Assembly (NCBI GenBank): GCA_936920195.1
Contig: CAKZHE010000068.1
Location: forward strand, 1-40,828
Direction of reading: 5' to 3'
DNA length: 40,828 nucleotides
DNA from: an uncultured cyanobacterium
Lineage (GTDB): Bacteria; Cyanobacteriota; Cyanobacteriia; Cyanobacteriales; FACHB-T130
Position 1 is the first letter of the stretch; every line of letters begins with the position of its first letter. Positions 1-40,828 of this stretch are shown here, piece by piece. Below the pieces are notes generated by a model. It had not been told where the DNA came from. It saw only the letters and a program-made list of their open reading frames with translations, and did no database searches. A program made the position numbers and the translations under genes.

Positions 1-117
1 CAGTTCAGTTAACTAAGTTCGTAGTTGGGCTTCAGCCCTAATCCGGAGAGGGCTGAAGCCCAACTACGAACTTTTGCTTTCTTTTATTTATGACCCCCTA
101 CTTACTGAACTGTATTG
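1..117 (+). repeat. MITE-like element, copy 1 (left end at window edge)
   Basis: A near-perfect hairpin has 23-bp arms at 16-38 and 50-72 and an 11-nt loop starting taatccgga. It is followed by an AT-rich arm ending in ttactgaactgtattg, which is roughly the reverse complement of the left end (cagttcagttaa). A second partial end (taactgaaccgtattg) follows at 123-138. The same unit recurs near 21224-21345 and, partly, near 37161-37253. No transposase is encoded, so a non-autonomous miniature element is the simplest reading. Confidence 0.75.
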
Positions 118-259
118 GGACTTAACTGAACCGTATTGCATTATATTCTCCGCTATTGGCCTTAAAATTCAAAAGAAGATAGATCCAGTGAAAATTCATA
201 GTAAAGGATCGGGCAATTTTAAGGTATGTTTTTCAAAAAGCACTTTTAGGATTTTTTCA

Positions 260-955
260 ATGAGAAGACTATTCCCCCGACTGGGTAAGTGGCTGTTAGC
301 TGCCATCATGGTGCTAACGGTACAACTATTTTCCGCCCCGGCTCATGCCACTGGAGTCTATGAAATTCCCCCCCTCGCCCCCGAAACCTGGGTGTTAGAC
401 AAAGGGGAAGCCCTCAGTCGCCTGAGCAAAAATCAGATTGTGAATACTCTTGCCAATCTCGCCCAAACAACTGGCAACGAAGTCAGATTTGTCACCATCC
501 GGCGCTTCGACTACGGAGAAACTGCCGAAACTTTTACCAATAAGTTGTTTGAAAAATGGTTTCCCACTCCAGAAGCCCAAGCCAATCAAACTTTATTGGT
601 AATTGATACCCTCACCAATACTACTGGCATCCGCACTGGCGAGAAAGTCAAAACCCTGTTGTCCGATGAAATTGCCCAGAGTGTTGCCCAAGAAACTGTT
701 TTAGTGCCTTTACGGGATGGCGACAAATATAATCAGGCATTGACAGATGCGAGCGATCGCTTGGTGGCTGTCCTCTCTGGCAAACCCGATCCCGGCGCTC
801 CTGTCGTAGTAGACAATGTTTCAGTGGCACGTACTTATAAAACCGCCGAAGAAACCGATCAAGGCAGTGCAACTGTTTGGGTAATTGGCTTATTAATTGC
901 CGCCACAGTCATTCCGATGGTAACTTACTTCTTTTATCAAGGCTTGGGTTCCTAG
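260..955 (+). CDS. psb32: Psb32-like TPM-domain thylakoid protein
   Basis: The product is 231 residues long and resembles cyanobacterial Psb32, a TPM-domain membrane protein linked to photosystem II protection and repair. An N-terminal signal or anchor segment (about residues 8-30, ending in APAHA) is followed by a TPM fold. That fold contains the typical QTTGNEVRFVTIRR strand, the LLVIDT strand and an IRTGEKVKTLL segment. One transmembrane helix near the C-terminus (VWVIGLLIAATVIPMV) has a short tail. The frame is open upstream to 74, but that part lies in the MITE-like repeat and gives a non-conserved extension, so I start at the ATG at 260 just before the signal peptide. It converges with the DUF4346 gene, and the two stop codons share a CTAG at 952-955. 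Family assignment is firm; the Psb32 name rests on architecture. Confidence 0.85.
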   Translation: MRRLFPRLGKWLLAAIMVLTVQLFSAPAHATGVYEIPPLAPETWVLDKGEALSRLSKNQIVNTLANLAQTTGNEVRFVTIRRFDYGETAETFTNKLFEKWFPTPEAQANQTLLVIDTLTNTTGIRTGEKVKTLLSDEIAQSVAQETVLVPLRDGDKYNQALTDASDRLVAVLSGKPDPGAPVVVDNVSVARTYKTAEETDQGSATVWVIGLLIAATVIPMVTYFFYQGLGS

Positions 956-1335
956 TCTTGAATGTATGTTTTGCCACTGACTAGGGCAATCTCAGCCCTG
1001 ACGAATTCTCTCCCCAGATAGGCACTATGATCGAGGAGAGTAACCGGACAGGGTTGAGTTTCTTCAAATATTTTCACGCACAGTTCTTTAGCCGTTCTGC
1101 CACTGTAAAGTGTTTCGGGGGTTCGCGCCAATTTCCCCCGGGCAGGAATTGGCTTGCCCGTTTCCGGATCGACAGCTAAACCCCGTTCGTCAATCATATT
1201 GGTAAAATGTTTGGCACAAATTAGTCCAGCGGCGATATCGAGGTAAATTAGAAAATAGCCCCCCGGATCGAGGTGAATATGTCGTTTGGAGAGACGGTCG
1301 TCAATGGCAGCTAAGGATTCTACAGTTTGAGTCAT
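952..1335 (-). CDS. DUF4346-like conserved cyanobacterial protein
   Basis: This is a 127-residue soluble protein of unknown function. The visible core is DPGGYFLIYLDIAAGLICAKHF, where a strand is followed by a short hydrophobic segment. A loop with PETGKPIPARGK, then SGRTAKEL and a C-terminal HSAYLGREFVRAE segment follow. This layout resembles the cyanobacterial DUF4346 family. No membrane helix, signal peptide or catalytic motif can be recognised. A TTG start nine bases upstream is possible, but the ATG at 1335 (MTQTVESL) is preferred; no clear ribosome binding site precedes either. Its stop codon overlaps that of psb32 on the opposite strand. A metabolic role cannot be assigned from sequence alone. 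Confidence 0.7.
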   Translation of the reverse strand: MTQTVESLAAIDDRLSKRHIHLDPGGYFLIYLDIAAGLICAKHFTNMIDERGLAVDPETGKPIPARGKLARTPETLYSGRTAKELCVKIFEETQPCPVTLLDHSAYLGREFVRAEIALVSGKTYIQD

Positions 1336-1546
1336 AAAGGTCAAAGGAAAAGATTGGTTGTCAAAACGTGGGGTTCCTATTTAATAGTGTACTGTTTTGT
1401 TTCTTTAGTCTATCCTGTGGGAAAATTAATAGCGATCATTTTTTTCAAGCTAGGATGCCATATTGCTAGCGCGAACCCAGAGCTATGCTTTTAGCCCTGA
1501 GTTTCGCCCCTGAAGATTTGTGTTGTTTACAATTTGGGCAAACTGA

Positions 1547-2338
1547 ATGCGAGTTCCACAAAACCAAAATCAATTTACCTTAGCTCTTAATATTCCCAAA
1601 CCGCCAAAATTTACCAGCATCGGAGAAGAACGGCAGTACCTCAGACAGCGTTTGGCAGCAGCTTTTCGGCTATTTTCGCGTTATGAGTTTGATGAAGGAA
1701 TTGCTGGTCATATTACCGTCCGCGATCCCGAATTTCCCGACCAATTTTGGGTTAATCCCTTGGGAATGCACTTTAGCCAAATTCGCGCCTCTGACCTAAT
1801 TTTGGTGAACCGCGACGGCAAAGTAATCTCCGGTAACAAACCAGTCAATGCCGCTGCTTTTGCCATTCATTCCCAAATTCACGCAGCTCGCCCTGATATT
1901 ATGGCAGCGGCTCACGCTCATTCTGTTTACGGCAAAAGTTGGTCTACTCTCGGACGCTTGCTTGCCCCAATTACCCAAGATTCCTGCGCTTTCTACGAAG
2001 ATCATGCCCTGTTTAACGACTATACCGGGGTGGTTTTGCAACCGGAAGAAGGTCAGCGGATTGCGAAAACCCTAGGGGAAAATAAAGCCATTATTTTACG
2101 CAACCACGGTTTACTGACGGTGGGGCATTCGGTAGATGAAGCGGCGTGGTGGTTTATTACTATGGAACGTTCTTGTCAGGCACAGTTATTGGCAGAAGCG
2201 GCGGGAAATCCCCTATTTATTGCTTCCGATACGGCTCGGCTCACCTATAACCAAGTGGGAACTCATTATATGGGCTGGTTTAGTTTTCAACCGCTGTATG
2301 AGTCGATTGTTCGGCAAGAACCCGATCTGTTGAATTAG
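1547..2338 (+). CDS. Class II aldolase/adducin family protein
   Basis: At 263 residues this matches the class II aldolase/adducin head domain. The zinc-ligand histidines are visible as HAH at residues 123-125 and RNHG at 186-189. The segment FAIHSQIHAARPDI (residues 105-118) matches the adducin branch. At the position where fuculose-1-phosphate aldolase has its catalytic glutamate, four residues before His108, this protein has alanine. The same is true of adducin-type members, so retro-aldol activity should not be assumed. No sugar pathway genes are nearby. The gene is followed 30 bases later by the DUF89 gene on the same strand, so the two may be co-transcribed. The family call is strong; the substrate is unknown. 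Confidence 0.88.
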   Translation: MRVPQNQNQFTLALNIPKPPKFTSIGEERQYLRQRLAAAFRLFSRYEFDEGIAGHITVRDPEFPDQFWVNPLGMHFSQIRASDLILVNRDGKVISGNKPVNAAAFAIHSQIHAARPDIMAAAHAHSVYGKSWSTLGRLLAPITQDSCAFYEDHALFNDYTGVVLQPEEGQRIAKTLGENKAIILRNHGLLTVGHSVDEAAWWFITMERSCQAQLLAEAAGNPLFIASDTARLTYNQVGTHYMGWFSFQPLYESIVRQEPDLLN

Positions 2339-2368
2339 CTAGACAACCTGAATTGACCAAATTAAACT

Positions 2369-3622
2369 ATGAGTACATCTCCCCTCCCCAAATTACCCAT
2401 CCCCCCCGCAATTGTGGGGGCGGAGCCTGGTTCTTTTGCTCGGTCAACGGTGCTGGAAAGGTTGCCTGCGATCGCTAGTCGGGTAATTGCCGAAAATGAT
2501 TTTCCAGCGGAAATTGTGCAGAAGTTAGAAGCGATCGCCTCGGAAATTATCACTGGTTCGATCCGCCATTTGCAAGACCCCGAAGCTCCCGATTTGGCAG
2601 ATTGGAACGGATATATTCAGCCACTTTTAGGGAAAAGTTGGGTAGATGTGCCTTGGTTCTTTGCCGAAACCTATTTTTATCGCCGGATTATGGAAGCGAT
2701 CGCCCATTTTCCCTACGGCGCTTGGCGGGGCTATGACCCCTTTAAACAGCAGAAGCATCTCGGTTTAACCGCCGCTAGGGAGGCGATTGAGCGCTTAAGT
2801 ATTCAGGTAAATAGTTATATTCAAACTAGCGGTGAATGGGACTCTAGCCACTTAACTGAATTGATTTATACAGCCCTGTGGGGCAATCAGGCCGATTTGA
2901 GTTTGTGGCCTGCGGGAGAAAGTGATCGCGCTAGCGGTAAGGCTCCAGGGGCAGTAGAGCGGCTGCTAGTAGATGATACTGCCGTTGTCACTCAGTTATT
3001 AACTGCTAACCCAGTCAAACGGATTGATTTTGTGGCTGATAATGCGGGGTTTGAACTAATTGGCGATCTGTGTTTAATTGACTTTCTGTTGGTGAATAAA
3101 ATTACCACCAGACTTTATTTACACCTCAAGCCCCATCCCACCTTTGTTTCTGATGCCACCGTTGAGGATGTGCAGCAAACCATTGGGGCGCTCTTGCAAA
3201 TGCGTCACCCCCAAATTCAAGCTTTTGGCAGTCGATTGCGGGACTATATTACTGTGGGTAGAATGCGGTTAGTGGAAGATTATTTTTGGACTTCTCCCTT
3301 AGCTGGTTGGGAAATGCCTGCTGCACTGCACCAAGAGTTTGCCCAATCCAGTTTAACCATTGTCAAAGGAGATGCCAATTATCGGCGCTTATTAGGCGAT
3401 CGCCATTGGGCTTTTGATACCCCCTTTGGGGATATTGTCGCCTATTTCCCCAGTCCAGTAGTTGCTTTGCGGACTCTGAAATCAGAAGTTGCTAGTGGTT
3501 TGGCAAGCGATCGCCTTACCAGTTTAGATCGGGAAGATCGGCATTGGCTAACTAATGGCAATTGGGGCATCATCCAAGCAGAACTTAGATCAACTCTCCA
3601 GTCAGAAGAGGTGTTGAATTAA
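2369..3622 (+). CDS. DUF89/ARMT1-like damage-control phosphatase
   Basis: This 417-residue protein belongs to the DUF89 (ARMT1-like) family of metal-dependent phosphatases. Members studied elsewhere remove phosphate from damaged or overflow sugar phosphates such as fructose-1-phosphate. The diagnostic motifs are present. VADNAGFEL (residues 222-230) carries the Asp, Asn and Glu of the metal site, and IVKGDANYRRLLGD (331-344) carries the Lys-Gly-Asp-x-Asn-Tyr signature. The helical N-terminal domain includes DVPWFFAETYFYRRI (93-107), which is typical of the family. No signal peptide is seen, so it is cytosolic. The stop is two bases from the ATG of the following Uma2 gene, suggesting translational coupling. 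The physiological substrate is not determinable here. Confidence 0.87.
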   Translation: MSTSPLPKLPIPPAIVGAEPGSFARSTVLERLPAIASRVIAENDFPAEIVQKLEAIASEIITGSIRHLQDPEAPDLADWNGYIQPLLGKSWVDVPWFFAETYFYRRIMEAIAHFPYGAWRGYDPFKQQKHLGLTAAREAIERLSIQVNSYIQTSGEWDSSHLTELIYTALWGNQADLSLWPAGESDRASGKAPGAVERLLVDDTAVVTQLLTANPVKRIDFVADNAGFELIGDLCLIDFLLVNKITTRLYLHLKPHPTFVSDATVEDVQQTIGALLQMRHPQIQAFGSRLRDYITVGRMRLVEDYFWTSPLAGWEMPAALHQEFAQSSLTIVKGDANYRRLLGDRHWAFDTPFGDIVAYFPSPVVALRTLKSEVASGLASDRLTSLDREDRHWLTNGNWGIIQAELRSTLQSEEVLN

Positions 3623-3624
3623 TC

Positions 3625-4365
3625 ATGTTTAAATACGATTCCCGCTTATGCTGGCCTAGTGCCGAAGATTTACCTGATTCTGACGATACTCCAGTGGACA
3701 ATCAACTACAACACCTGATTCCGGGCTTATTGGAAGCAATTTTAGCTATGGTTTGGGCAGAAAGAACCGATTGGTTTTTTGGGGTAGATATGGGCATCTA
3801 TTATCATCCCCAATCACCAGCCATTGTGCCGGATGGCTTTCTAAGTCTAGGGGTAGAAAGAGTTTTAGATGAAGGATTGCGGTTAAGTTATGTTCTCTGG
3901 GAAGAACAAAAAGTTCCGATTTTAGCCTTGGAAGTAGTTTCTCAACAGCGGCGAGGAGAATATACCGAAAAAAAGCAATTTTATGCCGAAATGGAGGTGT
4001 TATATTATGCAATTTACAATCCTTTCCGTCGCCGCAAAGCCGCTTTAGAAATTTATCGTCTAGTTAATGGCGAATATGTCTTGCAACCAGGAAACCCGAT
4101 TTGGATGCCAGAAATTGGGTTAGGGATGGGGACAGCGAGGGGAACTTATCACGGGATAACGCGGGAATGGTTGTATTGGTACAATCAAGCAGGGGAGAGG
4201 TTGTTAACTCCAGAAGAAAGAATTTCACAAGCCCAACAAATTGCCCAAGGGGAAAGACAACGGGCTGAATTAGAAAAACAACGGGCTGAATCAGAAAAAC
4301 AACGGGCTGAAAGATTAGCAGAAAGACTGCGATCGCTCGGCATCAATCCAGAATTTCTTGATTGA
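3625..4365 (+). CDS. Uma2 family (DUF820) endonuclease-like protein
   Basis: This 246-residue protein is of the Uma2/DUF820 type, a PD-(D/E)XK nuclease-fold family greatly expanded in cyanobacteria and of largely unknown cellular role. The fold core is visible: IVPDGFLSLG supplies the Asp, LALEVVSQ supplies the Glu strand, and EYTEKKQFYAEMEVLYYAIY is the conserved helix-strand that follows. The C-terminus has a charged coiled-coil built from three copies of a seven-residue unit, QRAE(L/S)EK (about residues 211-232). It is encoded by 21-bp direct repeats at 4258-4316. The stretch ends RLRSLGINPEFLD, a common tail in these proteins. It starts two bases after the DUF89 stop. Confidence 0.88.
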   Translation: MFKYDSRLCWPSAEDLPDSDDTPVDNQLQHLIPGLLEAILAMVWAERTDWFFGVDMGIYYHPQSPAIVPDGFLSLGVERVLDEGLRLSYVLWEEQKVPILALEVVSQQRRGEYTEKKQFYAEMEVLYYAIYNPFRRRKAALEIYRLVNGEYVLQPGNPIWMPEIGLGMGTARGTYHGITREWLYWYNQAGERLLTPEERISQAQQIAQGERQRAELEKQRAESEKQRAERLAERLRSLGINPEFLD

Positions 4366-4643
4366 AAAATACTCTGATGTGCTAGGATTATCTCCAGACC
4401 GTCAGTGCAGGCATCTTGCCAGCACCATAAAATCTGTGCTAGAGTAGCTCCATTGCCTCTAATTTCATCCGCCCTATCCCCCTCAAGTGTCGTAATTCCC
4501 GTACAAAACCTACTTTGGTACTTGCCATAAGGTACGCTTTTAGGTTAAAAGGATAAGAGATCGCTTCCCTCGCGCAGCTGGATGAACTCAAACCTTAGCG
4601 GGAAGCCTTTGTTGTTAAATATTTTGAAAAACCAATTTTGTTT
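4366..4643. other. Intergenic stretch without a recognised gene
   Basis: These 278 bases between the Uma2 and DUF4327 genes hold no convincing reading frame, RNA gene or strong terminator. Short segments such as gcaggcatcttgccagcacc look like decayed pieces of common cyanobacterial dispersed repeats. Confidence 0.5.
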
Positions 4644-4862
4644 ATGACACAGCAAGTTATTCACCCGATGCTGAAAATGCAGCGTCAGGTTCATTCACTT
4701 GTGAAAGCCCAAATTATCAAGCCCACTGATAAGATTTGGAAAATCGCTCTGCTTTACGGCGATGACTGGCCTCATTGGAAACAAGAACTGCTGGAATTCG
4801 GCTTCACAATGCAAGACCCCATTGGCGACTTACTAGCCGTTGAAGTCTGGGATGAGGATTAA
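4644..4862 (+). CDS. Small DUF4327-like cyanobacterial protein
   Basis: The product has 72 residues and no transmembrane segment. The N-terminal half is a basic helix (MLKMQRQVHSLVKAQIIKP). The C-terminal half reads WKQELLEFGFTMQDPIGDLLAVE, ending WDED. The spacing of the Leu-Val-x-x-x-Ile, the Trp-x-x-x-Glu-Leu and the final (R/D)-x-IGDL plus Trp-Asp-x-Asp resembles the cyanobacterial DUF4327 family as I remember it. A TTG two codons upstream is open, but the ATG at 4644 is more plausible. No obvious ribosome binding site is present. Function is unknown, and it converges on the FHA kinase gene. Confidence 0.7.
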   Translation: MTQQVIHPMLKMQRQVHSLVKAQIIKPTDKIWKIALLYGDDWPHWKQELLEFGFTMQDPIGDLLAVEVWDED

Positions 4863-4873
4863 ATGCCCGAATC

Positions 4874-4900
4874 AGGGAATAATTTAGCTTTTTATTCCCT
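4874..4900. terminator. Weak bidirectional hairpin between convergent genes
   Basis: AGGGAATAA (4874-4882) pairs with TTATTCCCT (4892-4900) around a T-rich loop. It lies between the ends of the DUF4327 and kinase genes and overlaps the last bases of the kinase stop. There is no long T run outside the stem, so a terminator role is only likely. Confidence 0.45.
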
Positions 4901-6137
4901 ATTCCCGAAGTTTGGCTAACGCTTGCGATACTTCTTGAGCAGTTTGATAGCGATCGCGGGGTTTAACCTCTGTTACCTTGGCGATAATAGCTTGCAATGG
5001 CGGCGCAATTGTGGGAATTTGGCTGACATCAAAGCCATATTTCCCTTGGATGGAACGATAAAAATTCATCGGGTTTTCACCAGTCAGTAAAAAAATCAGC
5101 GTTGGACCCAGGGCAAACAAATCTGACTGGGTACAGGGTTGCCCCCTTTCCTGTTCCGGTGCTGTGTAACCTTCAGCCCCAATCCGCGTCCCTGGTAAGA
5201 GAGATGCACCAACTTTAACCGCTCCAAAATCTAAGACAACTATCCGATTGTCTATGGGGCGTACCATCAAATTTGCTGGCTTAATGTCCCGGTGAATCAG
5301 TTTGGGATTTTGGCTATGAATATACTCTAGGACTTCACAAACTTGGATTATCCACTCAATGGCCTGCTGGGGCGTAACGGGGCCAAATTGATTAATCCGC
5401 TTTTCCAAATCTTGACCGTGGACTAATTCCATTGCCAAGTAGTGCTTGCCATCTTCCTCAAAGAAGTCGTAATAGCTGGGAATGCCGGGGTGCTGCAATC
5501 CCTGAAGAATGCTGGCTTCTCGGAAAAACAATTCCCTGGCTTTGGGAATTTGAACCATGTTGGCATTCATTTCCTTCAACACCAGCAATTGAGGCTTACC
5601 GCTAATCTTGCCTTGGGCATCCCAAGCTAGGTAAGTCGTCCCCATCCCCCCCTGTCCCAGGATCTTTAATACCTGATATTGGTGGATGTAGCGCAATATT
5701 TGGATAGGTTGACCGCAGTGAGTGCAAAACAGATTCCCGGCAGGATTGCCTGCGTGGGTGCAACGGGAACTCACTGAGGCAACGGTGGGAGGCAGGGGAG
5801 AGGACTGTTGAATTTCAAATTTGAGCTTGGGACCATTCTGAGCCAATTGAATGATGGAATTGGGGGCTATCCAAGCTTGAGTAACTAAAACGCCATTAAT
5901 GAAAGTGCCATTGGTTCCTTGATTAATTACCTGCCATTTGACAGGAGTTATGCCACCTAGGGAGTTACCCTCATTGTCTGCACCAATCAATTGCAGATGA
6001 TATCGGGAAACTAAGGGGTCGTTCAGGATAATGTCATTGTCTGGCGATCGCCCAATTTTCACAATCGATTGGCGATCAAAATCCCATTGTTGTAGTGGTT
6101 GAGATGACTGGGGATGGAGGAGCGTCAGCGTCACCAT
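4899..6137 (-). CDS. FHA domain-zinc ribbon-Ser/Thr protein kinase
   Basis: This 412-residue cytosolic signalling protein has three parts. An N-terminal FHA domain (about residues 5-110) has IGRSPDNDI and SRYHLQL, the phosphothreonine-binding loops, and NGTFING. A short zinc-ribbon-like element follows, with Cys126, Cys138 and Cys141. A Hanks-type kinase domain spans about residues 153-412. The kinase looks active: LGQGGMGTTYLAWD is the glycine loop, Lys188 the ATP lysine, HRDIKPANL (282-290) the catalytic loop with Asp284, and DFG is at 303-305. No transmembrane helix is present. It lies 55 bases downstream of a PP2C phosphatase on the same strand, with a G-rich tandem repeat between them. 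The two are likely an antagonistic pair in one transcript. Confidence 0.93.
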   Translation of the reverse strand: MVTLTLLHPQSSQPLQQWDFDRQSIVKIGRSPDNDIILNDPLVSRYHLQLIGADNEGNSLGGITPVKWQVINQGTNGTFINGVLVTQAWIAPNSIIQLAQNGPKLKFEIQQSSPLPPTVASVSSRCTHAGNPAGNLFCTHCGQPIQILRYIHQYQVLKILGQGGMGTTYLAWDAQGKISGKPQLLVLKEMNANMVQIPKARELFFREASILQGLQHPGIPSYYDFFEEDGKHYLAMELVHGQDLEKRINQFGPVTPQQAIEWIIQVCEVLEYIHSQNPKLIHRDIKPANLMVRPIDNRIVVLDFGAVKVGASLLPGTRIGAEGYTAPEQERGQPCTQSDLFALGPTLIFLLTGENPMNFYRSIQGKYGFDVSQIPTIAPPLQAIIAKVTEVKPRDRYQTAQEVSQALAKLRE

Positions 6138-6144
6138 AGATTGA

Positions 6145-6190
6145 GGTGATGGGGTGATGGGGAGTTGGGATGATGGGGCGATGGGGTGAT
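6145..6190. repeat. GATGGGG-type short tandem repeat
   Basis: Five to six imperfect units of seven or eight bases (tgatgggg, cgatgggg, agttggga) fill the gap between the phosphatase and kinase genes. This resembles the short tandemly repeated repetitive sequences known from filamentous cyanobacteria. It leaves little room for a separate promoter. Confidence 0.65.
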
Positions 6191-6192
6191 TT

Positions 6193-8187
6193 TTAGTGCA
6201 TATTTTGTTGTTCTAAGTTCGGTCGGACTTTGGTGCGAATCAGAAGGGCAGTAATATTGTCATGACCGTTTTGCTGATTGGCAAAGTCAATTAATTCCCT
6301 CAACCCTTGCTCTAAATTAGCGCGGGAACTCATCAGAGGCAAAAGGTGAGATTGCCAGTTATTTTCTAGCACGTCTCGGTCGGACATTCCATCGGAACAG
6401 AGCAGAAACAGGGTATCTTCGTTCAGTTCCAAGAATTGGATATCTGGTCTGACAAAATTTTCGTCTCGCGGACCCAAAGCTTGGGTAAGCTGGTAAGCAT
6501 CGGGACGAGAATAGGCGATCGCTGGTTCTACGCCCCGCTGAATTTCCCGCTGACCAACTTCATGATCTACGGTAACTTGCTCCAAAGGCCGTTTGCGGGT
6601 GAGACGATAGAGACGGGAATCTCCCACATGGGCGATCGCGACTTGGGTATTCTGAACTAACACCATCACCAAAGTTGTCCCCATCCTGGCATTGCCAGAA
6701 CGGGCATTTTGTTGGTTAATATCGTAAATGGCCTGATTTGCCAAGAGTATCCCATCCCGAATCACCTCCGCCGGAGGCATTTCCTCGCCCCAATTCTCTT
6801 GGAAATAACGTTTGAGGGTTTCCACAGCCATAGCGCTCGCAACTTCTCCCCCAGCGTGTCCCCCCATCCCATCGCAGAGAATGTATAACCCCCGCGCCTG
6901 AACGGAGCGTCCTAGGGGATTTTCTTGTCTGCTTACCTGGGTTTGAATGCCAAAATAGTCTTCATTGCGATTGCGATCGCGACCGATATCAGTTCCCCCA
7001 GCATCATCTAAACCCACCAATTGCATGGGCAGTACCACCGTGGGCAAATCGTCACTGCGATCGCGATCCTCGAAATCTAACTCTTCCCCATCTGGAAAAT
7101 CATTCTCACTCGCATTGACCGGGGTTGGGGAAGTTGTCGCCGCATCTCCATCGGTCGGAGGGCTTTCGCTGGCTTGTAATTCACTTGCCAATGCCTGGAA
7201 GCGCGATCGCAACTGTTCTAAGCTGGTAATTTCACCCTGGGATAAATCTGTTAATATTGCGGCTAAACCCGCCAGTTGCTCTAGTCGCGATGGTGGCAAC
7301 AAATTTTGCCACACCTGCCCCAAATCCTTTAACCCTAGTTGGCTGTCTTTGGGTTCCGGATATAGCTGTTGCAGGCTCAGGGTTTGGTCTTCATCAACTC
7401 GCAAATTATTGATTTCCAAAAGACTTTGGCGGCAATGCCAAGTTTCCAACTCTGACCACAGTTGGAGCATTTGCCCTAAACCGTAAACAATTTGGAGGGC
7501 AGGTAGATCTTCGTTTTGCCACAGTTCCTTCAGGGACTGAAATTGCGAACGATCTTCTAGCAATAGCACCACTTGTCCATCTTGTTGCCAAGCATCGTGA
7601 ATTTTGGGCAAAATGGTATCGAAGGATTCCTGGAGGGCTAAATAGGGTTGGGCGATCGCGGGAATACCCACATTTTGCCAAACTTCGGTTGCAGAAGCAG
7701 TAGTGCTGCCAACTTCGAGATTAAATCCATTGACTAGAGCAGCTAGGGGGGACTGTTGTAGCGGCTGGCAGTCCAACACTAGAACTTGCACTTCCTCTGT
7801 CAGTTCTGACAAGGGGAGTAGGGGTGACAACAACCGATAGCGCTGATGGAGATCTAAATAAACTTCCTCTGGGGCAGTTGCCTGTTGTTCGCTCTTGGCC
7901 TGGGATAAATTGACAGTTACTATTTCATGGTCAGCTACGGGGGCAGATGACACTTCCGCTGGCGGTTCAGCAACGGGATTGTTTTCGGCTTGCCAAGTAA
8001 CATCCTTGAAAATCGTTGCCTGCCAAAATGTCCCAACGACGGCACTGCACTGCGGACACTTTTCTTCAGTAAATGCTACTTGCGCCCCGCATTCGTGGCA
8101 AATCTTACAAACTAGGGAAGTTCCGCATTTTTCGCAAAACTTGTTGGTATTGGGATTTTCAAATTGACACTGGGGGCAAACAAGCAT
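6193..8187 (-). CDS. Zinc-ribbon PP2C-type protein phosphatase
   Basis: This 664-residue protein begins with a double zinc-ribbon (CPQC at 4-7, CEKC at 18-21, then CKIC and CPQC to residue 47). A long middle region of unclear fold follows. It ends with a PP2C/Stp-type Ser/Thr phosphatase domain from about residue 395. The metal-site motifs of PP2C are all seen in order: IGRDRNRNEDYFG, DGMGGHAGGEVAS, AHVGDSRLYR, CSDGMSD and GHDNITALL. The middle contains QVVLLLEDRS and a later segment LLEINNLRVDEDQTLSL, laid out rather like a decayed kinase catalytic loop. That reading is speculative. It is transcribed just ahead of the FHA kinase and is likely its counterpart. The domain call is firm; substrates are unknown. 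Confidence 0.93.
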   Translation of the reverse strand: MLVCPQCQFENPNTNKFCEKCGTSLVCKICHECGAQVAFTEEKCPQCSAVVGTFWQATIFKDVTWQAENNPVAEPPAEVSSAPVADHEIVTVNLSQAKSEQQATAPEEVYLDLHQRYRLLSPLLPLSELTEEVQVLVLDCQPLQQSPLAALVNGFNLEVGSTTASATEVWQNVGIPAIAQPYLALQESFDTILPKIHDAWQQDGQVVLLLEDRSQFQSLKELWQNEDLPALQIVYGLGQMLQLWSELETWHCRQSLLEINNLRVDEDQTLSLQQLYPEPKDSQLGLKDLGQVWQNLLPPSRLEQLAGLAAILTDLSQGEITSLEQLRSRFQALASELQASESPPTDGDAATTSPTPVNASENDFPDGEELDFEDRDRSDDLPTVVLPMQLVGLDDAGGTDIGRDRNRNEDYFGIQTQVSRQENPLGRSVQARGLYILCDGMGGHAGGEVASAMAVETLKRYFQENWGEEMPPAEVIRDGILLANQAIYDINQQNARSGNARMGTTLVMVLVQNTQVAIAHVGDSRLYRLTRKRPLEQVTVDHEVGQREIQRGVEPAIAYSRPDAYQLTQALGPRDENFVRPDIQFLELNEDTLFLLCSDGMSDRDVLENNWQSHLLPLMSSRANLEQGLRELIDFANQQNGHDNITALLIRTKVRPNLEQQNMH

Positions 8188-8336
8188 AACGAAACTTCCT
8201 TTTTCCCATTGGGGTGTTCATATTATAGTATTGCGAGTACGCGCACAGGACTGACGCATCAGAGTAACGATGCCCGCTGGGTAAGTCCAGCTAGAGTTTT
8301 TGGATAAGTTTTGGTTCTGTGTTCTCCCCTTGCCCT

Positions 8337-8564
8337 TTAGAAAAAACTCAGAAATCCAGCAGCTTCCTCTTGGTTGAGAGTATCCCCCGGACTAACTTGC
8401 CGCTTGCTGTCTTCAATCGCTTTCAGCATATACACATCGTAGTAGAGCGATCGCAGCATTATCCAGGGTTCTTCCAAATTTTCGTCCGATATTTGGGCAA
8501 CTAAGTAGGGTAGCTTAGTGGCTAGACGATGCAAGCGGTTGCGGAGAGGATTCGTGGCATTCAT
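8337..8564 (-). CDS. Small conserved-looking protein of unknown function
   Basis: This is a 75-residue, mostly helical, soluble protein that I do not recognise. It begins with a basic amphipathic segment (NPLRNRLHRLATKLPYLV), continues with an acidic helix (ISDENLEEPWIMLRSLYYDVYMLKAI), and ends with a hydrophobic FLSFF after an EEAAG turn. Its ATG at 8564 lacks a clear ribosome binding site. It sits 30 bases downstream of the 1835-residue kinase/cyclase gene's stop and on the same strand, so it could be co-transcribed. Codon use looks like the neighbours and the frame is open throughout, which favours a real gene. Confidence 0.6.
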   Translation of the reverse strand: MNATNPLRNRLHRLATKLPYLVAQISDENLEEPWIMLRSLYYDVYMLKAIEDSKRQVSPGDTLNQEEAAGFLSFF

Positions 8565-8594
8565 AAGAAAACATGGGATGCTGGGAAACTCAAG

Positions 8595-11500
8595 TTAAAT
8601 TTTAATTCCTTTTAGCTCCGCCCGTTCCCAATAAATTTTCGCAGGGCGATCGCCCTCTGACAACCGCCAACATTCGGCGAACAATTGTCCCGCTTCCGCA
8701 AATTTCCCCGCCGAGTAATTTGCCAAAGCTTCCGCAAATAATTCCCTGGTTGCTAATTTACCTGCCTTGATTTCTGGCAAGTCACCATCAAACACTTCAT
8801 AAATCGTGACTAATTCCGATTTTCCTCTAACTTTTACCGTATCGATGGCGCGAATTGCATACTGAGAAGGATTTTTTAACCGCGAGAAAGTTTCCTGAGT
8901 AATTAACAGCGACACCCCATAATTTTTGGTCAGACTTTCTACGCGAGAAGCTAAATTAACCGCATCGCTAATTACCGTACCTTCCATCCGATTCTGTCCC
9001 CCCACTGTTCCCAGCATCAAAGAACCAGTATTAATCCCAATTCCAATCTGAATCGGTGCATAGCCTAAATTAGCGCGATTTTGATTGTATTCAACCAGTT
9101 GATTGAGCATGGCAATTCCCGCTTGCACGGCATTATCTACCTCGCCGCTAAATAAAGCCATAATCGCATCGCCAATATATTTATCAATAAATCCATGATT
9201 TTTATTGATCGCAGGTTCCATGCGAGAAAGATAGGAATTAATAAATTTAAAATTATCTTCCGGAGTCATACTTTCCGAAAGCATGGTAAAGTTGCGAATA
9301 TCGGCAAACAAGACCGACATTTCCAACTGGACTTGATCCCCCAATTCTACATCAATGATGCTAGATTTTTGTAAAAATTGCAGGAATTGATTGGGAACAA
9401 AGCGCTCGTAAGCTTTATTAAGTTGAGCGAGTTCATTATAAAGTTTAGAATTTTGAATTGAAATCGCCGCCTGCCCTGATAGAATTTTTAATAATTCTAC
9501 TCTTTCTGGGGTAAAAGCTCCGGCAGTCAAATTATTTTCTAAGTAAACAATACTGACAAGTTGAGATTGATTAATTAGCGGCACGCAGAGAATTGATTTG
9601 GGCTGATGCTTTTGAATATAGCGGTCGTTAGTAAATTGGCCTTCTCGAACAGCATCATCTAATACCACATTTTCTTGAGTACGCGCCACATAATTGACAA
9701 TTGCCGAGGAAAGTTCTTGACAATTATCCACTGGAATTGACTGCAACACTGTAATTTTTTGAGAATCTATTCTCTCACTCGTACTGTTGTGTGAAGCTTC
9801 ACTAGCAGCTTCAATTAACAGCTTACCTTGACTTGATAAAATTAGATATCCCTTTTGCGCGCCAGCGTTTTCAATCAAGATTTTCATCACGTTAGACAGT
9901 AACTTGTCTAGCATAATTTCCCCAGAAATTGCCTGATAAGCTTTCATCACTGTGGTGATATCTAAGTTATAATCTGAAGCCGTACTTGTTGCTGATATGG
10001 TGGCTTTAGTATTTCTGTTACTCGGTTGAATTGCCTTTAATAACTGGGGATATCGGGTTTCTAAATCTTTTACCTTCGCAGTTGCTCCCCATTGAATATA
10101 ACAATAATAGGCATCAAGCATATAAATTTGGGCGAATTTTTCTTTACCCCATTCTAGGTAGAACTTGGCAGCTAGTTCATTAGCTAGAGCTTCTTCGTTC
10201 AGGAATTGATTTTCTTTGGCGAGAGAGATAGCGCGATCGTAAAAGTCAATTGCCTCAGCTTTATTGCCTAAAACTCGCTGTTTTTCTGCCTCTACTAAAT
10301 ACCATTTATGCAGATTATTCATGGGAGCATTTTGCGCCCATTGATGTAGAGTAGTTTGATAATTTTCTACTTGGATTAGAATTTCTGCCTGCTCAATTTC
10401 TGAGTAGGTGGAAAAGAGTGCTAAGTACGTCAAGGCAGCATAGAAATGGAAAATGGAAAAAAAAATCAATCCCGATACTGCGATCAAATACTGTTGGGCT
10501 TGGACAATGTAGTTCAGGGCATTGGTATAATTGCCAAAATAATAGGCAGGAAGCAACTTGTAGATGTGAAGAACAGCGATCGCACTGAGTTCATTGTCTC
10601 GATGATACTGAGGAATCATCACCGTTTCATCGTAGGCATTACCGATTAAACAATCTGGTTGACTTACAGTTTCCTTCAAGTTCTGGACTATCTGCTGATT
10701 CATATCCAAATAAGCCTGGGCAGAATATTGCTTTACTTCAGCCAAGGCAGCACTATAAACTGCTGTTTCAGACCTCCAAGTGTCTAGTTCTACTCCACAG
10801 AAAAAATTGTTATGAAAGTGATTGCTAATGTTATAGCCAGCGTATAGAAATTTGCCAGTTTCCATGCCAGCTGTAAACCCATCTTTCAGGATCGGGATTG
10901 TTGCCCTCAAGGATTCTTGGCAATGCTGAATAAACCCCCCAAACATAATCAGAATAATCGACTTAAATTCTTGTGAATTAAACCGATCCAGTAAACTTAG
11001 TGCTAATCTACCAAAGTCATAGCCTGTTTTTACCTCTTCCAAAAAAGCGCACAACACCAGTCCATGAGTCGCATACCCCACCGTCGATATGGGTGCATTG
11101 CCAAACTTGAGAGATAAACTCACCATCATGGCGCTAACCAGAGGGAGTAAACCAGGCATCCCCATCAGAATTGGTCCAGGTAACATTCCCAATAGTTGCA
11201 TCATTGCCTGAGTCTGAAGATCGGTCATCATTGGTAGATTAACCAGTTCCTCAATCCGTTGGCTTTGGAGTTGAATCGCCAGGGCTTGTAGCGCTTTGCT
11301 ATTCTTGACTTCATCAGGTTCAGGAGGAAGTTCAAACCCCAATTGCGCCAGTGCATCTCTAGCCAATGCGATCGCCTCTAACATCTTGCCCTGGGCTGTC
11401 TGAATAGCCATTAAAATTTCGTAAATTTTAACTTTGTCTAAAATTGTCTGAGCTTTCTCTAATACCAGTGCCGTCATCTGCTGCATACTCTCAAGATCGG

Positions 11501-14102
11501 CATTTAAATAAGCGGTTTCGGCAGTAGCAACATAAAGATTTAGGGTCAATTCATACTGAGTTTCCCAACAGTTATCTGTTAGTAGTTCAATCCCAGTTTG
11601 GAGATAGATATTTGCCGCAACATAAGCCGTAGAATTTCTAGCTTTCTGCCCAGCTTTTAAGTTCAATTCTGCTAAGGCTTCCTGCTCCCTTGGTTGGGCA
11701 ATTAACTCTCGGCCTAAATTCAAATGCCCGACAGTATCAAACAGTTTTTCCTCTCCTTCACTTTCTGAGGAATTTTGTAGCAGCAACTGTCCAACTTTCA
11801 GATGAGTAGCTGATTTCTGGGTATCAGGAATCAATGAATAAGCTGCTTGCTGGACGCGATCGTGTAAAAACCGATAATTTGGATTGGAAATAGACTCAAT
11901 ATTAAATTTAGCATCTGCGTGGATAAAGCTTTTGTAGCCTTCTGCGATCGGTAAAATTAGTTCTTCCTGCAAAGCTTTCCATAGTGATAATGCGGTTTTT
12001 TCTGGTGATTCTTCACTGACTATTGCCAATGTATTTAAATCAAACTGCGCTCCAATACAAGCTGCCAACTTGAGGACATTCTGAGTTTCTTCGGGCAGCT
12101 TTTGTAATTGTGTTGCCATAAAATCCACCACATCATCAGCATGAGTTAGTCTGGCTTGAGCAAGATCGCACTGCCACTTTCCGGCGACTAAGGTAATTAG
12201 TCCATCATCATGTAATGCTTTCAGAAATTGGTTAGAGAAAAAGGGATTGCCCTGAGTTTTTTGATAAATTAATTCTGTCAATGGTTGTGCCAAGGATGAA
12301 TGGCAGAGCAGCGTATCTGCTACCAACTGATTTAGATCTGCTAAACTCAGTGGTTGCAGCGTAATAGTATTCACCACTGCCCCAGATTTTATCATCTCAT
12401 CTACTGTCAATATAAACGGATGAGTCGGCGATACTTCATTATCCCGATAAGCACCTAATATTAACAGATGTCCCCGATCTTCCATCAATAGTTGTAATAA
12501 TTTCAAAGATGCCGAATCTGCCCACTGCAAATCATCTAAAAACATCACTAGGGGATGTTCGGCAGTCGTAAATACTTGCACAAACTTTTGCATCAGCAAA
12601 TTAAAGCGATTTTGAGCAGCCGTACCGGATAATTCTAGGGCAGGGGGTTGAGTACCAATAATTCGTTCTAACTCCGGAATGACTTCAATCAAAACTTGTC
12701 CGCTCTCGCCTACTGCCGTCAAAATCTTGGTTTTCCAACTTTGTAATTGAGCCTCTGATTCTGATAATAATTGCCCCATCAAATTCCGAAATGCTTGGAC
12801 AAAGGCTGAAAAAGGAATATTGCGCTGAAATTGGTCGTATTTGCCCTTGATAAAATAGCCACGTTGCTTGGCAATGGGCTTATGTACTTCGTTAACGAGA
12901 GCAGTTTTACCAATACCAGAAAAACCAGCTACGAGCATCATTTCACTGCCGAATAAATCCGATCCCCCCCCGCCCCCCTTAAAAAGGGGGGAGTCGGATG
13001 AAGCTGCCCCCTTTTTAAGGGGGGAGTTGGATGAAGCTGCATTTTGTAACATTAATTCACTACTAGATAAATACGATTCCGAGCTACCATCATTAAAAAG
13101 AGAGTCGGATAAAGCCCCCCTTTTTAAGGGGAGTTGGGGGGATCTTCCGGATGCAACTCGGTTAAAGGCGGCTAATAAATTAGCAACTTCAGTTTCTCTG
13201 CCATAAAGTTTTTCGGGAATCAGAAAACGGTTAGTAATATCCCGCGTTGCTAAGGGAAATTGCTCAATGTTACCTGTGGCTTGTAATTCAACCAGACAAT
13301 TCTCTAGATCATGCTTGATGCCTAAAGCTGTTTGATAGCGATTTTCGGCATTCTTCGCCATCAATTTGCTGACAATTTGGGAGAGAATTAGGGGAATTGT
13401 GGGCTGAATTTCGTGAAGAGGAATTGGTTGTTTGGCAATGTGGCAGTGAACTAACTCTAAAGCGTCTGCGGTTTCAAACGGCAATTTTCCAGTCAGCAAT
13501 TCATAAAATGTCACACCGAGGGCATAAAAATCAACCCGATAATCGAGAGTGCGATTCATTCTGCCCGTTTGTTCGGGGGCAATATAGGCTAATGTGCCTT
13601 CTAAAACGCTAGGATTTTTAATAGTGGGTGTTTCTCGCGTTAACTGAGTAGAGATGCCAAGGTCGATGATTTTTAATTGTCCCGTGGCTGGGTTGTAAAT
13701 AATATTTGAGGGGTTAATATCTTTGTGGATAATATTGGCAGCGTGAATTTGCTCTAAAATTTCAGTGGTTTTGATGGCGATTTCCAAAAACTCCTCTAGC
13801 CCAAACTGGCGCTGCTCCATCCATAGCTTCAAGGATTCGCCCCCAAAGTCCTCTATAAGCATCACTAGAGTATTTTGGTATTTCTGCAAATCATAGACTT
13901 GCACGACTCCCGGTTGTTTCAGATCTCTGGTAATGTGGTATTCGGTACGATAGCGCAGTAGTTCTTGGGGTGTGGGGTAGTTTTCTTTGAGCAGTTTCAG
14001 GATGATCGGCTGGTTATCCTGTTCCCGAACTCCTCGGTAAACTAGAGAGTTGGCGCTTTCGTAAAGCAGTATCTGAACGGTAATGCCTGGAAGGGAAAGC
14101 AT
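8595..14102 (-). CDS. Giant Ser/Thr kinase-AAA ATPase-GAF-adenylate cyclase
   Basis: A 1835-residue cytosolic signalling protein. Order of domains: Hanks-type kinase (about 5-275; Lys36, HKDINPSN at 126-133, DLG at 147-149 instead of DFG); AAA-type ATPase (P-loop GFSGIGKT near residue 392; MFLDDLQWAD as Walker B-like motif); a long helical TPR-like region; GAF domain (about 1415-1565, ending EYN-like helix LYNELAQLNKAYERF); class III nucleotide cyclase (about 1610-1780). The cyclase has both metal aspartates (LFADIRNFT, GDAIMALF), the DKYIGD lysine and VISDAVNLASR, consistent with an active adenylate cyclase. This matches a predicted large kinase/ATPase family common in filamentous cyanobacteria, usually ending in a histidine kinase or a cyclase. 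Between kinase and P-loop is a roughly 65-residue insertion made of palindromic repeats (12955-13150). Confidence 0.93.
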   Translation of the reverse strand: MLSLPGITVQILLYESANSLVYRGVREQDNQPIILKLLKENYPTPQELLRYRTEYHITRDLKQPGVVQVYDLQKYQNTLVMLIEDFGGESLKLWMEQRQFGLEEFLEIAIKTTEILEQIHAANIIHKDINPSNIIYNPATGQLKIIDLGISTQLTRETPTIKNPSVLEGTLAYIAPEQTGRMNRTLDYRVDFYALGVTFYELLTGKLPFETADALELVHCHIAKQPIPLHEIQPTIPLILSQIVSKLMAKNAENRYQTALGIKHDLENCLVELQATGNIEQFPLATRDITNRFLIPEKLYGRETEVANLLAAFNRVASGRSPQLPLKRGALSDSLFNDGSSESYLSSSELMLQNAASSNSPLKKGAASSDSPLFKGGGGGSDLFGSEMMLVAGFSGIGKTALVNEVHKPIAKQRGYFIKGKYDQFQRNIPFSAFVQAFRNLMGQLLSESEAQLQSWKTKILTAVGESGQVLIEVIPELERIIGTQPPALELSGTAAQNRFNLLMQKFVQVFTTAEHPLVMFLDDLQWADSASLKLLQLLMEDRGHLLILGAYRDNEVSPTHPFILTVDEMIKSGAVVNTITLQPLSLADLNQLVADTLLCHSSLAQPLTELIYQKTQGNPFFSNQFLKALHDDGLITLVAGKWQCDLAQARLTHADDVVDFMATQLQKLPEETQNVLKLAACIGAQFDLNTLAIVSEESPEKTALSLWKALQEELILPIAEGYKSFIHADAKFNIESISNPNYRFLHDRVQQAAYSLIPDTQKSATHLKVGQLLLQNSSESEGEEKLFDTVGHLNLGRELIAQPREQEALAELNLKAGQKARNSTAYVAANIYLQTGIELLTDNCWETQYELTLNLYVATAETAYLNADLESMQQMTALVLEKAQTILDKVKIYEILMAIQTAQGKMLEAIALARDALAQLGFELPPEPDEVKNSKALQALAIQLQSQRIEELVNLPMMTDLQTQAMMQLLGMLPGPILMGMPGLLPLVSAMMVSLSLKFGNAPISTVGYATHGLVLCAFLEEVKTGYDFGRLALSLLDRFNSQEFKSIILIMFGGFIQHCQESLRATIPILKDGFTAGMETGKFLYAGYNISNHFHNNFFCGVELDTWRSETAVYSAALAEVKQYSAQAYLDMNQQIVQNLKETVSQPDCLIGNAYDETVMIPQYHRDNELSAIAVLHIYKLLPAYYFGNYTNALNYIVQAQQYLIAVSGLIFFSIFHFYAALTYLALFSTYSEIEQAEILIQVENYQTTLHQWAQNAPMNNLHKWYLVEAEKQRVLGNKAEAIDFYDRAISLAKENQFLNEEALANELAAKFYLEWGKEKFAQIYMLDAYYCYIQWGATAKVKDLETRYPQLLKAIQPSNRNTKATISATSTASDYNLDITTVMKAYQAISGEIMLDKLLSNVMKILIENAGAQKGYLILSSQGKLLIEAASEASHNSTSERIDSQKITVLQSIPVDNCQELSSAIVNYVARTQENVVLDDAVREGQFTNDRYIQKHQPKSILCVPLINQSQLVSIVYLENNLTAGAFTPERVELLKILSGQAAISIQNSKLYNELAQLNKAYERFVPNQFLQFLQKSSIIDVELGDQVQLEMSVLFADIRNFTMLSESMTPEDNFKFINSYLSRMEPAINKNHGFIDKYIGDAIMALFSGEVDNAVQAGIAMLNQLVEYNQNRANLGYAPIQIGIGINTGSLMLGTVGGQNRMEGTVISDAVNLASRVESLTKNYGVSLLITQETFSRLKNPSQYAIRAIDTVKVRGKSELVTIYEVFDGDLPEIKAGKLATRELFAEALANYSAGKFAEAGQLFAECWRLSEGDRPAKIYWERAELKGIKI
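12955..13150. repeat. Tandem duplication of palindromic repeats inside a coding region
   Basis: Three clear C-rich/G-rich palindromic units (ccccctttttaaggggg type) lie near 12974-12992, 13007-13025 and 13115-13132, with a decayed fourth near 13092. Two modules of about 100 bp align. Read on the coding strand, each starts ccaactcccc, passes through ttatccgactc and ends with atttat...agtgaa. In protein they read SPQLPLKRGALSDSLF...SSELML and SNSPLKKGAASSDSPLF...GSEMML. The frame is kept throughout, so it forms a flexible linker before the ATPase P-loop. Confidence 0.85.
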
Positions 14103-14299
14103 ATTTATTTTTTTTCAAAAAAATTAGGGCAAAGTTAAAACCCATTGGGTGAATTATGTCGAGAACCGCACCGGGATTATTATAGAATAAGAAATGTTAA
14201 TTCGCTATGGCTCAATTGGATTTGGTCACGATTCCTTCACCTATTGACTTGTATTGACAGTGCGGACATTCTGGTGATATTTTTTGCTGAGGTTTGGGG
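14103..14299. promoter_or_regulatory. Divergent intergenic region, kinase/cyclase and sbcC
   Basis: This 197-bp AT-rich region separates two outward-facing genes and must contain both promoters. A tattat box (14177-14182, tattatagaat) is a possible -10 element. A GAGG at 14288-14291 lies eight bases before the sbcC ATG and serves as its ribosome binding site. No operator could be recognised. Confidence 0.5.
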
Positions 14300-17200
14300 A
14301 TGATTCCGTTACGGCTAACCTTAAAAAATTTTCTTAGCTATCGCGATGCTACTTTGAATTTCCAAGGACTGCATACAGCCTGTATTTGCGGCTCCAATGG
14401 CTCTGGGAAGTCTTCTTTGTTGGAAGCAATTACATGGGTGCTATGGGGGCAAAGTCGGGCAGCGGTGGAAGATGATGCTATCCATGCTGGAGCGCCAGAG
14501 GCGCGGGTGGATTTTATTTTCCAATGCAATCAGCAAACTTATCGAACAATCCGCACTCGCCAGCGGGGGGGAGGTGCGGCGCTAGAATTTCAAGTGGCGG
14601 TGAGTTTTGGGGAAAATGGTGCGCCAAGTAATTTCCGCTCGCTGACTGAAAAAGGGGTGCGCGCAACTCAGCAACTGATTTTGCATCATTTAAAGCTAGA
14701 TTACGATACTTTTATTAATTCGGCTTATTTGCGCCAGGGACGAGCCGATGAGTTTATGCTGAAACGTCCGAATGAGCGCAAGCAAATTTTAGCGGATTTG
14801 TTGAAACTAGAACAATATGAGACTTTGGCGGAACAGGCCAAGGATTTATCGCGGCAGTTTAAGGGGCAAGCGGAACAACTGGGGCAGAATTTACAGGGGA
14901 TGCAGGTTCAGTTGCAGGAACGAGAGGCGATCGCTACTCAACAAACCAGTTTACAGGCAGAGTTGCAGCAATTACAACAGGCGCAGAAGGAAGATGGCGA
15001 TCGCTTGCAGATTTTACAGGTAACTCAACACCAGCGGCAAACCTGGGAACAGCAGTTAACTTGGCAGCGGCAGCAACATCAAAATCTTACCCAGGATGGC
15101 GATCGCTGGCAACAGGATTTAGCAATGATTCAACAGCAGCAACAGCAGTTAGCTCAATTACTTGCCCAAGAAGCGGAAATTACGGCGGGTTGCCATCATT
15201 ACCAGCAACTGCAAGCTGAAGAAGAAAGTTTAAGTCAAAAATTCCAACTTCATCAAGATGCCCAACAGCAACGACAACAATTACAGTCCCAATTAGCCCA
15301 AGAAGTTAATGAACTCAATTTACAACTAAAACAAGTTCAAGGCCAAGTGGATGCCCTCTCAGATTCTCGACAAGATATCCAACAAATTCTTAGTCGTGCC
15401 GATGAGGTGGAAGTTGCTCTCAAGCAATTGACGGCGGCAAGGGCGAGATTGCAACATTTAGACAATTTGCAATTACAAGTATCTCCTTTGTTGCAACGTC
15501 GGCAAAGTTTGCAAACTGAACTCGATCGGACTCGCGCTCGTCTCGGCGCTCGCTTGGAGGAGTTACAATCAACAATAAACCAATTAGAAGTGCAACGCCA
15601 GCGCTTTCCCAAATTGCAGCAAGCGGTGATGGAAGTGGCAGAACATTTGGAACAATTGGAGAAGAAACGGGTGCGACAACAACGAGTGCAGGAAAAGGGT
15701 TTAGAGCGGCGGAGTTTCCGCGATCGCTTGCAGGAAAATCAGCGAGAATACGAAACTAAGTTGGGCGAACTTACCCAAAAACTGCAAATGCTCTCTAAGG
15801 GAACGGAAGAATCAGGAAATCAGGGAAATGTGGACAAATTTCCGCCCTGCCCCTTGTGCGATCGCCCTTTAGATGAGCATCATTGGTATAGAGTAATTGC
15901 GAAGACGGAAGATCAGCAAAAAGAACTGCAAGAATTATTTTGGGTGGTGCGGGAACAATTAACTACTTGCGAAAGTGAATTACAAGTTCTGCGCCAAGAG
16001 TATGCCCAACTAACTAAGGAATTAGCTCCCTACGATCAATTGCGCGAACAACGGGGACAATTGGCAGCCCAAATAGAAGCCACCAATGAGGCTCAAATCC
16101 GCTTACAACAGATTGCCACAGAAACGGCACAATTAGAGCGATCGCTTTCTAGTTCGGATTTTGATGTTCATCAACAACTAGAATTACAGCGTCTGGAACA
16201 GCAATTAAAAGAGTTAAATTATGACGAGAAAAATCATGCTTTAGCTAGGGGCGAAGCCGATCGTTGGCGGTGGGCAGAAATCAAGCAAGCGGAAATTAAA
16301 AATGCTCAACAGCGACAAGCTCAAATTGATGCCCAAATTCCGGAGTTATTAGCTAAGATTGCCAATTTGAAAGGGCAAATAGAACAGTTACAAACTAATT
16401 CAGAATTGGCCAGAGAAATTGCTGAGATTACCAGTCAAATCGCTGAAATTAATTATGACCGCAGTTACCACGATCGAGTTAAAATCTCTCTGCGGCAAGC
16501 TCAATCTTGGCAGTTGCGCTATCAAGAATTAGCCCAAGCCCAACAACAATATCCTCAGTTAAAACAGCGGGAACAAGAATTAACCCAAGGTATCCAAATT
16601 AAGCAGCAAGATTTACAATTAATGGCAGGGCAAATTGCCGAAATTATCAAACAGTTAGCCCAGTTACCAGATACTCAACAGGAAATTCAACTTTTAGACC
16701 AAAAAATGCAGCAACGGCGCAAACAAATGGATGACTGTTTAGGACAGTTAGGGCGCTGGCAGCAACAACAACAGTTTTTAGAAACCTTGAAAAACTCGGC
16801 AGTTGATACGGAAAAGCAATTGCAAACGGCTAAACGACAATACCGAGTTTACCAGGAATTATCTCAAGCCTTTGGCAAAAATGGCATTCAAGCCCTGACA
16901 ATTGAAAATATTTTACCCCAGTTAGAAGCTCAAACTAATTCTCTGCTTTCTCGCCTCAGTTCCAATCAACTGCACGTCCAGTTTATCACTCAAAAAGCCG
17001 GACGAGGTGGGAAATCATCAGCCAAGAAAACCACGAAATTAATTGATACTCTGGATATTTTAATTGCTGATGCCCAAGGTACGCGCCCCTACGAAACCTA
17101 TTCTGGCGGCGAAGCCTTTAGAATCAACTTTGCCATTCGCCTAGCCTTGGCGAGGATGCTAGCCCAAAGAGCGGGAACGGCTTTACAAATATTAATCATT

Positions 17201-17386
17201 GATGAGGGTTTTGGGACGCAAGATCAAGAAGGGTGCGATCGCCTAGTTGCTGCCATTAATGCGATCGCATCTGATTTTTCCTGTATCCTCACCGTCACTC
17301 ATATGCCCTATTTCAAAGAGGCATTTCAAGCACGGGTAGAAGTTCGCAAAACTCAAGATGGTTCCCAGTTAAGTTTATCAATGTAG
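14300..17386 (+). CDS. sbcC: SbcC-like SMC-family DNA repair ATPase
   Basis: The 1028-residue protein has the Rad50/SbcC layout. An N-terminal ATPase half carries the P-loop GSNGSGKSS at about residues 33-41. Long glutamine-rich coiled coils are interrupted by a zinc hook (CPLC, about residues 516-519). The C-terminal ATPase half has the ABC signature YSGGEAFRINFAIRLALARML and Walker B LQILIIDEGFGTQD. SbcC works with the nuclease SbcD to cut DNA hairpins and blocked ends; no sbcD is in this window. The start is the ATG at 14300 because GAGG lies eight bases upstream; a TTG six bases earlier is less likely. The gene is divergent from the giant kinase and convergent with guaA. Family call is firm. 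Confidence 0.93.
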   Translation: MIPLRLTLKNFLSYRDATLNFQGLHTACICGSNGSGKSSLLEAITWVLWGQSRAAVEDDAIHAGAPEARVDFIFQCNQQTYRTIRTRQRGGGAALEFQVAVSFGENGAPSNFRSLTEKGVRATQQLILHHLKLDYDTFINSAYLRQGRADEFMLKRPNERKQILADLLKLEQYETLAEQAKDLSRQFKGQAEQLGQNLQGMQVQLQEREAIATQQTSLQAELQQLQQAQKEDGDRLQILQVTQHQRQTWEQQLTWQRQQHQNLTQDGDRWQQDLAMIQQQQQQLAQLLAQEAEITAGCHHYQQLQAEEESLSQKFQLHQDAQQQRQQLQSQLAQEVNELNLQLKQVQGQVDALSDSRQDIQQILSRADEVEVALKQLTAARARLQHLDNLQLQVSPLLQRRQSLQTELDRTRARLGARLEELQSTINQLEVQRQRFPKLQQAVMEVAEHLEQLEKKRVRQQRVQEKGLERRSFRDRLQENQREYETKLGELTQKLQMLSKGTEESGNQGNVDKFPPCPLCDRPLDEHHWYRVIAKTEDQQKELQELFWVVREQLTTCESELQVLRQEYAQLTKELAPYDQLREQRGQLAAQIEATNEAQIRLQQIATETAQLERSLSSSDFDVHQQLELQRLEQQLKELNYDEKNHALARGEADRWRWAEIKQAEIKNAQQRQAQIDAQIPELLAKIANLKGQIEQLQTNSELAREIAEITSQIAEINYDRSYHDRVKISLRQAQSWQLRYQELAQAQQQYPQLKQREQELTQGIQIKQQDLQLMAGQIAEIIKQLAQLPDTQQEIQLLDQKMQQRRKQMDDCLGQLGRWQQQQQFLETLKNSAVDTEKQLQTAKRQYRVYQELSQAFGKNGIQALTIENILPQLEAQTNSLLSRLSSNQLHVQFITQKAGRGGKSSAKKTTKLIDTLDILIADAQGTRPYETYSGGEAFRINFAIRLALARMLAQRAGTALQILIIDEGFGTQDQEGCDRLVAAINAIASDFSCILTVTHMPYFKEAFQARVEVRKTQDGSQLSLSM

Positions 17387-17442
17387 GCCAAACTTACCAG
17401 GATCATTTTTGAGGGTTTGCTTCTTCAAAGGTTAATTGAACT

Positions 17443-19050
17443 TTACTCCCATTCGATTGTGCCAGGTGGTTTAGAAGTAATGTCATAAACCACTCGGTTG
17501 ACACCTTTGACCTCATTGACAATGCGATTAGAAATTGTTTCCAATAAATCGTAAGGAACTCGCGACCAATCCGCCGTCATGCCATCTTCACTAGAGACAA
17601 ATCGCAATACAATCGGATAGGCATAGGTGCGCTGATCTCCCATGACTCCGACACTGCGAATTGGTAACAATACAGCAAAAGCTTGCCATAACTGATGATA
17701 CATTCCTTGGCGATTGACTTCTTGACGGACAATTAAATCCGCATCGCGAAGAATTTCTAAACGATCTAAAGTGACTTCTCCCAAAATCCGAATAGCTAAA
17801 CCAGGACCGGGAAAAGGCTGACGCTGAACGATTTCTTCTGGTAAACCAATGGAGCGTCCAACTTTGCGAACTTCATCTTTAAAGAGTTTCCGCAAAGGTT
17901 CCACTAATTTAAATCGTAAGTCCTTGGGCAAGCCGCCAACATTGTGATGACTTTTGATTTTAACGGCAACTCGCTCGCCAGTTTTGGGGTCAACATTGGT
18001 ATCTGCGGATTCAATTACGTCTGGATATAAAGTACCTTGAGCTAGATAGTCAAAGGGGCCAAGACGCTTGGATTCTTCTTCAAAAACATGGATAAACTCG
18101 TGTCCAATGCGACGGCGTTTTTCTTCCGGATCGGTAATCCCAGCGATCGCCTGTAAAAAACGATCTCTAGCCTGGACATATTCCACATTAATATGAAACT
18201 GTTCTTTGAACAACTTTAGCAACCGTTCCGGCTCCAATTTTCGCATGAAACCTTGGTCAATAAACATACAAGTTAATTGATCGCCAATGGCTTTGTGCAT
18301 CAAAAAAGCCAGGGTGGAGGAATCTACCCCGCCGGATAAAGCTAATAAAACTCGCTTGTCGCCAACTTTCGCCCGAATTTCCCGAATTGATTGCTCGACA
18401 AAGGCGGCAGTTGTCCAAGTGGGTTCGCAGTCGCAGATATGATAAACAAAGTTGCGAATCAGGGGCAACCCACCCACAGAATGAACTACTTCTGGATGGA
18501 ATTGCACGCCATAGAGTTTTTGGTCGTGGTGAGCGATCGCCGCACAGGGAGTATTATCAGTATGAGCCAGAATTTCAAAGCCCGGTGGCAGTTGGTGGCA
18601 GGAGTCGCCATGACTCATCCACATGGTAGAACCTTCTTCGACATTGGTCAGCAAGTCGGTAGGATCGTCAATAAACAGAGCGGCTTTCCCATATTCGCCT
18701 CTGTCGGCAGAGATCACTTCCCCACCCAATTGCTGCACCATCAATTGCATTCCGTAGCAAACTCCCAAAATGGGAATGCCTAAATCCCAAATTTGGGGGT
18801 CGCAGTGGGGCGCACCTTCAGCATAAACGGAACTGGGACCGCCAGACAAAATAATTCCTTTGGGACTAAGTTGTTTTAATTGTTCCGCAGTGGTGCGATA
18901 GGAAAGGACTTCCGAATAAACTTGGGTTTCCCGAATTCGGCGGGCAATTAGTTCCGAATATTGGGAACCAAAGTCGAGAATGGCAATCATTTGGCGGTTG
19001 AGTTGCCCCAAGGACTCAATAATAACTGGGGCTTCTGTTTGTAGACTCAC
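17443..19050 (-). CDS. guaA: GMP synthase (glutamine-hydrolysing)
   Basis: The enzyme converts XMP, glutamine and ATP to GMP in purine synthesis. An N-terminal glutamine amidotransferase ([19 protein letters not shown], catalytic Cys in GVCYGMQ, His-Glu in FHPEV) is joined to an ATP pyrophosphatase domain ([11 protein letters not shown]-loop). The C-terminal dimerisation domain ends in [10 protein letters not shown], the conserved terminus. The frame is open to 19194, but I choose the GTG at 19050 (VSLQTEAP, 535 residues). It has GGA seven bases upstream, and the extra 48 residues upstream show no conservation. It lies downstream of cbiD on the same strand with a hairpin in between. All catalytic motifs are intact. 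Confidence 0.97.
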
Positions 19051-19171
19051 TGGTATTTCCTGGCACTTAATAGGGGTGTACGCATACACAGGAATTACGC
19101 AAATATAGGACAAGGATTTCAGCCTGAAGTTGACGGCAAGAATTTGCGTAAGTCCTGATTCATCAGCTTGG

Positions 19172-19201
19172 GGTTGGGTTTCCCTGTCGTTCAACCCAAC
19201 C
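19172..19201. repeat. Hairpin of a dispersed cyanobacterial repeat
   Basis: GGTTGGGTT (19172-19180) pairs perfectly with AACCCAACC (19193-19201) over a 12-nt loop. It lies between cbiD and guaA, both on the minus strand. Similar aacccaacc hairpins are scattered in many cyanobacterial genomes. No T tract follows, so it is labelled a repeat and not a terminator. Confidence 0.6.
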
Positions 19202-19298
19202 TAACATTTGTAATTTATTGGTCACATTCAATTAGCGGGAATATTAGGGTTTAGGAGTCAGAATTTATTTACTTCAGCTCTAGAGAAATTCTATCAAT

Positions 19299-20417
19299 TT
19301 AGCACAATTGGGCTAGAAGGGCAGCCCCCGTCGGACTAGCAACAATGATTTGGCGATCGCCGTCAAATAGCACTGAGCCGACCTTGACGTGCTGTTGGCT
19401 GTGGGTGTAAATATAGGTTTGACAGCGTTGGTCAATAGTTTGGGCGATCGCCGCATAAACCCTTTCCGTCCAATTGCTGCCTGTACTGGCATCCAATCCC
19501 CGCAAGTATTTCAAGGCAGCTTCCGTAGTCGGACTGGCAAAGATGGCGGGTAAATCCCCCGCTGGCAAGCCTAAATTAGCGCAGTGCGCCACCAAAATTT
19601 CTAACCTGCCATCGGCGAAATGGTGATGGGTGTGGAAAATTCCCCCCGCCAACTTAATCAGTTTGCCATGATAGCCAAACAATAAGATTGATTTAACCTG
19701 CTGGCAACCCGCTTCCGCCAGCATAGAACCCACCCAATTAGCAGTTTTTACCAGTCTTTCTAGTTTAATCCCCAATTTTGCCGCAAAATCTAAACCATTT
19801 TCCCCAATACAAAAAACTAATCCATCGAAATAGGCGGTTTTTTCTTGGAGTTCCTGGCGGTAAGCTGTCAATTGTTCGGGAGCGCTCAGGGGTTGGGAAA
19901 TGCCAGTAGTTCCCAGGAGAGAAAGCCCATCAACTACCCCAAAAGCCGCATTAGAAGTTCTTTGGGCGAGCGATCGCCCTTCTGGTAAAACAATAGTAAC
20001 GACAATTTTTTCCGTCGGGGCTAACAACTTGCTCAAATTAGCTTGCAACAACTGCCGCGCATAGGTATAGATGGCAGCTTTACCGCTTTCTTGATGCTTG
20101 CCAATTCCTTCACCCCCCACCAAGATAATTTGCTCCTCCTGCTCATGTTCCGATTGCCATTCTACCAATACCCAAATGGGCGTATGACGAGTAAGATCGA
20201 GATTGTCCCCTGGATCGCTGTGGGTAATTGCTAGGGCGGCATTATCTTTTAGTCTGGCAACTTGGGCAATCTCAATTTTGACAACTTCCGCTGGGGCAAT
20301 TAAATCCACTTCCACAAATTCTACTTGATGGGAACCAGGGCGTAAGTATTGCAGAGCGGCGATCGCGCTGGCACAGGCAAATACTGGTAGAGTGTATCCA
20401 GAACGAGGTTTGGGCAT
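19299..20417 (-). CDS. cbiD: Cobalt-precorrin-5B C1-methyltransferase
   Basis: This 372-residue protein matches CbiD, which methylates C1 of cobalt-precorrin-5B with S-adenosylmethionine in the early-cobalt route to cobalamin. Visible family features are the N-terminal SGYTLPVFACASAIAALQYL, ITHSDPGDNLDLT, the LLGTTGISQPLS segment after an EGRSLAQRTSNAAFGVVDG stretch, and LLFGYHGKLIKLAGGIFHTHHH. The length fits the family. The start is the ATG at 20417; no strong ribosome binding site is visible. It lies just upstream of guaA on the same strand, a pairing I recall as common in cyanobacteria. No other cob/cbi genes are in the window, so the pathway genes are dispersed. Confidence 0.93.
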   Translation of the reverse strand: MPKPRSGYTLPVFACASAIAALQYLRPGSHQVEFVEVDLIAPAEVVKIEIAQVARLKDNAALAITHSDPGDNLDLTRHTPIWVLVEWQSEHEQEEQIILVGGEGIGKHQESGKAAIYTYARQLLQANLSKLLAPTEKIVVTIVLPEGRSLAQRTSNAAFGVVDGLSLLGTTGISQPLSAPEQLTAYRQELQEKTAYFDGLVFCIGENGLDFAAKLGIKLERLVKTANWVGSMLAEAGCQQVKSILLFGYHGKLIKLAGGIFHTHHHFADGRLEILVAHCANLGLPAGDLPAIFASPTTEAALKYLRGLDASTGSNWTERVYAAIAQTIDQRCQTYIYTHSQQHVKVGSVLFDGDRQIIVASPTGAALLAQLC

Positions 20418-20534
20418 TTGAGGTTTTAATTTTTTATTCTAAAGGCGATCGCGCTATGGGATGAACAGACGGCTCACACCTAGATAATTTTCAAAGTAAA
20501 GTGCCATCTCAATCAAACGCTACAGATGTATCAA

Positions 20535-20909
20535 TTATTCTGTAACTCTTTGGAGTTCTACGCTGCCTCCTTCCAAGACTTGAACTATGAGTTCATAGCC
20601 TTCCATCAATGACATTCCAACAAGAGGTTCTGAATCAGCTTCATCAATTGGAATAGTCAGATAATCTCCATCCCAAACTACAACTGCTTCGTAGACATTA
20701 AAAATACATTCACTACCATCGCCAAGAATGGCTCGCCCTCGCCTTTTCCATCGCAAGCTTAACTGAGTAATCAAATCTGGCGGTAATGAAAGCCAACCAT
20801 TAAAACCAGTATCTACGATTGCATCATGCGTGTAAACTTTCCCATTAGAGCCACATATTGAAAGCGAGATAATCGGTTCAAAATCTGCGTTAACGATTCC
20901 TACAATCAT
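20535..20909 (-). CDS. Retropepsin-like (clan AA) aspartic protease
   Basis: This is a compact 124-residue protein with the single-lobe aspartic protease layout. The catalytic motif is IVDTGFNGWLSLP (Asp-Thr-Gly at residues 32-34). It is preceded by a strand (HDAIV) and followed by VVVWDGDYLTIPI and EPLVGMSLMEGYEL, which matches the LLGMDLL-like hydrophobic-Gly motif of the family. One lobe would require homodimerisation for activity, as in retroviral proteases. Such small single-domain proteases are frequent in cyanobacteria, with unknown substrates. The start codon overlaps the stop of the preceding 90-residue gene by four bases (20906-20909), so the two are translationally coupled. Confidence 0.85.
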   Translation of the reverse strand: MIVGIVNADFEPIISLSICGSNGKVYTHDAIVDTGFNGWLSLPPDLITQLSLRWKRRGRAILGDGSECIFNVYEAVVVWDGDYLTIPIDEADSEPLVGMSLMEGYELIVQVLEGGSVELQRVTE

Positions 20910-21178
20910 ACAGATTTCTTGGTTCGTCCGCCAAATCGACGGACATGACGAGAACCAATACGAACGATCCAGATTTGAGCATCTGGGTGACGAGCTTCAA
21001 GGCGAGTGCAAGCAGCTATTTCACTCGCATCAATCTCAAAATCTTTAGTTTCAATGTCAATCGCCACAATTTTGCCATGATTCGCTGCGTCAACTAAGGG
21101 AAAGACTTGATTTTGGTAGATATCATCGCCGCGTTGAGCAAACTCTTCTTTGCTATAGCGAGGTTGTTGGACTGCCAT
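20906..21178 (-). CDS. Small partner protein of the aspartic protease
   Basis: This 90-residue soluble protein precedes the retropepsin-like gene with a 4-base overlap. It has an N-terminal helical part (YSKEEFAQRGDDIYQNQVFPLV) and a central strand pair (KIVAIDIETKDFEID). A helix (ASEIAACTRLEARHPDAQ) is followed by a basic C-terminus (RIGSRHVRRFGGRTKK). I recall similar small proteins next to clan AA proteases in other cyanobacteria but know no assigned function. The arrangement, a small first gene coupled to an enzyme gene, recalls toxin-antitoxin or substrate-enzyme cassettes. That is inference. A MITE-like element lies just upstream. Confidence 0.75.
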   Translation of the reverse strand: MAVQQPRYSKEEFAQRGDDIYQNQVFPLVDAANHGKIVAIDIETKDFEIDASEIAACTRLEARHPDAQIWIVRIGSRHVRRFGGRTKKSV

Positions 21179-21223
21179 GATTGCAGGTTCTCTTTTATCA
21201 ACACCTTCTTAGATGCTATCACA

Positions 21224-21345
21224 CAATACAGTTCAGTTAACTAAGTTCGTAGTTGGGCTTCAGCCCTAATCCGGAGAGAGTCCAGGCTCAACTACGAACT
21301 TTTGGGTTCTTTTATTTATGACCACCTACTTACTGAACCGTATTG
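21224..21345 (+). repeat. MITE-like element, copy 2 (complete)
   Basis: The ends form imperfect terminal inverted repeats: caatacagttcagttaa at the left and, on the other strand, caatacggttcagtaa at the right. The hairpin core begins at 21244. Its right arm is decayed (gagtccaggctcaac), unlike copy 1. The arm tttatttatgaccacctac is shared with copies 1 and 3. No coding capacity. Confidence 0.8.
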
Positions 21346-21391
21346 TATTATAACAATTGGTGCGATCGCAGAAGATCACACCCTATCCGCT

Positions 21392-22903
21392 TTACTGCCA
21401 GCGTGCCAGCAAATGCTCTCCGACTCGCAACGCATTTGCCATAATCGTTAAGGCAGGGCTAATGCTGGCATTGGAGGGAAAGAAACTGCCATCAACTACA
21501 TACAAATTATCCACATCGTGAGCGCGGCAATTGCGGTCTAAAACTGATGTTGCCGGATCTTCGCCAAAGCGACAAGTGCCGCATTGATTTGCCATTACCT
21601 GAATGGGAATTTCCCCCCGTGGATGCAAGAATCCACTTTGAAAACCATCAAGTTGCTTTTCAATAGTTTTCAACACTTCAATCCAAGCATAAATTAAGCG
21701 ATCGTGGGCTTCCGTATTATTGGGAGTATAGTCAACAAATATTTTTCCCCCTTCAAACCGGACTCGATTATTCGCATCGGGCAAATCTTCGGTTTGCGCC
21801 CACCAACCGATAGAATGGGTAGCTAACTGCTTTAAACCAAATCCCGGCATAAATTTTGCTAGGATAGAAAACATAGGTGGAGCTTCGGCAAAAATGATAT
21901 CCGAGAGCAATCCCCCAGAGTTTTGAATATGTCCCATTGGGTAGGAAAAATCTGCATTTCCCCAATAGAAATCATTCACGGCAATTGTCTTTTGAAAAGC
22001 TCCCGAATTAGCTTTGGTACTCAGTTGTACTACCACTGTCATCAAACTTTTCATCAAATTGCGTCCGACTAAACCGGAACTATTAGCTAAACCCTGGGGA
22101 TAGCGATCGCTCGCCGAACGCAATAACAAGGCGGCTGAGTTGACTGCACCGCCAGCCAACACTACAATATCCCCTAGAAATAGGTAAGATTGTCCGCCAA
22201 TTTCTGCTTGTACTCCTTTGACTATCCGTCCAGATGGATTGATGTGCAAGCGAACTACTTTCGCCCCAGTTTTTAAAGTTACATTGGGATGTTTTAAGGC
22301 CGGATAAATGCCGCTAACTTCCGCATCATTGGTGGGATCTTCATTTTGACGAGTCAATCCTAAAGGTAGGGGAAATGGGTGAAGATCGAGTTTGGCGATC
22401 TCTGCATATATTTCCGCCACTTGGGGTTCCTGCGCCACTGGCGGAAAAGGATAATCGCTGCTGCGGGGAGGTTCAGTGGGATCGGCAGTAGCTTGACCGT
22501 GTACCTGATATAGTGCTTCTGCTTCTGTATAATAGGGTTCAAAATCTGCGTATTTCACGCACCATTCTGGGGAAATTCCCCCCTGATGTTGGACAGTTTC
22601 AAAATCCCGTTCCCGAAATCGCAATAATGCCGCTCCATAGATTTTGGTATTGCCCCCAACCCCATAATTCATCTGGGGTGAAAACGGCTCACCAGAGCGG
22701 TCATACCATTGTTCTGGGGCATGATAGCGATCGCGCTTGAAGATATCTACATTACTGCGATTCTGCTCCTCTAAGGGCATAAAATCGCCCCGTTCCAAAA
22801 TCAAAATCTTCTTACCAGAAGCAGCCAGTTTATAGGCGAGAGTGCCTCCACCAGCGCCTGTACCAACAATTATTAGATCGTAGGATTGGTCATCAATAAT
22901 CAT
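21392..22903 (-). CDS. GMC family FAD-dependent oxidoreductase
   Basis: The product is a 503-residue flavoprotein of the glucose-methanol-choline oxidoreductase family. The FAD-binding Rossmann motif GTGAGGGTLAYKLA is near the N-terminus, followed by LILERGDF. GVGGNTKIYGAALLR is the flavin attachment loop region. The C-terminal domain has CGTCRFGEDPATSVLD, then NLYVVDGSFFPSNASISPALTIMANALRVGEHL. Sugars, alcohols and sterols are oxidised by relatives, but the substrate cannot be named. The second ATG (22903) is preferred over 22912 because the AGAGG ribosome binding site lies nine bases before it and abuts the first. No cytochrome partner gene lies beside it. Confidence 0.92.
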   Translation of the reverse strand: MIIDDQSYDLIIVGTGAGGGTLAYKLAASGKKILILERGDFMPLEEQNRSNVDIFKRDRYHAPEQWYDRSGEPFSPQMNYGVGGNTKIYGAALLRFRERDFETVQHQGGISPEWCVKYADFEPYYTEAEALYQVHGQATADPTEPPRSSDYPFPPVAQEPQVAEIYAEIAKLDLHPFPLPLGLTRQNEDPTNDAEVSGIYPALKHPNVTLKTGAKVVRLHINPSGRIVKGVQAEIGGQSYLFLGDIVVLAGGAVNSAALLLRSASDRYPQGLANSSGLVGRNLMKSLMTVVVQLSTKANSGAFQKTIAVNDFYWGNADFSYPMGHIQNSGGLLSDIIFAEAPPMFSILAKFMPGFGLKQLATHSIGWWAQTEDLPDANNRVRFEGGKIFVDYTPNNTEAHDRLIYAWIEVLKTIEKQLDGFQSGFLHPRGEIPIQVMANQCGTCRFGEDPATSVLDRNCRAHDVDNLYVVDGSFFPSNASISPALTIMANALRVGEHLLARWQ

Positions 22904-22930
22904 GGAAATCATCCTCTTGAAATTACAAAT

Positions 22931-22990
22931 TTAACAAACCACAACGAATCAATGAGCTTAGGCGTAATCCAGACCGATTCATGATACTGG
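22931..22990 (-). pseudogene. Relic of the neighbouring membrane-protein gene
   Basis: Sixty bases align to 23568-23627 with about 48 identities. Translated on the minus strand the relic reads QYHESVWITPKLIDSLWFV, against QYHEPAWITPALIDSLWFV in the intact gene. Many of the DNA differences fall at silent positions, so the copy diverged under coding constraint before truncation. Both sides end abruptly, and no start or stop belongs to it. Its edge supplies the last codons and stop of the 118-residue gene. Confidence 0.8.
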
Positions 22991-23335
22991 GAACGCAGCT
23001 ACAACTAACTCTTTTGGCATATTATCTGAATTCTTTTGTTGATTTCTAAATTCAGATAATAGTTCAAAGAAATTTTTGAAAGCGTCAGCTTCATCGCTAG
23101 AATAAAGTAAAATAATTCTTGCCCAAGATCCAGAAGTATTCACCCCAAATCTAGCTTGCAACCAAGGTTGAAATTGAGCAAATTCTGTTTCTTGTTCGGT
23201 TTCATGCAGTCCCATTTCTTCGCAGGCTTGTTGATAGCCACACAAGAACATCAATAAATTGTTGATATTCGGACTACCAATATACATTCCAGGTTTTGCC
23301 TGGATTTTTTGGAGTAAATCGTATAGGTTGGTCAT
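22979..23335 (-). CDS. Small protein with N-terminal PGMYIG motif
   Basis: The 118-residue soluble protein starts LYDLLQKIQAKPGMYIGSPNINNLLMFLCGYQQACEEMG and continues with an acidic FAQFQPWLQARFG and SWARIILLYSSDEADAFKNFFELLSEF. I recall similar PGMY(L/I)G proteins as short unnamed genes, some beside secreted-toxin loci, but I cannot assign a function. The ATG at 23335 follows the stop of the upstream membrane-protein gene with no gap. The final codons and TGA lie inside a relic of that same membrane gene, so the original C-terminus may have been replaced by recombination. Confidence 0.7.
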   Translation of the reverse strand: MTNLYDLLQKIQAKPGMYIGSPNINNLLMFLCGYQQACEEMGLHETEQETEFAQFQPWLQARFGVNTSGSWARIILLYSSDEADAFKNFFELLSEFRNQQKNSDNMPKELVVAAFPVS

Positions 23336-23743
23336 CTAACATTTGGGTTTGATTGGAAATTGTAGTAGATAAACTGCTAAAAATATGGCAGCGATCGCCT
23401 CCGAAAAAATGACTAAATTGATCGTCAATGATAAAGTCCAAATCGGAGCAATCGCATAATGACCCAAAACCAACAAACTCATCCCACAGTAGCTGTAGAG
23501 ACACGCTAATCCTAGTTTAAATTTACCCTGGGAATAAAGGATGTAGCCTATCCCGCTCAAAGGAGTCATAACGAACCACAATGAATCAATTAGCGCCGGA
23601 GTAATCCATGCAGGTTCATGATATTGGGGCAGAAAAATGATGTTGTGGATGTAATGGCCTAGAGACACCAAAATATTGAGTAGGATTAATGCCAACAGCC
23701 ATTTTTTTCTTTGGGTATATTCAATTTCCATGGCGGTCATCAC
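23336..23743 (-). CDS. Four-helix membrane protein of unknown function
   Basis: The 135-residue protein has a short basic N-terminus (YTQRKK) and four predicted membrane helices, approximately WLLALILLNILVSLGHYI, ALIDSLWFVMTPLSGIGYIL, LGLACLYSYCGMSLLVLGHY and LTINLVIFSEAIAAIFLAV. The loop after helix one, LPQYHEPAWITP, is conserved in a nearby relic copy, which suggests functional weight. I do not recognise a named family with certainty. The stop touches the start of the 118-residue gene, giving a tight two-gene unit. An alternative start at the internal ATG (MEIEYTQ) is possible. Confidence 0.75.
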   Translation of the reverse strand: MMTAMEIEYTQRKKWLLALILLNILVSLGHYIHNIIFLPQYHEPAWITPALIDSLWFVMTPLSGIGYILYSQGKFKLGLACLYSYCGMSLLVLGHYAIAPIWTLSLTINLVIFSEAIAAIFLAVYLLQFPIKPKC

Positions 23744-23791
23744 TTAACAGCGTTGGTTGGCAGTTAACAGTTAGATCGTGGTGAAATCCCG

Positions 23792-23843
23792 TCGGGGCAA
23801 TACCCCGCGTGAAGCGAAGCTATCCCGAAGGGAATCGCCCCGA
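23792..23843. repeat. Palindromic dispersed repeat downstream of ctaE
   Basis: TCGGGGC (23792-23798) pairs with GCCCCGA (23837-23843), enclosing smaller palindromes (gaagcgaagc and cccgaaggg). On the plus strand a T run follows at 23844-23848. On the minus strand, which carries ctaE, no T run follows the stem. It may still end or stabilise the cta transcript; similar elements occur widely in cyanobacteria. Confidence 0.55.
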
Positions 23844-23852
23844 TTTTTAGCC

Positions 23853-24479
23853 CTACTGCCAGACGTAAATCAAAATGAACAAAATAATCCAAATGACATC
23901 AACAAAGTGCCAAAACAGGGAAGTTGCGGCTACTCCAAACTCGCCTTTATCGTAATTTCCCGGAATGAAAGATCGCCCCAACATAATTCCTTGCAACAGC
24001 ACTCCCGTCATCACGTGCAAACCGTGAAATCCGGTGAGCAAATAAAAACTGCCCCCAAATACCCCATCGGTAAAACCAAAGGGGAGGCTGTGCCATTCCA
24101 CCGCCTGACCATACAAGAAATAACTGCCCATTACCATCGTCAGCAGCCAGAAGGCGCGGAAACCCCAGAGATTTTTGGCGTGTAGAAAGCGTTCGGCAAT
24201 ATAGATAACGAAACTGCTAGAAACCAAGACCACAGTATTGATAGCGGGATCGTGAATTTCTAGACCAGTAAAATCTTTGGGCAGCCAATCTAAAGCCGTG
24301 GTTTTGTAAACAATATAGCCTGTAAAAAAGCTGAGAAAAATCACGCTTTCCGACAGCAAAAAGACGATGAAGCCAAACATACTATTGCCCGCTTCATCGT
24401 GGGTATGGGCGGCGCTGACCTGCGCTTCTAAAGAATGACTGGAGGCGACATTAAGAGCATCAATCTCAGTGGGATTCAT
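23853..24479 (-). CDS. ctaE: Terminal oxidase subunit III (ARTO type)
   Basis: Subunit III of a heme-copper oxidase, 208 residues, with the usual membrane helices. The conserved core is present: MFGFIVFLLSESVIFLSFFTGYI, then GGSFYLLTGFHGLHVMTGVLLQGIM and SLFWHFVDVIWIILFILIYVW. I start at the ATG at 24479 (MNPTEIDAL). The open frame reaches 24548, but those residues overlap ctaD and are not conserved. The 14-base overlap with ctaD indicates coupling. It is the last gene of the DUF2231-DUF2231-ctaC-ctaD-ctaE operon. Confidence 0.93.
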   Translation of the reverse strand: MNPTEIDALNVASSHSLEAQVSAAHTHDEAGNSMFGFIVFLLSESVIFLSFFTGYIVYKTTALDWLPKDFTGLEIHDPAINTVVLVSSSFVIYIAERFLHAKNLWGFRAFWLLTMVMGSYFLYGQAVEWHSLPFGFTDGVFGGSFYLLTGFHGLHVMTGVLLQGIMLGRSFIPGNYDKGEFGVAATSLFWHFVDVIWIILFILIYVWQ

Positions 24480-26148
24480 GGATAACCTCCAAGGCATCAG
24501 GATTAGCAACCAACGGTTCTGATTTCCCGTAACCGTAGGGTTCAGCAATCACAATTGGCAATTCTTCAAAGTTTTCTGCCGTTGGTGGAGAAGACAGCAA
24601 CCATTCCAGTCCAATAGCTCGCCAAGGATTCTTAGGAGCCTTTTCTCCCTGCACCCAAGAGCCAATCATATTCAGCAGAAATGGCAATGTTGACATCCCC
24701 AACAAAAACGCCCCCAGGCTGGCAATTACATTCCAAAAGGCAAATTCCGGATCGTAGGAAGCAACGCGGCGGGGCATTCCTTGCAATCCCAACGGGTGCA
24801 TGGGGAAGAAGTTGATATTAGTGCCTAAGAAAGTCAGGGCAAAGTGCAATTTACCCAGTCCTTCGGAATACATTCGCCCGGTCATTTTGGGAAACCAATG
24901 ATACAAGGCGGCATACATTCCCATCACTACCGCACCATAGATCACGTAGTGGAAATGTCCAACCACAAAGTAGGTATTGTTGACATGAATATCAATCGGC
25001 GCGGATGCCAGCATAATCCCGGTAATGCCTGCAAACACAAACATCACCAAACCTCCCAAAGCAAACAACATGGGAGTATTCAACCGCAATTTACCGCCCC
25101 AAATTGTGGCTACCCAAGCAAAAACCTTGATGCCAGTGGGAACGGAAATCAACATTGTGGTGGCCATAAACACCATCCGCATCCAACTAGGAGTGCCGCT
25201 AGCAAACATATGGTGAACCCAGACAATACCGCTCAAACTGGTAATTACCAGGGAAGAAATGGCAACTACTTTGTAGCCAAATAGGGGTTTGCGCGCATAG
25301 ACGGGAAAAATCTCGGAGAAAATGCCAAAAATCGGCAAAATAATCACATAAACTGCTGGGTGAGAATAAAACCAGAAGAAGTGTTGAAATAATATCGGAT
25401 CGCCACCCTTGGCTGGGTCAAAAAAGCTAGTGCCAACGGTAAGATCGAGCAACAACATTACTGCTCCGGCGGTGAGAGCAGGCAAGCCAAACAGTTGAAT
25501 GATTTGGGCAGCTAATACTGTCCAGACAAATACGGGCATCCGAAACCAAGTCATTCCTGGGGCGCGCATTTTGGCGATGGTGGTGACAAAGTTGACTGCG
25601 CCCATGATGGAAGATACGCCGGAAATTGCCACTGCCAAGATCCACAACACTTGTCCGTTAATCAGGTTGCCTGTGGGATTTTGGAGGCTGACGGGAGGAT
25701 AGGCCCACCAACCGGATTGGGATGGTCCGCCGGGAATCAAGAAGCTGACCATTAGGATGACTCCAAACACGGGAACCATCCAAAAGGCGACGGCATTCAA
25801 GCGGGGAAAGGCCATGTCCTTAGCCCCAATCATCAAAGGTACGAGATAGTTGGATAATCCGACTAGGGAAGGGAATGTCCACAGGAACAACATGATGGTT
25901 CCGTGCATGGTGAACATGGCGTTGTAAACGGTGCGATCGAGTAAATCGGCTTCTGGGGTAATCAATTCGCCGCGAATAATCATGGCGAGAATGCCACCAA
26001 TCAAGAAGAAAAAGAACGATGTCACTAGATATTGAATGCCAATTACCTTATGGTCGGTGCTGAAGCTAAAAAATCGCTTCCAGTTCTCCGGTACGCCCGG
26101 TGGGGGCGGTTCAATCTGAGTAATGGTTTCGACAGAAATATTGGTCAT
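24466..26148 (-). CDS. ctaD: Terminal oxidase subunit I (heme-copper, A2-like)
   Basis: This 560-residue catalytic subunit of a cytochrome-oxidase-type enzyme has the heme and CuB histidine motifs: MHGTIMLFLW, SHPAVYVIILP with the cross-linked Tyr, HHMFASG and VVGHFHYV. Proton-pumping A1 enzymes have a glutamate in the HPEVY segment. Here that segment is WFYSHPAVYV, the Tyr-Ser motif of A2-type oxidases. It is membrane-embedded with about 12 helices, starting after a soluble N-terminus (TDHKVIGIQYLVTSFFFFL). The ATG overlaps the ctaC stop by four bases. Paired with a subunit II lacking CuA ligands, it likely uses quinol and not cytochrome c. Confidence 0.95.
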   Translation of the reverse strand: MTNISVETITQIEPPPPGVPENWKRFFSFSTDHKVIGIQYLVTSFFFFLIGGILAMIIRGELITPEADLLDRTVYNAMFTMHGTIMLFLWTFPSLVGLSNYLVPLMIGAKDMAFPRLNAVAFWMVPVFGVILMVSFLIPGGPSQSGWWAYPPVSLQNPTGNLINGQVLWILAVAISGVSSIMGAVNFVTTIAKMRAPGMTWFRMPVFVWTVLAAQIIQLFGLPALTAGAVMLLLDLTVGTSFFDPAKGGDPILFQHFFWFYSHPAVYVIILPIFGIFSEIFPVYARKPLFGYKVVAISSLVITSLSGIVWVHHMFASGTPSWMRMVFMATTMLISVPTGIKVFAWVATIWGGKLRLNTPMLFALGGLVMFVFAGITGIMLASAPIDIHVNNTYFVVGHFHYVIYGAVVMGMYAALYHWFPKMTGRMYSEGLGKLHFALTFLGTNINFFPMHPLGLQGMPRRVASYDPEFAFWNVIASLGAFLLGMSTLPFLLNMIGSWVQGEKAPKNPWRAIGLEWLLSSPPTAENFEELPIVIAEPYGYGKSEPLVANPDALEVIHESH

Positions 26149-27062
26149 AGATGGCTCTCTTGACTGCTAGGGGCATTTACCAGGGGTGGGGGAGCAGGTT
26201 CAACGGTTTGCCAGCCTACTCTGGGGGAATTTTGGGGGCGATGGTATTCTTCAAAGGCTTGGTTATAAGCTAGGACAGGGGGACTCGCAGCGGCATCTGT
26301 CAGCCATTTTTGATAAGCCTCTGGTGACTCCACAACTACATCGGTTTGCATGGCGGCAAAATAAGTGCCGCTGTACTGGGAGTCCCGCAACCGATACCGT
26401 CCTTCGCGGATGGGGGTAAATTCAAAATCGATCGCTTGACCGGGGATAATGTCTTGTTTGATGCGAAAGGCTGGGACATAGAAGCCATGCAGGACATCTT
26501 CGGATTTCAGGAGTAAGTGCGATCGCTCTTGGTTAGGTAAATGCAGTTCGGTGCTGGTAACTTTTTGGTCGGGATAGTAAAATTCCCATACCCATTGACG
26601 GGCATGGACTTCAATGGGATGTATGGCGGGGGCTTCTGGGGCGGGATCTAAAGTGGCGGCGGTGGCTATCCCCAGATTTTTCATGTGGATATGTTCCATC
26701 GGCCCTAAAATCGACATCTGGTTGTAGATCTGATAGCTGTAGGCCGCAATCCAAATTACTAACAAAATTGGAATTGCTGTCCAGATGACTTCTAGGGTGA
26801 TGTTGCCTTCGATATGGGGTCCATCGCTGGTATCGTATTTGCCAGCTCGCTGAAATAGCACTGAGTAGGCGATCGCTCCTACCACTCCCAGAAAAATAAA
26901 GGTTCCCAAGGACACCATAAAGCTGAACAATTGATCGAATAATTGGGCTTCTAGGGAGGCTTGGGGGGGAAACCAGGTGTAGGCTTGCTGCCCCATCCAC
27001 AGACTAATCAGAGCCAGGGCGATCGCCGTAGTTCCTAAAATGACAATGGTGCGAATTTTCAT
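26145..27062 (-). CDS. ctaC: Subunit II of alternative terminal oxidase, no CuA site
   Basis: This 305-residue membrane-anchored subunit II has two N-terminal helices (after MKIRTIVILG and in LFSFMVSLGTFIFLGVVGAI) followed by the cupredoxin domain. The CuA signature, normally C-x-x-x-C-x-x-x-H-x-x-M, reads RDSQYSGTYFAAMQ. Both cysteines and the histidine are replaced (Asp, Ser, Phe), although the upstream ligand-like His in DVLHGFYVPAF remains. Loss of CuA is the hallmark of cyanobacterial alternative respiratory terminal oxidase, thought to accept electrons from plastoquinol. The start is the ATG at 27062 with AGGA just upstream; a GTG at 27074 is also open. It follows a DUF2231 gene with a very short gap. 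Confidence 0.92.
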   Translation of the reverse strand: MKIRTIVILGTTAIALALISLWMGQQAYTWFPPQASLEAQLFDQLFSFMVSLGTFIFLGVVGAIAYSVLFQRAGKYDTSDGPHIEGNITLEVIWTAIPILLVIWIAAYSYQIYNQMSILGPMEHIHMKNLGIATAATLDPAPEAPAIHPIEVHARQWVWEFYYPDQKVTSTELHLPNQERSHLLLKSEDVLHGFYVPAFRIKQDIIPGQAIDFEFTPIREGRYRLRDSQYSGTYFAAMQTDVVVESPEAYQKWLTDAAASPPVLAYNQAFEEYHRPQNSPRVGWQTVEPAPPPLVNAPSSQESHL

Positions 27063-27070
27063 GCTTCCTA

Positions 27071-27676
27071 TCACTTCAACAGCAAATTGGGATTCTCGCC
27101 TATCTGCAACAGACGATCGGCACTAATATGCACGCCAAATTCGGCGGCTAGTTGCGCTCCCAGGGTTCCATGCACAAACATCAGGGCGAAAACGAACAAT
27201 CCCACGGCTAGATAGCTCCACTGCACTTGTCTTGCCATGTCTTGCCGCCACAGAAAGCGCTGAAATCCGCGCCAGACTGCCATGGCGACGATCAATAGCA
27301 GTAGCACCACGCCCCCAACTCCGTGCCAAAGCATGGTTTCCATCGCCTGCAAACCCCAAGCGCTCTTGATATTGGCTGGGGGTGTTGCCAACATAATTTC
27401 GTAGAAGCCAGCGGCGACAGTAAAAAAGGTCACGATCGCAGCGGCGAGGATATTGTACCAACCGACATCGAAGAAGTTGGAGCGGGTGGCGGGGATGGCG
27501 AGAAATTTGAAGATCGGCTTTTCGAGGGGAAAGAGTACGCCAACGATATCAAAGGCGATCGCCACAATAAACAAACCTAGGGTTAAATGCACCAGATTGG
27601 GATGAATCGGCAGGGGATAGGGCAAGCCATTTACTCCCAATTGTCCTTGCAGTTGATCGATCAAATCATTACTCAC
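27071..27676 (-). CDS. DUF2231 membrane protein of the oxidase operon (second)
   Basis: A 201-residue membrane protein starts at the GTG at 27676, whose first bases overlap the stop of the upstream gene (GTGA). GGAGGG lies about eight bases before it. The conserved DUF2231 opening is NGLPYPLPIHPNLVHLTLGLFIVAIAFDIVGVLF, followed by helices in WYNILAAAIVTFFTVAAGFYEIM, HGVGGVVLLLLIVAMAVW and WSYLAVGLFVFALMFVHGTLGAQLA. The histidines next to helix ends could bind heme; that is untested. A longer open frame to 27889 runs through the upstream gene and is rejected. Cyanobacterial ARTO clusters are known to carry such membrane proteins before the oxidase subunits. Confidence 0.85.
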   Translation of the reverse strand: MSNDLIDQLQGQLGVNGLPYPLPIHPNLVHLTLGLFIVAIAFDIVGVLFPLEKPIFKFLAIPATRSNFFDVGWYNILAAAIVTFFTVAAGFYEIMLATPPANIKSAWGLQAMETMLWHGVGGVVLLLLIVAMAVWRGFQRFLWRQDMARQVQWSYLAVGLFVFALMFVHGTLGAQLAAEFGVHISADRLLQIGENPNLLLK

Positions 27677-28173
27677 GGCAATAATCCCTCCCGCACTGCT
27701 TCCACTACTGGTACTGTATGCAGTCCATAAACCCACACCAGCACGTCTCCTAGATAAACTTGGAACAACACGATCGCAGTTAAGACTATGCCCACACCTA
27801 AAAATGGTAGGGGCAGAGTTTTCGGATCGCGCGATCGCAACACATAGCGCCATGCAGTCACTGCAACAACAATCCCAGACAAAGACCATCCCAGGATGGT
27901 ATGCAGATTCAAGGTTGACTCAGCCGCAGCGTAGGGTTCAGCTAATCCCGCTTCAATTTGTCCAAAGATAATGGCAATGAAGATGGAAACTGTGGCAAAA
28001 AACAAATTCCACCAACTGACTTCATACAACCGGGGATTGCGGGTGAAATAGCCAATCACGTCGCATACCACGGCAAATAAGATCATCGCGATCGCAAAAT
28101 GCACCACGATCGGATGGATGGTATCGGGATAAGGTAAATTATGGTCGTTGAGCGGGGGAAGATACTCCAGCAT
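27673..28173 (-). CDS. DUF2231 membrane protein of the oxidase operon (first)
   Basis: The 166-residue protein starts MLEYLPPLNDHNLPYPDTIHPIVVHFAIAMILFAVVCDVIGY and shows the DUF2231 pattern of an HP-x-x-VHF opening and four helices. The remaining helices are in VSWWNLFFATVSIFIAII, HTILGWSLSGIVVAVTAW and GVGIVLTAIVLFQVYLGDVLVWVYGLH. It is a paralogue of the next gene. It is first in the cta operon, so the promoter is expected in the 28174-28422 gap. Histidines in helices are consistent with a heme or quinone-related role, but nothing direct shows this. Confidence 0.85.
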   Translation of the reverse strand: MLEYLPPLNDHNLPYPDTIHPIVVHFAIAMILFAVVCDVIGYFTRNPRLYEVSWWNLFFATVSIFIAIIFGQIEAGLAEPYAAAESTLNLHTILGWSLSGIVVAVTAWRYVLRSRDPKTLPLPFLGVGIVLTAIVLFQVYLGDVLVWVYGLHTVPVVEAVREGLLP

Positions 28174-28422
28174 AATATTTCCATTCAGGAAAGAACCCTC
28201 AAAATGAACCCGAACTATATTACACTATAGCGATAGACACCAGTCAAATTGTAATCTGGATAGCAGTTGGATAAAAGTTAGGATAATTAGGGTCATCAGC
28301 ACTAAGATCGCCAAAAACTGCTCTGTTTCTATGTCCTCTAATCTCACTGCCAACCTCCTGAGCAATTTTTGCGGGAATTAATAGACCTCAAACTTTAATA
28401 TTCCTCTGGAAATCTCTTGAGT
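28174..28422. promoter_or_regulatory. Upstream region of the ARTO operon
   Basis: This 249-bp AT-rich gap follows the glycine-repeat gene and precedes the first DUF2231 gene. It must hold the promoter of the oxidase operon unless transcription reads through. An AT-rich tatattacactatag stretch near 28215-28229 could supply a -10 element. No clear operator or terminator hairpin was found. Confidence 0.4.
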
Positions 28423-28731
28423 CTAGTGAGAGTGGTGATGATGCTGTTCCTGTGGCGGACTAATGGGATTGAGCGGCATCAAACTCATATTGACTTTGCC
28501 AAAACCGATCAGTCCCATAGCGATTATTCCGGTACTGAATAATCCCATTGAAACCAGTCCAATTGAAATTACCCCCATTGGTACAAGTCCAATCGAAATC
28601 AATCCGTGAGGAATTGCCCCAATTGAAATTAATCCATGAGGGGAAACTCCGATGCAGAAAATGCCATTATGAGGAGCAATTCCAATGGCTATTAGCTTTA
28701 ATTTCTTTGGCTGATGCGTTTGGTCTATCAT
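28423..28731 (-). CDS. Glycine-periodic repeat protein with His-rich tail
   Basis: The 102-residue protein consists mainly of a five-residue repeat with glycine at every fifth position. From IFCIG VSPHG LISIG AIPHG LISIG LVPMG VISIG LVSMG it continues for about twelve units (residues 14-80). Branched aliphatic residues at the other positions suggest a beta-solenoid. The C-terminus ends HHHHSH, a metal-binding-like tail. The DNA shows matching near-repeats. I start at the ATG at 28731 (MIDQTH); an earlier TTG at 28764 is also open. It sits just upstream of the ARTO operon on the same strand. It is not a classical pentapeptide-repeat protein because glycine replaces the usual central residue pattern. 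Function unknown. Confidence 0.7.
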   Translation of the reverse strand: MIDQTHQPKKLKLIAIGIAPHNGIFCIGVSPHGLISIGAIPHGLISIGLVPMGVISIGLVSMGLFSTGIIAMGLIGFGKVNMSLMPLNPISPPQEQHHHHSH

Positions 28732-28987
28732 GCTAGCTAAGTTCAGAGGAGCAGACTGTCCCAAGGGTAGATGACCTATTTGAACTTGTCAAAAGACCAG
28801 GTGTCATACTCCAGTCCACATCCCCCGAATTGCCAAAACATCAAGCCATTATTCAGAAACAATACTTGATCGGCTCCTCATTAAGTGACTATGAATGCCC
28901 AGCCAAACATTTATTATACTGAAACTGTCTATCCACCCCCATCATAGACAAAAAACAGAAACTTTCTGTGAGATTAAACCCTAGATT

Positions 28988-29380
28988 TCATGGTCGAGTT
29001 TGAATATATGGATATGCTTGAATTTTTCTATCTATTGTAACAATTGGGCAATTGTAAACCCTGGCTGTGGCGACGATGATTTGATCGCTAGGATCTCGAT
29101 GAAAATCACCTGGTAATTGAGTTGACTCTACACAAATTTGTGGTGTTAACTCCAGTAGCTTTATCCCAGGATAAACCAAAGCTTCATCTAACCATTCATC
29201 CACAGGACATGGTAAAGTCAGGCGACCATACTCCACCAATTTGGCAATTTCCCAACAGGAAATTGCACTGATCCCTAATCCTTGTACTTCGTGCTTGTCA
29301 ATGTAATTGTGGTATTTGTGGGTAAGTTTGGGATCTCCATGCACCCACCAAATCCAGATGTGAGTGTCAAGTACAATCAT
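28988..29380 (-). CDS. vapC: PIN-domain toxin, VapC-like
   Basis: A 130-residue PIN-domain protein, the RNase toxin type of VapBC toxin-antitoxin pairs. The N-terminal VLDTHIWIWWV carries the first acidic metal ligand. The central SAISCWEIAKL supplies the Glu. The C-terminal DFHRDPSDQIIVATA with VTIDRKI supplies the Asp residues; all four acidic positions appear intact. It begins within the preceding antitoxin gene's stop (four-base overlap), typical of such pairs. It is predicted to act on cellular RNA; the target is unknown. Confidence 0.88.
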   Translation of the reverse strand: MIVLDTHIWIWWVHGDPKLTHKYHNYIDKHEVQGLGISAISCWEIAKLVEYGRLTLPCPVDEWLDEALVYPGIKLLELTPQICVESTQLPGDFHRDPSDQIIVATARVYNCPIVTIDRKIQAYPYIQTRP

Positions 29381-29592
29381 TGAGTAACTTCCCAGTCATC
29401 CTGCCCTACTGGTTCAGTAGGATCGTTATATTGAACTATGGTTCCCCGAAGGGGATATCGGTTGGTCTGAGATTCTCGGCGGGGGCGAGAAAATATAATT
29501 ACTTCGACTTGTTCGCCAGAATGAAATGGCAAATTTTCCAATGTTAGCGTTCTGTCTTGTTTAACAATCGTTTCGATGCGATGTGCCATCAT
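29377..29592 (-). CDS. Putative antitoxin of the VapBC-like pair
   Basis: This 71-residue protein is coupled to the PIN-domain toxin by a four-base overlap, which is the main evidence for an antitoxin role. The N-terminal half (HRIETIVKQDRTLTLENLPFHSGEQVEVIIFSR) resembles the two-strand start of small antitoxins that regulate their own promoter. The C-terminal half is acidic (DPTEPVGQDDWEV) and could neutralise the toxin. The chosen ATG at 29592 follows AGGAG by eight bases, giving MMAHRIE. The longer open frame to 29625 has no such signal. No clear DNA-binding motif is named with confidence. Confidence 0.75.
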   Translation of the reverse strand: MMAHRIETIVKQDRTLTLENLPFHSGEQVEVIIFSRPRRESQTNRYPLRGTIVQYNDPTEPVGQDDWEVTQ

Positions 29593-29706
29593 GGGCTGAA
29601 CTCCTACAAAGGCTAACCAAAACATTACTAAGACGGAATGCTCATCTTGGAGATGTTCATTGTCTACGAAGTGTCAACTTTTAGATAGGCAATGCTGTAT
29701 CTTTTC

Positions 29707-30393
29707 CTACCTATTCCCGACTAACTCCTTCAACCGATACCCCATACCGTGAACTGTCTCAATCAAATCTTCATTCGCACCCACTGATTTGAGCTTTTGG
29801 CGCAAACTGCGGATATGAACTTTAACTGTACATTCATCGGGAGGTGCTTCCAGAGACCAAACTCGCTCAATAATCACGCTGCGACTGAGTACCCGCCGAC
29901 CATTCCGCAATAGCAATTCCAAAAGACTGTACTCCTTGGGGGTTAAATGCAGTCGATTCTGAGCATAGCTCACTTCATAGGTGCTAGGGTCAAGCCGGAG
30001 ATTGCCCCATTCTAAAATGGGGGGCGAACAAACGCTACCTCTTCGCAATAAGGCGCGGATGCGAGCAAACAACTCTCCCAAATCGACAGGTTTTACTACA
30101 TAGTCATCGGCTCCGGCATCCAACCCATTAATTTTATCGGTGCTAGTGTCGCAGGCCGTCATTAGCAGTACAGGCATACTATAGCCATGCGATCGCAACC
30201 GTTGGCACAGGCTCACCCCATCCAATTCCGGCAGCATCACATCTAGCAGCATTAAGTCATAGTCCAGCACTTTGAGCCTATCCCAGCCTGTTTCCCCATC
30301 AGTGACAACATCAACCACATAGCGCTGATCTGTCAAGGCTTCTGCCAAAGTGTCCGCCAAACGCATATCATCTTCAACCAGAAGAATCCTCAT
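29707..30393 (-). CDS. ccaR: OmpR-family response regulator, CcaR-like
   Basis: A 228-residue response regulator. The receiver domain (MRILLVEDD, phospho-acceptor Asp in LLDVMLPELDG, Lys in VVKPVDLGELFARIRALLRRG) is joined to a winged-helix output domain (TPKEYSLLELLLRNGRRVLSRSVII, TVKVHIRSLRQKLKS, IETVHGMGYRL). It closely follows the sequence I remember for CcaR of Synechocystis, partner of the green-light sensor CcaS. Similar stretches are the receiver C-terminus and LDPSTYEVSY. It is divergent from pecB, with the kinase at the far end of the pec operon. The start at 30393 is preferred over the open frame to 30471, since MRILLVEDD is the canonical N-terminus. The ccaR name is supported by genomic context; ortholog phylogeny was not run. 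Confidence 0.85.
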   Translation of the reverse strand: MRILLVEDDMRLADTLAEALTDQRYVVDVVTDGETGWDRLKVLDYDLMLLDVMLPELDGVSLCQRLRSHGYSMPVLLMTACDTSTDKINGLDAGADDYVVKPVDLGELFARIRALLRRGSVCSPPILEWGNLRLDPSTYEVSYAQNRLHLTPKEYSLLELLLRNGRRVLSRSVIIERVWSLEAPPDECTVKVHIRSLRQKLKSVGANEDLIETVHGMGYRLKELVGNR

Positions 30394-30548
30394 AAACTCA
30401 GGAGTAACTTTAATATTAATGGTCTGTTCCCAGGATGCTGGGCAAAAGATTCCTTGCCAGCATCTTACCAATTCCTAGTCCTCGCCTTTGTCAAGAGTAT
30501 TTACAAATTATAACAGTAATCCTGAGAAAATTGTTGCGAATTGTAACG

Positions 30549-30578
30549 ATTTCCCATTTTCGCAATTATTTCCGATTT
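30549..30578 (+). promoter_or_regulatory. Direct repeat resembling the CcaR G-box
   Basis: Two copies of ATTTCC(C/G)ATTT occur at 30549-30559 and 30568-30578, 19 bases start to start. The remembered CcaR-binding consensus is CTTTNCNATTT; each copy matches 10 of 11 positions, differing only in the first base. They sit about 110-140 bases upstream of pecB, in the region shared with ccaR. A 7-bp inverted repeat, TTGCGAA (30534-30540) and TTCGCAA (30559-30565), overlaps them. Confidence 0.6.
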
Positions 30579-30629
30579 ATTTACTTTTCCTGTACCAATT
30601 TCTTTACTTTTTGAATGTATCTTTGGTCA

Positions 30630-30651
30630 CAAAGGTTCTTGACAACCTTTG
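30630..30651 (+). promoter_or_regulatory. Hairpin in the pecB leader
   Basis: CAAAGGTT (30630-30637) pairs perfectly with AACCTTTG (30644-30651) over a six-base loop. It lies about 40 bases before the pecB ATG, with AGGAGA (30675-30680) as ribosome binding site. It could stabilise the message or be an operator. No long T run follows, so termination is unlikely. Confidence 0.5.
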
Positions 30652-30690
30652 TCTTTAAAAATCCCCGTACTCATAGGAGAAATTTAGAAA

Positions 30691-31209
30691 ATGCTTGATG
30701 CTTTTTCCAGAGTTGTCGATCAAGCGGACAAAAAGGGTGCTTACCTAAGCAACGACGAAATCAATGCCTTGTCAGCCATGGTCGCTGATAGCAATAAGCG
30801 CTTGGATATCGTTAACCGCCTCAACGCTAATGCTTCCAGCATTACGGCTAATGCCTACCGTGCCTTAGTTGCCGAACAGCCTCAAATCTTTGGACCTGGT
30901 GGCGCTTGCTTCCACCACCGCAATCAAGCCGCTTGCATTCGCGACTTAGGATTTGTTCTTCGCTATGTCACTTATTCAGTGCTAGCAGGGGATGCCAGTG
31001 TATTAGATGACCGCTGCTTGAACGGTTTGCGCGAAACCTACCAAGCTTTAGGAACTCCTGGCGCAACTGTAGCTTCCGGCATCCAAAAGATGAAAGATGC
31101 AGCAGTGGCGATCGCCAACAACCCTAACGGCATCACTAAAGGGGATTGTAGCACTTTAATTTCTGAATTGGCTAGCTATTTCGACCGTGCAGCTGGCGCT
31201 GTGGCCTAA
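30691..31209 (+). CDS. pecB: Phycoerythrocyanin beta subunit
   Basis: The 172-residue beta subunit of phycoerythrocyanin, a yellow-green-absorbing rod pigment protein. The PecB sequence type is clear: [23 protein letters not shown] and [20 protein letters not shown], rather than the CpcB forms. The chromophore cysteines are Cys82 (AACIRD) and Cys153 (GDCSTL), both expected to carry phycocyanobilin. Residue 72 is alanine (GGACF) where CpcB has asparagine. AGGAGA lies 10 bases before the ATG. It is first in the operon and precedes pecA by 91 bases. Confidence 0.95.
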
Positions 31210-31300
31210 CTAGCGATTGAGGCGGGATTTTACTCGCCCCCGGCAAAATTCAAGCAAAATTCAAACATTATTCACCCCCCTTTAGGAGATAAATACCATC

Positions 31301-31789
31301 ATGAAAACCCCTGTAACTGAGTCAATTTCAGCAGCCGATTCGCGCGGCGCTTATTTAAGCAACACAGAAATGCAAGCTATCTTTGGTCGCTTCAGCCGCG
31401 CCAAAGCTGGACTAGAAGCTGCCAGAGCTTTTGCTGCCAACAGCAAAGCTTGGTCAGAAGCTGCTGCTAACAGCGTCTATCAAAAATTCCCTTATACCAC
31501 TCAGCTGCAAGGGTCGCAATACGCTTCCACCCCCGAAGGTAAAGCCAAGTGCGTCCGCGATATCGACCACTACCTGCGGACAATCAGCTATTGCTGCGTT
31601 GTCGGCGGTACAGGCCCCTTAGATGAATATGTGATTGCTGGCTTGAGCGAATTTAACGCTGCTTTGGGACTATCTCCCAGCTGGTACGTTGCCGCCCTAG
31701 AATTCGTCCGCGACAATCATGGTTTATCTGGCGATGTGGCTGGCGAAGCCAACATCTATCTGAGCTACGCCATCAACGCACTGAGCTAG
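31301..31789 (+). CDS. pecA: Phycoerythrocyanin alpha subunit
   Basis: The 162-residue alpha subunit. Cys84 ([11 protein letters not shown]) is the site for phycoviolobilin, the isomerised chromophore made by the PecE/PecF lyase-isomerase. Adjacent Cys98 and Cys99 (SYCCVVGG) are the redox-sensitive pair described for alpha-phycoerythrocyanin photochemistry. The PecA-specific segments [13 protein letters not shown] and [14 protein letters not shown] are present. TTTAGGAGATAAATACC precedes the ATG, with AGGAGA about 9 bases away. It is followed by a strong palindrome. Confidence 0.95.
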
Positions 31790-31809
31790 TAGTCAAAGAC
31801 TCAATAATA

Positions 31810-31851
31810 AATGTTTGTAGAGACGCGAACGTTCGCGTCTCTACAAACATT
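31810..31851. repeat. 42-bp perfect palindrome downstream of pecA
   Basis: The sequence from 31810 to 31851 is its own reverse complement, centred on GCGAAC|GTTCGC, with outer bases gtagagac and gtctctac. It lacks a following T tract. Similar gtagagacgcg palindromes are dispersed in other cyanobacteria. Lying between pecA and pecC, it could protect the abundant pecBA message and reduce read-through. Confidence 0.8.
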
Positions 31852-31876
31852 GCCGAACTTACGCCAAATTGCTTCA

Positions 31877-31983
31877 GTAGGGTGTGTATAGTCTATGGCT
31901 GTCGCCATGACGTTCGGCGAGCGCTCAGTCGAGCCGCTGCACTATCGGCATGGCTAACGCTAAAGCGTCAGCATAACGCACCT
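31877..31983. repeat. Composite palindromic repeat between pecA and pecC
   Basis: The outer ends, ggtgtgta and taacgcacc, are an imperfect inverted pair (TAACGCACC reads GGTGCGTTA on the other strand). They enclose smaller palindromes: atggctgtcgccat, and GCTAACGCT against AGCGTCAGC near 31952-31971. No reading frame or known mobile gene is seen. It looks like one dispersed repeat inserted in another. Confidence 0.5.
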
Positions 31984-32048
31984 CTATATCTGGAGTAACT
32001 GCGTAAGTTCTAGATTGATGACAAAATTTTTTTAAGGGAGCCTAAAAC

Positions 32049-32888
32049 ATGAGTCGTTTAACGGAAGACCGCTTAGGCATCAGCGCAGCGGCGGCCACCA
32101 AAATTGAACTGCGGAACAAGTGGACTGAAGACGATTTACAACAAGTATTTCGGGCTGCTTACGAACAAGTATTTGGGCGGGAAAGAGTCTATGTCGGCGG
32201 CATCTTTACTAGCGCCGAATCTTTATTGCGGAATGGCAAAATTAACGTCCGGCAATTTGTCCAAATTTTGGCCAAATCGGAATTTTACAAAGATCGGTTT
32301 TTTTATACTCAATCCCAAGTACGGTTTATTGAGTTAAACTACAAGCACTTATTGGGACGCGCTCCTTACGACCAATCAGAAATTTCTTACCACGTAGACT
32401 TGTACGCTTCTAAAGGCTACGATGCGGAAATTGATTCCTATCTCGACAGCCCAGAATACAATGATGCCTTTGGGAATGACACCGTTCCTTACTATCGTGG
32501 ATTTAGCTCCATTCCCGGCATGAAAACGGTGGGATTTAACCGTTTGTTTGCCCTTTATCGGGGACAAGGCAATAGCGATAACGCTCAGTTTGGCGGTAAA
32601 ACTTCTAAACTGCGGCAGCGAATATCGATGAATTTACCAAATGGAATTATTCCTCCCACTGGCTCGCGCAGTGCCGGAGGGACAGTAGTTGGTTCCACCC
32701 TAGGAGTATCAGAACTCCGGGGCGATGGTCGTACTTATTTGGTAGAAGCAATTGTGGGTGGGATTTCCTCAAAAGTGGCAGTGCGTCGCAGTCGGGTAGT
32801 TTATACCGTGCCATTCGATCAATTGTCTAGTAAATACCAAGAGATTCACAAGCGCGGTGGCAAAATTGTAGGGATTACCCTCGCTTAA
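32049..32888 (+). CDS. pecC: Phycobilisome rod linker for phycoerythrocyanin
   Basis: This 279-residue linker holds phycoerythrocyanin hexamers at the rod tip or interior. The PBS-linker domain occupies about residues 25-170 ([88 protein letters not shown]). The C-terminal part has a CpcD-like domain ([31 protein letters not shown]). A spaced AGGGAG lies upstream of the ATG (aaGGGAGcctaaaac). Linkers of this size fit PecC. It follows pecA after a gap filled with two palindromic repeats. Confidence 0.92.
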
Positions 32889-33029
32889 GAACGGAACAGG
32901 GAACAGGCTTTGCTTCAACTATCACTCAAAATTTTGAATTAATAATTTTGAATTTTGAATTGTTACTGTTTCCTCTCCCAAATGGATTTGAGTTTTGAGT
33001 TGAAGTTAGTAGTTAATTAGCGTTTTCTA

Positions 33030-33076
33030 CTATTAAGTAGGTAGATTGAATTTACCTTCATCTATCTACTTAATAG
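33030..33076. repeat. Inverted repeat between pecC and pecEF
   Basis: Arms of 17 bases (33030-33046 and 33060-33076, ctattaagtaggtagat type) pair with a single mismatch that allows G-U in RNA. The loop is 13 nt. No T run follows, so it may be an RNA-stability or attenuation hairpin, or the trace of an inserted element. Confidence 0.6.
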
Positions 33077-33123
33077 CTACCTAATACTCCCAATTAAAAA
33101 TCAATTAATTCTGCTAAAAATTT

Positions 33124-34560
33124 ATGGTGACTATGCCTGCGGCTCCTCCTCCAGAAAGAATTATTTCGGCAACTACAGCGATCGCCGCTTTAACAGGAGA
33201 TGATAATCAAACTCGCTATTATGCTGCTTGGTGGTTGGGCAAGCACCAAATCCAGGCAGCTGTTACTTTTCTCTGCGAAGCTCTTCAAGACGAACGTTAT
33301 CGCACAGAACAAGGGGGTTATCCCCTACGGCGGCAAGCGGCAAGAGCCTTGGGACAATTGAAGAATCCCCAAGCAGTTCCAGCCTTGCTAGCAGCCTTAT
33401 CTTGTCCAGAAGACCTCCGGTTGCGGGAGGCAGTGGTACAAGCTTTAGGGGCAATAGGCGATCGCCAAGCCATTCCTGCCCTCATTCAGCTGTTAAAATC
33501 TGATAGCGAACAACCCTATGAAATGTTGATTGAAGCTTTAGGCACATTGCAAGCTTGGGAAGCTCGCCCATTAGTTGAACCTTTTCTACAATATCAATCT
33601 GAGCGGGTGCAATGCGCCGCCGCCCGATATCTGTATTTATTAACCCAAGAAACTCCATATATTGAAAGAATTATCAAAAATCTCAGCCACGAAAATATGT
33701 ATTTGCGTTGGGCAGCGGCTTTTGATTTGGGAGCAATTGGGCATTTAGTCGCCGCAGAAGCAATTATCAACGCCAAAGTTGGGAATAGTCTGAAACTGTT
33801 GAATTTGAAACGAATTTTAGAAGCCGCCTTAACCAAAAACGAAACTGAAGAAACAGCTAAACCCGAAGATTGTCAGGTATTGCTCGCCGCAATCGATGGG
33901 CTAATCATCGAAAAACAACAGTTAGTAGGGGAGATTGATTGGCAACTGGAAAATTTGAACAATGTTCAGTTAATTGCTCACTTATCAAAATCTGTTAATC
34001 CTCTACAAGTAGCCGCAATTATTCAGATATTAACGGCGCGGAAAGCGACAATGGCGATCGCCGCCTTACTAGAAATTTTACACCATCACCACCCTGCCAT
34101 TTCCAACGCTGCTGTTGCCGGATTAGTTGCCCTCGCTCCAGACAGCGTTGAACCTTTAATCGCTGCCTTTGAAACTGCTCAAGATCATGGCGTACAAGCT
34201 TATATTGTCCAAGCCTTAGCCCAAATTGGTGACGAAAGATCCTTAGATCTTTTAATTAAAATTGTCGGTGTAGAAGTTGCCAATCACTGCCAAGGTACTA
34301 TCCGCCGAGTAGCAGCCAGGGGATTAGGCAAAATTGGCAGTCAATCCCAAAATCCCGCCATCATCCAGCCAGCGATAGATAAACTCAATTGGGGATTGTT
34401 ATATGCTGAAGATTGGGCTTTGCGTTATGCTGCCGCCCTCTCCTTGGGGGAAATTGGCACTAAAGCAGCGCAGACTTGTTTGCAACAGGCTTTAGCCCAA
34501 GAAACCGACGAAGTAGTTCAAATCCGCATTCAAACATCTTTAGTTGTTTGCCAAAGTTGA
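33124..34560 (+). CDS. pecEF: PecE-PecF fusion, phycoviolobilin lyase-isomerase
   Basis: A 478-residue all-helical HEAT-repeat protein. In the known pec operons, pecE and pecF are separate genes (about 250 and 210 residues) whose products attach phycocyanobilin to PecA Cys84 and isomerise it to phycoviolobilin. Here one frame carries both. The N-terminal half (about 10-235) has PecE/CpcE-like TRYYAAWWLGKHQ, GGYPLRRQAARALG and LRWAAAFDLGAIGH. The C-terminal half (about 250-478) has F-type HEAT repeats and NHCQGT at 387-392, close to the NHCQGN motif reported to be needed for PecF isomerase activity. A related fusion, RpcG, exists in marine Synechococcus. The end overlaps the ccaS frame by up to 17 bases. 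An alternative start is ATG 33133. Confidence 0.88.
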   Translation: MVTMPAAPPPERIISATTAIAALTGDDNQTRYYAAWWLGKHQIQAAVTFLCEALQDERYRTEQGGYPLRRQAARALGQLKNPQAVPALLAALSCPEDLRLREAVVQALGAIGDRQAIPALIQLLKSDSEQPYEMLIEALGTLQAWEARPLVEPFLQYQSERVQCAAARYLYLLTQETPYIERIIKNLSHENMYLRWAAAFDLGAIGHLVAAEAIINAKVGNSLKLLNLKRILEAALTKNETEETAKPEDCQVLLAAIDGLIIEKQQLVGEIDWQLENLNNVQLIAHLSKSVNPLQVAAIIQILTARKATMAIAALLEILHHHHPAISNAAVAGLVALAPDSVEPLIAAFETAQDHGVQAYIVQALAQIGDERSLDLLIKIVGVEVANHCQGTIRRVAARGLGKIGSQSQNPAIIQPAIDKLNWGLLYAEDWALRYAAALSLGEIGTKAAQTCLQQALAQETDEVVQIRIQTSLVVCQS

Positions 34561-37138
34561 AGTGATTGCCTTCATTGCCAATTTGGTTAGTCCAGTATCA
34601 ATAGCAGTCGCTTTCGGCGTGTTGGTATTGATTGCAGTTTGTTATCTGCTCAATCGAGAAGTAATTAAACGCCGACAGACTGAAGCAGTTTTGCGCCAAC
34701 AAACTGAACGGGAAAGATTGGTAACTCAGATTGCCCAACACATTCGCCAATCTTTGAATTTAGAAGAAGTATTGGTGACAACCGTGGCAGAAGTAAGGCA
34801 TTTTTTAGGATGCGATCGCGTTCTAATCTATCGCTTGTGGGAAGATGGTACTGGTAGCGCCATCACTGAAACTGTACTTCCAGATTGGCCGATTATTTTG
34901 GGACAATCTTTTCCAGAAGAAGTTTTTCCCAGAGAATATCACCAAGCCTATTCTGCGGGCAAAACCCTCGCCATTACTGATATTGAACAAGCCGAAATTG
35001 CCCTTTGTTTAGTCGGGTTTGTCAAACAGTTTGGAGTAAAAGCGAAATTAGTTGTTCCCATCCTCCAAGGAAATCACCTTTGGGGATTGCTCATTGCTCA
35101 TCAATGCCGTCAAACTCGACATTGGCAACCCCTAGAAATTGAGTTAATGAAGCAATTGGCAACTCAAGTAGCCATAGCCATTAAACAATCAGAACTCTAC
35201 GAACAACTACAAGAACTCAATTCAGAATTAGAAATGCGCGTTCAACAGCGCACCGAAGAACTAGCTCAAGCCAATAGTTCCCTCCGTCACACCAATCAAA
35301 CCCTTCAAGCCTTAATAACTGCCTCTCCCCGCGCAATTTTCACCCTTGATTTAGCGGGAAAAGTTAAAATTTGGAATCCCGCTGCCGAACGGATGTTTGG
35401 CTGGAAAGAATCGGAAGTTATCAACTGTCCTAATCCGATTATTCCCCAAGATAAACAAGAAATGTACAAGACTCTTTTTCACCGCGTACTCCAAGGCGAA
35501 ACTCTACCCACAGTAGAATCACAGCCTCTCAAAAAAGACGGTTCTCCCATTAATATTAGTTTTTCGGCGGCTCCCTTGCGGGATAGTCAAGGTAATATTG
35601 ATGGTGTAGTGGCAGTGATTGCCGATATTACCGAACAAAAACGTCAAGAAGAACAAGTGAGATTGTTGCAATCTGTTGTTCTCAATTCTAACGATGCAGT
35701 AATGATTACTGCCGCCCAACCCATTGATGAACCTGGTCCCCAAATTCTTTATGTGAACGCAGCTTTTACCCGTTTTACTGGTTATACTCCAGAGGAAGTT
35801 TTAGGCAAAACCCCTCGCATCTTACAAGGCGAAAAAACTGACCGCCAGCAACTGGATAAAGTCAAAACAGCCCTTTCTCGCTGGGAATCAATTACCGTTG
35901 AAGCTATCAACTATCGCAAAGACGGTTCTGAGTATTGGGTAGAATTTAGCATTGTCCCAGTTGCCGATAAAAATGGCTGCTATACCCATTGGATTTCGGT
36001 ACAGCGTGACATTACCGAGCGTAAACTTGCCGAACAAATTCTCCGTCAAAGTGAAGAAAGATTTCGTTCTCTAATTGAAAATGCCCTAGACATTATTACT
36101 ATTCTCGATACTGATGGTGTTGTCCTCTATGAAAGTAAATCTGTGGAAAAGGTTTTAGGTTATAATTATACTGAGTTGGTGGGAAAAAATATTTTTACCT
36201 ATATTCATCCAGAGGATATTACTACGGCGATTGATACTTTCCATAATGCTCTGCAAAATCCTGAGACTCCCCTTTCAATTGAATTTCGCTGCCGCCATCA
36301 AGACGGCTCCTGGCGAATATTAGAAGCCATTAGTCAGAAATTTATTGATTATGAGGAAGCTGCCAGAATTGTAGTCAATTCTCGCGATGTCACTGAACGG
36401 AAGCGAATGGATGAGATTCGATTAGCTTTAGAAAGAGAAAAAGAACTGAGTTTATTGAAAACTCGTTTTTTCTCGATGGCATCCCACGAATTTCGGACTC
36501 CACTCAGTACCATTCTCGCTGCATCTCAACTATTAGAACGTTGTGGTAGTGAATGGAATGAGCCGGAAAAAATTGCTCGCAATCTGCAAAGAATTCAATC
36601 TTCGGTTAAAAATATTATTCAATTACTAGATGACATTTTAACAATCAATCGGGCTGAAACTGGAAAATTAGAATTTAATCCGCAATTACTGAATTTGGAA
36701 AGATTATGTAGTTATTTTGTCGAAGAAATGCAGTTGGGCATTGAAGCCCAACACACAATTATTTTTACTGCTAGAGGAGAATGTCATCAAGCTTATTTAG
36801 ATAGTAAGTTGTTACGGTCGATTCTGGGAAATTTGCTGTCTAATGCGATTAAATATTCGCCTCAAAGTAGGAATATTAATTTTACCTTATATTGCGATTT
36901 ACAAAATGCTTTTTTAGAAATTCAAGATAGTGGAATTGGAATTTTACCCACTGATAGACAAAGGCTATTTGAACCCTTTCATCGCGGGAAAAATGTCCGC
37001 AATATTCCTGGTTCTGGTTTAGGATTGGCAGTGGTGAAAAAGTGTGTGGAACTGCATGGTGGAAGTATTGATTTCACTAGCGAGGTGGGAGTGGGAACAA
37101 CTTGGTTAGTCACGCTACCCTTAGCGCCAAAATCCTAA
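34544..37138 (+). CDS. ccaS: Cyanobacteriochrome histidine kinase, CcaS-like
   Basis: An 864-residue membrane kinase. Order: one transmembrane helix (residues 15-37), a cyanobacteriochrome GAF (about 65-220), a coiled-coil, three PAS domains (about 255-375, 380-500 and 510-630), HisKA with phospho-acceptor His648 (MASHEFRTPL), and HATPase with NLLSNAIKYSP, DSGIGI and GSGLGLAVV. The GAF has Cys155-Leu156 before KQFGVKAKLVVP; Cys is the bilin attachment site. Leu156 and Lys168, plus Glu125 or Glu126 in FPEEVFP, match the protochromic triad (Glu-Leu-Lys) described for RcaE and CcaS. No second DXCF cysteine is present. The start is uncertain: TTG 34544 overlaps pecEF by 17 bases, while GTG 34562 begins just after its stop. 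Probable partner: CcaR at 29707. Confidence 0.88.
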   Translation: MFAKVEVIAFIANLVSPVSIAVAFGVLVLIAVCYLLNREVIKRRQTEAVLRQQTERERLVTQIAQHIRQSLNLEEVLVTTVAEVRHFLGCDRVLIYRLWEDGTGSAITETVLPDWPIILGQSFPEEVFPREYHQAYSAGKTLAITDIEQAEIALCLVGFVKQFGVKAKLVVPILQGNHLWGLLIAHQCRQTRHWQPLEIELMKQLATQVAIAIKQSELYEQLQELNSELEMRVQQRTEELAQANSSLRHTNQTLQALITASPRAIFTLDLAGKVKIWNPAAERMFGWKESEVINCPNPIIPQDKQEMYKTLFHRVLQGETLPTVESQPLKKDGSPINISFSAAPLRDSQGNIDGVVAVIADITEQKRQEEQVRLLQSVVLNSNDAVMITAAQPIDEPGPQILYVNAAFTRFTGYTPEEVLGKTPRILQGEKTDRQQLDKVKTALSRWESITVEAINYRKDGSEYWVEFSIVPVADKNGCYTHWISVQRDITERKLAEQILRQSEERFRSLIENALDIITILDTDGVVLYESKSVEKVLGYNYTELVGKNIFTYIHPEDITTAIDTFHNALQNPETPLSIEFRCRHQDGSWRILEAISQKFIDYEEAARIVVNSRDVTERKRMDEIRLALEREKELSLLKTRFFSMASHEFRTPLSTILAASQLLERCGSEWNEPEKIARNLQRIQSSVKNIIQLLDDILTINRAETGKLEFNPQLLNLERLCSYFVEEMQLGIEAQHTIIFTARGECHQAYLDSKLLRSILGNLLSNAIKYSPQSRNINFTLYCDLQNAFLEIQDSGIGILPTDRQRLFEPFHRGKNVRNIPGSGLGLAVVKKCVELHGGSIDFTSEVGVGTTWLVTLPLAPKS

Positions 37139-37160
37139 TTTGTAGGCGATGTTATTTATT

Positions 37161-37253
37161 AGTAAGTAGGTGGTCATAAATACAAAGACTATCAGCAAAA
37201 GTTTGTAGTTGGGCTTTAGCCCTAATCCGGAGGGCTAAAGCCCAACTACGAAC
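37161..37253. repeat. MITE-like element, copy 3 (hairpin and one arm)
   Basis: Arms 37201-37222 and 37232-37253 form a 22-bp stem with one mismatch around loop taatccgga. Left of it, agtaagtaggtggtcataaata is the reverse complement of the right arm of copies 1 and 2, so the arm is inverted relative to the loop. The terminal caatac ends are missing. It lies between the convergent ccaS and xylanase genes and may act as a bidirectional terminator. Confidence 0.7.
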
Positions 37254-37301
37254 GTCTTTTTATTTTTTACTTTAATTATATCTAGAAGTTAATTTTATTC
37301 C

Positions 37302-38363
37302 CTATTCCCTTCTTAACACCTTCTGCATGGCGTAATAGGCAGGTTTAGGGCGATATTGTTCGTCAAAAATTAGTGGTGCGCCTTGACTGCCGCGCCAGGA
37401 AGCTGCCCAAGTATAGCGATCGCTAAACCCCCAGATGCTAAAATATACGCATTGGGGAATGGATAGGCAGGCTTGCAGAGTATCCTCATAAATCTGTGCT
37501 TGCTTTTCTAGGGCTTGTTGTTGATTTCCAAAGCCTTCTTTAATATAAATATCCATTTCGGTGATGCTAATATCTAAACCCAATGCCGCTAGCTTTTTCA
37601 TATTCTCAATCAATTGCGGTGCTGATGACCAATCCACATCTTTGTGCATTTGCAAGCCGACACCATGAATCGGTACGCCGCGTTGAATTAATCCTTGGAG
37701 TAATTGATAAACTGCATCGGCTTTTTGTCCCACTTCTTCGGCACTATATTCATTGTAAAATAAACGGGCTTCGGGATCGAGTTCGTGAACCCAACGATAG
37801 GCTAAATCAATATATTCTGGGCCGATTTTTCGCAACCAAATGCTATCTTCTAAGGAACCATCGCGATTAATTGATTCATTAACCACATACCAAACTTTAA
37901 TTTGACCGCGATAGCGAGTCACTACAGTTTTAATATAATCGTGGAGAATTTCAATAAATTGCTCGCGAGTAAAGTTACCTGATTCTAACCATTGGGGGAC
38001 AGCATAATGCCAAATCAAGGGGTGTCCGTGTACCTGCATTTGATGAGTTTTGGCAAAGTCCATTAATATATCAGTATCGGTGAAATTATAGCGATCGCGC
38101 TCTGGATGCAATAGGATCAATTTCATCGCATTTTCTGGTAGAATGGCATTGAATTCCCTTGCCAATACCTCTCCATATTTGGAGTCAGATTTCAAAGCCT
38201 TCATATCCACCGCTGCCCCAATTAAAATTCCCCGCTTTTCCGCTAGGGTGCGGAGAGAAGTTTCTGATTCAGTGGCAGCAAAGGCGGCGGGAATTTGCCA
38301 GGTAAACCAGGAAATTATCAGTGTGAATAGGAGCGCCAGGAAAAATTTATAGAATTTAGGCAT
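37302..38363 (-). CDS. Secreted GH10 endo-beta-1,4-xylanase-like enzyme
   Basis: A 353-residue glycoside hydrolase family 10 protein. It begins with a signal peptide (FFLALLFTLIISWFTWQIPAAFA) and continues as a single catalytic barrel. Conserved pieces are EFNAILPENAMKL, HGHPLIWHYAVPQWL, the acid-base Glu in WYVVNES, and the nucleophile Glu in ISITEMDIY. The C-terminal strand is VYFSIWGFSDRYTW. No carbohydrate-binding module is attached. Canonical GH10 enzymes have WDVVNE; this one has Tyr for Asp. The ATG at 38363 is preferred over a TTG at 38378. Secreted xylanases are uncommon in cyanobacteria; the true substrate could be a cell-envelope or exopolysaccharide. Confidence 0.9.
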   Translation of the reverse strand: MPKFYKFFLALLFTLIISWFTWQIPAAFAATESETSLRTLAEKRGILIGAAVDMKALKSDSKYGEVLAREFNAILPENAMKLILLHPERDRYNFTDTDILMDFAKTHQMQVHGHPLIWHYAVPQWLESGNFTREQFIEILHDYIKTVVTRYRGQIKVWYVVNESINRDGSLEDSIWLRKIGPEYIDLAYRWVHELDPEARLFYNEYSAEEVGQKADAVYQLLQGLIQRGVPIHGVGLQMHKDVDWSSAPQLIENMKKLAALGLDISITEMDIYIKEGFGNQQQALEKQAQIYEDTLQACLSIPQCVYFSIWGFSDRYTWAASWRGSQGAPLIFDEQYRPKPAYYAMQKVLRRE

Positions 38364-38531
38364 GATAAAATCTTTCAAGATGGGCGAACCCGGATGGTGT
38401 GCGGGTGCGATGACCCTTATTTGTCCCTAATTGCAACACTTCATCCGGATTCAATTATCAGTAGATGCCTAATTGGAGCGCTTAGTAATGGTGGCAGATT
38501 TCAATTGACCATCTTTCAACCATTAACTAAG

Positions 38532-40688
38532 TTATTGGCCTAAACTAGAAGCTTCGCGGGCAGCAGCAGCTTCATCGGGGTGAATGCCGAGGCGAGTGAG
38601 ATTAATTCGACCTTTGTTGTCAATTTCTCGCACCTTGACCACGACTTCATCGCCGACAGCCACCACATCTTCAACTCTGCCCACTCGATAGTCAGCTAGT
38701 TGAGAAATATGAACCATCCCTTCTTTCCCTGGTAACACTTCCACAAAGGCACCAATGGGAATAATTCGGGTAACTCGTCCCGCATACACATCACCTTCAT
38801 TCAGTTTTTTGGTCATAGACTGAATGATAGCGATCGCCCGTTTAGCTTTTTCACCATCCACAGCAGAAACTGTCACGGTACCATCATCTTCAATATCGAT
38901 TTTGGCTCCTGTTTCTTCTGTAATCCCCTTAATGGTTTTCCCACCAGGTCCAATCACCAAACCAATCAGTTCAGGATCGATTTTAATAGTTAGCAGGCGC
39001 GGGGCAAAGGGGGAAAGCTCGACTCTGGGTTTATCAATGGTGGCGAGCATCTTTTCCAAAATATGCAGACGAGCGGGTTTGGCTTGCTCAATCGCTTGAG
39101 CCACAATTTCCATCGACAATCCAGAGATTTTCATATCCATTTGCAAAGCTGTGATACCGCTATCGGTGCCAGCAACTTTGAAATCCATGTCACCCAAAAA
39201 GTCTTCAATCCCCTGAATATCGGTAAGAATGCGAACTTCATCGCCTTCTTTAATCAATCCCATTGCCGCACCGCTGACGGGTTTGGTGATGGGAACTCCC
39301 GCATCCATCAGCGCTAGGGTAGAGCCACTCACCGAACCCATAGAGGTAGAGCCGTTGGAAGATAGCACTTCCGAAACCACCCGAATCACGTAGGGGAATT
39401 TTTCCTTGGGAGGGAGAATGGGAGTAATAGCGCGCTCTGCTAAAGCTCCATGTCCAATTTCCCGTCTTCCCGGCGCTCGCATAGGTTTGGTTTCGCCGAC
39501 GGAGTAGGGGGGAAAATTGTAATGGTGCAAGTAGCGCTTGATATCTTCAGGATGCAAGTCATCAGCCAAGTCCTGAGCATCGCCGGGACTGCCCAAGGTA
39601 CAAACTGATAATACTTGAGTTAGTCCCCGGTTAAATAGTCCGCTGCCGTGGACTCGTTGGGGTAATAATCCTACCCGACAGGAAACCGGGCGAACTTCAT
39701 TCAACTTGCGTCCATCTACCCGCACGCCCTGTTCAATGATTTGGCTCCGCATCAATTGTTTGGTAATCTCTTTAAAGATGATGCCAACAGCTTTGCTATC
39801 GGCAGTGGCAGCTACTCGGATGGGGTCATCTTCTGGTAAAGAGGCGATCGCGTTTTTAACTTCATTGTCCTTAATCGCATCTAGGTCAGCATCCCGCTCA
39901 TTTTTGGGTTTAAACTGTCCTAAGACCTCTTTGATTTGAGCCGCTGCGCGATCGCGTACAAAGTCATCTAAAAGCGTATCTCTGGCTGGTGGCTCTTCGG
40001 TGACGAGTTCAATCCCCAATTCCGCCAGGAAATCTTGCTGGGCTTTAATTAAATCCCGAACGGACTCGTAGCCAAAGTCAATAGCTTCAATGATATCCCG
40101 TTCCGGTAACTGGTTCGCCCCAGCTTCCACCATGATCACGCCGTCGGGAGAACCTGCCACCACTAAATCTAAGTCGCCAGATTCAATTTCTTTGTAGGTA
40201 GGGTTGATAATAAAATCATCCCCGACTAAACCCACTCGTACCGCTGCCATTGGTCCATTGAAGGGAATCTTCGCCAGCAATACGGCAATGGAGGCTCCCG
40301 TCACGGCTAGCACATCCGGCGGCACTAATTGGTCCATTGACAAGGTAGTAGCCACTACCTGAATGTCATCGCGCAGCCAACCGGGAAACAAAGGCCGTAA
40401 AGGACGGTCGATTAATCGACTGGTAAGAGTAACTTTTTCTGGCGGACGACCTTCGCGGCGGAGAAAGCCTCCTGGAATGCGACCTGCGGCATAAAGTCGT
40501 TCTTCATAGTCTACCAGCAGCGGCAGGAAATCGATCCCTTCTCGACCTTGGGAACGAGTTGCAGTGACTAAAACGCTGGTGTCTCCAGATTCAATCAACA
40601 CGGCTCCACCAGCTTGAGGAGCAAGGAGGCCAACTCTTAGTCGAATATCCCGTCCGTCAAATGATATTGACCTATCTAACTCTATCAT
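38532..40688 (-). CDS. pnp: Polynucleotide phosphorylase
   Basis: The 718-residue enzyme degrades RNA 3' to 5' with phosphate and can add tails, a role that matters in cyanobacteria, which rely on it for polyadenylation. Two RNase PH-like domains are visible: [28 protein letters not shown], and a second beginning [11 protein letters not shown] and including the [16 protein letters not shown] strand. A KH domain ([19 protein letters not shown]) and an S1 domain ([28 protein letters not shown]) follow. Length is typical. It ends with an unremarkable tail and is the last gene in the window. Confidence 0.97.
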
Positions 40689-40748
40689 TTACTACTTCTG
40701 TCCTTTTCGATGGCATTTTTTTTCTCTTTGGCAATCCTAGCACTTCGG

Positions 40749-40828
40749 GAGAGGGAACAGGGAATAGGAATAGGGAACAGGGAATAGGAATAGGGAACAG
40801 GGAACAGGGAACAGGGAACAGGGAAGAG
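40749..40828. repeat. Heptamer short tandem repeat upstream of pnp
   Basis: About ten units of agggaac or agggaat (mixed with aggaat) run to the window edge. This is a typical short tandemly repeated repetitive sequence of filamentous cyanobacteria. It lies upstream of the minus-strand pnp start at 40688. The array continues beyond the window, so its length is unknown. Confidence 0.85.

What the first reader, a model, noticed from the sequence alone, without database searches (positions are those of the whole stretch)
33124..34560. Single-chain PecE-PecF lyase-isomerase in a pec operon
PecE and PecF are normally separate subunits. This gene holds both as one 478-residue HEAT-repeat protein, with an NHCQGT motif at 387-392 in place of NHCQGN. 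The window shows no separate pecE or pecF. The fusion may fix subunit stoichiometry or speed hand-over of the chromophore. RpcG of marine Synechococcus is fused in a comparable way but makes phycourobilin, so convergent or shared origin is an open point.
Basis: partly seen in the sequence, partly recalled or inferred. Interest (0 to 1): 0.75.

Follow-up and report, generated by a model that had tools for sequence, protein, structure and literature searches.

The report
Fused PecE-PecF enzyme for phycoerythrocyanin pigment
In this cyanobacterium the two-part enzyme expected to attach a bilin pigment to the antenna protein phycoerythrocyanin and change its colour is encoded as one joined protein, a rare arrangement also seen in two genomes of a related family and probably arisen separately from a known joined enzyme of marine Synechococcus.

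Summary
ORF 33124-34560 is one open 478-codon frame: a PecE half (58-69% to six separate PecE) and a PecF half (43-57% to five separate PecF). It follows pecB, pecA and pecC, whose subunits match solved phycoerythrocyanin best. The 95%-complete genome shows no separate pecE or pecF, only cpcE/cpcF. An assembly error is unlikely: two genomes of another family carry the fusion in the same cluster, under purifying selection.

The substrate is most likely PCB, giving PVB: the one bilin reductase found is PcyA, and no match passes the CpeB cut-off. RpcG-like fusions form another clade. One origin for all fusions is modestly rejected by the PecF half (p 0.023) and both halves joined (p 0.032), but not by the PecE half (p 0.505); marine-type rows were left out of these tests. 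NHCQGT is a minor change: HCQG is present in 23 of 23 distinct fusions.

New variant of a known kind; single-chain E/F lyase-isomerases (RpcG, MpeQ) exist. No activity was tested.

The parts
33124..33909 (+). PecE half of the fused lyase-isomerase (residues 1-262), with YYAAWW from residue 32
   Evidence: 58-69% identity to six separate PecE; 5n3u_A CpcE, 205 bits; apart from CpcE in the tree
33910..33960 (+). tether, about residues 263-279, where relatives have a stop codon, about 50 bp of spacer and a pecF start codon
   Evidence: in G058 (L007) pecE ends at 2283 and pecF starts at 2332 in the same frame; pLDDT under 50 at 264-279; no stop codon in the window
33955..34560 (+). PecF half (about residues 278-478) with NHCQGT at 387-392 (bases 34282-34299)
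   Evidence: 43-57% identity to five separate PecF; 5n3u_B CpcF; tree
30691..31209 (+). pecB, phycoerythrocyanin beta subunit
   Evidence: best PDB match 2c7j_B phycoerythrocyanin beta, 326 bits against 258.9 for the best phycocyanin
31301..31789 (+). pecA, phycoerythrocyanin alpha subunit, the expected substrate, with Cys84
   Evidence: best PDB match 2c7j_A, 316.8 bits against 239.4 for the best phycocyanin; Cys84
32049..32888 (+). pecC rod linker
   Evidence: PBS_linker_poly and CpcD domains; 75% to the pecC of L156 and L157
34544..37138 (+). GAF-PAS-PAS-PAS histidine kinase with a RcaE-like GAF domain (start codon not established)
   Evidence: domains; GAF matches RcaE 7ckv at 1.2e-47 with the Cys of the CL motif aligned
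29707..30471 (-). OmpR-type response regulator, divergent from pecB
   Evidence: Response_reg and Trans_reg_C domains; 85-86% to the regulator in L156 and L157

Best explanation
A single-chain PecE-PecF: a bilin lyase-isomerase that takes phycocyanobilin (PCB), isomerises it to phycoviolobilin (PVB) with its C-terminal PecF half, and attaches it to Cys84 of PecA with its N-terminal PecE half. It most likely arose when the stop codon between neighbouring in-frame pecE and pecF genes was lost, so that the spacer became a flexible tether of about 16 residues. Pairing of the halves then no longer depends on two chains meeting. Shown: one frame, both halves, operon context, no second pecE/pecF found, PcyA as the only bilin reductase found, a fusion of this kind in three genomes of two families. 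Inferred: route of origin, catalysis, bilin specificity, any benefit of the fusion.
For: Both halves and no stop codon. Adjacent pecE and pecF in one frame in G058. PEC subunits upstream. No other pecE/pecF match in the genome; in G473 and G485 the fusion is the only match at E 1e-60 or better. One bilin reductase, PcyA at 362.7 bits against a cut-off of 206; none of nine CpeB-model matches over the cut-off. Window, L067 and L128 form one clade at 98/99 in the joined tree and 100/99 in the PecE half. dN/dS 0.13 window against L067; 0.14 and 0.18 in the two halves of L067 against L128. The model matches single-chain MpeQ over 377 residues, Z 25.4, tied with CpcE on the E half.
Against: No activity was measured. 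The window has an in-frame ATG at codon 310 with GGAAAG 7 bases upstream, so some free PecF-like chain could also be made; L067 and L128 have no ATG there. The genome is 95% complete, so a separate pecE/pecF, pebA/pebB or cpe genes on a missing stretch are not excluded; the CpeB control genomes gave no hit over the cut-off, so that test has no positive control. In PecF-half trees the three pec fusions are not one clade, and in the quick one L067/L128 sit near the CpcF join with weak support; one clade is not rejected (p 0.378).
Confidence: 0.87

Rival explanations
1. It is an RpcG-type PEB lyase-isomerase making phycourobilin, by descent from the same fusion as RpcG.
For: Same E-F order in one chain; RpcG is described as a pecE/F-like fusion (PMC2246261, passages). 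The PecE half alone does not reject one clade of all fusions (p 0.505, held tree 0.42 better; p 0.613, held tree 5.02 better).
Against: One bilin reductase found, PcyA, against 3-4 matches in 8 of 9 genomes of the order with an RpcG-clade fusion; the ninth, G664, has 1. No CpeB over cut-off. PecA/PecB are phycoerythrocyanin. The RpcG-clade fusions exclude the window. The PecF half and the joined halves reject one clade of 12 fusions, marine-type rows left out (p 0.023, 0.032).
Confidence: 0.05
2. The fusion is a sequencing or assembly error, or a decaying gene.
For: Draft assembly of 326 contigs.
Against: L067 (Phormidium sp. LEGE 05292) and L128 (G473) carry a fusion in the same cluster. Low dN/dS in both halves. 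The junction is read in frame with no stop and no ATG or GTG; the nearest alternative starts are TTG 253, TTG 278 and ATG 310.
Confidence: 0.03
3. The fusion is translated, but a second start (ATG codon 310) also gives a free PecF-like chain, so the enzyme is a mixture of fused and split forms.
For: ATG 310 with an upstream GGAAAG in the window; separate PecF proteins of only 137-151 aa exist.
Against: Not conserved: no ATG at that place in L067 or L128.
Confidence: 0.1

Closest known systems
PecE/PecF of Nostoc sp. PCC 7120 and Mastigocladus laminosus (Fischerella); their sequences as such were not fetched, relatives such as Fischerella thermalis PCC 7521 (L057) were
   Same: Operon place after pecB-pecA-pecC, both halves in sequence, HCQG motif
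   Different: Here one chain with a tether; NHCQGT in place of NHCQGN
RpcG of marine Synechococcus (identified here by fused shape, family and neighbours; no reference RpcG sequence was compared)
   Same: PecE-like and PecF-like halves in the same order in one chain; same HCQG core
   Different: RpcG is reported to act with PEB on RpcA Cys84 (PMC5318389, passages); the marine-Synechococcus-type rows have 31-35% identity to the window, another linker, and lie in another clade
MpeQ single-chain E/F lyase-isomerase (PDB 7mc4, 7mch)
   Same: Single-chain E/F fold; best whole-length structural match, Z 25.4 over 377 residues at 21% identity
   Different: Low sequence identity; reported to act with PEB on MpeA, a phycoerythrin subunit (PMC9705338, passages)
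CpcE/CpcF (PDB 5n3u)
   Same: Fold of the E half (Z 25.2 over 252 residues) and E/F order
   Different: Two chains; the CpcF-type proteins found here lack HCQG (54 of 54 distinct with under 43% identity); the window's genome carries this pair separately

Membership tests
PecE/PecF PVB lyase-isomerase | E half groups with PecE and not CpcE | tested here: met
   PecE-half tree, CpcE apart at 100; 58-69% to PecE against 45-47% to two CpcE-type
PecE/PecF PVB lyase-isomerase | F half groups with PecF and not CpcF, and carries the NHCQGN-type motif | tested here: met
   Window F half with PecF of family f32 at 90. HCQG present; last residue T. Separate PecF: NHCQGN in 62 of 65 distinct, 1 NHCQGS, 1 THCQGN, 1 with an unread first residue
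PecE/PecF PVB lyase-isomerase | encoded in a pec operon with PecA bearing Cys84 | tested here: met
PecE/PecF PVB lyase-isomerase | two separate subunits | tested here: not met
   one 478-codon frame; so filed as a fused variant, not as the two-subunit enzyme
PecE/PecF PVB lyase-isomerase | PCB to PVB activity on PecA | not testable with these tools
   PcyA as only reductase found is consistent
RpcG | lies inside the clade of RpcG-like fusions | tested here: not met
   the 19 other fusions, marine-type rows included, are one side of a branch without the window at 99 (PecE half) and 100 (PecF half); without marine-type rows 100/99
RpcG | shares its fusion event with RpcG | tested here: inconclusive
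   rejected by joined halves p 0.032 and PecF p 0.023, not by PecE p 0.505 or 0.613; marine-type rows only in the last
RpcG | host makes PEB (pebA and pebB) | tested here: not met
   one reductase found, PcyA, in a 95% complete genome
CpcE/CpcF | passes NCBIfam cut-offs | tested here: not met
   275.4 of 330 and 92.6 of 220 bits
CpeY | passes the NCBIfam CpeY cut-off | tested here: not met
   86.7 of 600 bits

The most novel reading that the evidence does not exclude
Nature has joined PecE and PecF into one chain at least twice: once on the way to RpcG (PEB to PUB) and once, independently, in a PCB-only phycoerythrocyanin operon. The second fusion goes with a change of the sixth motif residue (N to T or S in 3 of 3) and, in one lineage, loss of the N-terminal part of PecF. 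Single-chain and two-chain forms of the same reaction would then be directly comparable.
Probability: 0.65. Interest if true: 0.5.

Novelty: new variant of a known kind. Interest (0 to 1): 0.42.

Why it matters
PecE/F is a model for bilin attachment with isomerisation by two chains. A natural single-chain PCB-to-PVB enzyme would give a fixed 1:1 construct and a test of whether tethering speeds hand-over. With RpcG it is a probable case of repeated gene fusion in one enzyme family. It might also serve as a one-gene tool for making PVB-bearing fluorescent proteins (inference).

Tried and rejected
Considered and rejected: assembly error (fusion in three genomes; selection); membership of the RpcG clade; NHCQGT as a sign of lost activity (HCQG in 23 of 23 distinct fusions).

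Led nowhere or weak: the plasmid collection gave one distant hit. The whole-window count of the G-box-like pattern is no more than chance (22 found, 24.75 expected); only its place before pecB in four loci is suggestive. The quick PecE-half tree has short, weak backbone branches, and its free search missed a better tree with all fusions together, so for one or two origins I rely on the careful trees. Zhao 2017 (PMC5740638) is not held, and Hirose 2019 was seen only as a reference. The paper searches listed no paper that I could recognise, from titles, abstract starts and the passages I opened, as describing a fused PecE-PecF in a pec operon. The library lacks most subscription journals, so this does not show that it is unpublished.

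Rows dropped before counts and trees: searches left out L036, loci beyond a fixed list, and all but 14 CpcE and 14 CpcF rows; PecF rows were picked by holding NHCQG.-43 further left out 10 fusions (L033-L035, L037-L039, L112-L115) for long branches and 20 thinned loci, and kept only loci with both halves (50 rows with one Cpc outgroup; 49 without it). The first motif count took only proteins holding NHCQG; one search recounts without that filter. One search missed L065 for an unread residue.

Full report
WHAT IS THERE. The frame at 33124-34560 is open for 478 codons. By alignment its first 262 residues are PecE (58-69% identity to separate PecE of six loci, 45-47% to two CpcE-type), and its last 200 or so are PecF (43-57% to five separate PecF). 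In the PDB it matches CpcE (5n3u_A) over 15-239 and CpcF (5n3u_B) over 287-470. Upstream are pecB, pecA and pecC. PecA and PecB match solved phycoerythrocyanin (2c7j) far better than any phycocyanin (316.8 against 239.4 bits; 326 against 258.9), and PecA has Cys84.

NO SEPARATE GENES FOUND. In the window's genome (95.13% complete) the only other pair is on contig 217 (51% and 31%, cpcE/cpcF). In two further genomes with the fusion, G473 and G485, it is the only match at E 1e-60 or better. L067 (Phormidium sp. LEGE 05292) and G485 are the same contig by length and sequence, so the fusion is seen in three genomes of two families, f1 and f32.

HOW IT AROSE. In the relative G058 pecE stops and pecF starts 48 bp later in the same frame (L007). 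In the window no stop remains, and the junction has no ATG or GTG; possible other starts are TTG 253, TTG 278 and ATG 310. The model (pLDDT 87.3, pTM 0.81) is confident in both halves and low at 264-279. L067 and L128 are 444 aa and lack about 35 residues of linker and PecF N-terminus that the window keeps, so the joint differs within the group. Loss of a stop codon is inferred from this.

HOW COMMON. Of 62 named loci found with a PecF profile, 52 have a separate PecF only by motif search, 6 a fusion only (L067 in a pec operon; L096; L112-L115), 1 both (L103) and 3 neither; of the 3, L065 has a separate PecF with an unread residue. Of 388 genomes of the order searched with a fused profile, 12 have an open full-length fusion: 3 of the pec kind (G000, G473, G485) and 9 of the RpcG clade. 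In 36 others the best match at E 1e-100 or better is not an open fusion, counted by eye from the list. Seven of these 36 matched across both genes with stops; all seven have a separate PecF; in the other 29 the PecF was not checked one by one. In 388 genomes of the class the only open fusions at 1e-95 were the window and seven of one family, f34 (for G111 a TAG falls inside the aligned stretch, but its ORF is 456 aa). That f34 is marine Synechococcus is my reading from gene order. In the window's own family, 0 of 5 other genomes has a pec-type match at E 1e-30 or better; their matches are CpcE/F-like. The cluster is patchy there; transfer is possible but untested.

REAL, NOT DECAYING. dN/dS is 0.09 (PecE half) and 0.20 (PecF half) between window and L067, with dS of 1.6-1.9, near saturation, and 0.14 and 0.18 between L067 and L128.

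PIGMENT SUPPLY. One bilin reductase match is found in the window genome and in each of five searched genomes with a pec cluster and no RpcG-clade fusion (G473, G485, G058, G036, G460), against 3-4 in eight of nine genomes of the order with an RpcG-clade fusion; the ninth, G664, has 1. The window's one is PcyA. Of nine CpeB-model matches none passes the cut-off, though the control genomes hold no positive. So PCB is the most likely substrate.

TREES. Joined halves, 50 rows: the three pec fusions form a clade (98/99); nine other fusions form another (100/99); next to the pec fusions come separate PecE/F of family f32 and kin (75/94, not starred). One clade of all 12 fusions: p 0.032 joined, 0.023 PecF half, 0.505 PecE half, where the held tree is 0.42 log units better. 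With the marine-type rows in, only the PecE half was tested: p 0.613, held tree 5.02 better. The pec-fusion clade is 100/99 in the PecE half; in the PecF half it is not recovered but not rejected (p 0.378). I read this as probably two fusion events, not proven.

MOTIF. Of 119 distinct separate F-type proteins, all 65 with 43% or more identity to the window's PecF half hold HCQG and all 54 below it do not, so the motif marks PecF cleanly. Of the 65, 62 read NHCQGN, 1 NHCQGS, 1 THCQGN (a 104-aa fragment), 1 has an unread first residue. Pec fusions end in T, S, S. The other fusions end in N or K and start with N, D or T. HCQG is in all 23 distinct fusions. NHCQGN is called crucial for isomerase activity of Fischerella PecF (PMC2246261, passages).

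MECHANISM. [quoted passage not shown] The tether would hold that complex together. The best whole-chain structural match is MpeQ, a single-chain E/F lyase-isomerase (Z 25.4, 377 residues, rmsd 4.7; CpcE ties at 25.2 on the E half only). A passage says that single-chain and two-chain E/F lyases share one framework (PMC9705338). So joining the halves is compatible with the fold. Any benefit is inference.

CONTEXT. A divergent OmpR-type regulator and a downstream kinase with a RcaE-like GAF domain flank the operon, as in L156, L157 and L150. A passage says that CcaS/CcaR controls PEC in chromatic acclimation type CA7 (PMC9415938). The locus looks like a CA7 cluster (inference).

Noticed in passing
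window 34544-37138 and 29707-30471: RcaE-like GAF histidine kinase and OmpR-type regulator flank the pec operon; the same pair flanks pec in L156, L157 and L150, suggesting green/red light control (CA7).
   Followed up: partly
window about 30549-30578; L067, L157, L103 upstream of pecB: CTTTCCGATTT or ATTTCCGATTT lies 123-130 bases before pecB in four loci, like a recalled CcaR G-box; the pattern is not enriched in the whole window.
   Followed up: partly
L103 3564-6335 (= L150): Dolichospermum sp. UHCC 0259 has an RpcG-clade fusion between pecC and separate pecE/pecF in one pec operon, yet its genome (G664) shows only one bilin reductase, PcyA; what this fusion acts on is unclear.
   Followed up: partly
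L096 4799-5104, L112 4662-4994, L151 7236-7562, L152 5297-5620: A small Nif11-domain protein (101-110 aa) lies directly before the RpcG-clade fusion in four loci; the two read in full (L096, L112) end in a tail with several Cys.
   Followed up: partly
L153, L154, L158: RpcG-clade fusions occur in genomes of the window's order beside phycocyanin-like subunit genes, in L153 and L154 also with two bilin reductases, so RpcG-type enzymes may reach beyond marine Synechococcus; several fusions read DHCQGK or THCQGK.
   Followed up: partly
L103 5922-6335, L105, L108, L110, L111: Separate PecF proteins of only 137-151 aa, lacking the N-terminal part, in Anabaena/Dolichospermum.
   Followed up: no
window 33124-34560, codon 310: In-frame ATG with GGAAAG 7 bases upstream inside the PecF half, not present in L067 or L128.
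   Followed up: partly
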